From: Candidatus Pseudothioglobus singularis PS1
Lineage (GTDB): Bacteria > Pseudomonadota > Gammaproteobacteria > PS1 > Pseudothioglobaceae
Length of the DNA: 64,000 nt
Direction: 5' to 3'
Assembly: GCF_001281385.1 (NCBI RefSeq)
Contig: NZ_CP006911.1
Location: 372,001 to 436,000, forward strand
Shown: in pieces, positions 1-64,000 of the stretch
How positions within the stretch are numbered: position 1 is the first letter of the stretch
Layout of the letters: each line of letters starts with the position of its first letter
The notes under the pieces: model-generated
The model's input: only the letters and a program-made list of their open reading frames with translations
Databases searched by the model: none
What the model was told of the DNA's origin: nothing
Program-made: the position numbers and the translations under genes

Positions 1-1
1 G

Positions 2-403
2 CGTTCGGATGCGGTCCTTAATCCTGGAGGTGTTCGCATTGGTACTGCAGAGATTTACCGTCAAGTAGATAAAGTTGAGGCGGTACTTGAGAGCATCGTG
101 ATTGGGCAGGAATGGAAAAATGATGTACGTGTTGTGCTTTTTGTGAAGATGCGCGAAGGGCAGGAGCTTACAGATGTTCTCATTAAGGGGATTAAGTCAA
201 CTATCCGCACAGAGTGCACACCGAGACATGTTCCAGCAAAGATATTAGAAGTTGGTGATATTCCTAGAACAAAATCCGGAAAAATCGTAGAGATTTCGGT
301 TCGTGATATAGTGCACGGGCGTGAGATTAAAAACAAGGAGTCGCTTGCAAACCCTGAGGCTTTAGAGTTTTTTAAAAACCGTGTAGAGCTCCTATCAATT
401 TGA
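2..403 (+). CDS. Acetoacetyl-CoA synthetase, C-terminal fragment
   Basis: The reading frame is open from base 2, so the N-terminal part lies outside the window. The fragment carries the C-terminal signature of ANL-superfamily acetoacetate-CoA ligases ([19 protein letters not shown] near its start) and the usual end motif with the catalytic lysine ([10 protein letters not shown]). The enzyme activates acetoacetate to acetoacetyl-CoA with ATP in the cytoplasm, feeding ketone bodies or polyhydroxybutyrate breakdown products into central metabolism. The assignment rests on the highly characteristic [10 protein letters not shown] stretch; other acyl-CoA synthetases have a different hinge. The glycerate kinase starts 23 bases downstream and may be co-transcribed. 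Confidence 0.88.
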
Positions 404-426
404 GCTATCTAAACTAATTACATATT

Positions 427-1563
427 ATGAAAATAGTCATAGCTCCTGATTCTTTTAAAGAAACACTCTCAGCATTTGAGGTTGCCAGTACTATTGAGTC
501 AAGCTTTCAAAATGTTTTTCCAGAGGCTGAAATCATTAAGATTCCAATCGCTGATGGTGGTGAAGGCACAGTCGAGGCAATGGTAAGAGCAACTGATGGA
601 AGTTTTGAGTTCTCAGAGGTCGAAGGGCCAATGGGTAATATCACAAGTGCTAAGTGGGGGATGCTTGGAAACTCAAAAACAGCTGTGATTGAGATTGCAG
701 AAGCATGTGGCTTGCATTTAGTTCAAGCAAACAAAAGAAACCCAATGACTGCTTCCAGTTTTGGAGTCGGACAGCTTGTAGTCGCCGCGCTAGATAAAGG
801 AGCAAAAAAAATCATTATTGGTCTTGGAGGAAGCGCTACTAATGATGGAGGATATGGATTTTTAAGGGCAATCGGTGTTCAGTTTTTGGACTCTGAAGGC
901 AATGAATTGAATGGTCATTTTGAAACTCTAAGCTTGTTATCTGATATTAATTTCAATCATATAGATACACGAATAAAGAACACATCTATCGAGATAGCCT
1001 GTGATGTAGATAACCCGCTTTTAGGAGAAAAAGGCGCCTCTAAAGTTTTTGCAGCGCAAAAGGGCGCGAGCAATAAAATGATTGAAGAGCTAGAGTCAAT
1101 CATGACTAACTATTATGAGATCATCTCAAGTCAGTTAGGCAGTCAGTTAAATGATCGGCCTGGGTTCGGTGCTGCTGGCGGGCTAGGTTTTGGCATTTCA
1201 GCTTTCATAAATTCAGAACTTAAGAGCGGAATTAACATTGTCCTCGAGGCGCTCAACTTTAATCAATATTTATTGGATGCAGATCTAGTGATTACTGGGG
1301 AGGGCCGGATTGATAGTCAAAGCAAAAGAGGCAAGGCTCCAATTGGCGTTATTAAATATGCAAATCAGTTGAACTGCAAAGTTATTGTCATTGCAGGCTC
1401 AGTTGATGATCCAAAAACTTTTAATCAAAAGTTCAATGTAACTAACTCGTACGGCATTGTTAATGCAAAGTTTTCAATTGAAAAGGCTTTTGAGGACCCT
1501 TATGGGTGCCTTAAAAGTGTCTCTCAAAAAGCTGCAGAGGATTTCAAAGTTTTAGTAACCTAA
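427..1563 (+). CDS. Glycerate kinase (GarK/GlxK family)
   Basis: A 378-residue protein of the bacterial glycerate kinase family, the usual length. The N-terminus (MKIVIAPDSFKETLSA), the IPIADGGEGTVEA motif, the GLGGSATNDGG loop and the VITGEGRIDSQS motif are family hallmarks. It phosphorylates D-glycerate to phosphoglycerate, joining glyoxylate and serine carbon to glycolysis. The last 12 bases overlap the convergent hydroxyacid dehydrogenase gene. A glyoxylate or hydroxypyruvate reductase next to a glycerate kinase makes metabolic sense, since the reductase product is glycerate. No clear Shine-Dalgarno sequence precedes the ATG. Confidence 0.9.
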   Translation: MKIVIAPDSFKETLSAFEVASTIESSFQNVFPEAEIIKIPIADGGEGTVEAMVRATDGSFEFSEVEGPMGNITSAKWGMLGNSKTAVIEIAEACGLHLVQANKRNPMTASSFGVGQLVVAALDKGAKKIIIGLGGSATNDGGYGFLRAIGVQFLDSEGNELNGHFETLSLLSDINFNHIDTRIKNTSIEIACDVDNPLLGEKGASKVFAAQKGASNKMIEELESIMTNYYEIISSQLGSQLNDRPGFGAAGGLGFGISAFINSELKSGINIVLEALNFNQYLLDADLVITGEGRIDSQSKRGKAPIGVIKYANQLNCKVIVIAGSVDDPKTFNQKFNVTNSYGIVNAKFSIEKAFEDPYGCLKSVSQKAAEDFKVLVT

Positions 1564-2580
1564 TTCAGGGTTAACGAGATTATTAAGGCCCTCATGTGCA
1601 ATATATCTGCGCATATTCATCATCACCAAATCGAGCGTCAGTGGGATATAGGTGTCACCATCATCGGCTGAGATGTGAGGCATAACCATAAGGTTAGGTG
1701 TAGTCCACAGCTTAGAATCTGATGGAAGAGGTTCAGGGTCAAACACGTCAATGATTGCTGCCTTAATGTGGCCAGAGTTTAAGTTATCAACAAGCGCGTC
1801 ATAGTCCATTGTTGCCGCTCTACCAACATTAATGATTCCTACTCCAGGCTTCATTAACGATTGACGTCTTTTATCCAAAAGGTTATAAGTCTCCTTTGTG
1901 TTTGGCGTTGACATAAATATATAGTCAGCAAGGGGAAGTACTTCATCGAGCTCATCTTGAGTGACCATTTGGTCAATATCATCTAGATCTTTTCCGTGAC
2001 GACTCGCACCAATCACATTCATTCCAAGAAGCTTACACTTTTGAGCAGCCGCATAACCAATGTTTCCAACTCCAATAACAAGTAAAGTTTTTCCGACGAT
2101 GGGAGAAGAGTATAGAGACTCCCAATGATTACTCTGTTGATTTCTGACTATTTCAGGAATATGAGTGTGCAGCATTAGAACGCTCATCAGTCCAAACTCT
2201 CCAGCCTTAGCAGAATGAACACCTCTATTATTTACAACAGAGACATTTTCAGGAACCCAATCCATCGGACATAAATGCTCAACCCCAGCACCAATGATAT
2301 GTATCCACTTTAAATTAGGAGCAATTTCCGATAGATTTTCAGTCGGAAAATCCCAGCAAACAAGGACTTCAGCTGTCTTCATGGACTCATAAAAGTTATC
2401 AAGATCCCAGTCAAAAATAGGTTCAATCTTATGGATGAGGTCAGGGTAATTTGTAATTGCTTTATCGAACCGCTCTTTAGTCATTGCAAAAACATTCTCT
2501 CCCTCTATAGTTGGAGGGAATGAATCAGGATTGGCATGATTACTCTTAAAATGAACTCTTATTTTTTTATCACTCTTCAT
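1552..2580 (-). CDS. D-2-hydroxyacid dehydrogenase, probable glyoxylate/hydroxypyruvate reductase
   Basis: A 342-residue NAD(P)-dependent D-2-hydroxyacid dehydrogenase. The Rossmann motif GVGNIG is followed by a short loop with ASRHG. The catalytic Arg (NVGRAAT), Glu (DVFDPEPLP) and His (MPHISA) are all present. The family reduces 2-oxoacids such as glyoxylate and hydroxypyruvate. It lies 18 bases behind the Rieske oxygenase gene on the same strand, so the two are probably one transcript, which suggests that it handles a 2-oxoacid released by the oxygenase route. The substrate cannot be read from sequence. Its 3' end overlaps the convergent glycerate kinase gene by 12 bases. Confidence 0.85.
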   Translation of the reverse strand: MKSDKKIRVHFKSNHANPDSFPPTIEGENVFAMTKERFDKAITNYPDLIHKIEPIFDWDLDNFYESMKTAEVLVCWDFPTENLSEIAPNLKWIHIIGAGVEHLCPMDWVPENVSVVNNRGVHSAKAGEFGLMSVLMLHTHIPEIVRNQQSNHWESLYSSPIVGKTLLVIGVGNIGYAAAQKCKLLGMNVIGASRHGKDLDDIDQMVTQDELDEVLPLADYIFMSTPNTKETYNLLDKRRQSLMKPGVGIINVGRAATMDYDALVDNLNSGHIKAAIIDVFDPEPLPSDSKLWTTPNLMVMPHISADDGDTYIPLTLDLVMMNMRRYIAHEGLNNLVNPELGY

Positions 2581-2598
2581 AGCTTGTTTTGCATGAGT

Positions 2599-3990
2599 TT
2601 AAGGATTTTCTCTTGACTGAATTTCTTTTAATTTATTTGTGACGATTTCAACTCTCTCTTTTTCAGATTTTCCATCTACTTCAAACTGAATTTTAATGAA
2701 TTCATGAGCAAGTTTGCTGAAGAAGTCATTTTCATCTTGAACACTGCTTGGAATATTAATTACTGAATCTCCCCCGTAGGTTGGTATAGGCGAGTCTTTT
2801 AATTCGGTTACTTTTAATGGCTCTTTGCCTGCATCTAGACTTCTGATTTGTTCCCTAATTTTTTGGCGCATCATTGCAACGCCCTGATCACTAGCCAGTA
2901 AGTTTTCATTTTTATGAATATTGATTGGACCCATGCCCTCGCATGCCTCTCTATCTGCTGGAAATCTTTGGCGCTGCTCATAAGGACGATCGAATATCTC
3001 ACCTTGCTCAATAAGTTCTGGACCCTCTGGAGTATTGTATTCTTGAGGGTCACCCCGTTCACCAAAATTTGCCCATGCATAGCAAATGGTAGTTTCATCA
3101 TCAACTGGGACAACCCATCTTGTGAATGAGCTGCGCCCATAAAGTATTTGCCTGGTTCCATCAGCCGCAAATGCTGCGCCGGCTTGCGTAAAGTTTGGCA
3201 GAACAACCTCATTAACTCTAAACCAGACATTGTCCCCCACCCTTCTTGTGTTGCATCCAAGAATCCAATTATCACGTTCAAAAAAATCAATTTGGCCTAC
3301 TTCACCAAAACCTTCAGAGAACTGTTGACGACTCATATTAGAGTGAAGAAATGATGTATGTATTGGGTCAACTATTGCATCAAGTACTTGAAGCCAATTG
3401 CAATCAAATGGAGCCTTGTATGGAACCATTTCCATGCCATCAAAATCTAGACTGTCGTAGTTAGGAAACTCAGGCTTTTTTTCTATTGGCCCTAGATAGG
3501 CAAAAATAAGACCTTTGAATTCATGAGTTGGATAAGCACCAAGTCTTACCTTTTGCTTTATAAAGTCTTGAGTATGCTCTGGCTGTCCTGGCACCTCTAA
3601 AATGGAACCATCAACATCAAAATGCCACCCATGATAGCAGCAGCTAATACCTGTTTTTTGACAAATTCCAAATTCAAGTGACGCTTGTCGATGTGGGCAA
3701 TGCTTGTGAACTAAGCCTAACTGTAAACTCTGGTCTCGGAATAAAACTAACTCCTCACCTAGGATTTTTATTGCTACAGGAAGGTCTCCAAGTTCTGATG
3801 AAATAAAAATTGGATGCCAGTATCTTCTGAAGTATTCACCTGCTTTAGTTCCTGGACCAATCCGTGCGATTTCATCATCTATCTCTTTAGAATGTTTTAA
3901 TTCATAGCCTGAAAAACCTTTTAGATTAATATCTGTGCTATTTTTTTTGATGCTCAAACCTCTATTCCCCAATAATTTATCTGACTTCAT
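2599..3990 (-). CDS. Rieske non-heme iron oxygenase, alpha-subunit-like (phthalate-dioxygenase type)
   Basis: A 463-residue Rieske oxygenase. The [2Fe-2S] ligands are C98-x-H100 and C117-x2-H120, and the mononuclear iron site is formed by D208, H211 and H216 (DPIHTSFLH). Overall shape resembles the phthalate 4,5-dioxygenase/vanillate demethylase type, which hydroxylates or demethylates aromatic or N-methyl substrates using electrons from a separate reductase. No reductase gene is visible nearby. The gene diverges from a second, different Rieske oxygenase across a 143-base AT-rich gap and is followed by the hydroxyacid dehydrogenase. The true substrate is unknown. Confidence 0.85.
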   Translation of the reverse strand: MKSDKLLGNRGLSIKKNSTDINLKGFSGYELKHSKEIDDEIARIGPGTKAGEYFRRYWHPIFISSELGDLPVAIKILGEELVLFRDQSLQLGLVHKHCPHRQASLEFGICQKTGISCCYHGWHFDVDGSILEVPGQPEHTQDFIKQKVRLGAYPTHEFKGLIFAYLGPIEKKPEFPNYDSLDFDGMEMVPYKAPFDCNWLQVLDAIVDPIHTSFLHSNMSRQQFSEGFGEVGQIDFFERDNWILGCNTRRVGDNVWFRVNEVVLPNFTQAGAAFAADGTRQILYGRSSFTRWVVPVDDETTICYAWANFGERGDPQEYNTPEGPELIEQGEIFDRPYEQRQRFPADREACEGMGPINIHKNENLLASDQGVAMMRQKIREQIRSLDAGKEPLKVTELKDSPIPTYGGDSVINIPSSVQDENDFFSKLAHEFIKIQFEVDGKSEKERVEIVTNKLKEIQSRENP

Positions 3991-4060
3991 TCATTCAAAT
4001 AATACCAAACATATTTACATATTAATCAATTTTTAATTAAATAATGACCATATTGCCAAC

Positions 4061-4077
4061 TAATTATCAAGTAATTA
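4061..4077. promoter_or_regulatory. Inverted repeat in the Rieske divergent promoter region
   Basis: Two copies of TAATTA separated by TCAAG form an AT-rich dyad just upstream of a TATAAT box at 4100-4105. It lies between the two divergent Rieske genes. An Lrp/AsnC regulator is encoded in the same cluster, and such regulators bind AT-rich dyads, so this is a candidate operator. This is inference from position only. Confidence 0.35.
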
Positions 4078-4099
4078 CTTAATATGCAATAATTGGGTT

Positions 4100-4105
4100 T
4101 ATAAT
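4100..4105 (+). promoter_or_regulatory. Probable -10 box of the Rieske/VOC/cupin operon
   Basis: A perfect TATAAT lies 28 bases before the chosen ATG at 4134. A convincing -35 box is not visible, as expected for an activated promoter. Its position means the TTG at 4107 would lie at or before the transcript start. Confidence 0.45.
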
Positions 4106-4133
4106 CTTGATACTTAATAATCAAATTCTAAAT

Positions 4134-5234
4134 ATGGATTCATCATTCATTACAGATAACCTTTCTTCTTTTAATAAAGAAGGTGCCCTAAAGCATGGTT
4201 TACCAAGCATGGCTTATACCAGTGAAGAATTTTATAAAACTGAATGTCAAACTGTCTTCTCAAATAATTGGGTATTTGTTGGCTTTGCTCATGAATTTAA
4301 TGAACCTGGCGATGCAGTTCCAGTAAATGTTGCTGGTCAGCCAGTGCTTCTGATTAAGAACGTTAACGGAAGTATCAATGCATTTCATAATTCCTGTTCA
4401 CATCGTTGCCTTAAAATTGTTGATGAGGCATGCAATGTTGGTTCAATGCTATCTTGCCCATATCATTCATGGACCTATAATCTAGACGGTGATCTTTGCG
4501 CCACTCCTTTTTTTGGAGGGAGAGAGCACCAACCTGAAGGATTTAATATGACAGAGCATGGACTTCATTCTGTCAAAATTGCAATCTGGCATGATTGGAT
4601 ATTTGTTAATTTGAATAGTGAATCTCAAGATTTTGAGGAATACGCTAAGCCATTAATTAATAACTTTCAAGACATAGACTTTAAAAAAATGAATCCTGTT
4701 GCAACTCTTGATTTTGGTGAGATAGAGACAAACTGGAAATTTTTAATGGAAAATTTCATAGAGCCTTACCATGTTCAGTTTGTTCATAGAACCACAACGA
4801 ATCAGCCACTTGAAGATCACTACACAATTGTCGATGGTGTCTGTGTTGGAAGTGCAATTGATCTGGATGAAAATGATAAAGTTGAGGGAAGTTTGTCTGT
4901 CAGCTCAAGATACCTCACCCTATTTCCAAATTTTATAATTGGGCGATATTTCCCTGATCAGATTGGGGTTTATTTAAATGTACCAACTGATTCTGGACAC
5001 ACCCTTCAAAAAAGAGTTATCTACACAACAGATGGGAAAGCTATTTCGGATAAAAGTGTAGAGGAGATTAAGAAGTTGTGGTGGGATGTTCATAAAGAAG
5101 ATCATGCGATTTGTGAAAAAATGCAGCTCGGAAGATTGTCCCCAGCTTCAAAGAATGGCGGTTTACTTTCTCCCTTCTGGGAGGATAGTGTCAGAGCCTT
5201 TCAGCAAATGATTGCTGATGCTGTAACCAAATAA
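4134..5234 (+). CDS. Rieske oxygenase of the choline monooxygenase/glycine betaine demethylase type
   Basis: A 366-residue Rieske oxygenase when started at the ATG at 4134; an upstream TTG at 4107 is in frame but sits just behind a -10 box. Rieske ligands are C88-x-H90 and C108-x2-H111. The iron site is H213, H218 and probably D351 (FWEDSV). The bridging residue is Glu (NFIEPYH), as in the quaternary-amine subfamily (choline monooxygenase, GbcA), rather than the Asp of aromatic dioxygenases. By family, it should oxidise a methylated or quaternary amine. It heads a tight run with VOC, cupin, Lrp and glutamine-synthetase-like genes. No GbcB-type reductase lies in the window. Confidence 0.85.
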   Translation: MDSSFITDNLSSFNKEGALKHGLPSMAYTSEEFYKTECQTVFSNNWVFVGFAHEFNEPGDAVPVNVAGQPVLLIKNVNGSINAFHNSCSHRCLKIVDEACNVGSMLSCPYHSWTYNLDGDLCATPFFGGREHQPEGFNMTEHGLHSVKIAIWHDWIFVNLNSESQDFEEYAKPLINNFQDIDFKKMNPVATLDFGEIETNWKFLMENFIEPYHVQFVHRTTTNQPLEDHYTIVDGVCVGSAIDLDENDKVEGSLSVSSRYLTLFPNFIIGRYFPDQIGVYLNVPTDSGHTLQKRVIYTTDGKAISDKSVEEIKKLWWDVHKEDHAICEKMQLGRLSPASKNGGLLSPFWEDSVRAFQQMIADAVTK

Positions 5235-5256
5235 ATATTATTAATGAGGAGTAATG

Positions 5257-5682
5257 ATGGCAGATGAAAATTTTAATAGTGACTATAGATTAGCACACAC
5301 GATGATGCGGGTACTGGATTTAGATAAATCAATCCACTTTTATTGCGACATACTGGGAATGAATGTTCTCAGAAAAACGGACTACCCGGGAGGGCGATAC
5401 ACTAATGCGTTTGTAGGGTACGGGCCAGAGATAGAATTTCCAGCACTGGAGCTCACTCATAACTGGGATCAAGAGGCTCACTATGACAAAGGAAATGGAT
5501 GGGGTCATATCTGCATTGAAACGCCAGACGTTTATAAGGCTGTTGAGGATTTAGAAGCCAGTGGAGCCAAAATACTGAGTCCAGCAAAGCCGATGAATGC
5601 TGGCACTCGAATACTCGCATTCATTGAGGATCCAGATGGATACGTTGTCGAATTAAATGAAAAACTTGAACTAACTGAATAA
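5257..5682 (+). CDS. VOC-family protein, glyoxalase I-like
   Basis: A 141-residue single-unit vicinal oxygen chelate protein. It keeps glyoxalase I features: TMMRVLDLDKSIHFY at the start, the NWD stretch, GWGHICIE with a metal His, and FIEDPDGYVVEL at the end with a metal Glu. Glyoxalase I isomerises the methylglyoxal-glutathione hemithioacetal, but the context next to a Rieske oxygenase would also fit a related lyase or isomerase acting on an oxidised intermediate. The ATG at 5257 is preferred over the one at 5254 because GAGGAG lies five bases upstream. It is 22 bases behind the oxygenase gene. Confidence 0.8.
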   Translation: MADENFNSDYRLAHTMMRVLDLDKSIHFYCDILGMNVLRKTDYPGGRYTNAFVGYGPEIEFPALELTHNWDQEAHYDKGNGWGHICIETPDVYKAVEDLEASGAKILSPAKPMNAGTRILAFIEDPDGYVVELNEKLELTE

Positions 5683-5691
5683 GGAAAAATA

Positions 5692-6093
5692 ATGAAAGAG
5701 AATAAACCACAATTATACAAATTTAGTGAAATTGAGCACCGCCTGCACACCTTAGAGCCAGGTAAAAGTTATATCAAACCATTTGTTACAAGCGCTGTAA
5801 GTGACACGATGTGTGGCGGTCTAAATTTTTTAAACGAAGTATCTGTTCCTTGGGAGCTGACGTGTGATGAGATTATTTACTGCATGGAAGGTACATTTAG
5901 GTTGACTTGTGATGGCGTAGCTTATGAATGCAGTCCTGGTGATGTGCTATATGTACCAAAAGATAATTCGATTGCCTATGAGTGTGATGAGAAGTGCGTC
6001 ATTTTTTATGCGGCCTATCCTCATGATTGGAAGCAGCAAGCTGGCATAACGTTTGTTCCTGGAATAGATCCAGAAGATATGCCACAAAATTAG
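5692..6093 (+). CDS. Cupin-domain protein, EutQ-like
   Basis: A 133-residue small cupin. The C-terminal half forms a cupin barrel (CDEIIYCMEGTFRL, then SPGDVLYVPKD), and the overall pattern resembles the EutQ cupin linked to ethanolamine use. Typical metal-binding His residues are largely replaced, so catalysis is doubtful; it may bind a ligand or act as an accessory protein. It starts nine bases after the VOC gene and ends nine bases before the Lrp-type regulator, so it is surely in the same transcript. Function unknown. Confidence 0.65.
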   Translation: MKENKPQLYKFSEIEHRLHTLEPGKSYIKPFVTSAVSDTMCGGLNFLNEVSVPWELTCDEIIYCMEGTFRLTCDGVAYECSPGDVLYVPKDNSIAYECDEKCVIFYAAYPHDWKQQAGITFVPGIDPEDMPQN

Positions 6094-6102
6094 GCTATTA
6101 AG

Positions 6103-6651
6103 ATGAGTAACTCGAGTAGTCGTTTAATTAATTTAAATCAAGTTAATGATAAAGCAAGTGATTTAAGTTCACAGCTGCCGACACGAGACACCCTTAAGGA
6201 TAAATTAAATCAACAAATTATTGATTTACTTGAATTAGATGGGCGATTACCTTTTAAAGAGATCGCTAATAGTCTGAATATTTCTGAAGGCACGGTTAGA
6301 AATCGAGTTAACCGAATGAAGGATGCCGGCGTTTTGCAAATCAAAGCTCTTGTCGACCGCTCGGCTATCAATTATTCAACTGATTCCATGTTAGGGATCA
6401 AAGTTGCATCTAGCTCAAGTCCAAGCCTCGTAGCTAAAAGACTTGAAAATTGTAATGAAATTGTTTTTATTATGTGGGTTACTGGGCGATATGACTTACT
6501 AGTGGAGATTGCATCAGAAAGTGACGACACGCTAAGTAAATTTCTAGAAGAACATTGCTTTAACAACGACGATATAAAAGATGTTGAGGTTATGAAGGGA
6601 TTATCAACATTTAAAAATCAGTTCTTGTTAAAGTCTCAAGAGAAGCTTTGA
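6103..6651 (+). CDS. Lrp/AsnC-family transcriptional regulator
   Basis: A 182-residue regulator with an N-terminal extension of about 35 residues, a winged helix-turn-helix (DGRLPFKEIANSLNISEGTV, approximately residues 46-66) and a C-terminal RAM ligand domain. Lrp-type proteins bind amino acids or small amines and control nearby catabolic genes. Embedded between the cupin and the ligase genes, it most likely regulates this cluster. The long N-terminal extension is unusual; a later internal start is possible but none has a better ribosome site. Confidence 0.85.
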   Translation: MSNSSSRLINLNQVNDKASDLSSQLPTRDTLKDKLNQQIIDLLELDGRLPFKEIANSLNISEGTVRNRVNRMKDAGVLQIKALVDRSAINYSTDSMLGIKVASSSSPSLVAKRLENCNEIVFIMWVTGRYDLLVEIASESDDTLSKFLEEHCFNNDDIKDVEVMKGLSTFKNQFLLKSQEKL

Positions 6652-6682
6652 TAATGAATACAAAAAATAGAAGGAGAAAAAT

Positions 6683-8101
6683 ATGACTAAAATTTACCAC
6701 ACAAAGATGGCGGATGCGCTGCCCTCAAAAAAGCGAGTGGCTGAAGAAAAAGCGCGACTTGAAAAAGCCGGCATTAAGTATATCTTGTCATGTTGGATTG
6801 ATATGCTTGGGCTACCTAAAACTAAGCCAATACCTTTTGCAGAATTTGAAGCATTGTGTGCAGGAAAAGGGCCACAATTTGCTGTACATTCAGTCTCATT
6901 TGTTCCAGAATTGGGGCCTAATGATTCGGATCAAATTCCAGTTCCAGATCTAGATAGTCTCGTTATTTGCCCATGGGATAAAACCTGCGTATGGGTTTTT
7001 TCTGACTTGTGGTGGGAGGATGAACCTTATAACTTATGCCCTCGACAGACACTCAAAAGAGCTGTTCAAAATGCAGATGATGCTGGTTATAAAGCTTTCT
7101 GTGGCATTGAGCCAGAATTTATTGCAATGCGTTATGAAGATGGTCAGCCAGTCAAGGCGATTGATGATGACCCACTTCCAGGTGAAGGCCTGAGACCAAG
7201 AAGGCAGGCCTTTGGATATGATGTTGAGTACTCAATTGACTCGATGGAGTTTCTGAAAGAATTAATCGATATTGTTAATGATCTGGGCTGGGAGATGAAG
7301 GACGTGGTCTGCGAAGGTGCCTACTCTCAATTTGAGTTAGACTTTACTTATACAAATATTCTACAGATGGCAGACCGATTAGTCTTCTTGAGAGTGCTTC
7401 TTAAAGAAGTTGCCAAAAAGTATGGAATGTTTATCACCTTTATGCCGAAGCCAACGATTGGTGACTGGAGATCTGGCGCCCATATTAACTTTAGCATGAC
7501 AAGCAAAACAGACAATAAGAATATCTTTGAAGGAAAAGATGGTAAGTTTTCTGATGTGGCTTATCACGCTGTTGGTGGCTTAATTAAGCATGGTACTTCA
7601 ATTACTGCGATAGCCTGTTCTACTGTCAATTCATACAATGGGCTAGTTCCAATTGTAGGCGGTTTTGAGGGCGGCGTTTATACTTGGGCTCCTACGACAA
7701 TGGCATATGGCGACAATAATCGCTCTTGTATGATTAGACTTCCTCAGAATCGTTTCTGTATTGAAAATCGTGCAGCGGATATGTGCATGAACCCATACCT
7801 TTCTCTAGCCATGACAACAGCTTCTGCTTTAGACGGTATTAAAAATAAAATTGATCCAGGCAAGCCATTAAATCTGAATCTGTATACCTTGACTCCTGAA
7901 GAAATGGAGGCATCTAACATCAAATCATTGCCTCGCAATCTTCTTGAGGCTATTGAGTCCTTAAATGAAGATGACTTTGCTAGAGAAGTGCTAGGAGATT
8001 CGATGCTTCTTCAATTTTTCTCTTATAAGAAAGACGAATGGGATCGATATCATCAGGCAGTAACTGATTGGGAAGTTCAGGAGTTTTTAAGACTCTACTA
8101 G
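6683..8101 (+). CDS. Glutamine-synthetase-family gamma-glutamyl-amine ligase, substrate unknown
   Basis: A 472-residue protein of the glutamine synthetase fold. The N-terminal beta-grasp region holds SCWIDMLGLPKTKPIP, and the catalytic domain contains GIEPEF, MPKPTIGDWRSGAHINFS and NRSCMIRLP, matching the metal, nucleotide and glutamate sites. It differs strongly from the second ligase at 11150, so it is not a recent duplicate. By family it should join the gamma-carboxyl of glutamate to an amine using ATP. Its place behind a quaternary-amine Rieske oxygenase and an EutQ-like cupin suggests a small amine other than ammonia. AAGGAG precedes the ATG. Confidence 0.75.
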   Translation: MTKIYHTKMADALPSKKRVAEEKARLEKAGIKYILSCWIDMLGLPKTKPIPFAEFEALCAGKGPQFAVHSVSFVPELGPNDSDQIPVPDLDSLVICPWDKTCVWVFSDLWWEDEPYNLCPRQTLKRAVQNADDAGYKAFCGIEPEFIAMRYEDGQPVKAIDDDPLPGEGLRPRRQAFGYDVEYSIDSMEFLKELIDIVNDLGWEMKDVVCEGAYSQFELDFTYTNILQMADRLVFLRVLLKEVAKKYGMFITFMPKPTIGDWRSGAHINFSMTSKTDNKNIFEGKDGKFSDVAYHAVGGLIKHGTSITAIACSTVNSYNGLVPIVGGFEGGVYTWAPTTMAYGDNNRSCMIRLPQNRFCIENRAADMCMNPYLSLAMTTASALDGIKNKIDPGKPLNLNLYTLTPEEMEASNIKSLPRNLLEAIESLNEDDFAREVLGDSMLLQFFSYKKDEWDRYHQAVTDWEVQEFLRLY

Positions 8102-8154
8102 ATATTAAATCATTACTAAAAAATTAGTACGTTTTTAATTTAAACTATCTTTTT

Positions 8155-8174
8155 TTGAGTTAATTTTAATTCAA
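8155..8174. promoter_or_regulatory. AT-rich 20-base palindrome before mgsA
   Basis: A near-perfect dyad (TTGA-TTAA-TTAA-TCAA core) lies 28 bases upstream of mgsA in the 100-base gap behind the ligase gene. A weak hairpin (TACTAA/TTAGTA, 8114-8129) followed by GTTTTT lies before it and may end the upstream transcript. This is a candidate operator for the cluster regulator; only position supports it. Confidence 0.35.
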
Positions 8175-8201
8175 AGATTGTGTTGATTATTGGGAGTAAA
8201 T

Positions 8202-9095
8202 ATGTGTGGAATTGTTGGACTTTTTATTAAAAATCCTGCCCTTGAGTCTGAACTAGGGGCACTAGTTGCGCCTATGTTAAGTGAGATGACAGAACGAGGT
8301 CCTGATAGCGCTGGTATGGCTGTCTATCGAGATCCAAATGACAAAGGGTGTAAGGTGACTGTGCTTTCTCAAAAATTAGATTTTGACTGGGCTTCATTTG
8401 AAAAAGCAGTTAACTCTCATTTTTCTCTCAACAAATTCACTGTGACTCAAAATCATGCAGTTCTCTCTCTGGATAATTCGTTGAGTGAAGTCGAGCATTG
8501 GCTTGCTTCAAATTGGACCGACCTTAGTGTCACAAGCGCAGGAACTAATATCGAAATTTTCAAGGGCAAGGGCAACCCTGCAGATTTTATCAAACAGTTT
8601 GACATTAAAAATATGACCGGAACGCACGCACTTGGGCATACAAGAATGGCGACTGAAAGTGCTATTACGACTGAGCACTCTCACCCCTTTTCTACGGGGC
8701 AAGATTTATGCCTGGTACACAACGGCTCATTGTCAAATCATAACCGTCTTCGTGAAACGTTAAAGCGAGCAGGTGTTCAATTCAAAACCGACAATGACAG
8801 TGAGGTTGCTGCAGGATATTTGAGTTGGCGCTTGAGTGAGGGTGATGATCTTGATGAGGCGCTTAATCATGCCATTGAGGACCTCGATGGCTTTTATACT
8901 TTTGCCATTGGAACTAAGGATGGATTTGCTGTGATGAGAGATCCAATTGGATGTAAACCAGCCATCATGGCTGAGACAGATGATTGGGCTGCTATGTCTT
9001 CAGAATATAGGGCAATTGCAACCCTTCCGGGTGCTGAAAATGCACGCATATGGGAGCCTGAACCAACACAAATTTACAGTTGGAAAAGGAGTTAA
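8202..9095 (+). CDS. mgsA: N-methylglutamate synthase subunit A / GlxB-like class II glutamine amidotransferase
   Basis: A 297-residue Ntn-type amidotransferase matching the N-terminal domain of glutamate synthase. The start is set by the catalytic cysteine: ATG at 8202 places Cys at position 2 (MCGIVGLF), with GGGAG upstream; an earlier in-frame TTG would bury it. Motifs MTERGPDSAG, GHTRMATES and LVHNGSLSNH are intact. In NMG-pathway methylotrophs MgsA, B and C together convert glutamate (or gamma-glutamylmethylamide) and methylamine to N-methylglutamate. The same set in rhizobia is called GlxB, C, D. The gmaS-like gene downstream supports the methylamine reading. Confidence 0.75.
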   Translation: MCGIVGLFIKNPALESELGALVAPMLSEMTERGPDSAGMAVYRDPNDKGCKVTVLSQKLDFDWASFEKAVNSHFSLNKFTVTQNHAVLSLDNSLSEVEHWLASNWTDLSVTSAGTNIEIFKGKGNPADFIKQFDIKNMTGTHALGHTRMATESAITTEHSHPFSTGQDLCLVHNGSLSNHNRLRETLKRAGVQFKTDNDSEVAAGYLSWRLSEGDDLDEALNHAIEDLDGFYTFAIGTKDGFAVMRDPIGCKPAIMAETDDWAAMSSEYRAIATLPGAENARIWEPEPTQIYSWKRS

Positions 9096-9097
9096 AT

Positions 9098-9772
9098 ATG
9101 ACGGCAATTAATTTAAATGAAAGCAGTGTCAGAGAGCTCAATGAAAAATTGCAGAGCGGCTCTTCAGGAGATCAGTTCTCTGTCAATAATACGGTTGGTA
9201 AGCACGCACTTTCTGTGGGACTGATCTCAGAGATTAATGTCGAGATTAATGGCCATGTCGGCTATTATTGCGCGGGTATGAACCAACAGGCAAATATTGT
9301 AATCAATGGTAATGCTGGACCTGGTCTTGCTGAAAACATGATGTCTGGTGAGGTGCGCGTCACAGGAAATGCATCCCAATATGCAGCTGCAACTGCCCAT
9401 GGTGGTTTACTTATTATTGAGGGCGATGCGAGTTCGCGTTGCGGCATTTCAATGAAGGGAGTCAATATTGTAGTGGGCGGTAATATCGGACACATGAGCG
9501 CATTCATGGCACAGTCGGGTTGTCTTGTAGTTTGTGGTGATGCTGGAGATGCTTTAGGGGACTCTGTTTACGAGGCCAAAATTTATGTTCGCGGTGAAGT
9601 CAAAAGTTTGGGTACAGATTGTATTGAAAAAGAAATGCGTGATGAGCACAAAAAAGAGCTTAAAGAATTACTAAAACAATCAAATATGAACCATAAGGTC
9701 GAAGATTTTAGACGCTACGGTTCTGCACGAAAATTATATAATTTTGACATTGACCAAGTTGATGAATACTAA
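9098..9772 (+). CDS. mgsB: N-methylglutamate synthase subunit B / GlxC-like GXGXG protein
   Basis: A 224-residue protein equal to the C-terminal GXGXG beta-helix domain of glutamate synthase, with repeated VINGNAGPG/VVGGNIGH-type turns. It is a structural subunit that couples the amidotransferase and the FMN subunit. The ATG at 9098 is preceded by AAGGAG with six-base spacing; the next possible start upstream (TTG 9080) lies inside mgsA. Only two bases separate it from the mgsA stop, so they are translated together. Confidence 0.75.
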   Translation: MTAINLNESSVRELNEKLQSGSSGDQFSVNNTVGKHALSVGLISEINVEINGHVGYYCAGMNQQANIVINGNAGPGLAENMMSGEVRVTGNASQYAAATAHGGLLIIEGDASSRCGISMKGVNIVVGGNIGHMSAFMAQSGCLVVCGDAGDALGDSVYEAKIYVRGEVKSLGTDCIEKEMRDEHKKELKELLKQSNMNHKVEDFRRYGSARKLYNFDIDQVDEY

Positions 9773-9784
9773 GGAGACTAGATT

Positions 9785-11107
9785 ATGAGTAAAGATAATC
9801 CAACATTAATAGAATCGTCCACTTTTCCAAGGCATGTTATTGCTGAAATTCAGCGAGCAGCTAAAACAGGTATTTATGATATCCGTGGCTTTGGTGCAAA
9901 AAGAGATATCCCTACTTTTGATGACTTAGTTTTTCTTGGGGCGTCAACTTCCCGCTACCCTTTAGAGGGCTACAGGGAAAAATGTACCACTGAAGTTGTC
10001 TTGGGAAATCGATTTGCAAAAAATCCAATCCATTTGAAAACACCAGTCACTATTGCTGGTATGAGTTTTGGATCTCTTTCAGCCCAGGCAAAAGAGTCCC
10101 TGGGAAGGGGTGCTACACTTGCTGGTACAAGCACTACAACAGGTGATGGCGGTATGACGCCTGAAGAGAGAGGGCACTCTAAAACACTCGTATACCAGTA
10201 CTTGCCATCAAGATATGGTATGAATCCTGATGACTTAAGGCGTGCTGATGCCATTGAAATTGTTCTTGGTCAGGGCGCTAAGCCAGGCGGAGGTGGCATG
10301 CTTTTGGGTCAAAAAATTTCACCACGAGTTGCAGAAATGAGAAATCTTCCCGAGGGAATAGATCAACGTTCAGCGTGTCGTCACCCAGATTGGACAGGAC
10401 CAGATGATCTTGAAATTAAGATTCAAGAGCTTCGTGAAATCACTAATTGGGAGAAGCCTATTTATGTAAAGGTTGGCGCCACCCGTGTTTTTTATGACGT
10501 TACTCTAGCAGTTAAAGCTGGGGCAGATGTTGTCGTTGTTGATGGCATGCAAGGCGGAACAGCAGCAACTCAAGATGTCTTTATTGAGCATGTAGGAATC
10601 CCAACACTGCCAGCAGTAAGAATGGCTGTTGAAGCTTTGCAGGAGATGGATATGCATCGCAAGGTGCAGTTAATAGTTTCTGGCGGCATCAGGAGTGGTG
10701 CTGACGTTGCAAAAGCCTTAGCACTCGGCGCTGATGCAGTCTCTATAGGTACTGCTGCGCTCATCGCTTTGGGTGACCAAAGTCCAGAGTTTGATGATGA
10801 GTATAAGGCGATTGGTTCAGCTGCTGGCTTTTGGGATGATTATCAGGCGGGAAATGATCCAGCCGGAATTACGACTCAAGATCCCGAACTTGCAAAAAGA
10901 TTGGACCCAATATTAGGGGGTCGAAGATTGGCAAACTATATCAATGTTTTGACACTCGAGTTACAAACTTTGGCTCGCGCCTGTGGCAAAAGCCATGTCC
11001 ATAATTTGGAGCCAGAGGATATGGTAGCATTAACAATGGAAGCTGCAGCTATGGCTGGAGTCCCGTTAGCAGGTACAAGTTGGATTCCTGGAAAAAATGG
11101 GATGTAA
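9785..11107 (+). CDS. mgsC: N-methylglutamate synthase subunit C / GlxD-like FMN glutamate synthase
   Basis: A 440-residue homologue of the FMN-binding synthase domain of glutamate synthase. Visible motifs: TIAGMSFGSLS, TTTGDGGMTPEER, GQGAKPGGGGMLLGQKIS, VVVDGMQGGTAAT and VSGGIRSGADVAKALALGADAVSIGTAAL (given here in parts; the TIM barrel FMN site). It carries out the reductive transfer step in the split enzyme. AAGGAG precedes the ATG. It follows mgsB by 12 bases and precedes the gmaS-like gene by 42, matching the mgsABC-gmaS order of known methylamine users. Confidence 0.78.
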   Translation: MSKDNPTLIESSTFPRHVIAEIQRAAKTGIYDIRGFGAKRDIPTFDDLVFLGASTSRYPLEGYREKCTTEVVLGNRFAKNPIHLKTPVTIAGMSFGSLSAQAKESLGRGATLAGTSTTTGDGGMTPEERGHSKTLVYQYLPSRYGMNPDDLRRADAIEIVLGQGAKPGGGGMLLGQKISPRVAEMRNLPEGIDQRSACRHPDWTGPDDLEIKIQELREITNWEKPIYVKVGATRVFYDVTLAVKAGADVVVVDGMQGGTAATQDVFIEHVGIPTLPAVRMAVEALQEMDMHRKVQLIVSGGIRSGADVAKALALGADAVSIGTAALIALGDQSPEFDDEYKAIGSAAGFWDDYQAGNDPAGITTQDPELAKRLDPILGGRRLANYINVLTLELQTLARACGKSHVHNLEPEDMVALTMEAAAMAGVPLAGTSWIPGKNGM

Positions 11108-11149
11108 ACTACTTAAATTATTTATAAAACATGACAGATAGGAGAATTT

Positions 11150-12463
11150 ATGGCTATTAAACTTAGTAAGGTCGCTAAAGAGAGAGGGATTGAATACTTT
11201 TTGATTAGCTTTGTGGATTTATTTGGCAGTCTTCGCTCTAAATTAGTTCCAGCAAGGGCTATTGATGATATGCAAAAAGATGGCGCTGGTTTCGCAGGAT
11301 TTGCTGCCTGGCTTGACATGACACCTGCCCATCCTGACATGTTTGCTATCCCTGATCCAGATAGTTTAATTCAATTACCATGGAAGCCAGAAGTGGCATG
11401 GCTTGCCTCAGATCTATGGATGGATGGAAAACCAGTAGAGGCATCTCCCCGCGTTGCTTTAAAGCGACAGTTAGCCGAGGCTGAGAAGCAAGGCTTTAGA
11501 ATGAAAACGGGTGTTGAGTGTGAGTACCATTTAATTAATGATGATGGAACTGATATTGCCGATGAGAAAGATACCCAAAGTAAGCCTTGCTATGATCAGC
11601 AAGCACTAATGCGCCAATATCCAGCTATAAAGCAAATTTGTGACAGTATGATTGAGCTTGGATGGGGTCCCTATCAGAATGATCACGAAGATGCCAATGG
11701 CCAATTTGAGATGAACTGGGACTTTGATGATGCATTAACTACAGCAGATCGTCAGGTATTTTTTAAGTTTATGGTCAAATCAATTGCTGAAATTCATGGG
11801 ATGCGGGCAACATTTATGCCTAAGCCCTTTACTCACCTGACTGGAAACGGCTGTCATTCCCACTTGTCTATCTGGAGCCTTGATGGAACTAAAAACCTTT
11901 TTAATGGGGACAATGATAAAAGAGGCTTGGGGTTATCTTCTTTAGCCTATCAATTTTTAGGTGGCATTATGCATAGCGCAGATCGTTTAACAGCAATATT
12001 CAATCCAACTGTCAATAGCTATAAGCGAATTAATGCTCCAAGGACTTTGTCTGGGGCAACATGGTCTCCAAGTTCAATTACGTATGGAGGCAATAACCGA
12101 ACTCACATGATTAGAGTACCAGACTCTGGGAGATTTGAATTAAGATTGATGGATGGCGCTGCCAATGCTTATCTGATGCAAGCTGCTATTCTTGCTTGTG
12201 GTTTAGATGGTATTGCTGCTAACAGAGATCCGGGTGATCCGCTTGATATAAATATGTATGAACTTGGAAAAGATATTGAGGGATATAAACAGCTTCCTAA
12301 AAACTTACTCGATGCCCTAAGACTTCTTGAGGGCAGTGATGTTTTAAGAGAGAGACTTGGCGATAACTTGATTGATGCTTATATCAAGCTAAAGCATAGT
12401 CAATGGAATGATTATTCAGCCCACTTAAGCCAGTGGGAGAGAGATAATACTCTAGACTGTTAA
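11150..12463 (+). CDS. gmaS: Gamma-glutamylmethylamide synthetase / type III glutamine synthetase-like (GlnT)
   Basis: A 437-residue ligase close to the GlnT/GmaS family, usual length. Family-typical stretches include KYFLIS-type start (EYFLISFVDLFGSLRSKLVP), GFAAWLDMTPAHPD, NDHEDANGQFEMNWD, MPKPF..GNGCHSHLS and NNRTHMIRVPDSGRFELR. GmaS makes gamma-glutamylmethylamide from glutamate, methylamine and ATP, the entry step of the N-methylglutamate pathway. Placement directly after mgsABC and the presence of tmm elsewhere favour GmaS over a plain glutamine synthetase, but sequence alone cannot fully separate the two. Confidence 0.75.
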   Translation: MAIKLSKVAKERGIEYFLISFVDLFGSLRSKLVPARAIDDMQKDGAGFAGFAAWLDMTPAHPDMFAIPDPDSLIQLPWKPEVAWLASDLWMDGKPVEASPRVALKRQLAEAEKQGFRMKTGVECEYHLINDDGTDIADEKDTQSKPCYDQQALMRQYPAIKQICDSMIELGWGPYQNDHEDANGQFEMNWDFDDALTTADRQVFFKFMVKSIAEIHGMRATFMPKPFTHLTGNGCHSHLSIWSLDGTKNLFNGDNDKRGLGLSSLAYQFLGGIMHSADRLTAIFNPTVNSYKRINAPRTLSGATWSPSSITYGGNNRTHMIRVPDSGRFELRLMDGAANAYLMQAAILACGLDGIAANRDPGDPLDINMYELGKDIEGYKQLPKNLLDALRLLEGSDVLRERLGDNLIDAYIKLKHSQWNDYSAHLSQWERDNTLDC

Positions 12464-12499
12464 TTATACAAAAAGTGTTTAAACAAGTAATATGCTGAA

Positions 12500-13513
12500 A
12501 TGGACTACGAAAAATTTGAATTAGGCGATGTTACTCTTCTATCTGGAGAGGCATTAAGATCAGCATTCTTAGCTTATAAAACCTATGGTACATTGGATGC
12601 CAACAAAAGTAATGTTGTCGTTTTGCCTACTTTTTATACTGGCTCTCACCAAAGAAATGAGGGATTCTTTGGTCCAGGAAGAGCGATAGATCCAGATAAG
12701 CACTTCGTAGTTTCAATTGACATGTTTGGTAACGGATTCTCTTCCTCACCAAGCAACACAGAGTCACCTCAGGATGGTCCAAGGTTCCCTCATGTCTCTC
12801 TCTGGGATAATGTTGCATGCCAGTATCGGCTTATCACTGAGGCATTAGGAGTTAAGAGGATTGCACTCGTTACAGGATGGTCAATGGCTGGTTGCCAGGC
12901 CTATCAGTGGGCTGCGCAGTACCCTGATTTTGTTGATGCCATCTTACCATTTTGCGCTTCAGCTAAAACTTCACCACACAACTATGTGTTTCTTGAAGGA
13001 ATTAGGGCTGCACTTTGTGCAGATCAAAATTGGAATAATGGTGAATACACCTCTCCTCCTATTGATGGACTCAAAGCATTTGCGAGGGTCTATGCGGGAT
13101 GGGCATTCTCACAAACTTTTTATCGAGACTCACTCTATAAAACAATTGGCTACGAATCAATTGAGGATTTATTGGTGGACTGGGAGGAAGATCATGCTGA
13201 AAATTGGGATGCTAACAATCTTCTCTGTAAGCTAAGAACTTGGCAGACTAGCGATATAAGTCTTGGCCCAACTTATCAAGGCAATTTTATGATGGCACTG
13301 AAATCAATTAAGGCTAAATCTATCTTAATGGCCTGCACTCAGGATTTGTACTTTCCTCCTGAGGATAACGCTATTGAGGCAAGTCATATGACTAATGTTG
13401 AATTTCGACCCTTTGATTCTCCATTTGGCCATTGCGCTGCTAATCCGGGAAATGATAAAGGCTTTACTTCGGCACTAGAGGATGGGTTAAGACAACTACT
13501 TGGAGAGAAATAA
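12500..13513 (+). CDS. Alpha/beta hydrolase of the homoserine O-acetyltransferase (MetX) family
   Basis: A 337-residue alpha/beta-fold protein related to MetX. The nucleophile elbow is GWSMAG, the acid is probably in TQDLYFPPED and the His in FGHCAANPG, so a complete Ser-Asp-His triad is plausible. Several MetX-like proteins are hydrolases rather than acetyltransferases. It follows gmaS by 36 bases and overlaps the next gene by one base (TAATG), so it probably belongs to the amine operon and might hydrolyse an amide or formyl intermediate. That role is a guess; methionine synthesis is the alternative. Confidence 0.7.
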   Translation: MDYEKFELGDVTLLSGEALRSAFLAYKTYGTLDANKSNVVVLPTFYTGSHQRNEGFFGPGRAIDPDKHFVVSIDMFGNGFSSSPSNTESPQDGPRFPHVSLWDNVACQYRLITEALGVKRIALVTGWSMAGCQAYQWAAQYPDFVDAILPFCASAKTSPHNYVFLEGIRAALCADQNWNNGEYTSPPIDGLKAFARVYAGWAFSQTFYRDSLYKTIGYESIEDLLVDWEEDHAENWDANNLLCKLRTWQTSDISLGPTYQGNFMMALKSIKAKSILMACTQDLYFPPEDNAIEASHMTNVEFRPFDSPFGHCAANPGNDKGFTSALEDGLRQLLGEK

Positions 13514-13860
13514 TGGGTAGTGATATGACAATTACATGGCAAGATTTTGAAAAAGTAGATATCAGAGTTGGGACTATTACTAAGGTTGAAGATTTTCCTG
13601 AGGCCAGAAAGCCAGCCTACATTCTGCATGTTGATTTTGGATCTGAAATAGGAATCAAAAAATCTAGCTCGCAAATTACAGATCTTTATAACATTCAGCA
13701 ACTTCAAGATAAGCAAGTTATGGCAGTTGTTAACTTTGCTCCCAAGCAAGTTGGACCAATTATGAGTGAGTGTTTGGTTTTAGGGTTTTACCGTAAAGAC
13801 AATTCAGTGGTGTTAGCCACTAATGATTTACCTATAAATAATGGCTCTCGTCTACTATAG
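13513..13860 (+). CDS. CsaA-like tRNA-binding-domain protein
   Basis: A 115-residue single OB-fold protein of the CsaA/YgjH type (tRNA_bind family): VDIRVGTITKVEDFPEARKP at the start, VVNFAPKQVGP in the middle, and a C-terminal strand. CsaA proteins bind tRNA-like RNA and have been described as export-related chaperones. The start codon overlaps the stop of the hydrolase gene; a second Met four codons later is also possible. Translational coupling to an amine-catabolic operon is probably incidental. Confidence 0.8.
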   Translation: MGSDMTITWQDFEKVDIRVGTITKVEDFPEARKPAYILHVDFGSEIGIKKSSSQITDLYNIQQLQDKQVMAVVNFAPKQVGPIMSECLVLGFYRKDNSVVLATNDLPINNGSRLL

Positions 13861-13960
13861 ATTTTAGTCTTTAGTAATTGCTCATCCAATAACTGAATGA
13901 TTAAGAGCCTGTATTGTAAAATTAAGATTTGATATTTCAACATAAGTTTTAAAACTTTAA

Positions 13961-14881
13961 ATGATCATTTGTGCGGGCGAATCTTTGATAGATATGGTCT
14001 CTTTTCGTGGGGAGGCTGAATATACACCTCATGTTGGAGGAAGTAATTTCAACTCATCGATTGCGCTTGGACGTTTGGGGGCTGATAGCTATTATTTTGG
14101 CGCCATATCCAATGATAGTTATGGAGAGCTCATTGAGAATACTTTGCGACATTCTAAAGTTAAAGAGGACTTTGTCATTAAGACAAACCGTCCAACAACA
14201 CTTGCCTATGCTGATGTCATCGAAGGCATTGCAGAGTACACCTTTGTTGACGAACATTCAGCTGGAAGATTATTAGATCAATCGAGCCTCAAACCTTTTC
14301 TAGTTGGATTGAAAAAGGCAAAGGCATTATTGGTTGGAGGGATAAGTCTTCAAGCAGAGCCTTGTGGGTCAAGTTGGCAGTGGCTTATAGGCGAGGTTTC
14401 GGGTCATCTGCCAATTTATTTTGATGCTAATATTCGTCCTGATTTTATTGAAGATAAACAAAGTTTTTTTGATCGCTTTATTGAGCTAACTTCTAAAGTT
14501 GATATTATTAAAATATCAGATGAAGACTATCGCTATCTTTATGGAGCTCAAGACTTCAGTGAGACCAGTAAAGGTTGGCTTAATAATGGGGTTAAGTTGG
14601 TTATCCTGACATTGGGATCAGATGGGGCAAAAGTTTTATATAGTGACCATGAAGTTTCTGTACAGAGTAATAAGGTTGATGTTTTAGATACTATTGCAGC
14701 CGGGGATACTTTTAATGCAGGATTTTTATTGAGTCTTGATAAACAGGGTTTGCTCGATAGGGAAAGCCTTAATTCTATAGGTAAGACCCAGCTTAAAACT
14801 GCACTTACTTTTGCTAATAAAGTAGCTAGCATTACAGTTACAAAAAAAGGCGCAAATCCGCCATGGCTCGAAGAGCTCTAA
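13961..14881 (+). CDS. PfkB-family sugar kinase (fructokinase-like)
   Basis: A 306-residue ribokinase/PfkB-family kinase. The first signature (GGSNFNSSIALGRLGAD) and the second with the catalytic Asp (DTIAAGDTFNAGF) are clear; the usual DTxGAGD reads DTIAAGD, a mild variant. The family phosphorylates sugars such as fructose, ribose or 2-keto-3-deoxygluconate. No transporter or sugar pathway gene is adjacent, so the substrate is open. It stands alone, 100 bases behind the CsaA-like gene. Confidence 0.85.
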   Translation: MIICAGESLIDMVSFRGEAEYTPHVGGSNFNSSIALGRLGADSYYFGAISNDSYGELIENTLRHSKVKEDFVIKTNRPTTLAYADVIEGIAEYTFVDEHSAGRLLDQSSLKPFLVGLKKAKALLVGGISLQAEPCGSSWQWLIGEVSGHLPIYFDANIRPDFIEDKQSFFDRFIELTSKVDIIKISDEDYRYLYGAQDFSETSKGWLNNGVKLVILTLGSDGAKVLYSDHEVSVQSNKVDVLDTIAAGDTFNAGFLLSLDKQGLLDRESLNSIGKTQLKTALTFANKVASITVTKKGANPPWLEEL

Positions 14882-15006
14882 ATACAAAAAACTATTTTGT
14901 TTGAGGGCACTTTAAAAGAAAACTTTTAAACCCTATATAGTCATTCACAGAAGAAGATAGTAAGTAAAATCTACCCTTTCTTCGTATCATACAAATTAGC
15001 AAGATA

Positions 15007-15933
15007 ATGGATTCAATTATTTCAATTAAAGACTTATCCAAAACCTATAATTCGGGTTTTGAAGCTCTTAAAGCTGTCAATTTAGAAATTAAAAGAGGTG
15101 AGATACTTGCTCTTTTAGGTCCGAATGGAGCAGGTAAAACAACTTTAATTTCAACTATTTGTGGCATTATTTCTCCTTCATCAGGATCAGTCACTGTTGA
15201 TGGTTTTGATATTATTAGTGATTTTCGGAAAACGAGAGCAATGATAGGCCTTGTTCCACAAGAATTGACTTTAGGCTCATTTGATACGGTTTGGAGTACA
15301 GTCAGATTTAGTAGAGGTTTGTTTGGCTCTAAAAGAGATGACGCTTACCTTGAGCAGCTTCTTAAGGATTTGTCACTTTTTGATAAGAAAGACTCTGAAA
15401 TTAGGGCTTTATCAGGAGGCATGAAAAGAAGGGTGCTCATCGCTAAAGCGCTCTCTCATCAACCTGAGGTGTTATTCTTAGATGAGCCTACTGCTGGCGT
15501 TGATGTTGAGCTCAGAAAGGAAATGTGGAAGATTGTTCATAAACTCAGTAAACAAGGCGTCACTATTATCTTAACAACACACTATATTGAGGAAGCTGAA
15601 GAAATTGCCGAGAGGGTTGGTGTAATTAGTAATGGTGAACTTTTACTGGTTGAGAAAAAAGATGAGCTAATGGAGAGTCTTGGTAAAAAACAACTCATTA
15701 TTGATTTAAAAGAGCCCGTTAAAAAGATTCCAAGTTCGCTCAAGAATTACAATATTGAATTGAGTGAGGATGGTATGCAGATTTCATATACCTACGTTGT
15801 CAAAGACGAGGAGGTTGATGTATCTGAGGTCCTTCATGAGATTACAAATTCGGGATTGCTTCTTAAAGATCTTAAGGTTGAGCAGAGCTCGTTAGAGGAT
15901 ATTTTTGTTGACTTAGTTAAGGAGGAGTCATGA
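15007..15933 (+). CDS. ABC transporter ATP-binding protein (YadG/DrrA type)
   Basis: A 308-residue ABC ATPase. Walker A is GPNGAGKTT, the signature is LSGGMKRR, Walker B is [12 protein letters not shown] and the switch His is [10 protein letters not shown]. The extra C-terminal domain of about 90 residues is typical of the YadG/NodI/DrrA exporters. It pairs with the permease that begins inside its stop codon (ATGA). The transported substrate is unknown; members move polyketides, lipids or glycans. Confidence 0.9.
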
Positions 15934-16691
15934 ACTTTACTGCCATTAAGGTCATTTATTTCAATGAAATGATGCGCTTTTGGAACACTCTTTTTCAGAG
16001 TGTTGCCTCACCAGTGATTTCTACTGCTCTATATTTTGTAGTCTTTGGCTCAGCAATTGGATCAAGGATGGAGAATATTGAAGGTGTTTCGTATGGCTTA
16101 TTTATTGTTCCTGGGTTGACTATGTTATCGGTACTTACCCAGAGTATCTCCAATGCATCATTTGGAATATTCTTTCCTAAATTTACGGGAACTATATATG
16201 AATTACTTTCAGCTCCAGTATCCTTTTATGAGACCCTCATTGGTTATGTTGGTGCTGCGGCAACAAAGTCACTGATTTTGGCCACAATCATTCTAGTAAC
16301 CGCTAACCTTTTTGTTGACTTGAATATCGCGCACCCTTTTTGGATGCTCAGCTTCTTAGTGCTAACGTGCGTAGCCTTTAGCCTTTTTGGATTCATTATT
16401 GGACTTTGGGCCGATAACTTTGAGAAGCTACAAATTATTCCTTTGCTCATTATTACGCCTTTGGTTTTTCTTGGAGGCAGCTTTTATTCAATTAGTATGC
16501 TTCCTGAGCTATGGCAAAAGGTAACTCTATTCAATCCAGTTCTTTACCTTGTGAGCGGTTTTAGGTGGAGCTTTTTTGAAGTCTCTGATGTGAGTGTAGG
16601 GATCAGCTTATTAATGGTCTTTTTATTTTTAGCTATTTGTATTGCTATAGTTGCCTGGATGTTTAGAACAGGTTACAAGCTTAAGCAGTAA
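15930..16691 (+). CDS. ABC-2 type permease (YadH-like)
   Basis: A 253-residue membrane protein with about six hydrophobic segments and the ABC-2 family pattern (FGSAIGSRM region, then [17 protein letters not shown] before the last helix). It forms the membrane channel of an exporter with the ATPase encoded just upstream; the genes overlap by four bases. Substrate unknown. Confidence 0.88.
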
Positions 16692-16705
16692 TATTGAGGA
16701 GGGGT

Positions 16706-17545
16706 ATGGCTCAAATTACTGATCTGTATATATACCCTGTAAAGTCGCTTAAAGGGATTGCTCTTAAAGAGGTCCATACTGGTTTGAGGGGCTTTCAATA
16801 TGATCGAGAGTGGATGATTACGGACAGTAAGTATCACTTCATTTCTCAGCGTGAAATTGAGTCAATGGCTACATTCAAGACAGAGATTGATACTACTTCA
16901 CTGATACTTTGCTCAAATGCCAATCAGTTTAGCGTCTCTCTTCATTCAGAAAAATTAAATAAAGTTAGGGCAACTGTTTGGGATGATACCTGTGATGCTT
17001 ATGATGAGGGTGATGAGGTGTCGAACTGGCTGACTCAACAGCTTGGAGAATATAAAGGGAGCTCGCTTCGACTTGTGAGGTTCTCTGCTGATGGCGAGAG
17101 GTCTGTTCCAGAAGAGTATTTAAATGGCATGAGAGCGCAAAGTGCTTTCTCTGATCAGTTCCCTTATTTGATTACCTCTTGGGAGTCTCTTGGAAGGCTG
17201 AATCAGGGGCTTCATGATAATCATTCTAAAGAGGTGTCAATGAACCGCTTCAGGCCTAATATTGTCGTTCAAGGCCTGGATGATTTGGAGAAAATGACTG
17301 ATAGTGATTTATCCTGTGATGAGGGTGACTACAGATTCGGTCTAAGAAAGCCATGCAAGCGCTGCAAGATTGTTACTATTAACCAAGAAAATGGTGAGAT
17401 TATGGAGCCTAAAGAGCCTTTAGCGACACTTGTAAAATTAAAATTTAGTGATGCTATAAAGGGAGCATTTTTTGGTCAAAATGCAATTTTACTCTCTGAA
17501 GATTGTGTAATCAGGGTAGGTGATGAACTCAAACTCATTTCTTAA
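16706..17545 (+). CDS. MOSC-domain protein (YcbX-like)
   Basis: A 279-residue protein with an N-terminal MOSC beta-barrel (LYIYPVKSLKGIAL) and a C-terminal MOSC domain with MNRFRPNIVVQG and the RKPCKRCKI cysteine motif. YcbX-like proteins use molybdenum cofactor to reduce N-hydroxylated compounds, with the cofactor held by the conserved Cys. I start at the ATG at 16706, just after AGGAGGGG; an in-frame TTG 12 bases earlier has no ribosome site. The short C-terminal end lacks a ferredoxin domain, so an external electron donor is needed. Confidence 0.85.
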   Translation: MAQITDLYIYPVKSLKGIALKEVHTGLRGFQYDREWMITDSKYHFISQREIESMATFKTEIDTTSLILCSNANQFSVSLHSEKLNKVRATVWDDTCDAYDEGDEVSNWLTQQLGEYKGSSLRLVRFSADGERSVPEEYLNGMRAQSAFSDQFPYLITSWESLGRLNQGLHDNHSKEVSMNRFRPNIVVQGLDDLEKMTDSDLSCDEGDYRFGLRKPCKRCKIVTINQENGEIMEPKEPLATLVKLKFSDAIKGAFFGQNAILLSEDCVIRVGDELKLIS

Positions 17546-17565
17546 ATATTAGAAAAGACTGGCAA

Positions 17566-18351
17566 TCAATTTTCTAGAGAGATGGCCCCAAGCTTGATCT
17601 CATTTTTCCAAGCATGCCCATAAATGACTTCATAGGTTGCAGGAATCTTGCCATTGTCACGATAACTTTCATACATTTCTAGCATCTTTTTAAACTTTGT
17701 TTTGCCAGTGAGCGACTTGGATCTATTCTCAACTGTCTGGGCGCCAATTCCCTTAAGGTCATGCATTAAATCTAAAACTTTTTCATAGGTTAAGGTTAAT
17801 TTTTCCATTTCCATGATAGGGCTCTGAAATCCAGATTGGATCATCTGATCGCCAATATCATGCATATCTATAAAATCGTTAACATGCGCCTCGTTGTCAA
17901 CTACTGACCAGCTTCTTTTCAGTTCCTGAAGTGTCTCAGGGCCAAAGGTCGTAAACAAGATCAATCCGTGTGGCTTAAGAACCCTAAAGCACTCATTAAA
18001 AAGTGTTTTGAGGTCAGGGCACCACTGAATCATTAAATTTGATACAACAAAATCAACACTATTGGAGGCAAATGGGAGTTCATAGGCATCCGCACAAACT
18101 TTTAGATTTTGCGAATTATTTTTTAAGGACTGTTGAGCGAAATCGACACAAAATAAACTCGCATTCGGAAATATATCAGCTGTCTTGTCACTCAGGAATC
18201 CCGTACCAGAACCTAAATCGATAATATTTTCAGGATTAATTGAAATAACCTTTAACTTTTCAGACAGTCTTTTAGCTATTTCATTTTGAAGAAAGGCATT
18301 ATCGTTATATTTATCAGAGGCACTATTAAATGTTCTTCTTACTCTAGACAT
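17566..18351 (-). CDS. bioC: Malonyl-ACP O-methyltransferase BioC
   Basis: A 261-residue SAM methyltransferase. The SAM motif is IDLGSGTGFLSD, followed by VSNLMIQWCPDL. BioC-specific marks are the N-terminal FNSASDKYNDNAFLQ pattern and LMHDLKGIGAQ near the end. BioC methylates malonyl-ACP to start pimelate synthesis for biotin. In many gammaproteobacteria it sits in a bio operon; here it follows znuA, overlapping it by 13 bases, with no other bio gene in view. Confidence 0.88.
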   Translation of the reverse strand: MSRVRRTFNSASDKYNDNAFLQNEIAKRLSEKLKVISINPENIIDLGSGTGFLSDKTADIFPNASLFCVDFAQQSLKNNSQNLKVCADAYELPFASNSVDFVVSNLMIQWCPDLKTLFNECFRVLKPHGLILFTTFGPETLQELKRSWSVVDNEAHVNDFIDMHDIGDQMIQSGFQSPIMEMEKLTLTYEKVLDLMHDLKGIGAQTVENRSKSLTGKTKFKKMLEMYESYRDNGKIPATYEVIYGHAWKNEIKLGAISLEN

Positions 18352-19241
18352 GATCTGATTTGGCTTGAAATTTGATTCATTATATTGAAGTATAGATCTG
18401 GACCAGGAGAAAATTCACTTCCCAAAATATCAATTTTTGATGCCTTTAAAGCTAAACCCTCAGACAGAGCTTTGACTTGGCTAGGGTTATTATCAATGCC
18501 ATAAACTAAACAAGATATCTTCAAATTTTTGATCATTCTTTTTGACTCTAGTGTTCTTTTGACACTTAAACGAGCTCCGTGGTAAGGCGTCACAATGACG
18601 GGCCTCTTCAAATTTTGATCTTTCTCAAAATATTGGAGCGTGTCATCAATGACAGCGATTCTTTTTGACTTAATTGACTTGAGTTTAGAAACTAAATCAA
18701 GATTAAGCTTATCTATTTTTAAATTAAATTTTTCCAAATTCGTAACGTAAGTCTGTTCATTAGACGGGTCTAATACTTTCAAGCGACTCGCTATAGTATT
18801 TGCAATCAACTGAACGTTTTCTGTGCTCAGCCATAAATGATAATCGAGGATGCTATGATCTTGCTCTTCGTGTTCTTCATCTTTTTCGAAAATAGATTCT
18901 CTAGTACTATAGATTTTTAAGTTATCAGTATCACTGACAAACATTAAAGAGTCGGAATTTATATTTGTTAGGGCTTTCTTTAAGCCAATTTCAAAACTTT
19001 CATCAACAGTAATCACGAGATCCGCATCTGAGATTAAGCGAATCTGTGACGGTTTCAAGTGGAATGTGTGAGCAGAATTATTAGACTTTAGAAGTAACTC
19101 TGGCTCAGCTATACCGCTCATCAGAGAGGAGACAATACTATGAATTGGCTTAATACTGGTGACAACAACTGGAGATGTTTGCCCATAGGCACTTCCCAAG
19201 CTTATCAAAAGTATTAAACTGATTATAAAACGAAGGTTCAT
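18339..19241 (-). CDS. znuA: Zinc ABC transporter substrate-binding protein (ZnuA-like)
   Basis: A 300-residue periplasmic metal-binding protein of the cluster A-I family with a signal peptide (to about residue 20). Metal ligands are likely the His in SAHTFHLKP, the His in DYHLWLS, the His in PYHGARL and a C-terminal acidic residue. A short acidic/His loop (EDEEHEEQDH) resembles the zinc-scavenging loop of ZnuA. The cognate permease and ATPase are not in the window. It overlaps bioC by 13 bases. Confidence 0.82.
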   Translation of the reverse strand: MNLRFIISLILLISLGSAYGQTSPVVVTSIKPIHSIVSSLMSGIAEPELLLKSNNSAHTFHLKPSQIRLISDADLVITVDESFEIGLKKALTNINSDSLMFVSDTDNLKIYSTRESIFEKDEEHEEQDHSILDYHLWLSTENVQLIANTIASRLKVLDPSNEQTYVTNLEKFNLKIDKLNLDLVSKLKSIKSKRIAVIDDTLQYFEKDQNLKRPVIVTPYHGARLSVKRTLESKRMIKNLKISCLVYGIDNNPSQVKALSEGLALKASKIDILGSEFSPGPDLYFNIMNQISSQIRSCLE

Positions 19242-19306
19242 AGCCCATCCAAAAATAAAAAAAGTGACTAGAAAATTATACGCTAATCAAATAATTCACT
19301 TAAAGC

Positions 19307-20272
19307 TTAGTTATTACAAATAATAATGGCGCGAGTTGGAGCAGGATGGCCTTCGACTGTTAGGGAAGCGTTGGAAGGATCAAGAAAATCCTCTAATGAT
19401 GCAGGATTATCACCAATCCATTGTGTTTTTCTTTGTTCGTTGGGCGTTGTTTGAGATATATCTATCACTCTTATATTTCTATATCCAGAATCAATTAGCC
19501 AAGATTTAAGTGTCTCAATCGAAGGCAGGCAATGAACGTTTCGCATATTCGCATATCGTCCCTCTGGAATAAGTGAATAACCTTTATCACCATCAACGAT
19601 TAGTGTTTCAAGGATCAACTCTGAGTCAGAAGCCATCATTTCTTTAAGATTAGATAAGTGAAGCATATGGTCTCTCTGATGATAAAGTACTCCCATAGAA
19701 AATACGCTCTCAAATATTGGCATAGAGGGCATTTCTTCAAGTCTTAATGGAAGCAACATTGATTTTGAATCTTGCTTGTGTAAAGCATTAATTGCAGCAT
19801 ATTGATAATTAAAAAGGAGAAAAGGCTCAATTCCTAGAGCCTTTTTAGCTCCTTCAAGAGCCATCCTAAGAGTGAAATATCCGTTACCAGCTCCAACATC
19901 AAGAACTCTTCTATTTTTTAATGGGGTGATATCATTTTTGAGACGTTGCCACTTCATGTCGCCCTGCCATTCACTGTCCAGTATTAAATCATTAAGGATA
20001 AAAGGGCCTTTTCTCCATGGCAAGAATTTTCGTAATTTTGATTCAATAATTTCGGATAAAGCATCCATATTATTAATGGATAAATAAGGTTCATTTAGGC
20101 CTAAATGACCTTTAGATAAGGCATTAAGTTCATTGAGTGCCTCATTCCATTTTGGAGTATTTCCATTTTTAACTTTGAGAGCTTTAATGCTTTTTGCAAG
20201 GCACTCATCGATGTACTTTTGAAGGACTAAATCATTGAAAAACAGATTAAATCTTTCTTCGAATAATTTCAT
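19307..20272 (-). CDS. cmoB: tRNA U34 carboxymethyltransferase CmoB
   Basis: A 321-residue enzyme, the family's usual length. The SAM-binding motif is VLDVGAGNGYFTLRM and the family stretches WQGDMKWQRL, SMGVLYHQRDH and EGRYANMRNVHCLPS are intact. CmoB uses carboxy-SAM to convert 5-hydroxyuridine at position 34 of tRNAs to 5-carboxymethoxyuridine, widening codon reading. The usual partner gene cmoA is not adjacent. Confidence 0.95.
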   Translation of the reverse strand: MKLFEERFNLFFNDLVLQKYIDECLAKSIKALKVKNGNTPKWNEALNELNALSKGHLGLNEPYLSINNMDALSEIIESKLRKFLPWRKGPFILNDLILDSEWQGDMKWQRLKNDITPLKNRRVLDVGAGNGYFTLRMALEGAKKALGIEPFLLFNYQYAAINALHKQDSKSMLLPLRLEEMPSMPIFESVFSMGVLYHQRDHMLHLSNLKEMMASDSELILETLIVDGDKGYSLIPEGRYANMRNVHCLPSIETLKSWLIDSGYRNIRVIDISQTTPNEQRKTQWIGDNPASLEDFLDPSNASLTVEGHPAPTRAIIICNN

Positions 20273-20360
20273 AAATTAAATCAGTTCCAAAAATATATCT
20301 AGTATAAAATAAGTTGTAGATACATATATATGTTACTTTTTACTCTTTTTGGAGATTAAC

Positions 20361-21389
20361 GTGATTAACAAATCAATTAAATTTATTGCACTACTTTTTT
20401 TGACTCTCAATGTCTATGCAGGTGGTGATGACAGAGATCAAGTTTATTATGAAAACCTTGATGAGGAGCTAGCTGCTTTTGAAGCTCAACTAGCTGAAGA
20501 CCTTGCTCAGGCAGAAATTGATGCCTTCAAAGCAGAGTTAGAAGCTGCTCTTGCGGAGCAACAAATTGAAGATGAATTGGCTGCCTTCGAAGCGAAATTA
20601 GAAGCTGATCTTGCTGCTCAGGAAATGATGGCTGAGATTGAAGCTGAAATGGCAAGAGCCGCTGCCCTTAAAGCATTCCAAGACAAACTCGCAGCAGATA
20701 AAGCTGCCGCTGCTAAATCAACCGCCGCTTATCAATCTAAGCTTGCCAGAGATGCTGAGATGGCTGCTCGAATGGAAGAGCTTGCGATAGAACAAGAATT
20801 GGCAACATTTGAAGCAAAACTCGCTGCTGAACAGGCCGCCGCTGAAATGATGGCTGAGATTGAAGCTGAAATGGCAAGAGCCGCTGCCCTTAAAGCCTTC
20901 CAAGACAAACTCGCAGCAGACAAAGCTGCTGCAGCCGCTGCAACTGCAGCATACAGAGATGCTCTTCTCGAGGCTGAACTTGCTGCATTTGAAGCCCAAG
21001 TTGCTGCTGAAGAAGCTGCTGCTGAAATGATGGCAGAAATCGAAGAAGAAATGGCAAGAGCCGCTGCCCTTAAAGCCTTCCAAGACAAACTTGCAGCTGA
21101 TAAAGCCGCTGCATCCGCTGCAACTGCTGCCTACAGAGCTTCTCTTGAAGACGAAGTTATTGGAGAGCTAGTCGTTGAAGATGAGGTCATAGTGGTAACT
21201 GAGGCAGCTCATGAAGCTTGTAAGCATGCCTTAGGTCTAACAGATGCTAACATAGCTCTTTTCGAGAGTGCACTAGCCGATGGAACTTTATTTAATAAGG
21301 GGCCTCAAAGTGCAAATGGAACAGAGTTTGGAGCCTCAAGATGGGATGCATATGCTAACTGCGTAACTAACTATGTGAACCCGTTCTAA
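20361..21389 (+). CDS. Secreted alanine/glutamate-rich coiled-coil repeat protein A
   Basis: A 342-residue protein of no family I recognise. It has a signal peptide ending near NVYA, then a mature start GGDD. The middle (about 40-260) is a long Ala/Glu/Lys helix, almost surely a coiled coil, built from three similar units starting at the EMMAEIE motif, spaced 74 and 60 codons. The last 60 residues form a compact domain with two Cys (HEACKHALGL and YANCVTN) around GPQSANGTEFGASRW. The GTG at 20361 is preferred because GGAG lies six bases before it. The next gene encodes a relative. A structural cell-envelope or surface role is possible but unproven. Confidence 0.8.
   Translation: MINKSIKFIALLFLTLNVYAGGDDRDQVYYENLDEELAAFEAQLAEDLAQAEIDAFKAELEAALAEQQIEDELAAFEAKLEADLAAQEMMAEIEAEMARAAALKAFQDKLAADKAAAAKSTAAYQSKLARDAEMAARMEELAIEQELATFEAKLAAEQAAAEMMAEIEAEMARAAALKAFQDKLAADKAAAAAATAAYRDALLEAELAAFEAQVAAEEAAAEMMAEIEEEMARAAALKAFQDKLAADKAAASAATAAYRASLEDEVIGELVVEDEVIVVTEAAHEACKHALGLTDANIALFESALADGTLFNKGPQSANGTEFGASRWDAYANCVTNYVNPF
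20622..21140 (+). repeat. Three in-frame coding repeats in protein A gene
   Basis: Units begin at 20622, 20844 and 21024 with GAAATGATGGC and continue through the AARAAALKAF-like segment. The spacings are 222 and 180 bases, both multiples of three, so units can be gained or lost without a frameshift. Units one and two agree closely over about 90 bases. Confidence 0.85.
20835..21059 (+). repeat. Exact 225-base direct repeat, copy 1
   Basis: By direct reading this block is identical base for base to 21990-22214, 1155 bases downstream, in the same reading frame of both genes (75 codons). Flanking bases differ immediately outside. Even third codon positions agree, so the identity reflects recent gene conversion or duplication rather than protein constraint. 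Confidence 0.95.
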
Positions 21390-21444
21390 TTTTGAGTAAC
21401 CTCTCTACTAGCTTATAATAGAGACTAACCAAGACAGAAAATAA

Positions 21445-21471
21445 AACCCAGAGCTTGCTCTGGGTTTTTTT
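21445..21471 (+). terminator. Intrinsic terminator after protein A gene
   Basis: AACCCAGAGC pairs fully with GCTCTGGGTT, followed by a T run ending TTTTTTTA. It lies between the two repeat-protein genes, so the second needs its own promoter or readthrough. Confidence 0.9.
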
Positions 21472-21482
21472 ATTTATAATCA

Positions 21483-22652
21483 ATGACTATGACTAAAGTT
21501 TTTAATTCTTTTTCTATCCTGTTTTTGCTATTATTTTTCTCTAGCGTTGGCTTCGCTGGTGGTGATGATACTTCAGCTCTTCAAGAAGAGCTTGATATGG
21601 TTTTGATGGAGGAATTGAACCCATGTTTTGATCAGCTTGAGGGTGATATTAATGATGATAGTAATATCACTTCAGTTATAAAGCTTTCTGGATTAGGCGC
21701 CTTCAATCAGGGTGATGAAATTATGAGTTCAAGCAATGTAAAGGCGATTGTTGAATCTTATGATCCAAAAACGAATCAATTAACTTACTATCAAACTGCC
21801 AAAACTGGTTTTAGATCTTTTTCAATTGGTGAGAAGTTAGTCGGAAAGGGTTCAAATGTCTTAACGATTGAAGAATTGGTCTTAGATTTTGTAGTGCCAT
21901 GTTCAGATCTGATTGTCTCAATCGAAGAAGATCCTGGACAAATGATTTTTATCTTTGCTGACTCTGAAGCTGCAATAAAAGCTAAATTAGCCGCCGCTGA
22001 AATGATGGCTGAGATTGAAGCTGAAATGGCAAGAGCCGCTGCCCTTAAAGCCTTCCAAGACAAACTCGCAGCAGACAAAGCTGCTGCAGCCGCTGCAACT
22101 GCAGCATACAGAGATGCTCTTCTCGAGGCTGAACTTGCTGCATTTGAAGCCCAAGTTGCTGCTGAAGAAGCTGCTGCTGAAATGATGGCAGAAATCGAAG
22201 AAGAAATGGCAAGACAAGCCGCACTAGATGCCTTCCTTCTGAAACTCAAGGAAGAAAAGGCTGCCGCCGCATCCTCTACTGCAGCCTACCAGGCCAAGTT
22301 AGCTTATGAAAAGAGAGTGACAAAGATTATGGACGACCTATTAGTTGAATTGGAGGACTTTAATTTATCAGGAGAATATAAGTCAACAATTTCTGATGAA
22401 CTGATAAAGGAAGCAACCATAAAGCTAGAGGAGGAAGCATTTGTTGGAACTATTTCAGGAGAAATAGTAACAGAGGCTATTCATGACTTCTGTAAAGTAA
22501 ACTTAGGGTTGTCTGAAAGCAACATTGAGCTTTTCAAAAAAGCTTTAGCGGGCGGGTATTTGGGTAATGTTGGCCCACAGAGTAACTATGGAACAGAGTT
22601 CACAGCCAACAGGTGGCAAAAATATATAGACTGTGTTGGCTCTAAAAGATAG
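21483..22652 (+). CDS. Secreted alanine/glutamate-rich coiled-coil repeat protein B
   Basis: A 389-residue paralogue of the preceding gene. Signal peptide ends near GFA, mature start GGDD as in protein A. It then has a domain of about 130 residues without repeats (residues 30-165; two Cys, NPCFDQ and VPCSDL), absent from protein A. Two coiled-coil units follow, the first 75 codons identical at DNA level to protein A, and the same 60-residue C-terminal domain (CKVNLGLSESNIE, GPQSNYGTEFTANRW, CVGSKR) ends it. Function unknown; paired Cys suggest disulfides outside the cytoplasm. Start at either of two Met codons (21483 or 21489). Confidence 0.8.
   Translation: MTMTKVFNSFSILFLLLFFSSVGFAGGDDTSALQEELDMVLMEELNPCFDQLEGDINDDSNITSVIKLSGLGAFNQGDEIMSSSNVKAIVESYDPKTNQLTYYQTAKTGFRSFSIGEKLVGKGSNVLTIEELVLDFVVPCSDLIVSIEEDPGQMIFIFADSEAAIKAKLAAAEMMAEIEAEMARAAALKAFQDKLAADKAAAAAATAAYRDALLEAELAAFEAQVAAEEAAAEMMAEIEEEMARQAALDAFLLKLKEEKAAAASSTAAYQAKLAYEKRVTKIMDDLLVELEDFNLSGEYKSTISDELIKEATIKLEEEAFVGTISGEIVTEAIHDFCKVNLGLSESNIELFKKALAGGYLGNVGPQSNYGTEFTANRWQKYIDCVGSKR
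21990..22214 (+). repeat. Exact 225-base direct repeat, copy 2
   Basis: Partner of 20835-21059, identical throughout on reading both strands of text side by side. Homologous recombination between the copies would delete 1155 bases (385 codons) and fuse the two genes in frame. Confidence 0.95.
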
Positions 22653-22673
22653 AGCAAACTTGGGATAGGCTAT

Positions 22674-23231
22674 TTAAATCTCTAGCAATGAGCTTTCTTT
22701 ATCACTAAGAGCTTTATCAATTGATCCGATATGTTGATCAGTAATTTTTTGGACATTATCTTCTGCTCTATGGGCTTCATCTTCAGAGATTTCCTTTTCT
22801 TTTAGTAGCTCTCTAAAGTCAGAGATTGCATCTCTTCTTATATTTCTTACTGCTACTCTTGCACTTTCAGCTTCATCTCTTACAACTCTTACGAGCTCTT
22901 TTCTTCTTTCTTCAGTTAGAGGCGGGAGAGGAATCCTCAATACTTGTCCTTGTGTATTAGGGTTCAGGCCTAGGTCAGAGGTCATAATTGCTTTCTCAAT
23001 AGGGCCAACCATATCTTTCTCCCAAGGTGAAACCTTAAGCGTTCTTGAATCTTCAGCGCTTATGTTCGACACTTGAGATAGTGGAACCAATGCACCATAA
23101 TATTCGACTGTGATTTGTTCCAATAAAGATGGATGAGCCCTTCCGGCGCGTATTTTACTAAAGTCATTTTCGAGAGAAGATAAAGATTTATCCATTCGAC
23201 TATTAGCATCACTATGAATTTCATTAACCAT
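22674..23231 (-). CDS. frr: Ribosome recycling factor
   Basis: A 185-residue protein of normal length. The family pattern is complete: [21 protein letters not shown] at the start, the [16 protein letters not shown] segment and the [21 protein letters not shown] hinge region. It splits post-termination ribosomes together with EF-G. It follows pyrH by two bases in the standard pyrH-frr order; tsf and rpsB are not in the window, the region upstream of pyrH being the uvrA promoter. Confidence 0.96.
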
Positions 23232-23233
23232 CT

Positions 23234-23956
23234 TTATTCTCCATTTTGACTGACCATCGTCCCAATTGACTGACCATTAATTATATTAGCAAGAGCATAA
23301 TTATCCTCTAGCATACTAAAGACACAAATTCTGATATTGTTATCTCTGCAGAGCGCAAAAGCAGCAGTATCCATTACTTGAATATTTTGCTCAATAGCTG
23401 AGTCAAAGCTGAGTGAGTCAAATTTAATAGCTGATGAATCTTTGAGGGGGTCGCTTGTATATATCCCATCAACTTTTGTAGCCTTAAAGACAATATCAGC
23501 ACCAATTTCAACTGCTCTTAACGCAGCAGCAGTATCCGTTGTAAAACATGGACTTCCAGTTCCAGCTGAGAAAATAATTACCTTACCACTGGAAAGCTCC
23601 TCTTTGGCTTTAGTATGATTAAACGGCTCACATACTCCGCCACCAATTGGAAAGCCTGACATGACCATTGAAGGTATTTTGTTTCTATCAAAGGCATCTG
23701 AAAGGGCTAGAGCATTCATAACTGTAGCAAGCATCCCAATATGATCACCAGTGATTTTATTCATTCCTTCTTCTGCTAGGGTAGCACCTCTATATAAATT
23801 TCCACCACCAACAACAATAGCAACTTCAACACCAAGATCAAGGGCAGATTGTACAATTTTGACAACCGTTTTAAGCATCTCAGTGTCTATATTTTGACTA
23901 TTACCTGAAAGCGCTTCACCACTCAGTTTTAGTAAGATTCGACGATAGGAAACCAT
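23234..23956 (-). CDS. pyrH: Uridylate kinase
   Basis: A 240-residue UMP kinase of the amino-acid kinase fold: [20 protein letters not shown], and [18 protein letters not shown]. It phosphorylates UMP to UDP in the cytoplasm and is feedback-controlled by UTP in most bacteria. It lacks its normal upstream partners rpsB-tsf; instead uvrA starts divergently 85 bases away, so this is a rearranged version of the rpsB-tsf-pyrH-frr cluster. Confidence 0.96.
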
Positions 23957-23978
23957 GTGCTAAGAATTCAATACAAAA

Positions 23979-24008
23979 TTGTGATTTTACACAAGGCATG
24001 AGTATAAT
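23979..24008 (+). promoter_or_regulatory. Sigma70-type promoter of uvrA
   Basis: TTGTGA and TATAAT separated by 18 bases, with the -10 ending 33 bases before the uvrA start. No CTG-N10-CAG LexA box is visible near it. Confidence 0.6.
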
Positions 24009-24041
24009 GAACCCTTTGTCCATCATAAAATTATTGAGAAT

Positions 24042-26858
24042 ATGGATTCAATTAGTATCCGTGGAGCCAAGGTCCATAACTTAAAAAATATAGATGTTAG
24101 CCTGCCTAGAAACAAGCTTGTTGTAATAACTGGACTCTCTGGATCTGGTAAATCTTCACTGGCCTTTGATACTATTTATGCTGAGGGTCAGAGGAGATAT
24201 GTTGAGTCACTATCTGCATACGCAAGACAGTTTTTATCACTCATGGAAAAGCCTGATGTGGATCACATTGAAGGTCTCTCGCCAGCTATATCTATCGAAC
24301 AAAAGGCTACATCACACAATCCTCGATCGACTGTTGGAACCATTACAGAAATTTATGACTACCTTAGACTTTTGTTTGCCAGAGTGGGCTCTCCAAGATG
24401 TCCAGTTCATGGCGATGAGCTTCAAGCACAAACTATTTCTCAGATGGTTGACTCTATTTTAGAGCTCCCAGAAGATTCAAAAATTATGATTCTAGCCCCT
24501 ATTGTAAGAAATAGAAAAGGCAGTCATCTCAAGCTCCTCCAAGAGCTTTCTCACGAAGGTTTCCTAAGGGCTCGCATCGATGGAGTGGTTGAGTTTCTTG
24601 AAGAGACTTCTGAGCTCGATGGAAACAAAAACCACACTATTGAGATTGTAGTTGATCGATTAAAAGTAAGGCAGGACATATCGTCAAGGTTGTCAGAGTC
24701 ATTAGAAACAGCTCTCAATATGAGCTCTGGCATCGTAATTGTGAGCCCTATGGAATCGTTTAATGATTGGAAGGAGCTAACATTTTCAGCAAAATTTTCA
24801 TGTGTTCATTGCGGCTACTCTTTAAATGAATTGGAGCCTAGACTCTTCTCATTCAATAACCCAGTTGGAGCCTGTGAAACTTGTGACGGTTTGGGTGTAA
24901 AAGATGTGTTTGATGAGGAGAGAGTGGTAGCTAATCCTGAATTAAGCCTAGAAGATGGTGCGGTTTATGGGTGGAGTAAAAGTAATGCCTTCTTCTATCA
25001 AATGCTCACATTGGTTGGTAACTTTTATAATTTTAGCGTGGCTACCCCCTTCAATGAATTGTCTGACGAGCATAAGCAAATTATTCTTTATGGGAGTGGA
25101 AGTCAATCAATTGACTTTTCAAAGATAAAAGGAAGGCGAGGTTGGTCTAGTAGAAAGAAGCCCTTTGAAGGAATTATTCCAAGGATGATGCGCCGATATG
25201 CTGATAGCGAGATTCGTTCAGTTAGAGAGGATCTTTCAAGGTACGTAATCAGCAAGCCTTGTGCAAGTTGCCATGGTGATCGATTAAATGCATCAGCAAG
25301 GAATGTGTTTATTGATGAAAAAAACATTTCTGATTTGACCAAATTAACAATTGACCAGGTATTTGAATTTTTTGAGACGTTAGAGCTCGATGGCCAACGT
25401 GGTGAAATTGCAAGCAAAATTCTTAACGAGATTTCTCAACGATTAAACTTCTTAATTAATGTCGGTTTAGACTATCTAAATCTTGAGCGAAAAGCTAACT
25501 CCCTTTCAGGGGGTGAAGCCCAAAGGATTAGACTGGCATCTCAGATAGGTGCGGGTTTAATAGGCGTTCTATATGTTCTCGATGAGCCATCGATTGGTCT
25601 TCATCAAAGAGATAACCAAAAATTATTAGACACTTTAACTTATCTCAGAGATCTAGGTAATACTGTTATTGTTGTAGAGCATGATGAAGATGCTATCAGA
25701 CAGGCTGACTATGTTGTGGATATTGGACCAGGTGCCGGTATTCATGGTGGGGAAATTGTTGCAAGTGGCTCTCCTGATGACGTCATTGCAAACACTAAAT
25801 CACTGACTGGTGATTATTTAAGTGGACGATTAGAAATTAGCATTCCTAAGAATCGAAAAAAATCAAATGGCTGGCTTGAGATTACTGGAGCAAGTGGTAA
25901 TAATTTGAAAAATGTAGATTTAAGGATTCCAGTGGGTGTGCTGACTTGTATTACTGGCGTTTCGGGTTCGGGAAAATCAACACTAATCAATAACACACTA
26001 TATGAACTGGCAGCTCATACTTTAAATGGTGCTCAAACTGATATCGCACCATTTAAAGAGGTAAAGGGAATGGAGCTTTTTGACAAGGTGGTAAACATTA
26101 ATCAGAGTCCTATCGGAAGAACACCAAGATCTAACCCTGCGACCTACACAGGCGTATTTACTTTAATACGCGATTTATTCGCGCTTACATTGGAGTCAAG
26201 ATCCAGAGGATACAAGTCCGGACGATTTAGTTTTAATGTTAAGGGTGGAAGATGCGAAGCCTGCAAGGGCGATGGACTGATTAAAGTTGAAATGCACTTT
26301 CTGCCTGACGTTTATGTTTCATGTGATATATGCAGTGGACATAGATACAATAGAGAAACCTTAGAAATTAAATACAAAGGCAAGTCAATTGCTGAAGTTT
26401 TAGAGATGACAGTTGAAGATGCTCTAGAATTTTTTCAGGCAATACCCAAGATTAATCAAAAAATTCAGACACTAATGGATGTCGGCCTTTCATACATAAC
26501 GCTTGGCCAAAATGCGACTACACTCTCTGGCGGTGAAGCTCAGCGTATAAAGCTAGCCAAAGAGCTATCTAAATCAGACACTGGTCAAACACTCTACATC
26601 CTTGATGAGCCAACTAGTGGGCTTCATTTTCATGATATTAAGCAGCTACTCTCTGTTATTTTTAGACTGAGAGAACGAAACAATACTATCGTGATTATTG
26701 AGCACAATCTTGATGTCATTAAAACGGCCGACTGGATTGTCGATTTGGGACCTGAAGGAGGTAATAAAGGTGGTGAAATAATTGCCTATGGAACTCCTGA
26801 AGAGCTTGCAATCAATAAAAGTTCATTTACGGGCCAATTTTTAAAAGAGCACCTATAG
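24042..26858 (+). CDS. uvrA: Excinuclease ABC subunit A
   Basis: A 938-residue UvrA of normal length. Two ABC ATPase halves are visible: Walker A motifs GLSGSGKSS and GVSGSGKST, signature motifs [12 protein letters not shown] and [12 protein letters not shown], and Walker B ILDEP/VLDEP. Zinc-finger Cys pairs CVHCGYS...CETCDG and CEACKGDG...CDICSG are intact. UvrA with UvrB finds bulky DNA lesions for nucleotide excision repair. It has its own promoter and ends three bases before the convergent DUF3108 gene. Confidence 0.98.
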
Positions 26859-26861
26859 TAA

Positions 26862-27551
26862 TTAGCTCATGAACTCAATTAATAGCATTGTAAATTCAGT
26901 TTTGCCATTGACCTTGTATATTCGAACAGGTTGAAAGTTGTCTTCAACTGATAAATTTAGAGTTAGCTCTAATTCCTCACAATTGACACGAACTGTTTCA
27001 ATGTCACGATTATTAATAGTGACAGTTTCTTGTCCATCAACAATAAATTTTAGATACTTGACGCCATCTTGATCAACTACCTGGTAAGTAAATTCTGGTT
27101 GACTTGGATTATTGAGCATATCATTTGAAAGAGCAAGATAAACACTAAGAGGATCAACGAGGAGACCCGGTTTGATTTCAAATTCCTCACCAGTGCTTGA
27201 TAATGCGTAATTTTTATCAGTAACAATTGTTATTTCGTAATCCTTTTTTACTTCATCCTTTAGTTTTTCAACAACACTAAAATACTTATTGATAACCTGG
27301 CCATCAGTCTCATTGCCAGTACTTTTTTCAGACCTTGAGTAGTCATAAAGAGCCTTCCAAAGAGACTCCGTTTTAGCTTCAGTTGTAAATGTAAACTCAC
27401 TATCATTCATTTCTAGATTTAGAACGGCTGATCCAATTTGCAGGTTTCCCATTTTGGTGTCTGCATAGAGCTGGTAACTTCCAATATAGGGAGAAAGTGC
27501 TAGAGAATTCGTAAATATAAGGCTTAAAAATAGGAGCGCAATTTTTTTCAT
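26862..27551 (-). CDS. DUF3108-type periplasmic protein
   Basis: A 229-residue protein with a signal peptide (MKKIALLFLSLIFTNSLA). The mature part has the beta-rich DUF3108 look: YIGSYQLYADTKMGNLQIG, a central FEIKPGLLVDPLSVYLAL and an ending with PVRIYKVNG. The start at 27551 is fixed by the ATGA overlap with purN; a longer frame inside purN would mask the signal peptide. Function of the family is unclear, presumably in the cell envelope. It is often found next to purN/purM in gammaproteobacteria. Confidence 0.75.
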   Translation of the reverse strand: MKKIALLFLSLIFTNSLALSPYIGSYQLYADTKMGNLQIGSAVLNLEMNDSEFTFTTEAKTESLWKALYDYSRSEKSTGNETDGQVINKYFSVVEKLKDEVKKDYEITIVTDKNYALSSTGEEFEIKPGLLVDPLSVYLALSNDMLNNPSQPEFTYQVVDQDGVKYLKFIVDGQETVTINNRDIETVRVNCEELELTLNLSVEDNFQPVRIYKVNGKTEFTMLLIEFMS

Positions 27552-28156
27552 AAGATTTTTCCGTCCAGCGTTATACATTCTGTATTTAAAAGTTTTAGTC
27601 TATTTTGAGTATACCAATGAATCACTCTTGGATAAAGAATATGCTCCTTTTTTAGAACTTTTTGAGAGAGAGAGTATTCTGTATCTATAAAGTCAATTTC
27701 AACAATTTCTTGGCTAATTATTGGGCCACCATCTAGCTCTTCTGTTACAAAATGAACAGTTGCACCGTGGTATTTCTCTTTGGCATCAATCGCCTTTCGA
27801 TGGGTATTAAGTCCTGGAAATTTTGGTAGTAGCGAGGGATGTATATTAAGAATTTTTCCAGCAAAATGATTAATAAATTCAGAAGAAAGAATCCTCATAT
27901 AACCAGCTAGAATTATGAGACTAATATCAAGTTCATCAATCATTGTGATAAGCTGTTTATCAAAGCCTTCTCTAGATTCGTATAGATTAGGATCAACAAA
28001 ATGCGTCCTAATACTAGCACGTTCTGCTCGCTTTAGACCAAAAGCATCTTCTTTGTTACTAATGACTGAGCATATTTTGAGGTCAATCTTTCTAGCATTA
28101 TCAATGAGAGATTGAAGGTTAGAGCCATTACCTGAGATTAAAATGACAGCCCTCAT
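27548..28156 (-). CDS. purN: Phosphoribosylglycinamide formyltransferase
   Basis: A 202-residue PurN of usual length: VILISGNGSNLQSL at the start, the catalytic NIHPSLLPKFPGLNTH stretch with Asn and His, and HFVTEELDGGPII with the Asp. It formylates GAR with 10-formyltetrahydrofolate, step three of purine synthesis. It starts five bases after the purM stop and overlaps the DUF3108 gene by four bases, giving a purM-purN-DUF3108 operon. Confidence 0.96.
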   Translation of the reverse strand: MRAVILISGNGSNLQSLIDNARKIDLKICSVISNKEDAFGLKRAERASIRTHFVDPNLYESREGFDKQLITMIDELDISLIILAGYMRILSSEFINHFAGKILNIHPSLLPKFPGLNTHRKAIDAKEKYHGATVHFVTEELDGGPIISQEIVEIDFIDTEYSLSQKVLKKEHILYPRVIHWYTQNRLKLLNTECITLDGKIL

Positions 28157-28161
28157 TGCAG

Positions 28162-29163
28162 CTAGATAAAGACCTGTTGACCTGTCGAGTTGATCACCTC
28201 TCCAATAAGCCAGGCATTTTCACCAGATGCATTTAAAAGTCTAATAGCATCATCAGATGATTCTTTTGGGATAATGACAACCATTCCAACACCACAGTTA
28301 AGCACTCGATACATTTCGTTAATATCTATATTTCCCTCATTTTTAAGCCAGTTAAAGATTTCTGGCATATTCCATGAATTTGAATCGAGTTTTGCTGCTA
28401 AATGATCAGGAAGCACTCTCGGTATATTTTCAAGAAGGCCACCACCCGTTATATGAGATATTGCATGAACTGGCAAACTTTGAATAAGCGAAAGAATTGA
28501 TTTAACATAGATTTTGGTAGGCTCAATTAATAAATTGAGTTGCTCTTGAGTTGGCTTCGTCTTTTCCAAAACCTTTCTGATTAATGAATATCCATTAGAG
28601 TGAGGCCCAGAAGAGCCAATTGCAACAATATGATCACCTAAATTGACCTTTGAGCCATCAATGATATGATCTTTTTCAACAATTCCTACACAAAATCCAG
28701 CCAAATCATATTCTTCACCATTATACATGCCAGGCATTTCAGCAGTTTCACCGCCAATGAGCGAACAGCCAGAGAGGCGACATCCCTCACCAATTCCCTC
28801 AATAACAGAAGTAGCTATCTTGGTATTCAGAGAACCTGTAGCATAATAATCTAAAAAGAACAAAGGCTCTGCACCTTGAACAATCAAGTCATTAACGCAC
28901 ATTGCTACTAAATCAATACCAATCGTATCATGTTTTTTAAGCATCTCTGCAACCATAAGCTTTGTTCCAACACCATCCGTACCTGAAATTAAAACTGGGC
29001 TTTTGTATCTATCTAAAGGAATTTCAAACATTGCGCCAAAGCCGCCTAGGCTAGATAAAACGCCAGGTCTCAAAGTTGATTTTGCAATGGGTTTAATCTT
29101 ATCAATGAGCTGATTACCTTTGGTGATATCAACTCCCGAGTCCTTATAAGTCAATGATGACAT
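28162..29163 (-). CDS. purM: Phosphoribosylformylglycinamidine cyclo-ligase
   Basis: A 333-residue Pur[17 protein letters not shown] at the N-terminus, [28 protein letters not shown] and [13 protein letters not shown] are family hallmarks. It closes FGAM to AIR with ATP, step five of purine synthesis. It heads an operon with purN, and its start lies 54 bases from the divergent pgsA. Confidence 0.97.
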
Positions 29164-29217
29164 GTTGTTTTTCCGTATAATTAAGGTCTTAAAAAATGGA
29201 TTAAATCAAGCAAAATA

Positions 29218-29778
29218 ATGAGCTTTTCGATGCTACCCAATGCGCTTTCAATAATACGCATTATTTTAACAGTTCCCATAGTTATAGCGCTGCTAAAAGA
29301 GCAGTATCTTCTGACAATGCTGTTATTTTTAGTTGCAGGTATTACTGATGCTTTAGATGGCTGGATTGCAAAACAGTTTTATATGCAGTCAAGACTGGGT
29401 TCGATTATAGATCCGGTTGCTGATAAGATCCTGCTAACTTGCACCTTTATAACTCTTTATTGGGTCGAAGTTTTACCATTATGGCTACTCATGATTATTT
29501 TTGTTCGTGATGTTATTATCATTGCTGGCGCATTGGGTTATTTTCTTGGAGAGGAGAGTGCTGATACTGACTTGTTAGAACCAAGCCTCATTAGTAAAGT
29601 AAATACTGTGTTACAAATTACTCTAGTTTTATACTTACTGCTCATTGAGCTGTACATTGGAATAGATGGCATGCAAGAGATAGTCTTTGTCATAGTGGCA
29701 ACATCAACAGCCCTAAGTGGGGCAGATTATGGCCTCCTCTGGGTTAAGAAATTCATCTTGCAAGAGACAAAAAAATGA
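29218..29778 (+). CDS. pgsA: CDP-alcohol phosphatidyltransferase, probably PgsA
   Basis: A 186-residue integral membrane enzyme with about five hydrophobic segments. The catalytic motif D-x2-D-G-x2-A-x-x8-G-x3-D-x3-D is present as DALDGWIAKQF...GSIIDPVADK; Lys stands where Arg is commonest. It most likely makes phosphatidylglycerol phosphate from CDP-diacylglycerol. hda starts in its stop codon (ATGA), the same pairing seen in other marine gammaproteobacteria. Confidence 0.8.
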   Translation: MSFSMLPNALSIIRIILTVPIVIALLKEQYLLTMLLFLVAGITDALDGWIAKQFYMQSRLGSIIDPVADKILLTCTFITLYWVEVLPLWLLMIIFVRDVIIIAGALGYFLGEESADTDLLEPSLISKVNTVLQITLVLYLLLIELYIGIDGMQEIVFVIVATSTALSGADYGLLWVKKFILQETKK

Positions 29779-30452
29779 ATCAACTTGGCTTGCCAATTAG
29801 TCTCAACACATCCATGCTTCTGGAAAGTTTTATTGCAAATAAAGAGCTCTTAAGGTTAATAAATCAACTATTTCTTGATGAAAATTCTTCAGAGGTCTTT
29901 ATTTATGGAGCGTCAGGTCAAGGCAAGACTCATATCCTTCAAGGAGCAGTATTGAAGGCTTTGGAGATAGATAAAAATGCTATTTATATTGACTGCAATG
30001 AGTCATTTCCTGAGCATATTTTGGACTTTATTGATCAAGTACATTTTATTAGCTTTGATAATGTCCATTTAATTTCTAGAAAGAATCAAGAGATATTTTT
30101 TGATTTATATAATCAAGCGAGACAGAGTCAAATTGTAATCCTGACTAGTGCAGAGAGCCTGCCATCTGACTTGGAAGTGATGAAGGATATCAAAACACGA
30201 CTTAGTTTAGCTGCTGTTTATAAGCTTGAAGAGCTTAATGACGAGTTAATAATGAGAGTAATTGATAGTCAGATGAGTCAGAGAAACTTATCTATTAACT
30301 CAGGCGTTTATGAATACTTATTTAAAAACTATTCACGAGATTTAAAGTTACTACTAGCAACATTGAATGATTTAGATAAAGCGTCTCTACAAGCTAAAAA
30401 AGCTATTTCAATACCCTTTGTTAGAAAATTCTTGAACTTACATAATCACTAA
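29775..30452 (+). CDS. hda: DnaA regulatory inactivator Hda
   Basis: A 225-residue DnaA-like AAA protein without the DNA-binding domain. It begins with the clamp-binding motif QLGLPISL, then Walker A GASGQGKTH and a Walker B-like ISFDNVHLI. Hda bound to the sliding clamp stimulates hydrolysis of DnaA-bound ATP and so limits initiation of replication. It is translationally coupled to pgsA. Confidence 0.9.
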   Translation: MNQLGLPISLNTSMLLESFIANKELLRLINQLFLDENSSEVFIYGASGQGKTHILQGAVLKALEIDKNAIYIDCNESFPEHILDFIDQVHFISFDNVHLISRKNQEIFFDLYNQARQSQIVILTSAESLPSDLEVMKDIKTRLSLAAVYKLEELNDELIMRVIDSQMSQRNLSINSGVYEYLFKNYSRDLKLLLATLNDLDKASLQAKKAISIPFVRKFLNLHNH

Positions 30453-30539
30453 ATATAAAATATTTTGCTAAAATTATCTCTATTTAAGAAATATAAATAT
30501 CTTTTAATATAGAAAATATTAATTTATAGAATATTTTAC

Positions 30540-30545
30540 TATAAT
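30540..30545 (+). promoter_or_regulatory. -10 box of cysG
   Basis: TATAAT lies 49 bases before the cysG start in a 141-base, extremely AT-rich gap after hda. No convincing -35 box or riboswitch fold is visible there. Confidence 0.4.
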
Positions 30546-30593
30546 CCACAAATCAACTAATTTAACAGTATCGCCTGACACGTATTAATTTTT

Positions 30594-31976
30594 ATGGATC
30601 ACCTTCCTATTTTTATCAACATAAGAAAAAAGCCTTGCATAGTAATAGGAGGTGGAGATATTGCTCTCAGAAAAATTAATCTACTATTAAAAGCGCAGGC
30701 CAAGGTTGACTGTATATCACCATTATTTTGCAAGGATATAAAAAATCTTTCTATGGATGGGCATATAACCTTAATTAACAAAAGTTTTGAACAAGCAGAT
30801 ATTAAGGATTACTCAATCATTATCGCAGCAACAGATGACAAATCAGTTAATTCATTGATTTCTTCAATCGCACAAGATAAAAAAATTCCAGTCAACGTTG
30901 TTGACTCACCAGAGTTATCAAGCTTCATAATGCCCTCAATTGTTGATCGATCTCCCTTAATTATTGCAGTGTCCTCATCTGGCAAGGCTCCTGTTTTAGC
31001 TAGAATTATTAGGGCAAAATTAGAGACAATCATTCCAAGTGCCTATGGCATATTGGCTGATATTGCAGGTGAATACAGACAGAAAGTTAAAGATCGTTTT
31101 TCAACAATCAAGGACAGAAGAGCTTTTTGGGAAGCTGTATTTTCCGGTGTTATTGCTGAAAAGGTTTTTTCAGGTCGAATTAATGAAGCAAAGGAAGACA
31201 TACAAAGGCAGCTTGATGATTCAGTAGAGATGGATTTAGGTGAGGTCTATTTGGTTGGAGCTGGACCAGGAGATCCTGATTTACTCACCTTTAAGGCTTT
31301 GAGATTAATTCAGCAGGCTGATGTTGTTCTTTATGATCGCCTAGTTTCTAAAGGGGTAATGGAGCTGGTTCGAAGAGACTCTGAGCTTATCTATGTTGGT
31401 AAAAAGGGCGGCAGTGACAAATCAACTAAGCAGGTTGACATTAATGATCAACTGGTTGAGCTTGCAAAGACAGGTAAGAGGGTTTGCCGTTTAAAAGGCG
31501 GCGACCCTTTTATTTTTGGAAGAGGTGGTGAAGAGATAGAATCTCTATCTGAGCATGGGATACCTTTTCAGGTGGTCCCAGGTATTACTGCCGCGTCCGG
31601 TTGCTCTTCCTATGCAGGTATTCCCCTCACCCATAGAGACTATTCTCAGTCCTGTAGATTTGTAACTGCGCATCTAAAGAATGGCACAACCAACCTCCCA
31701 TGGGAAGAGTTCATCATTGATCAGCAAACTATTGTTTTCTATATGGCTTTGAGTGGCGCTAAATATATCTGTGAAAAACTCATGGAACATGGGATGGATA
31801 AGGACATGCCTATTGCTATTATTGAAAAAGGAACGATGCCTGAGCAAAAGGTTTATATTTCATCGCTGATTGAATTACCAGCTTTATTAGAAAGAGAAGA
31901 TATTCATGCACCAACCCTGATGATTGTGGGTGAGGTTGTCAAGCTCAATGAAAAGTTGAATTGGTATGGCAATTAA
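30594..31976 (+). CDS. cysG: Siroheme synthase CysG (multifunctional)
   Basis: A 460-residue fusion. The N-terminal half is the precorrin-2 dehydrogenase/ferrochelatase domain (VIGGGDIALRKINLLL). The C-terminal half is uroporphyrinogen-III methyltransferase (VYLVGAGPGDPDLLTFKALR, DVVLYDRLVS, RLKGGDPFIFGRGGEE, VPGITAASG). One protein thus converts uroporphyrinogen III to siroheme, the cofactor of sulfite and nitrite reductases. Sulfur-oxidising gammaproteobacteria need siroheme for Dsr and related enzymes. It is a single gene behind its own promoter and is followed by tRNA-Leu. Confidence 0.96.
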   Translation: MDHLPIFINIRKKPCIVIGGGDIALRKINLLLKAQAKVDCISPLFCKDIKNLSMDGHITLINKSFEQADIKDYSIIIAATDDKSVNSLISSIAQDKKIPVNVVDSPELSSFIMPSIVDRSPLIIAVSSSGKAPVLARIIRAKLETIIPSAYGILADIAGEYRQKVKDRFSTIKDRRAFWEAVFSGVIAEKVFSGRINEAKEDIQRQLDDSVEMDLGEVYLVGAGPGDPDLLTFKALRLIQQADVVLYDRLVSKGVMELVRRDSELIYVGKKGGSDKSTKQVDINDQLVELAKTGKRVCRLKGGDPFIFGRGGEEIESLSEHGIPFQVVPGITAASGCSSYAGIPLTHRDYSQSCRFVTAHLKNGTTNLPWEEFIIDQQTIVFYMALSGAKYICEKLMEHGMDKDMPIAIIEKGTMPEQKVYISSLIELPALLEREDIHAPTLMIVGEVVKLNEKLNWYGN

Positions 31977-32021
31977 ATAATTAAATCTATTTCTTAATAA
32001 AAAAACTTTAATATATTTGGG

Positions 32022-32027
32022 TATAAT
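32022..32027 (+). promoter_or_regulatory. -10 box for tRNA-Leu
   Basis: TATAAT preceded by TTTGGG and ending 13 bases before the mature tRNA start. The -35 region is poor. Confidence 0.5.
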
Positions 32028-32039
32028 TCAGAATTCTTC

Positions 32040-32124
32040 GCGGGAGTGGTGGAATTGGTAGACACGCTGGATTTAGGTTCCAGTGTCGCAAGACGTGAGA
32101 GTTCGAGTCTCTCCTTCCGCACCA
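32040..32124 (+). tRNA. tRNA-Leu (anticodon TAG)
   Basis: An 85-base class II tRNA with an encoded CCA. The acceptor arms GCGGGAG and CTTCCGC pair with one G-U. The anticodon loop TTTAGGT gives TAG, reading CTN leucine codons. A variable arm of the long leucine type (GTCGCAAGAC) and the TTCGAGT loop are present. Confidence 0.96.
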
Positions 32125-32139
32125 AAAACCAATCAATTT

Positions 32140-32163
32140 AAAGAGCTCTTAGGAGCTCTTTTT
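32140..32163. terminator. Intrinsic terminator shared by tRNA-Leu and the TetR gene
   Basis: AAAGAGCTC and GAGCTCTTT form a nine-pair stem with TTAG loop, followed by T residues on the plus strand. On the minus strand it overlaps the TetR stop codon and is followed by TTTAAATT, so it may serve both convergent transcripts. Confidence 0.8.
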
Positions 32164-32712
32164 CATAATATCCCAGATTATATTAAGTTCACTCTCACTA
32201 GGCTTGATAAGATTTCTGAACTTGAGGTTCTTAATGATGGTCTCTGTAGTGGACCAATTTATCTGCATGAGAAGATCAAAATCTATCTCTTTAAAATGCC
32301 CCTCTATAAACCATTGCTTCAAATCAGCCATCGACTTTTCAAAATTTTTAAAGCCTATTGCCCTTGCCTCTTCAGAGACCATGGGGTCGATATCCACTAA
32401 ACCTAAAAAAATAAACTCATTGTAGTTAGTTAAAAAGTACTCAATAATTTTTCTTGAACCATTTTTGATTTGAAGTTCAACACTTGAATCATTAGGAATA
32501 TTTTCATTTAAGTCAGAAAAAGCATTTTTTTTAATACTTATGTATATTGTGTCAATAAGCTCTTGCTTTGACTTGAAGTGAACAAAAAGCGTTCCAGAGG
32601 CAACTCCCGCTTTTTTACTGATTTGAGCAGTTGAAGTTGCTTGAATGCCTTGACTAGCAAATAGCTCCAGGGCACTCTGAAAAATTTTATCTTTGGTTGA
32701 GAGCATTGTCAT
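32149..32712 (-). CDS. TetR-family transcriptional regulator
   Basis: A 187-residue repressor-type protein with an N-terminal helix-turn-helix (ALELFASQGIQATSTAQIS then KKAGVASGTLFVHFKSKQEL). The remainder is the variable ligand domain. Its start codon overlaps the stop of the SDR gene (TAATG), so it is the third gene of a minus-strand operon with the metallo-hydrolase and SDR. A 20-base dyad upstream of that operon is a likely target, implying autoregulation. The inducer is unknown. Confidence 0.88.
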   Translation of the reverse strand: MTMLSTKDKIFQSALELFASQGIQATSTAQISKKAGVASGTLFVHFKSKQELIDTIYISIKKNAFSDLNENIPNDSSVELQIKNGSRKIIEYFLTNYNEFIFLGLVDIDPMVSEEARAIGFKNFEKSMADLKQWFIEGHFKEIDFDLLMQINWSTTETIIKNLKFRNLIKPSESELNIIWDIMKKSS

Positions 32713-33614
32713 TAGTCATAGATTACTCCAGTTAATTCTTCAGATAGTTTCCAAAGTTTTTTTGCGTTATCTATATTATACGATAGTTCGTTTGACTTAA
32801 CTAAGACTGGGTAACCTCTCATACCACCCATGGATGGAGAGCCAAAATAATCACCTGATTCTGCAGTTAGGTCTGTAGCAGCGCGAATCCCTCCTAAGGC
32901 TCCAATTGAGGCTTTTTGTGCAGCTATTTTATTTAAAATTTTCCATATTGTTGAGTAACGTTGAAGCTTAGTATCAGTGTATCCAGGATGTGATGCAACT
33001 ACTTGAGGATTACCTTTAGTTTGCTTTAGTTTGCGTGAGAGTTCATAAGTAAAGTATAAATTAGCAAGCTTGCTGTCACTGTAGGCGCTCCAAGTTCTGT
33101 ATTTTCTTTTTTCCCAATTAAGGTCATCAAAATCAATATTTCCAGAGAGATGAGCAATACTAGATACATTTATAACTCTAGAGTTAGATGTCTTTTTTAG
33201 AAGAGAAATCAACTGACCTGTCAAAGCAAAGTGACCCAAATGATTAGTGCCCATCTGGATCTCAAACCCATCTTTCGTTTTTGAATAAGGGCAAGCCATA
33301 ATGCCAGCGTTATTGATAAGACAGTCTAAATTCTTGTATTTTTTAAAAATTTGATGAGAGAAATTTTTGATCGATTCAAGACTTGTTAAATCTAGTTCTT
33401 CAATATCTATCTTTGCATTTTTATTTTCAGCAAGAATTTCGTTTGCTACAGACTCAGCTTTTTTAATATTTCTAGCAGCCATAATAACGGTAGCATTTTT
33501 TCGAGAAAGAACTCTAGTTGTTTCCTCACCAAGGCCGCTCGTTGGTCCAGTCACAATAAAAATTTTGCCTGATTGATCAGGAATATTTGATTCATTCCAA
33601 TTTTCTTTTTTCAT
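32712..33614 (-). CDS. Short-chain dehydrogenase/reductase (retinol dehydrogenase-like)
   Basis: A 300-residue SDR. Cofactor motif TGPTSGLGEET, then NNAGIM, the Ser in INVSSIAHLSG and the YSDSKLANLY active site (Tyr and Lys). The length and sequence resemble the WW-oxidoreductase/retinol dehydrogenase group that acts on lipophilic alcohols or ketones. It lies between the metallo-hydrolase (23-base gap) and the TetR regulator. Substrate unknown. Confidence 0.85.
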   Translation of the reverse strand: MKKENWNESNIPDQSGKIFIVTGPTSGLGEETTRVLSRKNATVIMAARNIKKAESVANEILAENKNAKIDIEELDLTSLESIKNFSHQIFKKYKNLDCLINNAGIMACPYSKTKDGFEIQMGTNHLGHFALTGQLISLLKKTSNSRVINVSSIAHLSGNIDFDDLNWEKRKYRTWSAYSDSKLANLYFTYELSRKLKQTKGNPQVVASHPGYTDTKLQRYSTIWKILNKIAAQKASIGALGGIRAATDLTAESGDYFGSPSMGGMRGYPVLVKSNELSYNIDNAKKLWKLSEELTGVIYD

Positions 33615-33637
33615 TTTTTTCCTTTAATAATGCAAGT

Positions 33638-34783
33638 TTAATTTCTTAGTTTTTTCCACCAAGGTTTTTTGGGTATAGCATTTAACTCAAATATTTCTCC
33701 AATCATTGGCGTTGCAAGATTGACATTCTTTTTTGCAGCTTCTTTAGTGATACGAATAATTGGCTCATCCCAGGGATGAATTGATAAATCAAATTTTGAC
33801 CAATGGATTGGGAAAAGGATCTCTGCTTTTAAGTCGATACTAGCTTGAACTGCCTCATCTGGATACATGTGAACGTTCGACCAGTCAACGTTGTATGCAC
33901 CGTTCTCAATAAAGGCAATGTCGAAAGGTCCATACTCCTCACCTAATTTTTTAAACGTCTCTGAGTATCCACCATCTCCGCTGAAATAAGCGCTTAATGA
34001 TTTTGATCTAACAACCCAAGAGCCCCATAACGTCGAGTTACCATTGAACACTCCTCGGCCACTAAAGTGAAGCGCAGGCGTAAAGGTAAAGTCAACATCT
34101 TTAAAGTTCTTACTTTCATACCAGTCAAGCTCAGTAATTTTATTTTTAATTACCCCCCATCTTTCAAGATGAGCTCCAACACCTAAGGGCACAATAAAAT
34201 GATCTACTAGGTTTGATAAGTCCTTAATGGCTTTTGAGTCAAGATGGTCGTAGTGATCATGAGAAATAATGACAACATCGACCTTTGGAAGATCATCAAT
34301 TAATATCGGATTTTCAAATTCAAATGGCTTTCCATTAAAGAAGCTACTTTTACTGTTAGAGTTGAATGATGGTAAAGGAGAGGCTCTGTTAAAAACAGGG
34401 TCAGTCATAACGACTAAACCTTCAGTTTTCATAATGAGAGTAGAGTGCCCAAACCATGAAAATTTACCCTCTGTTAAATCTTTGTTATTAAATTTTATTG
34501 TTGGCAGCGGTTTTAGAGGGTTTTTATCTTTAGGGGGTGAAAACCAATCCTTGAAAGTTGCTTTTTTTTCTGAAGCTCGAAAATTAGTATAGTTTGTTTT
34601 AATATTTCGGAATTTTCCTTCAACAAAATTTTGAGAATCTTCAATATTTTTTTGAGTTTCCTTGTCTGGAGTTCCACCGAAAGCTGGCGATACTGTGAGA
34701 AAAGTAAATACAACAATAGCTAGTGCTAATAGAATATAAATCAGATATTTTATGATATTAAGTATTGTAAAAATAATTTCCAA
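33638..34783 (-). CDS. Membrane-anchored MBL-fold hydrolase (NAPE-PLD/UlaG-like)
   Basis: A 381-residue metallo-beta-lactamase-fold protein with one N-terminal membrane helix (about 10-30). Metal motif HDHYDHLD is complete, with further ligands in FSGDGGYS and FPIHWSKF. WFGHSTLIMKTEG is typical of the NAPE-PLD-like branch, which cleaves phospholipid-type phosphodiesters. It heads the operon with SDR and TetR genes and may degrade a lipid or ester sensed by the regulator; this is inferred from context. Confidence 0.82.
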   Translation of the reverse strand: MEIIFTILNIIKYLIYILLALAIVVFTFLTVSPAFGGTPDKETQKNIEDSQNFVEGKFRNIKTNYTNFRASEKKATFKDWFSPPKDKNPLKPLPTIKFNNKDLTEGKFSWFGHSTLIMKTEGLVVMTDPVFNRASPLPSFNSNSKSSFFNGKPFEFENPILIDDLPKVDVVIISHDHYDHLDSKAIKDLSNLVDHFIVPLGVGAHLERWGVIKNKITELDWYESKNFKDVDFTFTPALHFSGRGVFNGNSTLWGSWVVRSKSLSAYFSGDGGYSETFKKLGEEYGPFDIAFIENGAYNVDWSNVHMYPDEAVQASIDLKAEILFPIHWSKFDLSIHPWDEPIIRITKEAAKKNVNLATPMIGEIFELNAIPKKPWWKKLRN

Positions 34784-34825
34784 TTTTATCTCCCTAATGC
34801 GGTTTTAATTATATTATATCTCATT

Positions 34826-34845
34826 ATGAGTGAGTAGTCAGTCAT
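34826..34845. promoter_or_regulatory. Probable TetR operator upstream of the MBL-SDR-tetR operon
   Basis: A 20-base dyad, ATGAnTGAnTAnTCAnTCAT, with 16 of 20 positions symmetric. It lies 43 bases upstream of the metallo-hydrolase start and directly beyond a TATAAT on the minus strand (34808-34813 or 34813-34818). Its length and position in the promoter fit a TetR-family operator. Confidence 0.55.
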
Positions 34846-34956
34846 ATTAATTTTTTCCTTATATATTACTCATAAGTTTAACCTCGGGTATTGAGATTAA
34901 ACTTAAGAAATCCTGTAAAATATTAGCTCTAAAAAACACAATAAAAGTATGGCTAT

Positions 34957-36864
34957 ATGTTGATTGAGGTTGGACATTTTGCACTTGTTCTTGCGCTAAT
35001 TATTTCAGTGCTCTTGATAGTAGTTCCTTCGATTGGGCTCTATCAGAATAAGACTTCGCTTGCTCAGCTTGCAAGGCCTTTAGTATGGGCTCAAGGTTTT
35101 TGGATTGCATTAGCTTTCTTTGTTTTGGTGGGTGCATTTCTGAGTAATGATTTTTCAGTTAAATATGTTGCTGATAATTCAAATACGCAACTTCCAATAC
35201 TATTTAAAGCATCAGCTGTTTGGGGCTCGCATGAGGGGTCTTTACTTTTATGGGTATTCGTTCTGTCTCTATGGACAGTTGCTGTATCAATTTTTTCAAA
35301 AAAAATTCCGTCAGACTTAATTAATCAAACCCTTGTGGTTCTGGGCGCAATAAGTTTTGGTTTTTTACTTTTTCTTCTCTTTACATCTAACCCTTTTGAG
35401 CGCTTAATGATGCCGCCACTTGAGGGTCGAGAGCTTAACCCTCTTCTTCAAGACTTTGGTCTGGCGGTTCATCCTCCTATGCTCTATATGGGTTATGTAG
35501 GGCTAGCTATTCCATTTGCTTTTGTATTGTCTGCACTCATTCGAGGACAGCTTGATAGCACATGGATTAGATGGACTCGTCCGTGGGCCTTAGTTTCTTG
35601 GTCTTTTTTAACCGTTGGAATAACGCTTGGAAGTTGGTGGGCTTATTATGAGCTTGGTTGGGGAGGATGGTGGTTTTGGGATCCCGTGGAAAATGCATCA
35701 TTTATGCCTTGGCTTGTTGCAACGGCGCTTGTCCACTCTCTAAGTGTGAGTGAGAAGCGTGGCGCTTTTAAACAGTGGACTGTGCTTTTAGCTATTGGAG
35801 GCTTTTCTTTAAGCCTGCTAGGAACATTTCTTGTTCGCTCTGGGGTTCTAACATCGGTACATGCTTTTGCAACCGACCCAACAAGAGGTTTGTTTATCCT
35901 CATCTTTTTATTTATAGTAATTGGAGGATCATTGATTCTCTATACATGGCGCTCTAGCTTATTACAGCAGAGTAACCCATTTTCATTGCTATCAAGGGAG
36001 ACGGGACTTCTTATTAATAACATTTTACTTGTAACTGCAATGTTAAGTGTCCTTTTGGGTACGCTTTATCCCCTCATTCTTGATACTCTCAACCTCGGAA
36101 AAATTTCAGTTGGAGCGCCCTATTTCAATGCAGTTTTTGTGCCCATTATGATTCCTGGAGTAATTGCACTAGCAGTATTCCCTTATATGCGTTGGAAGAA
36201 AGATTCATTATCAAGGGTTTTTAATTTATTAAAGTTTGAATGGATCTGTGTTGTTCTATTAACTTTCCTATCCTGGGTTTTCATCACGGACAATATTTTT
36301 GTTCTAGTTGCAGTTGGTCTATTCATATGGGTCGTTAACCATGTCTTGGTTTTATTCATAAAAAGACTGCGATCTAAAGCAAAGCTTTCTATGTCATTCA
36401 TTGGAATGATTCTTGCACATCTTGGAATTGCTGTTTTTGTCCTCGGGGCCACAGTGACAACTCAACTTGGCATTGAAAAAGATATCAAGATGAATATTGG
36501 AGAAACTCAAACGATAGCTGGACATGACTTTGTTTTTAATGGCGTGAGCCCTCATTCAAGAGAGAACTACTCTGGCTTTATTGGGGATATTACTGTCTTT
36601 AAAAATACAAAAAAAGTGGCTCAGCTTAGCCCTGAAAAACGTTATTACCAAACAGGGATGCCAATGACTGAAGCATCTATTGATCCCTCAATCACAAGAG
36701 ACCTTTACGTTGCACTCGGTGAGGGCTTGGGAGACGGGGCCTGGAGTGTCAGAATATATTATAAGCCGCTTGTTCGTTGGATATGGTTAGGCGGTCTAAT
36801 GATTGCACTTGGGGCTCTTTTTGCTGCCATCGATAGACGTTACTTTTTGAGAGTTAAATCGTGA
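34957..36864 (+). CDS. ccmF: Cytochrome c maturation protein CcmF
   Basis: A 635-residue polytopic membrane protein. It contains the WWD signature (WWAYYELGWGGWWFWDPVEN, split by the heme-handling tryptophans), the WGSHEGSLLLW motif and conserved periplasmic His. CcmF with CcmH/I attaches heme to apocytochrome c. Its gene overlaps ccmI by four bases. The usual ccmABCDE genes are not upstream; the neighbour is a divergent unrelated operon. Confidence 0.95.
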   Translation: MLIEVGHFALVLALIISVLLIVVPSIGLYQNKTSLAQLARPLVWAQGFWIALAFFVLVGAFLSNDFSVKYVADNSNTQLPILFKASAVWGSHEGSLLLWVFVLSLWTVAVSIFSKKIPSDLINQTLVVLGAISFGFLLFLLFTSNPFERLMMPPLEGRELNPLLQDFGLAVHPPMLYMGYVGLAIPFAFVLSALIRGQLDSTWIRWTRPWALVSWSFLTVGITLGSWWAYYELGWGGWWFWDPVENASFMPWLVATALVHSLSVSEKRGAFKQWTVLLAIGGFSLSLLGTFLVRSGVLTSVHAFATDPTRGLFILIFLFIVIGGSLILYTWRSSLLQQSNPFSLLSRETGLLINNILLVTAMLSVLLGTLYPLILDTLNLGKISVGAPYFNAVFVPIMIPGVIALAVFPYMRWKKDSLSRVFNLLKFEWICVVLLTFLSWVFITDNIFVLVAVGLFIWVVNHVLVLFIKRLRSKAKLSMSFIGMILAHLGIAVFVLGATVTTQLGIEKDIKMNIGETQTIAGHDFVFNGVSPHSRENYSGFIGDITVFKNTKKVAQLSPEKRYYQTGMPMTEASIDPSITRDLYVALGEGLGDGAWSVRIYYKPLVRWIWLGGLMIALGALFAAIDRRYFLRVKS

Positions 36865-37670
36865 TTCTAGCTTGGCAATTTATAATAATGATCGCATTGT
36901 CATGTGCGTTTTTTGCCTGGTTTCTATTTAGGCCAATCAGTCAGAATATTAGTGGTGACGAGTCCAACATCGCTATTAATCAGCAAAGACAGGATGAGCT
37001 TATTTCAGATATAAACCAAGGCCTTATTGCGGATGACCAATACCAGGCTGCTGAATCTGAAATCGTTAATACTTTAGCGACTGAATTAAGGCCTGATACA
37101 AAGAAAAGCATAGCAATTAAGCCGTTACCATGGACACTCGCAATTATTTTAATTTTTGGCATTCTATCTCTAGGAATATATTCACAATTAGCACCAAAAA
37201 TGATTCCATCTGGGAATTCTCTTCCAGAGCCATTGAGTATGAGTGATAGCATCGAGAGGCTTCAGAGTTTTATAGAGAAGAATCCAGGTGATTTTCAAGC
37301 ATTAAAAATGTTGGGCTTAGCTCAAATCGGTATCGGCAATATTAATGAATCAATCGAAGCATTCGAGAGGGCATACTTAATAAATTCGAAAGATATTGAC
37401 TTGTTGCTCCAATTTGCAAGCGCTATAGCTGCAAGTCAAGATGGGCAATTTGATGGTAAGTCTAAAGTTTTGATCGACGAAGCGTTGAGCCTTGATCCAC
37501 AGTCAATTCAAGTTTTATATTTTTCAGGCATCGTTGCGGCCCATGGAGCTGATCTTGATGGTGCTATTAAGTTTTGGGAGAAAGCACTTTACCTTATGTC
37601 TAATGATCATCCGGATAGAAATATAATCGAAGAGGCTCTGGGTACAGTATTAAATTTACAAGTAAAATAG
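36861..37670 (+). CDS. ccmI: Cytochrome c maturation protein CcmI (TPR)
   Basis: A 269-residue protein with two N-terminal-half membrane helices (about 4-22 and 92-110), as in CcmI, then a TPR-like domain ([25 protein letters not shown] given as one helical repeat region near residues 145-175). CcmI holds apocytochrome for CcmF. It directly follows ccmF, whereas dsbE/ccmG and ccmH normally sit between them; these genes are absent from this locus. dapE starts six bases later. Confidence 0.75.
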
Positions 37671-37675
37671 TCATC

Positions 37676-38803
37676 ATGAGTAATACATTAGAATTAGCAA
37701 AATCGCTTATAAGTAAACCTTCAATCACCCCTGATGATCATGGTTGTCAGGCGATAATGATTGATAGACTTAATAAAATTGGCTTTGAAATACATCCACT
37801 TAAATTTGGGGATGTTGATAATTTCTGGGCAGTGCATGGAGATAGCGGACCTTTATTTGCCTTTGCGGGGCATACGGATGTTGTCCCTGCAGGTGATGAA
37901 AATGCGTGGAATACTAAGCCATTTGAGCCGACGATAAAAGATGGATATCTTTATGGTAGAGGTGCAGCAGATATGAAAGGTGGGCTTGCTTCAATGGTTA
38001 CCGCAACTGAAAAATTTATAAAAGAAAATCCAAATCATAAAGGCAGAATTGCCTTTTTAATCACTTCTGACGAAGAGGGCGTTGCAGTCAATGGAACATT
38101 AAAGGTTATGGATTATCTCAAAGCAAATGAACAAAATATTGATTACTGTTTGTTAGGGGAGCCTTCTTCGACTTCTTCTACAGGGGATGTTATTAAAAAT
38201 GGAAGAAGAGGGTCATTAAATGGTGTTTTAAAGATTAATGGAAAGCAGGGCCATGTTGCATACCCTCATTTAGCTAAAAACCCTATACATCTTGTTTCTC
38301 CTGCGCTTGATGATCTCTGTAATCAAGAATGGGATAATGGCAATGACTATTTTCCAGCAACCTCTTTTCAAATTTCAAATATGCATTCAGGAGATGGCGT
38401 AACAAACGTTATTCCTGGTGATGCTCAGGTTAAATTTAATTTTCGTTACTCTACAGAAACCAATAAAGAGAATTTACAAAAAAAAGTCCATGAAATTCTT
38501 GATATACACAACCTTGATTACTCCATAGAGTGGTCTCATTCTGGCTACCCATTTTTAACGCCAAAAGGTGCACTAGTTAGTGCTTGCGTCGAGGCGATTA
38601 AAAAAACTAAGGGTATTGATACTGAGCTGTCAACCTCAGGTGGGACTTCGGATGGAAGATTTATTGCTCAAGAGGGAACTCAGGTCGTAGAGCTTGGGCC
38701 TGTCAACGCTACGATTCATCAGATTAATGAATCAGTTTTAGTTCAAGACCTTGATGACTTAAGTGAGATTTATTACCAAGTGCTCAGAAATATATTCTCT
38801 TAA
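37676..38803 (+). CDS. dapE: Succinyl-diaminopimelate desuccinylase
   Basis: A 375-residue M20 metallopeptidase-family enzyme. Metal and catalytic residues are in [22 protein letters not shown] and [12 protein letters not shown]; the dimerisation domain contains GRRGSLNG. It removes succinate from N-succinyl-diaminopimelate in lysine and cell-wall synthesis. It sits six bases after ccmI, with dapA two genes downstream in the same direction. Confidence 0.95.
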
Positions 38804-38815
38804 TTCTTATTTCGT

Positions 38816-39490
38816 ATGAGATTTGATATCATCACTCTTTTTCCTGAAATGTTCTCGGCAATCAAAGAGGAAGGGGTTATTGCGAGAGCTATTAAGAAGT
38901 CAATCATATCGATTAATGAATGGCAGCTTCGAGATTTTAGTGAGAATAAGTACAAAAATGTTGATGATAAAGCCTATGGGGGCGGAGCTGGAATGGTTAT
39001 GCAGGTCAAGCCAATCAGGGATTGCATCAAAAAAATAAAGGAGCAAGAGCCAGAAACTAAAGTTATCTATCTATCTCCACAGGGTGACCCTTTAAATCAA
39101 AATTTGGTTGAAAAATTATCATCATTCGAGTCATTAACTCTTCTTTGTGGGCGATACGAGGGTGTTGATGAGAGAATCATTAAGAATGATGTTGATTTAG
39201 AAGTATCAATTGGTGATTATGTTATCAGTGGCGGTGAGTTGGCTGCAATGGTATTAATAGATTCAGTTAGTAGGCGCTTGCCAAATGTCTTGGGTAATAA
39301 AGACTCATTGAATGACTCTTTTGTCAATAATTTACTTGATTACCCGCACTATACAAGGCCAGAAAGTATTGATGGAGATATTGTACCTGAGGTGTTATTG
39401 AGTGGAAATCAAGCTAAGATTGATGCTTGGCGATTAGAGCAGGCTAAACACAAGACAAGACAAAAAAGACCTGATCTTTTATCGAATTAA
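38816..39490 (+). CDS. trmD: tRNA (guanine-N1)-methyltransferase
   Basis: A 224-residue TrmD of the knotted SPOUT class: MRFDIITLFPEMF, the YGGGAGMVM stretch, LLCGRYEGVDERI, and ISIGDYVISGGELAA-type SAM pocket (IGDYVISGGELA). It methylates G37 of tRNAs to prevent frameshifting. In most bacteria the gene lies in rpsP-rimM-trmD-rplS; here it stands between dapE and dapA with no ribosomal neighbours. It is somewhat shorter than the E. coli enzyme. Confidence 0.95.
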   Translation: MRFDIITLFPEMFSAIKEEGVIARAIKKSIISINEWQLRDFSENKYKNVDDKAYGGGAGMVMQVKPIRDCIKKIKEQEPETKVIYLSPQGDPLNQNLVEKLSSFESLTLLCGRYEGVDERIIKNDVDLEVSIGDYVISGGELAAMVLIDSVSRRLPNVLGNKDSLNDSFVNNLLDYPHYTRPESIDGDIVPEVLLSGNQAKIDAWRLEQAKHKTRQKRPDLLSN

Positions 39491-39517
39491 AGTCTTGTAT
39501 TAAAGTAGGCCCTTGAA

Positions 39518-39546
39518 TTGTTATTAGAAGGCCAATCGTATATAAT
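39518..39546 (+). promoter_or_regulatory. Sigma70-type promoter of dapA
   Basis: TTGTTA and TATAAT separated by 17 bases, 29 bases before the dapA start. Confidence 0.65.
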
Positions 39547-39574
39547 TTTAGCTACATTTTGAATAAATCAATTT

Positions 39575-40465
39575 ATGAATAAGAATCACTCCTTTGTAGG
39601 CTCAAATGTCGCACTCATAACGCCAATGCTTGACGATGGGAGTGTTGATTATGAATCGCTAAATAACCTTATCGAGTTCCATATTGATGCTGGAACAAGC
39701 TCAATAGTTTCGGTTGGAACGACTGGTGAATCGGCGACTGTCGGTGTTAAAGAACATCTTAAGATATTAGATCATACGATCAAATACGCCGCTAGAAGGA
39801 TTCCAATTATTGCTGGGACTGGGGCAAACTCGACTTCTGAGGCTATCGAGCTCACGCAGGAGGCTAAAAATTTCGGTGCTGACGCCTGTTTGCTTGTGAC
39901 GCCTTATTACAATAAACCGACTCAAGAGGGATTGTTTCAACACTTTAAATTGATTGCTGAAAGTGTTAGCATTGATCAAATCCTTTACAATGTTCCTGGA
40001 AGAACGGCAGTCGACATGTCGGTTGATACCACTTCAAGACTTTCAGAAATTTCAAATATTATTGGAATTAAAGATGCTACGGGAGATCTATCAGTTATCA
40101 AAGAGCTTGTTGCAAATTGTCCTGAAGATTTTTTATTGCTTACGGGGGATGATGCTACAGCGATCGATTTTCTTCTTTTGGGTGGACATGGCGGTATTTC
40201 AGTCACTGCTAACGTTACTCCCAATGAGCTTCAAAAAGCATATCTAGCAGCTATTGCTGGAAATGTTGAGCTTGCTAATCAGTTAAATGAAGCGCTCTCA
40301 GGTCTTCATAAAAATCTATTTATTGAGTCCAATCCAATACCTGTGAAATGGGCTCTTCATAAAATGGGTAAGTGCGATAATGGTATAAGATTGCCATTGC
40401 TTGAGTTATCAAATGAATGTAAAACAGTTCTTGAAAATGATTTAAAGGAATTAAAATTAATATGA
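39575..40465 (+). CDS. dapA: 4-Hydroxy-tetrahydrodipicolinate synthase
   Basis: A 296-residue TIM-barrel aldolase. Visible are VGTTGESATV, the catalytic Tyr in LYNVPGRTAVDM and the Schiff-base Lys in IGIKDATGDL. It condenses pyruvate with aspartate semialdehyde, the first committed step to lysine and diaminopimelate. The gene overlaps bamC by four bases, the common gammaproteobacterial dapA-bamC pair. Confidence 0.96.
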   Translation: MNKNHSFVGSNVALITPMLDDGSVDYESLNNLIEFHIDAGTSSIVSVGTTGESATVGVKEHLKILDHTIKYAARRIPIIAGTGANSTSEAIELTQEAKNFGADACLLVTPYYNKPTQEGLFQHFKLIAESVSIDQILYNVPGRTAVDMSVDTTSRLSEISNIIGIKDATGDLSVIKELVANCPEDFLLLTGDDATAIDFLLLGGHGGISVTANVTPNELQKAYLAAIAGNVELANQLNEALSGLHKNLFIESNPIPVKWALHKMGKCDNGIRLPLLELSNECKTVLENDLKELKLI

Positions 40466-41523
40466 AAATTACGAATTTTTTAATATTAGCGTTAATTAGT
40501 CTGTTAGTTGCTAGCTGCTCTAAAGTTGCTGATCCAGTAAAAAAAATTGGCTTAGGAAGTAGAGCGGTAAATTATGAGGTAGATGAGAATGTTGATTCGC
40601 TTATCATTCCTCCAGACCTAACAGCACCGAGCTCTCAAGGCGCATTTACTGAAGTGATTAAAGTTAGTGACGGCAGTGACGTTTTAAAAAGAGTCCAAAA
40701 TGTTGAAGTGAAGAGGGATAAATATCGACGATGGCTCCTAGTTGACCTTCCACCTGCAGAAGTTTGGGCATTATCAAAAGAATTTTTTCGCTCATATGGC
40801 TTTCAAATTGAGAAAGAAAATCAAAAGATTGGCCTTTTAGAAACTGATTTCTTGGAAATTGAAACGAAAGTTCCAGATAAATCTTTAGGGACTATTCGCG
40901 CCGCCTTGGCAAAAGCATTAAAAACCCAGTATGGCCTTCCAATTGCTGACAAGTATAGAATTCGAATTGAGCCAACAGCTAATTCAATGGAGTCTGAAGT
41001 TTACTTGACATTAAGTTCAATTGGCGAAGTTGTGAGTGGTGCAACAAGAGTCTGGCAGCCTAGAGAGAAAGATGTTGAGCTTGAGACAGAAATGCTTCTT
41101 CAGTTAATGGTTTTTTTAGGCAATGATAGGGGTGATTCCATTTCAAAGATTCAATCAAACGTTGAAGAGCAAAAAACTGCTGTGTCAGTTGTCATATCAG
41201 ATACAGGTTATGCTTCTTTAGTTTTTCCATTCGATAAAAATGAATCATGGAAACTATTAGGCTGGGCGCTAGATGAGTCTGGAGTTGATATTGAGGATAG
41301 CGACTCACTTGAAGGGAGCTACTTTATCAATGTAACTCCTAATAAGGGTTTTTTCTCAAAACTATTAACTACAGCCTCAATAACTAAAACGTACCAGTTA
41401 ATTTTAAAAGAAGATACCAGCTCGCAAACAAATGTTATTTTTGTAGATCTTAGTGAAGAAAATGATGAAAAAATAATTAGTTATAGTGAAGAATTATTTG
41501 ATCAAATCGCTTCCAAGTTTTAA
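40462..41523 (+). CDS. bamC: Outer membrane assembly lipoprotein BamC
   Basis: A 353-residue lipoprotein with signal peptide and lipobox LVAS-C19. The N-terminal unstructured segment contains YEVDENVDSLIIPPDLTAPS, which in BamC packs against BamD. Two helix-grip domains follow. It is part of the beta-barrel assembly machine at the outer membrane. The dapA-bamC overlap supports the assignment. Confidence 0.9.
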   Translation: MKITNFLILALISLLVASCSKVADPVKKIGLGSRAVNYEVDENVDSLIIPPDLTAPSSQGAFTEVIKVSDGSDVLKRVQNVEVKRDKYRRWLLVDLPPAEVWALSKEFFRSYGFQIEKENQKIGLLETDFLEIETKVPDKSLGTIRAALAKALKTQYGLPIADKYRIRIEPTANSMESEVYLTLSSIGEVVSGATRVWQPREKDVELETEMLLQLMVFLGNDRGDSISKIQSNVEEQKTAVSVVISDTGYASLVFPFDKNESWKLLGWALDESGVDIEDSDSLEGSYFINVTPNKGFFSKLLTTASITKTYQLILKEDTSSQTNVIFVDLSEENDEKIISYSEELFDQIASKF

Positions 41524-41556
41524 CTTTTTTCAAATTAAGCTAGATTTTAATAAATC

Positions 41557-43455
41557 ATGCTGACAAAAAAACAGATTCAAAACATTGCTAATGAAACTAC
41601 ATTGGCAAATCACCTTTCTGATTCAGATTTACTTGAGTTTTGTGTTCTAGCTAATGATAGTTATCGAAGTGGAAGCCCAATAGTTACCGATGAAAATTAT
41701 GATTTCATCTTTATTCCTGAGCTTCAAAAAAGAATGCCCAAACATCCCTTTCTTCAAAAGATTGAATCTGAAAGTGAGGGATTTTCAGATGAAAAAATTA
41801 AGCTCCCAGAAAAAATGCTATCAACGGACAAGGCTTATACTTGGGGAGAGATCGAGAAGTGGCTTGAAAGAATATCAAAATTTTCTGAAGAAATAAATGT
41901 TCAACTATCTGAAATTCAAATTAAAGGGACTGCAAAATTAGACGGATTTGCCGGTTATGACGATGGAAAGAGGCTTTACACTCGTGGTGATGGTAATAAG
42001 GGAAGTGATATTAGCAGAGTGTTTCAAAGAGGTCTTGGTATTTTAAATGATAGTGAAAGAGGCCAAGGCCCCGGAGAGATTGTTGTTAAGAGGAGTTACT
42101 TTGAAGACCATTTAAGTAATGATTTTGAGTACCCAAGAAATTTTCAAGCAAGTCTCATTAAGGAAAAAGAATTAGATAAGTTTGCTAGAGATGCAATTGA
42201 TGCAAAGGCTGCTTTATTTGTTCCTTTTAAGCAACTTCCATTTTGGAAGGGGAATATTGATGAGTTCAAAAATCAATTCTTAGATATAGTAATTAAGCTT
42301 GAGGGGGGTGTTGATTTTGATATTGATGGGGTAGTCTTTGAAATTGTCAATCCTGAATTAAAAGAATTTATGGGTTCAAATCGTAAGTTCCATCGCTGGC
42401 AGATTGCTTACAAAGAAAATAAGGAAAAAGCACAAGTTAAAGTTATTTCAGTGACGGCTCAAGTAGGAAGGACCGGAAAGATAACCCCTGTTGCAGAGTT
42501 GGAGCCAACTCAATTAAGCGGCGCGACTATTTATAGGGCAACTGGTCATCACTACGGGCTTGTCAAAGAACAAGGTTTAGGCGCTGGAAGTATTATTGAG
42601 TTAACTCGAAGTGGGATGGTCATTCCTAAAATAAATAAGGTTCTTAAAACTGCAGAAGTTGATATACCTTTGAACTGTCCGAGCTGCAATTCTCTATTAA
42701 TATGGGACTCAGATTTTTTGATGTGTTCCAATGACAATGATTGCCCAGATCAGGTGGTTGGCAAGATGATCTATTTTTTTCGAATCTTGGGCAACAATGA
42801 TGGGTTCGGACATGCAACGATTCAAAAATTATATGATGAAGGAATACGCCAAGTAAGTGATATTTATCTTCTTAATATAGATGAATTAGTTTCTATGGGT
42901 TTTGGTGAAAAAACCTCTCAAAACCTTATTAATCAACTTCAAAGATCACGTCAAGAAAGTATTGAAGATTGGCGTTTCTTGGCCGCTTTTGGTGTTCATA
43001 GACTTGGAATGGGTAATTGTGAAAATTTATTAAAAAATTATTCAATTGATGAAGTCTTTAGCCTTTCAATAGCTAGCATTGCAGAGATAGATGGTTTTGC
43101 AGAGCTCACTGCAGAGGTCATTTTTGATGGATTGTTGTCTATTAAATCCCAATATGAAGTATTAGTATCTGGCGGTTTTGAACTAGAAAAAACCATTTTG
43201 ATTACTGATGAAGATACAAGCTCAAATCCGTTTTATAGCAAAAAAATTGTGTTTACAGGCACTATGAATCAGCCTCGATCTGATCTTGAGAAACAAGCAA
43301 AGTCATTAGGCATTAAAGTATCAAAATCTGTCAGCTCAAAAACTGATTTTCTCATTATTGGAGAAAATGTGGGTCAGTCAAAAATGAATAAGGCCAAAAA
43401 TAATGGTGTTGAAATCCTTTCAGAATCTGAATATCTAAAAAAACTAAATATATAA
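41557..43455 (+). CDS. Divergent NAD-dependent DNA ligase
   Basis: A 632-residue LigA-like protein. It retains the N-terminal Ia domain tail (TDENYDF), adenylation Lys127 in AKLDG, RGDG 143-146, DIDGVV 255-260, an OB fold, a Cys4 zinc finger (C374, C377, C390, C396), helix-hairpin-helix repeats and a C-terminal BRCT domain. Several normally invariant residues differ: Glu before KLDG is Thr125, RGE is replaced by KRS (178-180), IK after DGVV is FE (261-262), and YH of the Ia domain reads YR. It may be a second, specialised ligase or a rapidly evolving LigA. It stands 34 bases behind bamC. Confidence 0.8.
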   Translation: MLTKKQIQNIANETTLANHLSDSDLLEFCVLANDSYRSGSPIVTDENYDFIFIPELQKRMPKHPFLQKIESESEGFSDEKIKLPEKMLSTDKAYTWGEIEKWLERISKFSEEINVQLSEIQIKGTAKLDGFAGYDDGKRLYTRGDGNKGSDISRVFQRGLGILNDSERGQGPGEIVVKRSYFEDHLSNDFEYPRNFQASLIKEKELDKFARDAIDAKAALFVPFKQLPFWKGNIDEFKNQFLDIVIKLEGGVDFDIDGVVFEIVNPELKEFMGSNRKFHRWQIAYKENKEKAQVKVISVTAQVGRTGKITPVAELEPTQLSGATIYRATGHHYGLVKEQGLGAGSIIELTRSGMVIPKINKVLKTAEVDIPLNCPSCNSLLIWDSDFLMCSNDNDCPDQVVGKMIYFFRILGNNDGFGHATIQKLYDEGIRQVSDIYLLNIDELVSMGFGEKTSQNLINQLQRSRQESIEDWRFLAAFGVHRLGMGNCENLLKNYSIDEVFSLSIASIAEIDGFAELTAEVIFDGLLSIKSQYEVLVSGGFELEKTILITDEDTSSNPFYSKKIVFTGTMNQPRSDLEKQAKSLGIKVSKSVSSKTDFLIIGENVGQSKMNKAKNNGVEILSESEYLKKLNI

Positions 43456-43467
43456 AAATATTTTCTA

Positions 43468-43473
43468 TATAAT
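43468..43473 (+). promoter_or_regulatory. -10 box of the glnK-amtB leader
   Basis: TATAAT positioned so that transcription would start near 43480, two bases before the first leader hairpin. The -35 region is poor and no sigma54 -24/-12 pair is visible. Confidence 0.45.
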
Positions 43474-43481
43474 TAGTCCAA

Positions 43482-43526
43482 CTTGAAGCCAATGTTGGTA
43501 TCAAGAAAAGACATAGACGTTTATTT
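43482..43526 (+). promoter_or_regulatory. ANTAR-type dual hexaloop RNA in the glnK leader
   Basis: Hand folding gives two neighbouring hairpins. P1 (43482-43505) pairs CTTGAAGCC with GGTATCAAG (one A-A mismatch) and has loop AATGTT. P2 (43505-43526) pairs GAAAAGAC with GTTTATTT (one A-A mismatch, two G-U) and has loop ATAGAC. Both loops are six bases with A first and G fourth, the known recognition rule of ANTAR proteins. The 3' arm of P2 is also the 5' arm of the terminator at 43518-43555, so the two folds exclude each other. Confidence 0.75.
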
Positions 43527-43555
43527 GGGCACTTGCCTTAATAAGCGTTTTTTTT
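43518..43555 (+). terminator. Leader terminator 1 (attenuator) before glnK
   Basis: CGTTTATTTGGGC pairs with GCCTTAATAAGCG (one T-T mismatch, two G-U) around loop ACTT and is followed by eight T residues. It would stop transcription before glnK unless P2 forms instead. Confidence 0.8.
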
Positions 43556-43557
43556 CG

Positions 43558-43593
43558 TCAGTTTAAAGATGAGCTGAAATGGTATAGAAGCCC
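43558..43593 (+). promoter_or_regulatory. Second hexaloop pair in the glnK leader
   Basis: TCAGTTT pairs with GAGCTGA around loop AAAGAT (43565-43570). A weaker hairpin, TGGT/GCC, has loop ATAGAA (43584-43589). Both loops again have A first and G fourth. The 3' side of the second runs into the 5' arm of terminator 2. The second stem is short, so this pair is less certain than the first. Confidence 0.5.
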
Positions 43594-43623
43594 ACTACTT
43601 TCTCGAAGGTAGTGGGCTTTTTT
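43588..43623 (+). terminator. Leader terminator 2 before glnK
   Basis: AAGCCCACTAC pairs exactly with GTAGTGGGCTT, followed by six T residues, ending 23 bases before the glnK ATG. Confidence 0.88.
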
Positions 43624-43646
43624 GTTTTTGAGATTGGAGCAATGAT

Positions 43647-43991
43647 ATGAAAATGATTACAGCTTATATTCAGCCAAAAAGACTGGATAGTGTGAGACAA
43701 GTTCTCTCAGATATAGATATAAATGGGGTTTCAGTAACCGAAGTTAAGGGTTTTGGAAGGCAAAAAGGCCATACAGAACTTTATCGCGGTGCTGAGTATG
43801 TGGTTGAATTTCTTCCAAAAGTAAAGTTAGAGATTGCAATTACTGATGAGCAGGTTGAGGAGGTCATTGAGACCATTAGCACTGCTTGTAAGATTAACGG
43901 CGGCAAAATTGGTGATGGAAAGATTTTTGTTACAAATCTGGAACAGGTCGTTCGTATTCGTACGAATGAGTCTGGTCCAGAAGCACTATAG
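43647..43991 (+). CDS. glnK: Nitrogen regulatory protein P-II (GlnK)
   Basis: A 114-residue PII protein. The T-loop is complete with the uridylylation site Tyr51 (YRGAEY), then the B-loop TACKINGGKIGDGKIFV (in parts) and the C-loop VRIRTNESG. PII trimers sense 2-oxoglutarate, ATP and ADP and block AmtB. Nine bases separate it from amtB, so it is GlnK in role. Expression appears to depend on the RNA attenuator in its 191-base leader. Confidence 0.94.
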   Translation: MKMITAYIQPKRLDSVRQVLSDIDINGVSVTEVKGFGRQKGHTELYRGAEYVVEFLPKVKLEIAITDEQVEEVIETISTACKINGGKIGDGKIFVTNLEQVVRIRTNESGPEAL

Positions 43992-44000
43992 GAGAGGAAA

Positions 44001-45215
44001 ATGGAAAATCAAATATTAGAATTACAATATGCAATTGATACCTTTTATTTCTTAGTAATGGGCGCCCTTGTCATGTGGATGGCAGCTGGCTTTTCAATGC
44101 TAGAAGCTGGCCTTGTGAGGAGTAAAAATACCGCAGAAATATTAACTAAAAATATTGGTCTTTTTGCAATTGCATGTACTATGTATATGGTCTATGGCTA
44201 TGACTTAATGTATGGCGGTGGTGCTTTTCTTTCTGGAATTAGTGGACAGGGCGAAACATACTCAAATGCATCTGACTTTTACTTTCAAGTAGTCTTTGTA
44301 GCGACAGCGATGTCAATTGTTTCTGGTGCTGTAGCAGAAAGAATGAAGCTATTTACATTCTTTGCTTTTGCAATAATTTTTACTACTATCATTTACCCAT
44401 TGGAAGGCTCATGGACGTGGGGTGGAAATGATGTTTTTGGTCTATATAACTTAGGTGATTTTGGCTTCTATGACTTTGCAGGATCAGGCATTGTGCATAT
44501 GGCTGGAGCAGCAGCAGCAATTGCTGGGGTAATAGTACTTGGTCCCAGAAAAGGGAAATATGATAAGGATGGGAATTCAAAGCCAATTCTAGGTGCAAAT
44601 CTCCCTTTGGCGACTTTAGGTACTTTTATCTTATGGCTAGGATGGTTTGGTTTTAATGGGGGATCAGTGTTAGCAATGGCAAGTAAGGAGAGTGCAGATG
44701 CAGTGGCAATGGTTTTTGTTAATACCAATGCAGCGGCTGCAGGAGGTGTTATTGCAGCACTTATATTTGCGAAACTATGGTTTGGTAAAGCAGATTTAAC
44801 GATGACACTTAATGGAGCTCTAGCAGGCCTAGTTGCCATTACTGCTGGACCAGATACGCCAAGTGCTCTAGTTGCAAGTTTAATCGGAGCAGTCGGTGGT
44901 GTGATTGTAGTGATTTCAATTGTAATGCTTGATCGTAAACTCAAGATCGATGATCCAGTTGGTGCAATTTCAGTTCATGGTGTTGTTGGTCTTTGGGGTC
45001 TTTTAGCAGTACCCTTAACAAATAGTGAAGTTCCATTTTCAGGTCAAATTATTGGTGCTACAACAATATTTATTTGGGTTTTTGTGACATCATTCTTACT
45101 TTGGCTGACTCTTAAAGCATTGATTGGTATTCGCGTATCCAAGGAAGAAGAGGAAGATGGAGTGGATATCTCAGAATGTGGACTCGAGGCATATCCAGAG
45201 TTTGTCGTTAAGTAA
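44001..45215 (+). CDS. amtB: Ammonium transporter AmtB
   Basis: A 404-residue ammonium channel of the Amt family with eleven predicted membrane segments. Characteristic stretches: GAAAAIAGVIVLGPRKGKY, GWFGFNGGS, NTNAAAAGG and HGVVGLWG with the pore His. No cleavable signal peptide is evident. AGGAGA-like sequence precedes the ATG. It imports ammonium when nitrogen is scarce and is gated by the PII protein encoded just upstream. Confidence 0.95.
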   Translation: MENQILELQYAIDTFYFLVMGALVMWMAAGFSMLEAGLVRSKNTAEILTKNIGLFAIACTMYMVYGYDLMYGGGAFLSGISGQGETYSNASDFYFQVVFVATAMSIVSGAVAERMKLFTFFAFAIIFTTIIYPLEGSWTWGGNDVFGLYNLGDFGFYDFAGSGIVHMAGAAAAIAGVIVLGPRKGKYDKDGNSKPILGANLPLATLGTFILWLGWFGFNGGSVLAMASKESADAVAMVFVNTNAAAAGGVIAALIFAKLWFGKADLTMTLNGALAGLVAITAGPDTPSALVASLIGAVGGVIVVISIVMLDRKLKIDDPVGAISVHGVVGLWGLLAVPLTNSEVPFSGQIIGATTIFIWVFVTSFLLWLTLKALIGIRVSKEEEEDGVDISECGLEAYPEFVVK

Positions 45216-45246
45216 CTAATTTAATATATAAACTCAAACTTAAAAT

Positions 45247-45280
45247 CCTCCACTAAAGAATATATATTCTTTAGTGGAGG
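45247..45280. repeat. 34-base perfect palindrome between amtB and the ANTAR gene
   Basis: CCTCCACTAAAGAATAT is followed by its exact reverse complement. It is not followed by a T run on the plus strand, so it is not a standard terminator. It could be an RNA processing or stability hairpin or a protein-binding dyad. Confidence 0.85.
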
Positions 45281-45360
45281 GCCTAATAATAAAACTTTAA
45301 TCCATTTATAACCTTTGTGCTAATGAGGTATATTATTGATGGTTATAAAAACTTAGAATT

Positions 45361-45963
45361 ATGAAAAAAAATACAATGAATCAGACTGCCCTTAAAATTA
45401 TTTTAGTCGATGAAAATATGGGCCGATCAGCAATCCTTAGACGTGCTCTTCAGGATAAAGGTCATGAGGTAATTAGTCGTTTAGAGGAAAGTGAAAACCT
45501 TGTCAATAGTAATGAAATTACTCATGCTGACGTTGTCATTGTTAATGCAGACATACCAGATGAGGCTGTTTTTGCTAACCTTAGGGATGTCAACAAAACT
45601 AAGCCAAAGCCGATTGTAATGTTTACAGAGAGCTCTGAGGAACATATGGCTGGAACAGCAATTAAATCGGGCGTTAATGCTTATATTGTTGACGGCCTTG
45701 AAGAGAAAAGAGTGCAGCCAATTATTGATGTAGCCATCGCTCGTTTTAGAGAATTCCAAGCTTTAAAAGATGAGTTAGATGCAACTAGAAGTCAGCTTGC
45801 TGAACGAAAGTCAATAGAAAAGGCCAAGGGTTTATTAATGAAGCACAAAAAAATAACTGAGGATGAAGCTTATCAATCTCTCAGAAAGATGGCAATGGAT
45901 AAAAATAAAAGAATTTCAGAGGTTGCCGATGGCGTTATCAGTGCTATTGAGCTTTTAGGTTAG
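45361..45963 (+). CDS. ANTAR-domain antiterminator (NasT-like) with degenerate receiver
   Basis: A 200-residue protein. Residues 11-125 form a receiver-like domain; 143-195 form an ANTAR RNA-binding domain (LAERKSIEKAKGLLMKHK, EDEAYQSLRKMAMD, RISEVAD). The usual phosphoacceptor Asp four residues before the conserved Pro is Asn62 (NADIP), and the conserved Lys near position 111 is Asp, so phosphorylation control is unlikely. NasT in other bacteria antiterminates nitrate genes. Its location behind glnK-amtB, whose leader carries ANTAR-type hairpins, suggests that it controls that operon. No NasS-like sensor is in the window. Confidence 0.9.
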   Translation: MKKNTMNQTALKIILVDENMGRSAILRRALQDKGHEVISRLEESENLVNSNEITHADVVIVNADIPDEAVFANLRDVNKTKPKPIVMFTESSEEHMAGTAIKSGVNAYIVDGLEEKRVQPIIDVAIARFREFQALKDELDATRSQLAERKSIEKAKGLLMKHKKITEDEAYQSLRKMAMDKNKRISEVADGVISAIELLG

Positions 45964-45973
45964 TAGGCTATAG

Positions 45974-46291
45974 CTACTTTTTTCTTGATGCCTTTTCTTC
46001 ATGACCTGAAACGCCAAAACGTCTAGCTAATTCTAACTCAATCTCTTCAATACTAATATCCTCATGGCGCAGAAGGACCATGATGTGGAACCATAAATCA
46101 GCTACTTCATGGATAACTTCATCTCTACCTTCTTCTTTCACTGCTTGAATAACTTCTTCAGACTCTTCACTGACTTTTTCTAAAATCGAATTCACTCCTT
46201 TGCTATACAAAGAAGAGACGTAAGATTTATCTTCAGATGAAGATTTTCGTTCTTCCAGAATTTTTTCTAGGGTATTTAGAATGTTATCCAT
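45974..46291 (-). CDS. hisE: Phosphoribosyl-ATP pyrophosphatase
   Basis: A 105-residue all-alpha MazG-type hydrolase: SYVSSLYSKGVNSILEKVSEE, EEVIQAVKE and EVADLWFHIMVLL with the metal-binding acidic residues. It hydrolyses PR-ATP to PR-AMP in histidine synthesis. It overlaps hisI by eight bases. In enterics the two are fused; here they are separate and away from the main his operon. Confidence 0.94.
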   Translation of the reverse strand: MDNILNTLEKILEERKSSSEDKSYVSSLYSKGVNSILEKVSEESEEVIQAVKEEGRDEVIHEVADLWFHIMVLLRHEDISIEEIELELARRFGVSGHEEKASRKK

Positions 46292-46664
46292 AGATTTCTT
46301 TGGGGTCTTTAATTACCTTAGAGACGCATTTCCATTGATCATTTTCAAGTTTATTGAAAAAACAATTAGCACGTCCAGTATGACAGGCAATGCCACCTTT
46401 TTGATTGACTTTGAGCAAGACAACATCTTGGTCACAATCAGTAAATATTTCGACTATATCTTGGTAGTTTCCAGATTTTTCACCCTTGAACCATAGTTTT
46501 TTGCGCGACCTTGAAAAATAGACTGCTTTATTTGTTTTTAAAGTTAAAGCAAATGCTTCCTCATTCATCCAGGCCATCATCAAAATTTGATTTGTTGAAT
46601 AATCTTGAGTGATAACCGGAACAAGGCCTTTCTCATTAAACTGTATAGTATCTATAGCTTTCAT
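46284..46664 (-). CDS. hisI: Phosphoribosyl-AMP cyclohydrolase
   Basis: A 126-residue HisI with the metal residues in TDCDQDVVLLKV and Cys in ACHTGRANCF. The stretches MMAWMNEEAFALTL and YFSRSRKKLWFKGE are typical. It opens the purine ring of PR-AMP, the step after HisE. The two genes form a minus-strand pair; prfB ends 65 bases upstream of its start and is read in the same direction. Confidence 0.95.
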   Translation of the reverse strand: MKAIDTIQFNEKGLVPVITQDYSTNQILMMAWMNEEAFALTLKTNKAVYFSRSRKKLWFKGEKSGNYQDIVEIFTDCDQDVVLLKVNQKGGIACHTGRANCFFNKLENDQWKCVSKVIKDPKEIYG

Positions 46665-46728
46665 GTTGAAGTATTAATATTTAGTAATAATTGTACCAAT
46701 GCATCCTAAAACAATTAAGATTTATTTA

Positions 46729-47823
46729 TTAGAGGCCAGCCTTAAGGCTGGCAACAATAAATTGATCTAAATTTCCATCAAGAACATCTTGGGTATTGCT
46801 ACTTTCAACACCTGTTCTTAAATCTTTAATTCTTGACTGATCAAGCACGTATGAACGAATCTGATGTCCCCAACCAATATCTGACTTTAAATCCTCAACA
46901 TCTTGCTTATCAGCATTACGCTTTTGCATTTCTAGTTCATAAAGCTTTGATTTTAACTGTTTCATTGCTTGATCTTTATTAGCATGCTGTGAACGTCCAT
47001 CCTGGCACTGAACCACTGTTGAGGTTGGTAAATGAGTAATCCTGACCGCTGATTCAGTTTTATTAACATGTTGACCACCAGCTCCTGAAGCTCGATAGGT
47101 ATCAATTCTAAGTTCAGATGGATCAATCACAATTTCAATATCATCATCAATCTCAGGCGATACAAAAACTGAAGAAAATGAAGTATGTCTTTTTCCATTT
47201 GCATTATATGGGGATTTTCTAACGAGTCTATGAATCCCTATCTCACTTCTAAGCCAGCCAAACGCATAGTCACCATCAAAGTGTATGGTGGCTGATTTAA
47301 TGCCGGCAACTTCACCAGCTGAAACCTCCATAAGCTTCACTTTAAAATTGTGCTTGTCACCCCATCTCAAATACATCCTTAAAATCATTTCAGCCCAGTC
47401 TTGAGCTTCAGTTCCACCAGATCCAGACTGTATATCTAAGTAGGCAGAGTTTCGATCCATCTCACCACTGAACATTCTCTCAAATTCATAAGTGGCAATA
47501 GAGTTCTCTGTTTCACTTAAATCGGAAATGATTCCATTAACTGTGTCACTATCATTTTCAGTCTCTGCCATTTCTAAGAGTTCTTTAGCATCATTTAAGA
47601 TGTTTGATGAGTTTGAAAATGTTTCACACAGATTATCAAGTTGAACTTTTTCTTTACCCAGGGCCTGAGCTTTATCAGGATTAGACCAAATATCTGGATT
47701 TTCTAGTTCTAATTTAACTTCCTCAAGTCGATCTTGTTTTTCATCAAGCTTAAGATGCTTTGATAATATATCCAGTCGATCAATAAGTTCTGAAATTTTT
47801 TGATAATAAGCTGATAGTTCCAT
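46729..47823 (-). CDS. prfB: Peptide chain release factor 2, no programmed frameshift
   Basis: A 364-residue RF2 of normal length read in one uninterrupted frame. In most bacteria an in-frame TGA near codon 26 demands +1 frameshifting; here the region reads [13 protein letters not shown] with no stop or shift signal. The GGQ catalytic motif is at 249-251. The stop-codon recognition tripeptide, usually SPF, reads SPY (204-206). RF2 terminates at UAA and UGA. lysS, its common neighbour, is absent. Confidence 0.93.
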
Positions 47824-47845
47824 GACTCTATTTTAATGCGTCAAG

Positions 47846-47875
47846 TAATAAAAAAGCCCCAAAATAGGGGCTTTT
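47846..47875 (-). terminator. Intrinsic terminator after rpsO
   Basis: AAAGCCCC and GGGGCTTT pair around TATTTT on the minus strand and are followed by TTTTTTATTA, ending 22 bases before the prfB start. It closes the rpsO transcript. Confidence 0.88.
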
Positions 47876-47895
47876 ATTTGTCTGGTGAAAATTTC

Positions 47896-48156
47896 TTATT
47901 TTCTTAAGCCTAACCTTGAGATTAAATTTGCATAAGTAGTAAGATCATTATTTTTAACATACGCAAGTAATTTTTTGCGCTGTGAAACAAGACGTAAAAG
48001 CCCTCTTCTTGAATGATGGTCTTTTTTGTGAGTTTTAAAGTGCTCAGTTAAGTGGCTAATTCTAGCAGTTAGGAGAGCAACTTGAACATCTACAGAACCA
48101 GTATCTGAAGGGTCTTTTTGGTATTCTTTAATAATAGCTTGTGTATCAATTGACAT
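47896..48156 (-). CDS. rpsO: 30S ribosomal protein S15
   Basis: An 86-residue S15, three residues shorter than the E. coli protein. [22 protein letters not shown] and [18 protein letters not shown] (in part) are family signatures. It binds 16S rRNA early in small-subunit assembly and in E. coli represses its own mRNA. pnp, its usual downstream partner, is missing: a terminator and prfB follow instead. Confidence 0.96.
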
Positions 48157-48238
48157 AATTTATAGTTCATGTAACAAAAATTTAAGTTGAGAATTATACG
48201 CTATTTTTTTTAAATGTTGTATTTCTAATCAAATATTA

Positions 48239-49144
48239 TTAATTAAATTTGTAAAAGTTTTTTTCATCATTTGGCCTTGTTTTAAAGCGACGATGAATCC
48301 ACAAATACTGCTCAGGTGAGTGATTAATTTGTTTCTCTAAAATTTGATTAATAACCGTTGCATCATGAATAGGATCATTTGATGGATAGTTGGAAATTGG
48401 TTTTTCAAATGACATTAGATATCCATTACTGGTTCTAATAAAACTATATGGAATGACTCTAGTGTTGTTGTTTTTGGCAAGCCTTGCAGTTGCTGATGCA
48501 GTGGCAGTTTGAATGCCAAAAAATGGAGCAAAAACACTATTATTTTTACCCAAATCTTGATCAGGAGCATACCATATCGGAAGGCTATTATTAATCGCTT
48601 TAATAATGGATCTAGTGTCAGTACTTTTAATCATAACAGCGCCATTTTTTTTATATCCTTTGACCATAGCACTATCAAATAGTGTGTTATTTTGAGGCCG
48701 GTAAATATTTGCAATGGTGTGCTTAATTAATAGCGCACGGCTGCCTAACATGAGCGGCATAAAATGTGAGCAAAGAAGAATAATCCCTCCTTCTTCTTTC
48801 AGGGCATCTTTAAAAAAATGTTCATTCTTTATGTTTAACAATTTTTTAATTTTATTATCAGTTCCATAATAAGCATTCGCAGTCTCAAAAAAACTGACTC
48901 CAATTGCCTCAAAGTGTCTCTTGACTAGTCTCTCAACTTGAGGTTGTTTTTTTTCAGGAAAACAATGTGAAATGTTTGAGTAAGCTGTTGATCTCAACTT
49001 ATTCATAAATGGATACATCATTCTTCCAATGGCTTTTCCAGCAACCACTTGAGCTTTGAATGGAATAAAGACGCCAATACGCATAAAGAGTATTAGAATC
49101 CAAGTAAGTAAAAATTTAGGGTGAATAAATTCGACGTTTAACAT
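48239..49144 (-). CDS. LpxL/HtrB-family lipid A acyltransferase-like protein
   Basis: A 301-residue membrane-anchored acyltransferase-like protein of the lysophospholipid acyltransferase superfamily (N-terminal helix about 11-28; WYAPDQDLGKNNSVFAPF and YLWIHRRFKTRP are family hallmarks). These enzymes add secondary acyl chains to Kdo2-lipid A. The catalytic HX4(D/E) motif reads H127-FMPL-M132, so the acidic residue is missing while the rest is conserved. The protein may be inactive, use another acid, or transfer to a different acceptor. Confidence 0.8.
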   Translation of the reverse strand: MLNVEFIHPKFLLTWILILFMRIGVFIPFKAQVVAGKAIGRMMYPFMNKLRSTAYSNISHCFPEKKQPQVERLVKRHFEAIGVSFFETANAYYGTDNKIKKLLNIKNEHFFKDALKEEGGIILLCSHFMPLMLGSRALLIKHTIANIYRPQNNTLFDSAMVKGYKKNGAVMIKSTDTRSIIKAINNSLPIWYAPDQDLGKNNSVFAPFFGIQTATASATARLAKNNNTRVIPYSFIRTSNGYLMSFEKPISNYPSNDPIHDATVINQILEKQINHSPEQYLWIHRRFKTRPNDEKNFYKFN

Positions 49145-49185
49145 TAAAATAAAATTAAATGAAACTAAAAAATAAGCTGTAAATT

Positions 49186-51012
49186 ATGCCATTTGTTGAC
49201 AGAGATTTTATCAATGATTTACCCAATAGAGTAGATATTGTTGGTTTAATCAATAAGCGTGTTGCTTTAAAAAAGGCTGGTAAAGATTATAAGGCATGCT
49301 GTCCTTTTCATGAAGAAAAAACACCTTCCTTCACTGTAGTCCCAACTAAGCAGATATACCATTGTTTTGGTTGTGGTGAAAGCGGCGGCATCATTGATTT
49401 TATTATGAAATATGATCATTTGGCTTTTGTGGAGGCAATAGAGACTGTGGCAGGCGAGTCTGGAATTTCAGTTGTCTATGATCAAACTGCTAAGCCTGTG
49501 GATATGCGCTTTAAGAGATATAACAAATTAATGGAAGAGTTGAGCAGCTTTTATCAGGAACAACTCAAAACTTCAGCTGCAAAAAAGAAAGTAGTGGATT
49601 ATGCTAAAAATCGTGGAGTAAGTGGATCGATTGCGAAACGATTTGAACTAGGCTTTGCGCCGCCAGGCTGGACTAATCTTTTTGATGCATATAAAGATAG
49701 TGAAGAATCCACACAAGACCTATTGAAAATGGGAATGATTGTCCCCAAAAAAGATAAAAAAGACGACTATTATGATCGTTTTCGAGATCGACTTATGTTT
49801 CCTATTCACAATACAAAGGGATCAGTTATTGGCTTTGGAGGCAGAGTCTTATCGAGCAAAGATAACCCCAAGTATTTGAATTCACCCGAAACCCCTTTGT
49901 TCTCTAAATCAAAAGAATTATATGGCCTTTACCATTGTAGAAAATATTCCAGGAAAATAGATGCAATCATAGTTGTTGAAGGCTATATGGATGTTATCGC
50001 ACTTCATCAACAAGGAATCACTAATGTTGTTGCTACATTAGGAACGGCCACTACTTCGTCACATTTACAGGTTTTATCCCGTACAGCTGAGACCATTGTT
50101 TTTTGCTTTGATGGCGATAAGGCAGGAAGAGATGCAGCTTGGAAAGCATTACAAACGTCATTACCTGCTATCACTGCAGGCTTAGTTATTAAATTTTTAC
50201 TATTACCTGAAGGGGAAGATCCTGACACATTGATTAATAGTGAATCAGCTAAAGCATTCAATAAAAGGGTAGATGAAGCGCAAACACTTTCTAACTTTCT
50301 ATTTGAACATATAAAGGCTGAAGTGCCTTTTAATACGATTGAAGGCAAGACATTATTTTTAGAAAAATCAGCAGCATTAGTGAATCTAGTAAGCTATCCA
50401 ATCTATCAACAACAATTAATAGAGGGAATTGCTCAAACCATTGGACAAAATATAACTCAAGTAGAAAAAGCAATTGAGCAAAACATTGCAAATAATACCC
50501 AGCACTATTATGCCAATGCGCTTGAGCAAGCAGAGATAGTCAATCAATCGTTTCAAACAAAGCCCAAAAGAACCTCACCTTCAAGTATAAAAAGTCTTAT
50601 GTCTAGAATGATATCCTGCGTCATTAATTATCCATCACTTGTTAATGATCCAGAGACATCGAGTGTGATCGAAGAGAGGGCTAGGAAGTTACCAAAATCT
50701 GATGTTTTGGTTGAACTAATAAGGCATGCTCAAGTTGAGTCTGACCTTTCAAAGGAGGCATTATTATTACCTTATAAATCTAAAGAAAGAGTTTATAACC
50801 GACTTAAGGAACTAAGCGTAATGGAGCCCTTTTTGAGTGAGTATGAAGCTAAAGAGGAGTTTGGGTATACCCTCACTGCAGCTGAAAAATTCTATGAAAG
50901 AAAATCTACAAAGGCCTCAATTCTCTCCGCTAAAACTCATGATGAAGAAAAAGCTGTGATGCAAGATATTATGAAAAGCAAGGTGAGCGCAACCCGCCAA
51001 AAAAAATCTTAA
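49186..51012 (+). CDS. dnaG: DNA primase
   Basis: A 608-residue DnaG. The N-terminal CHC2 zinc finger is CCPFHEEKTPSF...CFGCGESG. The TOPRIM core shows VVEGYMDVIALHQ and CFDGDKAGRDAA with metal-binding acids. The C-terminal DnaB-interacting domain is more divergent. It makes RNA primers for replication. The gene is outside the usual rpsU-dnaG-rpoD operon; it starts 41 bases from the divergent acyltransferase gene and converges on ftsI. Confidence 0.96.
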   Translation: MPFVDRDFINDLPNRVDIVGLINKRVALKKAGKDYKACCPFHEEKTPSFTVVPTKQIYHCFGCGESGGIIDFIMKYDHLAFVEAIETVAGESGISVVYDQTAKPVDMRFKRYNKLMEELSSFYQEQLKTSAAKKKVVDYAKNRGVSGSIAKRFELGFAPPGWTNLFDAYKDSEESTQDLLKMGMIVPKKDKKDDYYDRFRDRLMFPIHNTKGSVIGFGGRVLSSKDNPKYLNSPETPLFSKSKELYGLYHCRKYSRKIDAIIVVEGYMDVIALHQQGITNVVATLGTATTSSHLQVLSRTAETIVFCFDGDKAGRDAAWKALQTSLPAITAGLVIKFLLLPEGEDPDTLINSESAKAFNKRVDEAQTLSNFLFEHIKAEVPFNTIEGKTLFLEKSAALVNLVSYPIYQQQLIEGIAQTIGQNITQVEKAIEQNIANNTQHYYANALEQAEIVNQSFQTKPKRTSPSSIKSLMSRMISCVINYPSLVNDPETSSVIEERARKLPKSDVLVELIRHAQVESDLSKEALLLPYKSKERVYNRLKELSVMEPFLSEYEAKEEFGYTLTAAEKFYERKSTKASILSAKTHDEEKAVMQDIMKSKVSATRQKKS

Positions 51013-51028
51013 CCCTCGAGTAAAGAAA

Positions 51029-52858
51029 TTACTTCAGGATCATTAATGAGTATTCTTTCCATGGCTTTTTAAAAGCCATGGAAGCAGAATTGGATCCTTC
51101 ACATCGGTTTCTCATGGTTGGATCCCATGATACAAAGCATTTTTTTGGATAATCAAGCCTGACAGCCATAATGTATTTAGGTTTATCCGCAGGAGAGTAA
51201 CCAACAAAATAAGTTCTCTTGGCGCCGTCTTTATTGTATTGACCATCTATAACCATTTCAGCAGTTCCAGTTTTGCCAGCTACTGAATATCCATCAATAA
51301 CTGCACGGTAACCAGAGCCATTATCTGAAGCTACAGAATCTAAAATCTGAGAGATTCTTTGTGTTGACTCTGGAGTAAATACTTGTGTAATACTTTCATT
51401 TTTATTATCATCTTTTAGAAGCTTAAGTGAAGGGAGAGCCCCATCATTTGCAAAGACTAGATAGGCTCTTGCAAGCTGAGCAAGATTGGTATTCATAGGT
51501 CCATGGCCAAAAGAGAGAGATCTTTTATCAGCCAAGCCCCAATTACTAAAATGTCTCAAGACTCCTGAGTTTTCTGTCCCAGGCATCACCCCCAGGGATC
51601 TTCCAAAACCCAGTTTTTCCCATGTGTCATAGAACTCTTCATTTTCAATATTTTCAGCTACCATTACCGTACCTAAATTATGTGATTTTTCGAGTATTTG
51701 TTGAATTGTCATTTCAAAATACTTTTTATCAGGAGGTATATTTCCAACACGATTTTTAACATCTATTAACTCATCATCAGTGGCAGTTATGACTCCTTTG
51801 TCTAAGGCAAGAAGCATCGTGAAAGGTTTCATTGTCGATCCTGGCTCGGTTTTATCAGAAAAAACACGATTTCTATAATCATCTGCACTATAACTTTGAT
51901 GATTATTTGGATTTGTTGATGGGTAATTGGCTAGCGCTAATATTTCACCATTTGGAGACAGAACGATTGCTGCAGCCGAATCTGCCTCATGGAATTCTGC
52001 CTGTTCTTTTATTGCATTGAAAACATGAAACTGAATGTCTGAATCAATCGTCAGCTTTAAGTCTTCTCCTTGCTTAAATTTTTTAATTATTTCAGCATCA
52101 TAATAGATATTTGAATTATCTTTATTGTCTGCTAGCCTTTTTACTCCATTGATTCCAGCTAAATATTGATCATATTCAGACTCAATTCCAAATACCCCAA
52201 TATTTTCTGAATTAGTTTTTCCAATCAAAGGCGCGATAGAGTCTTTTTTTGGATAATAACGAAAGCCGCCTGATTCAATAGCTACGCCAGCTATTCGTTG
52301 TCTAGCACATTTGTTTACCTCAATCATTTCTTTGGCAGATGGCTTCATCCCAATAATCTTTTTAGCCTTATCGATAAGAGTGATGGTAGGATTTTTAGAT
52401 GTCTTAAAACACACCTTAGACCTTTTCTTTTGAAGTTCAGCAATATTTTTTAAAATAGGATCATTTACCTTGAGTTTTTCTTTAACAATAAAGTATTTTC
52501 TTTTATTTATTTTTTTTTCAATAATTTGCTCCCTGAAATCCATTCTGGGCATCTCTAATGCATCTGCCAAGAGATCAATATATTCTTCTTGAATAATCAT
52601 AGGATCTAGATTAATTTTTTTATGTATCAGATTGATTGCAAGCAGATTATTATTTCTATCTAAGATGTTTCCTCTAATTGATTTTTCTACAAGTGAAAAC
52701 TCTGAATTTTTAGAGGCTTTGGCTTTAAGAGGAATATCGTTTGCTTTAATATCGGTTACACTAAAGGCGCGATAGATAAAAATGATGACAATTGCAATAA
52801 AGCAAATTTTGACAAGTGACTGCCTATTTCTATAACCTTGAACGCGAGCTATTTTCAT
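51029..52858 (-). CDS. ftsI: Peptidoglycan transpeptidase FtsI (PBP3)
   Basis: A 609-residue division-specific class B penicillin-binding protein. One N-terminal membrane helix (about 17-35), then the pedestal domain, then the transpeptidase with the SxxK motif in PGSTMKPF, SHN for SxN and KTGTAE. It cross-links septal peptidoglycan in the periplasm. It overlaps ftsL by four bases. The gene order stops here: murE does not follow, and dnaG converges from the other side. Confidence 0.95.
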   Translation of the reverse strand: MKIARVQGYRNRQSLVKICFIAIVIIFIYRAFSVTDIKANDIPLKAKASKNSEFSLVEKSIRGNILDRNNNLLAINLIHKKINLDPMIIQEEYIDLLADALEMPRMDFREQIIEKKINKRKYFIVKEKLKVNDPILKNIAELQKKRSKVCFKTSKNPTITLIDKAKKIIGMKPSAKEMIEVNKCARQRIAGVAIESGGFRYYPKKDSIAPLIGKTNSENIGVFGIESEYDQYLAGINGVKRLADNKDNSNIYYDAEIIKKFKQGEDLKLTIDSDIQFHVFNAIKEQAEFHEADSAAAIVLSPNGEILALANYPSTNPNNHQSYSADDYRNRVFSDKTEPGSTMKPFTMLLALDKGVITATDDELIDVKNRVGNIPPDKKYFEMTIQQILEKSHNLGTVMVAENIENEEFYDTWEKLGFGRSLGVMPGTENSGVLRHFSNWGLADKRSLSFGHGPMNTNLAQLARAYLVFANDGALPSLKLLKDDNKNESITQVFTPESTQRISQILDSVASDNGSGYRAVIDGYSVAGKTGTAEMVIDGQYNKDGAKRTYFVGYSPADKPKYIMAVRLDYPKKCFVSWDPTMRNRCEGSNSASMAFKKPWKEYSLMILK

Positions 52859-53136
52859 ATGGTCACCTCTTCCATTTCAGACTCAAGAGGAGCAATCATT
52901 AATAATTCATCTTGTGATTTTTGATAGACAGTTACTCCACTTTGAATTTCAGAATATTCCATCATTAACTGCCTATTCAAGGCATTAATTTTTTCATTCT
53001 CATTTTTGAGTGTTTTCTCTGTTTTATGCAGTAAATACATTTCATGATGCCAATGGATGCTTAATATTGATAAAAGTATTATTGAAATTACTAAACTAAA
53101 ATTAATTACAATCCTTTTTTGAAAAATCGCTAACAC
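52855..53136 (-). CDS. ftsL: Cell division protein FtsL
   Basis: A 93-residue bitopic protein with one membrane helix (about 10-28) followed by a short coiled coil (KTEKTLKNENEKINALNRQL). Sequence is poorly conserved in the family, but size, topology and the position between rsmH and ftsI identify it. It links FtsB and FtsQ to FtsWI at the septum. It overlaps rsmH by seven bases and ftsI by four. Confidence 0.88.
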   Translation of the reverse strand: MLAIFQKRIVINFSLVISIILLSILSIHWHHEMYLLHKTEKTLKNENEKINALNRQLMMEYSEIQSGVTVYQKSQDELLMIAPLESEMEEVTI

Positions 53137-54083
53137 TTCTCAGCTATCCTTAAAATTGCACTTCTTGATCTTCTGTTTATTTTTATCTCTTCATTTGAAG
53201 GCTTCACTTTCCCTAGATCCTTAAGGAGGCAAGGTTGAGTATCATTCATCATGATAGGTAAGCCTTTTGGAATCTGCTTAGGCCGAGAGTGTTTTTGGAT
53301 AAATTGTTTAACAATTCTATCCTCAATTGAGTGAAACGAGATAACAGCAAGCCTTCCTCCTTTATCTAAAGCATCAATCGTTTGGTTTAATGCTTCAGAG
53401 AGCATTATTAGCTCATCATTAATGGCTATCCTTATGGCCTGAAAAGAGCGCGTTGCAGGGTGCTTATTTTTGCCTGGTTTGACGACGGTCGAAATGAGAT
53501 TTGCTAACTCAAGAGTTGTCTTGATTTCACTATTTTTTTGATATTCCTTTATAGTTGAAGCAATAATACGACTTCTTTTTTCTTCTCCATATTGATAGAG
53601 CGTATCAGCGATTTCTTTTTCACTTGTCTCTTTAAGCCATTCTGTAGCAGTGAGTCTTTGAGATTGATCCATCCTCATATCAAGTAAACCATCTTTATTA
53701 AAGCTAAATCCCCTATCGGCATTGTCTATTTGAGGAGAGGAGATTCCTAAATCCATTAAGACTCCATCAACTTTACCAATCAAATTAATTTTATTAAGCT
53801 CATCATTTAAGTTTGAAAAATTACTATGAATCAGCTCTAGCTGTGGGTCAGAGAAATTAATCTCTGCATATTTAATTGCATCAATATCTTGATCAAATCC
53901 TATAACCCTTCCCAAGCTATCTAAATGATTTAGTATTCCTTGAGTATGACCACATCGGCCCAAAGTGGCATCAACATAGATGCCACCTGATTTTATGTTT
54001 AGACCTTTTAAAACCTCATTAAAGAGAACAGAGTCATGATAGTTAGATTCTTTAGTGGACGCATTATTCTTACTTAATGACAT
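53130..54083 (-). CDS. rsmH: 16S rRNA (cytosine-N4)-methyltransferase RsmH (MraW)
   Basis: A 317-residue SAM methyltransferase: HDSVLFNEVLKGL, the SAM motif VDATLGRCGHTQGIL, LMDLGISSPQID, RGFSFNKDGLLDMRMD and the end motif NRRSRSAILRIAE. It methylates C1402 of 16S rRNA. It follows mraZ by four bases and overlaps ftsL. Confidence 0.96.
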   Translation of the reverse strand: MSLSKNNASTKESNYHDSVLFNEVLKGLNIKSGGIYVDATLGRCGHTQGILNHLDSLGRVIGFDQDIDAIKYAEINFSDPQLELIHSNFSNLNDELNKINLIGKVDGVLMDLGISSPQIDNADRGFSFNKDGLLDMRMDQSQRLTATEWLKETSEKEIADTLYQYGEEKRSRIIASTIKEYQKNSEIKTTLELANLISTVVKPGKNKHPATRSFQAIRIAINDELIMLSEALNQTIDALDKGGRLAVISFHSIEDRIVKQFIQKHSRPKQIPKGLPIMMNDTQPCLLKDLGKVKPSNEEIKINRRSRSAILRIAEKC

Positions 54084-54087
54084 TTAA

Positions 54088-54540
54088 CTAAAGAGAAAGT
54101 TTTGAAATTTCCTGAGGTACTTCAGTTTGATTGCTTAGTCTTTCAATTTTTTCAATTTGATCTTTCCATGCCCTTTCATCCCAGATTTCAAAACTTTTAC
54201 CTTGTCCACTCAGTATAACTTTATTATTTAAATTAGCGTAATTCTTATGAGAGCTAGGAATAAGAATCCTACCAATTTTGTCTAATTCACAATCAATGGC
54301 ATGACCAATAAGTTTTCTTGATAATTTTTTGGTATGAATATTAAGAGATGGAAGTTCTCCAATTTTGAGTTCTAGTTGCTGCCAATCTTTTAAAGGATAG
54401 AGAACGAGACAAGGATCATCAGGATGGATGCTCATGACCATCTGTCCAGAACAAATTTTAGTGACTTGCCCTAAATGACGAGTAGGAATTTTAATCCTAC
54501 CTTTTGCATCCATTGCTAAGAGGTGAATTCCACGAAACAT
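54088..54540 (-). CDS. mraZ: Transcriptional regulator MraZ
   Basis: A 150-residue protein with two tandem SpoVT-AbrB-like halves: FRGIHLLAMDAKGRIKIPTRH and GHAIDCELDKIGRILIPSSHK (given in part), the second carrying the DNA-contact pattern. MraZ binds direct repeats upstream of its own operon and represses it. It is the first gene of mraZ-rsmH-ftsL-ftsI. A matching four-repeat box lies directly before its start. Confidence 0.94.
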   Translation of the reverse strand: MFRGIHLLAMDAKGRIKIPTRHLGQVTKICSGQMVMSIHPDDPCLVLYPLKDWQQLELKIGELPSLNIHTKKLSRKLIGHAIDCELDKIGRILIPSSHKNYANLNNKVILSGQGKSFEIWDERAWKDQIEKIERLSNQTEVPQEISKLSL

Positions 54541-54542
54541 AA

Positions 54543-54577
54543 ATCCATTTTATACCATTATTTACCATTTATTGCCA
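54543..54577 (-). promoter_or_regulatory. MraZ-binding box, four direct repeats
   Basis: On the minus strand TGG occurs four times at exact 10-base steps: TGGCA, TGGTA, TGGTA, TGGAT, each pair separated by five AT-rich bases. Known MraZ boxes are TGGGN repeats with the same 10-base period. The last repeat ends three bases before the mraZ ATG, so binding would also cover the ribosome-binding region. Confidence 0.75.
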
Positions 54578-54737
54578 CAAATAATTTTTTAGAAAATGGC
54601 TCTTACCTTTAATATTTTTTTTAAACTCATAATTTAGATAAATTAATATATTCCAAGAGTAAATGATTATATAAAATCAAAAATATCCCTACAATACTAA
54701 TGGGAATAAAAAAAGTCTATATTTTGAAGGAGAGAGG

Positions 54738-56078
54738 ATGAGACAAAGAGTTGGAATCATAGGCGCAGGCCCAAGTGGACTGGCACAGTTAAGGGCTTTT
54801 AAGTCTGCTGAAGAAAAAGGAGAAGAGTTGCCAGAAATAGTCTGTTTTGAAAAACAAGACAATTGGGGAGGGCTTTGGAATTATAGCTGGAGAACTGGGC
54901 TTGATCAGCATGGTGAGATTGCGCACAGCAGTATGTATCGTTACCTTTGGTCTAATGGGCCAAAAGAATGCCTTGAATTTGCTGACTATTATTTTGAGGA
55001 ACATTTTGGCCACCCAATTGCCTCATTCCCTCCAAGGGAAGTTTTGTTTGACTATATTCAAGGTAGAGTAGAAAAAGCTAAGGTTAGGAATATGATTCGA
55101 TTTAATACTGCAGTTCGAAATGTTGAATACGATGAAGAAAGTGAACTATTTTCAGTCACAGTGAGTAATCTTGTTGACGATGAAACTTACTCTGAAAAAT
55201 TTGATTATGTCATTGTCGCGAGTGGACACTTTTCAACCCCCAATGTTCCAAATTATGATGGCTTTAGCCATTTTAATGGCAGGATATTACATGCCCATGA
55301 TTTCAGAGACGCTATGGAATTTAAAGACCAAGATATTTTGGTCATAGGCAGTAGTTATTCTGCTGAAGATATTGGTTCACAGTGCTATAAGTATGGCGCT
55401 AAATCAATCACTAGTAGCTACAGAACGGCGCCAATGGGTTTTGGCTGGCCTGAAAATTGGGAAGAAAAGCCAGCGCTAGTTAAGGTGGATGGCAATACGG
55501 CTTTCTTTGCCGATGGGACTTCAAAAGAAGTAGATTCGATCATTCTGTGCACAGGTTACATTCATCATTTCCCCTTCTTACCAGATAGTTTAAGATTAAA
55601 AACTAATAATATCCTTTATCCTCTTGACTTATATAAGGGCGTCGTCTGGGAGAAGAACCCAAGACTTATGTATCTAGGAATGCAAGATCAATGGTACACA
55701 TTTAATATGTTTGATGCGCAAGCTTGGTACGCAAGAGATATCATTCTAAAGAAGATCAGTCTTCCATCTTTTAGTGAAATGCAAGCACATACACTTGAAT
55801 GGCATGAAAAAGAAACAGCACAAGACGATGTTGCATACGCGATTGACTTTCAAGGGGCTTATACTCAGATGCTGATTGATGAGACGGATTATCCTAATTT
55901 TGATATTGAGGGAGTTAACAGAACTTTTATGGACTGGAAACATAATAAGAAGGATGGAATTATGACTTTTAGAGATAAGTCACATGCCTCACTCATGACT
56001 GGAACCGAGTCTCCACCTCACCATACGCCATGGCTTGATGCTTTAGATGATTCTTTAGAAAGCTATCTTGATATTTAA
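54738..56078 (+). CDS. tmm: Trimethylamine monooxygenase
   Basis: A 446-residue flavin monooxygenase closely resembling bacterial Tmm of roseobacters and Methylocella. FAD motif GAGPSG (9-14), the FMO marker [11 protein letters not shown], the NADPH motif [13 protein letters not shown], and Tmm-typical [27 protein letters not shown] and the ending [14 protein letters not shown] are all present. It oxidises trimethylamine to its N-oxide with NADPH and oxygen. The follow-on genes (tdm, dmm) are not in this window, but mgsABC-gmaS at 8-12 kb would handle the methylamine produced. GGAGAGAGG precedes the ATG. Confidence 0.92.
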
Positions 56079-56101
56079 TTTAACTGGAGCGCTGTTTCAA
56101 C

Positions 56102-56139
56102 ATATGAATTTTTCATTGAACAAAATGAATTCTTCATAT
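56102..56139. repeat. Interrupted palindrome after tmm
   Basis: ATATGAA and TTCATAT flank TCATT and AATGA with a central six-base loop and two four-base internal loops. It lies in the 140-base gap between tmm and the sdh operon. There is no T run at the plus-strand end, so termination is doubtful. Confidence 0.4.
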
Positions 56140-56218
56140 AAAAAACACAATTAAAGACTAAAATTCACCGGCTTATAAAATATAATATGCAGCTTACTAA
56201 AGGTTAAATTGTTATTCG

Positions 56219-56710
56219 GTGAACAATAAGGTCTATCATAAAATTGAAAACTCTTCAATTGAAGACGTTCTAGAGCGTGCGAGACAATATCGTTCTTTGC
56301 TTCAGCCCGAAATGGCAATTAGCATTTGCCTAGATATTTTTGCTGTTGATAACAATAATCAAGACGCTTTAGTCATATATATTCTTGCATTAACCGATCA
56401 GCTATCTCAGAGTGAATCTAAGGTCCACCGTAATAAAATTACAGATAGTATCAAAAAACTTAATTCAGAATTTTTACGTCATTATTACTCGGGAATTTTC
56501 CTAGAGAGGCAAGCAAGAAGCTTACTAAAGCACTCCATGTCTCGATCTTTTGCATATGATGGATTTATTGAAGCAATTGCAGAATTTGAGATCGCAGAAA
56601 AAATGGCTCCTGAACATTGCGCTGACCCAATTTTGCGATACAACAGTTGTCTAAGAACAATAAAAAAAGAGAACCTTCAACCACGTCAAGAATTCGATGA
56701 ACTATACTAA
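56219..56710 (+). CDS. TPR-like hypothetical protein upstream of sdh
   Basis: A 163-residue protein starting at GTG. It looks all-helical with TPR-like spacing (LLQPEMAISICLDIFAVDNNN; EAIAEFEIAEKMAPEHCADP), no signal peptide and no membrane helix. I do not recognise a named family. It overlaps the succinate dehydrogenase membrane subunit gene by 14 bases, so it is translationally coupled and may assist assembly or simply share the transcript. Confidence 0.65.
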   Translation: MNNKVYHKIENSSIEDVLERARQYRSLLQPEMAISICLDIFAVDNNNQDALVIYILALTDQLSQSESKVHRNKITDSIKKLNSEFLRHYYSGIFLERQARSLLKHSMSRSFAYDGFIEAIAEFEIAEKMAPEHCADPILRYNSCLRTIKKENLQPRQEFDELY

Positions 56711-57302
56711 TAACCGAACAGTCAGTCTCAAAAAAATGATGGCAATGGCTGGATTATTTTGGTTTTTTTTCCTAATATTCTATCTATTGGGAGCTCTAAC
56801 CTTTCACTCTGGTGAAGAGGCCTTTACTGCATTTTATGTCTGGTTTAATGGCTCAATTTTTTATCCTGTTTTAGCCACTTTATTAATAGCGACACTAGCT
56901 TTCCATGTAGTTGTTGCTGTTACGAGGCAACTTTCAAATAATATAAGTAGTGGTGATCGATATAAAAAACCTTATCCAAAGGCTGTCCCCCGAATAGTGG
57001 CATGGTCAGGTGCGTCTATTATTCTTATTTTTATCATTACGCACACCGTTCAAATGTTGTCTATTAATACTGTTGATTTATATTCGGAAATTACCAATAT
57101 TTTTCAAAGGCCAGTAATGTGGGCCATATATGGGCTTGGAATGATTGCCATTTCAACACACTTACATCATGGACTTTCAAATGTACTTCAGACTTTGGGC
57201 GTTTCAAGCAAACAACATAAGGGTATTGCTCTCTTGATTGTTCTTCTTATCATGGCAGGTTATGCCTCAATTCCATTAGGTATTTTGTATGCAAAAGTTT
57301 AA
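56697..57302 (+). CDS. sdhC: Succinate dehydrogenase cytochrome b subunit (single-subunit, five-helix type)
   Basis: A 201-residue membrane protein with five hydrophobic segments. Likely heme ligands are His in [18 protein letters not shown] and [10 protein letters not shown]. It matches the diheme b558-type anchor found in Bacteroidetes and epsilonproteobacteria (type B), not the separate sdhC and sdhD of other gammaproteobacteria. It passes electrons between quinone and the flavoprotein complex. It overlaps sdhA by 14 bases. Confidence 0.85.
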
Positions 57303-59217
57303 TTCAAATGTTCCAACAGGGCCTCTAGAGAATCGTTGGGAGAAGCATAAATTTGAGCTTGCTCTTATAGCGCCCCAAAATAGGAAAAAATACAATGTAA
57401 TAGTCATTGGGACTGGTCTGGCAGGTGCATCATTATGTGCCACCTTAGGTGAGGCAGGATACAATGTCCAGTCTTTTTGTTACAATGATAGTCCCAGAAG
57501 AGCCCATTCAATTGCAGCTCAAGGCGGAGTCAATGCTAGTAAAAATTATCAAAATGATGGAGATAGTACCTGGAGACTTTTTTACGACACTATCAAGGGT
57601 GGAGATTTTAGAGCGAGAGAGTCCAATATTTATCGTTTAGCTCAATTGAGTTGTAACATTATTGATCAAGCCGTATCCCAGGGCGTTCCTTTTGCCAGAG
57701 AATACAGTGGTTATTTGGCAAATAGATCTTTTGGTGGCACCCAAGTGTCCCGAACTTTCTATGCTAGAGGTCAAACCGGCCAGCAACTCCTTTTAGGCGC
57801 ATATAGTTCTATGAGTAAAGAAATCGCCTCAGGGAGAGTTAAACATAAGTCAAGATGTGAAATGTTAGAAGTCATACTTATTGATGGAAAGGCCAGGGGT
57901 ATTGTTGTAAGAGACCTAACGACTGGTGAAATTTCATCTCATACAGCTGATTGTGTTGTAATGTGCACGGGGGGCTATAGTAATGCTTACTATCTGTCAA
58001 CAAATGCAAAAGGCTGTAACACCTCTGCAACATGGAGAGCCCATAAGAATGGAGCTTACTTTGCAAATCCAAGCTTTACTCAAATCCACCCCACATGTGT
58101 CCCACCAACTGGCGACAGCCAGTCAAAGCTCACATTGATGAGTGAGTCACTGAGAAATGATGGCCGCATATGGGCTCCAAAAAATAAAGAAGATTGCGAT
58201 AAGAGTCCAAATGATATTGCAGAAGAAGATCGTGATTACTTTTTAGAGAGAATGTATCCAGCCTTTGCTAATCTTGTTCCAAGAGATATTGCTTCCAGAG
58301 CTCTTAAGGGTATATGTGATGAAGGAAGAGGAATTGGTTCAGTTGTAAATAATCAGCGCCTTGGGGTTTATCTTGATTTTTCCTCGGTGATTCAAAAAAT
58401 GGGGACTGAAAAGGTTAAAGAGAAATACGGAAATTTATTCGATATGTATAAGAGTATTACCGGTGAAAACCCTTATGAAGTTCCAATGAAAATTTATCCA
58501 GCTCCTCATTACACAATGGGTGGCTTATGGGTTGATTACAATTTGATGACAACAATAGATGGTTTGTTTGCTTGCGGAGAGTCTAATTTTTCAGACCATG
58601 GCGCTAATCGCCTTGGAGCTTCTGCTTTGATGCAAGGCCTTGCAGATGGATATTTTGTTGCTCCACAGACAGTAGCTAACTATCTAGCACGAGGAAAATT
58701 TGAGGAGGTTAATGATGACCATCCTGAGGTATTGGCAGCCGTTGATTCAGTTAAAAGTCGCATTGATAGTTTAATGAATGCTCCTGATCCTCAGCATTCT
58801 CCAGATTACTTCCATAGAAAGATAGGAAGTATTTTGTGGACGTCATGTGGAATGGCAAGAGATAAGGATTCGCTCAAAGATGCAATCGCTTCAATTGAGA
58901 AACTCAAGTCAGATTTTTGGCAAAAAATTAAAGTGACTGGTGTTGACAAAGATTTTAATCAGACACTTGAAAAGGCTGGAAGGGTTGCAGATTTTATTGA
59001 ACTTGGATATTTAATGTGTGTTGATGCTTTGGATCGAGATGAATCATGCGGTGCGCATGCGCGCCTTGAGTATTTGGCTGAAAGTGGAGACGCGATGAGG
59101 GATGATGAAAATTTTGGATATGTGGCTGCTTGGGAGTTCAGTGATGACAAACCTGTACTTCATAAAGAGCAACTTGATTTCGAGTTTATCAAGCCAACAT
59201 ATAGGGACTACAAATGA
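57289..59217 (+). CDS. sdhA: Succinate dehydrogenase/fumarate reductase flavoprotein
   Basis: A 642-residue flavoprotein, longer than classical SdhA and like the type B enzymes. The FAD motif is [11 protein letters not shown] and the covalent FAD His is H73 in [11 protein letters not shown]. Active-site regions [13 protein letters not shown], the ERD-type [10 protein letters not shown] and [15 protein letters not shown] are clear. It interconverts succinate and fumarate. The gene overlaps both neighbours. Malate dehydrogenase and malic enzyme follow, making a TCA cluster. Confidence 0.93.
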
Positions 59218-59936
59218 ATTTTACATTACATATCTGGCGACAAAAAAATACGCAAAGTGGTGGAAGTTTTGTCACCTACAAGATAAGCGATATTGACAGT
59301 GACACTTCTTTTCTTGAGATGCTCGATCAGCTAAATGAAGAGCTTATAGAAAAAGGGGAGGACTGTGTTGTTTTTGATTATGATTGCCGAGAGGGTATTT
59401 GTGGTACTTGTTCATTGGTAATAAATGGGCATCCTCATGGTGAAAAAAAGGCCACTACAACTTGTCAGCTATATATGAGGGATTACGCAAATAAAAGGGA
59501 ATTATGGATTGAGCCTTGGAGGGCAAAAAGCTTTCCAATAGTCAAGGATCTTGCAGTCAAGCGAGAGGCATTCGACCGAATCATTCAATCTGGTGGATTT
59601 ATTTCTGTGTCAGTTGGCTCTGCTCCAGAGGCCAACTCACAATTAGTCAATAAAGATGATGCTGATTGTGCATTTGATTCAGCAACTTGTATTGGCTGTG
59701 GTGCATGCGTTGCAGTTTGTCCAAATGCTTCAGCTTCATTATTTGTAGCCGCAAAAATCAACCATTTTGAACGCTTACCTCAGGGAAAAATTGAAAGCAA
59801 AAAGCGGGCAGAGAGGATGATTAATCAGATGGAAGAGGAAGGGTTTGGAAGTTGTTCAAATCATCGACATTGCGAAACGGTTTGTCCAAAAGAAATTTCG
59901 GTTAGCAATATTGCTGCCATGAATAATTTACTATAA
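59214..59936 (+). CDS. sdhB: Succinate dehydrogenase iron-sulfur subunit
   Basis: A 240-residue subunit with three clusters. [2Fe-2S]: C58, C63, C66 and C84 ([10 protein letters not shown]...TTTCQ). [4Fe-4S] and [3Fe-4S]: [13 protein letters not shown] and [12 protein letters not shown] with CSNH. It carries electrons from FAD to the heme-bearing membrane subunit. The pattern again is the type B form. It overlaps sdhA by four bases and precedes mdh by 20. Confidence 0.93.
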
Positions 59937-59956
59937 AAATAATTAATTTAGGAGAT

Positions 59957-60895
59957 GTGATGAAAGTTGTAATATTAGGTGCTGCAGGTGGAATTGGTCA
60001 GGCTCTTGCCTTGCTTCTTAAAACAGAGCTTCCCAGCGGAACAGAATTGTCTTTGTATGATATTGCTCCAGTAACGCCCGGGGTTGCAGCTGATTTAAGT
60101 CACATCCCAACTCCAGTTAAAGTGGAAGGTTATTCGGGTGAAGATCCCTCTCCTGCTTTATTAAATGCTGATATTGTATTGATCTCTGCTGGTGTGGCTC
60201 GTAAGCCTGGCATGGATCGTTCAGATTTGTTTAATATTAATGCTGGAATTGTAAAAAATCTCGTTTCTTCTTGTGCTGATAATTGCCCCAAAGCCCTTAT
60301 TGGTATAATTACTAATCCAGTTAACACAACTGTTGCAATTGCGGCTGAAGTTTTAAAAAATAAGGGTGTTTATGATCCCGCAAAGTTATTTGGAGTCACC
60401 ACTCTTGATGTGATTCGCTCAAGTACATTTGTTGCTGAAGTCTTCAATAAAGATCCAATGGATGTTAAAGTGCCAGTTATTGGGGGACATTCTGGAATCA
60501 CTATTCTTCCCCTTCTCTCTCAATCTGGCTTCGAATTCAGTGACGATGATGCAGCCGCAATGACTAAACGGATTCAAAATGCAGGTACAGAAGTTGTCGA
60601 TGCTAAAGCAGGGGGTGGCTCGGCCACATTGTCAATGGGACAGGCAGCCGCTAAATTTGGCTTATCTCTAGTAAGAGCCCTAAATGGTGAAAAAGACGTC
60701 ATAGAGTGCACCTACGTTGAAGGATCTGGAGAGTTGGCTAGATTTTTTGCTCAGCCAGTGCTATTGGGTAAGAATGGTGTCGAAAAAATACTCAATTATG
60801 GCACTCTTTCAGATTTTGAACAGACTACCCTAGATGACGCCCTTGACACGCTCAGATCTGATATAAAAATCGGCGAAGAGTTTGTAAAGTATTAG
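59957..60895 (+). CDS. mdh: Malate dehydrogenase
   Basis: A 312-residue MDH of the E. coli/mitochondrial type. NAD motif [14 protein letters not shown], then the substrate Arg residues in [24 protein letters not shown], and the catalytic His in [12 protein letters not shown]. It oxidises malate to oxaloacetate with NAD. GGAGATG-type ribosome site precedes the ATG. It belongs to the sdh-mdh-malic enzyme run. Confidence 0.96.
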
Positions 60896-60921
60896 TTAAT
60901 TAACAAAATTTAAGGGTCAGA

Positions 60922-62148
60922 ATGTCAAAAAGTTTGCATGATAGAGCTCTAGCTTATCACAAAGAAGGTGGACCTGGGAAGCTTGATGTAACCTCCCATA
61001 AAAAACTTGATAATGATCAAGATCTCAGTTTGGCATACAGCCCTGGCGTTGCTGCGCCGGTAAGGGAGATTGCTAAAGATCAGAGTAATGTATACCAATA
61101 CACAATTAAGGGTAATTTGGTAGCGGTTATCACTGACGGTTCAGCGGTTTTAGGTCTTGGAAATGTTGGTCCTTTAGCAGCAAAGCCAGTTATGGAAGGA
61201 AAAGCAGTTTTATTCAAACACTTTGCAGGCATCAATGTTTTTAATATTGAGCTTGATACTCAAAATGTTGATGAAATAGTTAATACGGTTAAGAATATTG
61301 CACCTACTTTTGGCGGAATCAATTTGGAAGATATTTCTGCCCCACGCTGCTTTGAAATTGAAGAGCGATTAATTAAAGAGCTAGATATTCCTGTATTTCA
61401 TGATGATCAACACGGTACTGCCATTATTGTTGCAGCTGGACTTTTAAATGCTCTTGAAATTCAAGGAAAATCAGTTACTTCTGCTAAGATTGTTGTTGCA
61501 GGTGGCGGTTCTGCTGGCATAGCAACTCTAGATTTATTAGTAAATCTTGGATTTAAAAAAGAAAATATGATTCTGGTTGACCGAAGGGGCGTTGTTTCTA
61601 AAGAACAAATAAGCATCGTTAATAAGTATAAAGCAGCTTTTGCGGTGAATACGAGTAAAAAAACTTTGGGTGATGCAATTGATGGAGCCGATGTCTTGAT
61701 TGGCGTTGCAAGAGGTAATCTTGTTACTCAAGCTATGATTAAATCGATGGCCAAAAAGCCAATTATCTTTGCTTTATCTAATCCTGATCCTGAAATTTCA
61801 GTTGAGGATGTTTTTGCTTGTAGAGATGATGCATTGATGGCAACTGGCAGAAGTGATTTTCCAAATCAGGTTAATAATGTGATTGGTTTTCCTTATATTT
61901 TTAGAGGAGCGTTAGATGCTAATTCCAAGATTATCAATACTGAAATGAAAGTTGCAGCTGTGCATGCTATTAAGGATCTCGCAAAGCTACCTGCCCCTCA
62001 ATCTCTATTAGAAATTTATCAAGTTGAAGAGCTCAGTTTTGGTAAAGATTATTTCATTCCAAAACCTTTTGATCCTAGACTCATTGACCTGATTCCAAAA
62101 GCTATATTTGATGCCGCAGTAAAGAGTGGAGTTTCACGCTTAAAATAA
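60922..62148 (+). CDS. Malic enzyme, short form without phosphotransacetylase domain
   Basis: A 408-residue malic enzyme. Catalytic Tyr in SLAYSPGVAAP, Lys in AKPVMEGKAVLFK, the HDDQHGTAIIVAAG motif and a Rossmann motif VAGGGSAGIATL. The C-terminal phosphotransacetylase-like part of many MaeB proteins is missing, so this is the short single-domain type. It decarboxylates malate to pyruvate with NAD(P)H formation. It lies 26 bases after mdh. Confidence 0.93.
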   Translation: MSKSLHDRALAYHKEGGPGKLDVTSHKKLDNDQDLSLAYSPGVAAPVREIAKDQSNVYQYTIKGNLVAVITDGSAVLGLGNVGPLAAKPVMEGKAVLFKHFAGINVFNIELDTQNVDEIVNTVKNIAPTFGGINLEDISAPRCFEIEERLIKELDIPVFHDDQHGTAIIVAAGLLNALEIQGKSVTSAKIVVAGGGSAGIATLDLLVNLGFKKENMILVDRRGVVSKEQISIVNKYKAAFAVNTSKKTLGDAIDGADVLIGVARGNLVTQAMIKSMAKKPIIFALSNPDPEISVEDVFACRDDALMATGRSDFPNQVNNVIGFPYIFRGALDANSKIINTEMKVAAVHAIKDLAKLPAPQSLLEIYQVEELSFGKDYFIPKPFDPRLIDLIPKAIFDAAVKSGVSRLK

Positions 62149-62183
62149 TCATTTTTATACCTCATAATTAGCTTATTTAATCC

Positions 62184-62212
62184 TTGCTAAGCAGAATTAG
62201 TTATGGGATAAT
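62184..62212 (+). promoter_or_regulatory. Sigma70-type promoter of the tRNA-tuf operon
   Basis: TTGCTA and GATAAT with a 17-base spacer, the -10 ending 16 bases before tRNA-Tyr. It lies immediately after the malic enzyme gene. Confidence 0.75.
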
Positions 62213-62228
62213 GTCCGATTGTTTTTTT

Positions 62229-62313
62229 GGAGGGGTGGCCGAGTGGTTAAAGGCGACGGACTGTAAATCCGTTCTCTCTGAGTACGTTGGTTCGAATCCA
62301 ACTCCCTCCACCA
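62229..62313 (+). tRNA. tRNA-Tyr (anticodon GTA)
   Basis: An 85-base class II tRNA. Acceptor GGAGGGG pairs with TCCCTCC; anticodon stem ACGGA/TCCGT encloses CTGTAAA; GTTGG TTCGAAT CCAAC forms the T arm; CCA is encoded. Confidence 0.97.
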
Positions 62314-62334
62314 GAGAAAAAAGAAAAGGAAATT

Positions 62335-62408
62335 GCGGGTGTCGTATATTGGTATTACCTTAGCCTTCCAAGCTAATGAGGTGGGTTCGATTCCCATCAC
62401 CCGCTCCA
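62335..62408 (+). tRNA. tRNA-Gly (anticodon TCC)
   Basis: A 74-base tRNA with acceptor GCGGGTG/CACCCGC, anticodon stem TTAGC/GCTAA around CTTCCAA, and encoded CCA. Confidence 0.97.
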
Positions 62409-62423
62409 AGTGGTTAGGACTGT

Positions 62424-62499
<76 letters not shown>

Positions 62500-62530
62500 C
62501 TTTAATTTGAATGTATACAGAGGATTAAAA

Positions 62531-63721
62531 ATGGCAAAAGAAAAATTTGAAAGAACCAAACCACACGTAAATGTGGGAACAATTGGTCACGTTGACCATG
62601 GTAAAACGACTTTAACTGCAGCCCTTACTAAGGTGATGGCTGAAGCCCGTGGCGGTGAGTTCAAGGATTACGCAGATATTGATAATGCTCCTGAAGAAAG
62701 AGAGCGTGGTATCACTATCTCAACAGCACACGTAGAGTATGAGTCAGAAGCTCGTCACTACGCACACGTTGACTGTCCAGGACACGCTGACTATGTAAAG
62801 AACATGATTACAGGCGCTGCACAGATGGACGGCGCTATTATTGTAATCGCTGCTACTGATGGACCAATGGCTCAAACACGTGAGCACATTCTATTGTCTC
62901 GTCAGGTCGGTGTTCCATATATTGTTGTTTACATGAATAAAGCGGATATGGTTGACGATGAAGAACTCGTTGAACTTGTTGAAATGGAAATCCGTGAGCT
63001 TCTAACAGAATATGAATTCCCAGGTGATGACACGCCGGTTGTTTTTGGTTCAGCACTAAAAGCACTCGAGGGTGACACATCAGATATCGGTGTTCCTTCA
63101 ATCCTGAAGTTGGTTGAAGCGTTAGACACTTATATCCCAACACCAGAGCGTGATACAGATAAGACATTCCTTATGCCAATTGAGGACGTGTTCTCAATCT
63201 CAGGTCGTGGAACGGTTGTTACTGGTCGTATCGAGCGCGGCGTTGTAAACGTGGGTGATGAAATCGAAATCGTAGGTATTAAAGACACTCAGTTGACAAC
63301 TTGTACAGGTGTTGAAATGTTTAGAAAGTTGCTTGACTCAGGTGAAGCAGGTGATAACGTCGGTGTTCTTCTTCGTGGTACCAAGCGTGAAGAAGTTGAG
63401 CGTGGTCAAGTACTCGCTAAGAAAGGTACGATCAACCCGCACACTAAGTTTGAAGCTGAAGTCTATATCTTAAGCAAAGAAGAAGGTGGCCGTCATACGC
63501 CATTCTTCAACAACTATCGTCCACAGTTCTACTTCAGAACAACAGACGTAACTGGCGCATGTGAATTACCATCAGGTACTGAAATGGTGATGCCAGGCGA
63601 CAATGTGAAGATGACAGTTGAGTTACTTGCTCCAATTGCAATGGAAGAGGGTTTAAGATTTGCAATTAGAGAAGGCGGACGCACGGTAGGTGCTGGAGTC
63701 GTCTCGAAGATTACGAGTTAA
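62531..63721 (+). CDS. tuf: Elongation factor Tu
   Basis: A 396-residue EF-Tu. G motifs [18 protein letters not shown] and NKADM are intact, as are domains 2 and 3 ([32 protein letters not shown] in part). The start at 62531 with AGAGGA upstream is preferred over a farther in-frame ATG that would add eight residues. Codon use is more GC-rich at third positions than in neighbours, as expected for a highly expressed gene. Confidence 0.98.
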
Positions 63722-63737
63722 AAAGTATTTAAAGTAG

Positions 63738-63764
63738 GTGGCTACTCTTGAGTGGCCACTTTTA
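63738..63764 (+). terminator. Hairpin after tuf, possible terminator
   Basis: GTGGCTACT pairs with AGTGGCCAC (one G-U) around CTTG and is followed by only four T residues. It may be a partial terminator between tuf and tRNA-Trp. Confidence 0.55.
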
Positions 63765-63777
63765 GGATTTGATATAT

Positions 63778-63853
63778 AGGCAAGTGGCTCAATTGGTAGA
63801 GTAGTGGTCTCCAAAACCATTGGTTGGGGGTTCGAGTCCCTCCTTGCCTGCCA
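63778..63853 (+). tRNA. tRNA-Trp (anticodon CCA)
   Basis: A 76-base tRNA with acceptor AGGCAAG/CTTGCCT, anticodon loop CTCCAAA, and encoded CCA. It lies in the standard tuf-tRNA-Trp-secE order. Confidence 0.97.
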
Positions 63854-63868
63854 AATTAAAGGATATAT

Positions 63869-64000
63869 GTGGCTAAACAAATAGACAATTTAAAGAGTGG
63901 TTCTGATCAATGGAAGACTATCCTGGCAGTTGTTGTAGTTATTGCTACACTTGCTTTGTATTATGTAAACCCTCTCAATTTCAATTCTCTGACTAAGGTG
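63869..64000 (+). CDS. secE: Preprotein translocase subunit SecE, N-terminal part
   Basis: The first 44 codons of an open frame starting with GTG (overlapping ATG at 63867 meets a stop after five codons). AAAGGATAT lies upstream. The fragment has a short polar start, SDQWKTILAVVVVIATLALYY membrane helix (part) and the tRNA-Trp neighbour typical of secE. SecE stabilises the SecY channel. The gene runs off the window. Confidence 0.85.
   Translation, partial: MAKQIDNLKSGSDQWKTILAVVVVIATLALYYVNPLNFNSLTKV

Follow-up and report, generated by a model that had tools for sequence, protein, structure and literature searches.

The dual-hairpin ANTAR element was defined by Ramesh et al. in 2012 (PMC3369931). 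In the EutV/EutW system of Enterococcus faecalis, dual hexaloop hairpins that overlap a terminator are combined with an ANTAR response regulator, EutV, which is phosphorylated by EutW (PMC3369931). In other bacteria, NasR and NasT control the nitrate/nitrite pathway by ANTAR antitermination (PMC3369931, PMC3795266), and the NasS-NasT system of Paracoccus denitrificans links a receiver-ANTAR protein to nitrogen-assimilation targets (PMC3795266). P-II and ammonium transporter genes are also among the in silico ANTAR RNA targets recorded across bacteria, and the 13 elements distributed over six units in Desulfotomaculum acetoxidans imply that one transcription unit may carry multiple elements (PMC3369931).

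We analysed a 64,000-nucleotide stretch of the genome of Candidatus Pseudothioglobus singularis PS1 (the window), in which the leader of the glnK-amtB operon carries two ANTAR-type attenuators in series. The RNA element and the kind of target gene are the same as in the in silico P-II/ammonium transporter matches mentioned above; those matches, however, are computational and come from other lineages, whereas here the element is double and conserved across one order, accompanied by a single ANTAR protein and a defined regulon. The kind of element and its P-II targets are already known, and what is added is the conserved double element, the aspartate-less regulator and the serC-serA target. Our searches of the literature for ANTAR in connection with glnK or amtB, and for SUP05 in connection with ANTAR, returned nothing relevant. 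We consider it very probable that glnK-amtB is gated by two consecutive attenuators, both opened by the ANTAR protein, i.e. by antitermination in series.

Anatomy of the glnK-amtB leader

Both attenuators lie in the 191 bases that separate the stop of a ligA-like gene (43455) from the start of glnK (43647) (Table 1). A box similar to TATAAT is present at the equivalent site in nearly all glnK leaders of the relatives; the -35 box is weak in this genome and reads TTGACA in some relatives (e.g. L051). Judging from the -10 box, transcription of glnK-amtB likely starts at about position 43480, so that hairpin P1 would be the first stretch to be transcribed.

Table 1. Features of the glnK-amtB region and of the serC-serA leader (window coordinates unless a contig or locus is named)
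Feature	Position	Strand	Basis and remarks
-10 box TATAAT	43468..43473	+	Sequence; likely sigma70-type promoter
Element 1, hairpin P1	43482..43505	+	Hexaloop AATGTT 43491-43496; fold z -4.1; covariation in 73 leaders
Element 1, hairpin P2	43506..43525	+	Hexaloop ATAGAC 43513-43518; loop conservation; weak fold alone
Intrinsic terminator 1	43515..43555	+	Stem 43515-43550; eight T 43548-43555; 5' arm overlaps P2; fold z -6.0
Element 2, hairpin P1'	43559..43576	+	Hexaloop AAAGAT 43565-43570; rule scan; conserved sequence
Element 2, hairpin P2'	43581..43592	+	Hexaloop ATAGAA 43584-43589; three-base stem here; rule scan
Intrinsic terminator 2	43587..43629	+	5' arm overlaps P2'; T runs 43618-43629; terminator scan; fold z -6.4
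glnK, P-II nitrogen regulatory protein	43647..43991	+	Pfam PF00543, E 7e-28
amtB, ammonium transporter, marine subtype	44001..45215	+	TIGR03644, over its cut-off
ANTAR protein, receiver + ANTAR domain	45361..45963	+	PF03861, E 2e-19
Single ANTAR-type attenuator 5' of serC-serA	C1:662559-662672 (L123:2060-2173)		Element-1 model

In each attenuator a short linker joins two hairpins, whose stems have three pairs or more (exactly three in P2'), and all four hexaloops of the window carry A at the first and G at the fourth position. In both elements the second hairpin overlaps an intrinsic terminator, its 3' arm being part of the terminator 5' arm, so that the two folds are mutually exclusive. Terminator 2 is the stronger of the two and sits just 5' of the glnK start.

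The original prediction had placed one ANTAR-type attenuator at 43482-43555. This element is borne out by its sequence, its folds, a rule scan and its conservation; the A1/G4 composition of the loops AATGTT and ATAGAC proved correct in the window, and the predicted exclusion of the antitermination fold by termination can be read from the sequence, the same overlap geometry recurring at both elements. The description as a single attenuator nevertheless covered only the first half of the leader and missed a second dual hairpin with its terminator (element 2, 43559-43629). The folds expected for element 1 were likewise recovered in part. P1 folds at -9.5 kcal/mol, with none of 200 shuffles as good, and terminator 1 at -16.6 kcal/mol (z-scores in Table 1), but P2 alone reaches -0.7 kcal/mol and is no better than shuffles. 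Both terminators clearly outperform their shuffles in folding whereas P2 alone does not, and the predicted default fold is therefore termination.

The rule scan looked for pairs of A..G.. hexaloop hairpins of which the second overlaps a terminator, in the window and in 10 shuffled windows. It returned element 1, a second unit at 43565/43584 and a third at 44633, compared with a single match in all 10 shuffled windows, i.e. about 0.1 per window. The third unit lies inside the amtB coding region and was taken as a chance match.

An Rfam scan of the window detected tRNAs only, and no RNA family was matched at the glnK leader, which would suit hairpins that work protein-free, as a riboswitch or as plain terminators, with ANTAR-like loops arising by coincidence. 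The paired loops, the invariant G4, the overlap geometry and the low chance rate make such an explanation highly improbable, as does the confinement of the element to a family that nearly always encodes an ANTAR protein: the element-1 model gave one match, a weak one, outside the family among 369 genomes of the class.

From the anatomy described above, and from the conservation, protein co-occurrence and recurrence at other operons presented below, we infer how antitermination in series would operate. The glnK-amtB mRNA would start at a sigma70-type promoter and run immediately into the two attenuators. Without the ANTAR protein the terminators would win and transcription would end before glnK, while active ANTAR protein would bind, through its ANTAR domains, both loops of each element and hold the antiterminator fold, allowing the polymerase to pass. 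Full expression of glnK-amtB would then need passage of both attenuators.

Conservation and covariation of the two elements

Both elements are present in all 48 aligned glnK leaders, which represent at least seven genera of free-living and symbiotic bacteria. The P2 loop has A1 in 45 of these leaders and G4 in every one, and in the P2' loop A1 and G4 are invariant in the 47 aligned rows; the P2' stem is GGY/GCC, with a compensating AGC/GCT in three leaders. Positions 2 and 4 of the P1 loop are also invariant, but its first position is A in 39/48 and G in 9/48 leaders, and the P1' loop, a six-base A..G.. loop in the genus of the window, has five bases in many relatives outside this genus. The ANTAR A1/G4 loop rule is therefore not strict in the leaders of the order, and the expectation that relatives would keep AnnGnn loops was upheld by G4 of P2 and P2' but not by the first position of P1 or the length of P1'.

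Covariation of the stems among relatives, which had also been proposed, was found in P1 and in both terminators. In a pooled set of 73 distinct leaders (glnK, nirB, serC and others), P1 pair -3 is formed in 63 leaders, pair -4 in 57 and pair -5 in 66 (shuffle maxima 47, 46 and 49), with 24-28 both-sided changes each; the register in this test was chosen to pair well and the shuffle keeps no phylogeny, both of which overstate significance. In a control in which the partner was slid along the fixed alignment, the paired fraction of P1 fell from 97% to at most 61%. Both-sided changes occur in 7 of the 17 predicted pairs of P1 and terminator 1, and in 5 of the 9 of terminator 2 (in up to 20 sequences). 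The P2 stem is nearly invariant, and covariation thus speaks neither for nor against it; the stems of P2 and P2' are short, and both hairpins draw their support from loop conservation and position. Pair counts for P1' were left unused, since P1' loops of five and of six bases fall together in the MAFFT alignment of element 2. The element-1 RNA model serves as a sequence profile, and the statements on covariation are based on pair counts in the alignments.

The three-base P2' stem of this genome and the five-base P1' loops of many relatives could be taken to mean that a single element works as the ANTAR switch, with the other terminator either insulating glnK constitutively from ligA or being a remnant. 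Moreover, the symbiont L091 has lost element 1 and kept element 2, and most serC leaders (described below) are single. The retention of both elements in every aligned glnK leader, and again in nirB leaders, points in the opposite direction. In addition, terminator 2 lies between the promoter and the gene, and if it were constitutive it would silence glnK. We therefore judge a single working element to be improbable, and prefer two functional attenuators in series.

The ANTAR protein and its gene neighbourhood

The ANTAR protein that had been noticed 3' of amtB was confirmed by its domain match (Table 1). It is the sole ANTAR protein of the 1.71 Mb genome and is likely to be the trans-acting antiterminator. 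An ANTAR protein is encoded in 68 of the 83 genomes of the order, and in 47 of the 49 near-complete ones. The nearest solved structures are 6wsh (a response regulator, the best match), which we take to be EutV, and 1s8n and 4akk, presumably Rv1626 and NasR, respectively.

In a comparison of 62 proteins, a few of which are distant non-orthologues, the phospho-acceptor aspartate is replaced by Asn62 in 55 and the receiver lysine by Asp111 in 58. With the acceptor aspartate replaced by asparagine, phosphorylation of the EutV kind is unlikely. Thus, the system shares with EutV/EutW the dual hexaloop hairpins, the terminator overlap and the ANTAR response regulator, but not the two marks of an EutV-type regulator, i.e. 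an acceptor aspartate and a cognate kinase: nearly all orthologues carry Asn62/Asp111, and no kinase gene adjoins the ANTAR gene. The likeness to NasS-NasT of P. denitrificans lies in the receiver-ANTAR protein and in nitrogen-assimilation targets, which in relatives include nitrite reductase/nitrate transporter operons. It differs in that no NasS-type protein was found (a search with PF13379 at E 0.001 was negative for this genome, and the order yielded few matches, all weak), and in that the main target here is glnK-amtB, with serine biosynthesis in addition. An aspartate-less receiver held by a sequestering partner protein is characteristic of the AmiC-AmiR type.

Nitrogen status is the probable input signal, and it would reach the ANTAR protein through contact with another protein and not through phosphorylation; no nitrogen-sensing mechanism of these bacteria is described in the literature that we searched. 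P-II is a plausible partner of the ANTAR protein. In some relatives a tandem-CBS protein is a further candidate for a sensor partner: in 16 of 52 named relatives, all from outside the genus of the window, its gene is located directly 5' of the ANTAR gene (e.g. L176:5555-5995, L163:5546-5989, L189:5555-5995). In clam symbionts the two genes overlap.

The original prediction also favoured an autoregulated circuit, in which the ANTAR elements are real and the ANTAR protein increases its own level when polymerase reads through into its gene. The ANTAR gene indeed lies 145 bases 3' of amtB on the same strand in this genome, and follows glnK-amtB in many relatives. However, a perfect inverted repeat (45247-45280, CCTCCACTAAAGAAT...ATTCTTTAGTGGAGG), which has no T run, separates amtB from the ANTAR gene and may limit read-through into the latter. 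The linkage is also not conserved: on one contig of G028 glnK (1,054,577) and the ANTAR gene (1,558,683) are about 500 kb apart, in G008, G017, G002 and others they occupy separate contigs and the leader is still present, and in some relatives a CBS-domain gene lies directly 5' of the ANTAR gene. Several genomes thus retain the leader without linkage between glnK and the ANTAR gene, so that autoregulation is possible in this genome but is not a conserved property, and as a general account of the locus we find it rather unlikely.

In one further relative (L151:5202-6588) the ANTAR gene directly follows a ligA-like gene and glnK is found on a different contig, as though glnK-amtB, leader included, had left a former place between the ligA-like and ANTAR genes.

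Other targets and the absence of sigma54

Searching this genome with the element-1 model gave two credible sites, one in the glnK leader with E 2.5e-8 and one at 662567-662610 with E 3.2e-5; the five further matches all have E above 2, the best of them 2.3. The second site lies 5' of serC-serA and has its own overlapping terminator. The serC-leader element is present in nine leaders of the genus, is mostly single, and is absent from more distant serC leaders. No description of serC-serA as an ANTAR target was found in the literature searched.

In mussel and clam symbionts, as well as in free-living relatives, a double ANTAR leader precedes nirB-narK (L141:1990-2191, L244-L251, L253-L255 and others), and a comparison of coordinates placed the element directly 5' of 29 of the 33 common-type NirB genes of the order. 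NirB was recognised by TIGR02374 over its cut-off and NarK by TIGR00886 just under the cut-off; in this genome there is no NirB over the family cut-off. Single or double elements of relatives are also located 5' of serB, a class I FBP aldolase gene and a porin-like gene, and an element precedes a 94-residue ORF accompanied by a two-component pair (gene names by sequence reading). The element at serC-serA in this genome, together with that at nirB-narK in relatives, argues for a regulon acting in trans.

Clam symbionts with 1.0 Mb genomes (L104-L107) have lost the marine amtB and have degraded glnK-leader elements, yet symbionts of this type still possess the ANTAR gene and intact nirB leaders. 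Clam symbionts L091, L103 and L104-L108 retain glnK and the ANTAR gene while their marine amtB is decaying or has gone, and the glnK leader decays in several. In other genera a second P-II-amtB operon is present upstream, with a conserved leader of its own (L070:1-330, L075:1-360, L076:9900-10230); this leader contains short hairpin-like repeats (GCATTGCTGC and similar) 5' of the P-II gene, and no terminator was seen in it.

In enterobacteria, glnK-amtB is controlled by NtrC and sigma54. The operon is the same here, as presumably is the physiological need, but control would be exerted after initiation, and a search of 29 genomes of the genus, among them this one, found no sigma54 (PF04552). 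At the search threshold it is missing from 69 of the 83 genomes of the order. NtrC-sigma54 control of glnK is therefore very unlikely in this bacterium, and the earlier remark that the leader has no sigma54 site gains strength from the lack of a detectable sigma54 in the genome as a whole.

As a tentative and broader proposal, for which we claim less than even probability, a lineage mostly devoid of sigma54 may have rebuilt its global control of nitrogen around RNA. A single ANTAR protein, aspartate-less and with no NasS or kinase partner, would read an internal signal (via P-II, or via the CBS-domain protein in some relatives) and open the attenuators, single or double, of the operons for taking up ammonium, assimilating nitrate and making serine, termination thereby replacing NtrC-sigma54.

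The leader provides a clean case for asking what benefit two serial attenuators offer over one, and it raises the question of what input acts on an ANTAR protein when conventional phosphorylation of its receiver is impossible. These abundant sulfur-oxidising ocean bacteria, with their relatives living as symbionts of mussels and clams, are important dark carbon fixers; if the antitermination reading is right, a single RNA-binding protein would control how they take up ammonium, assimilate nitrate and make serine.
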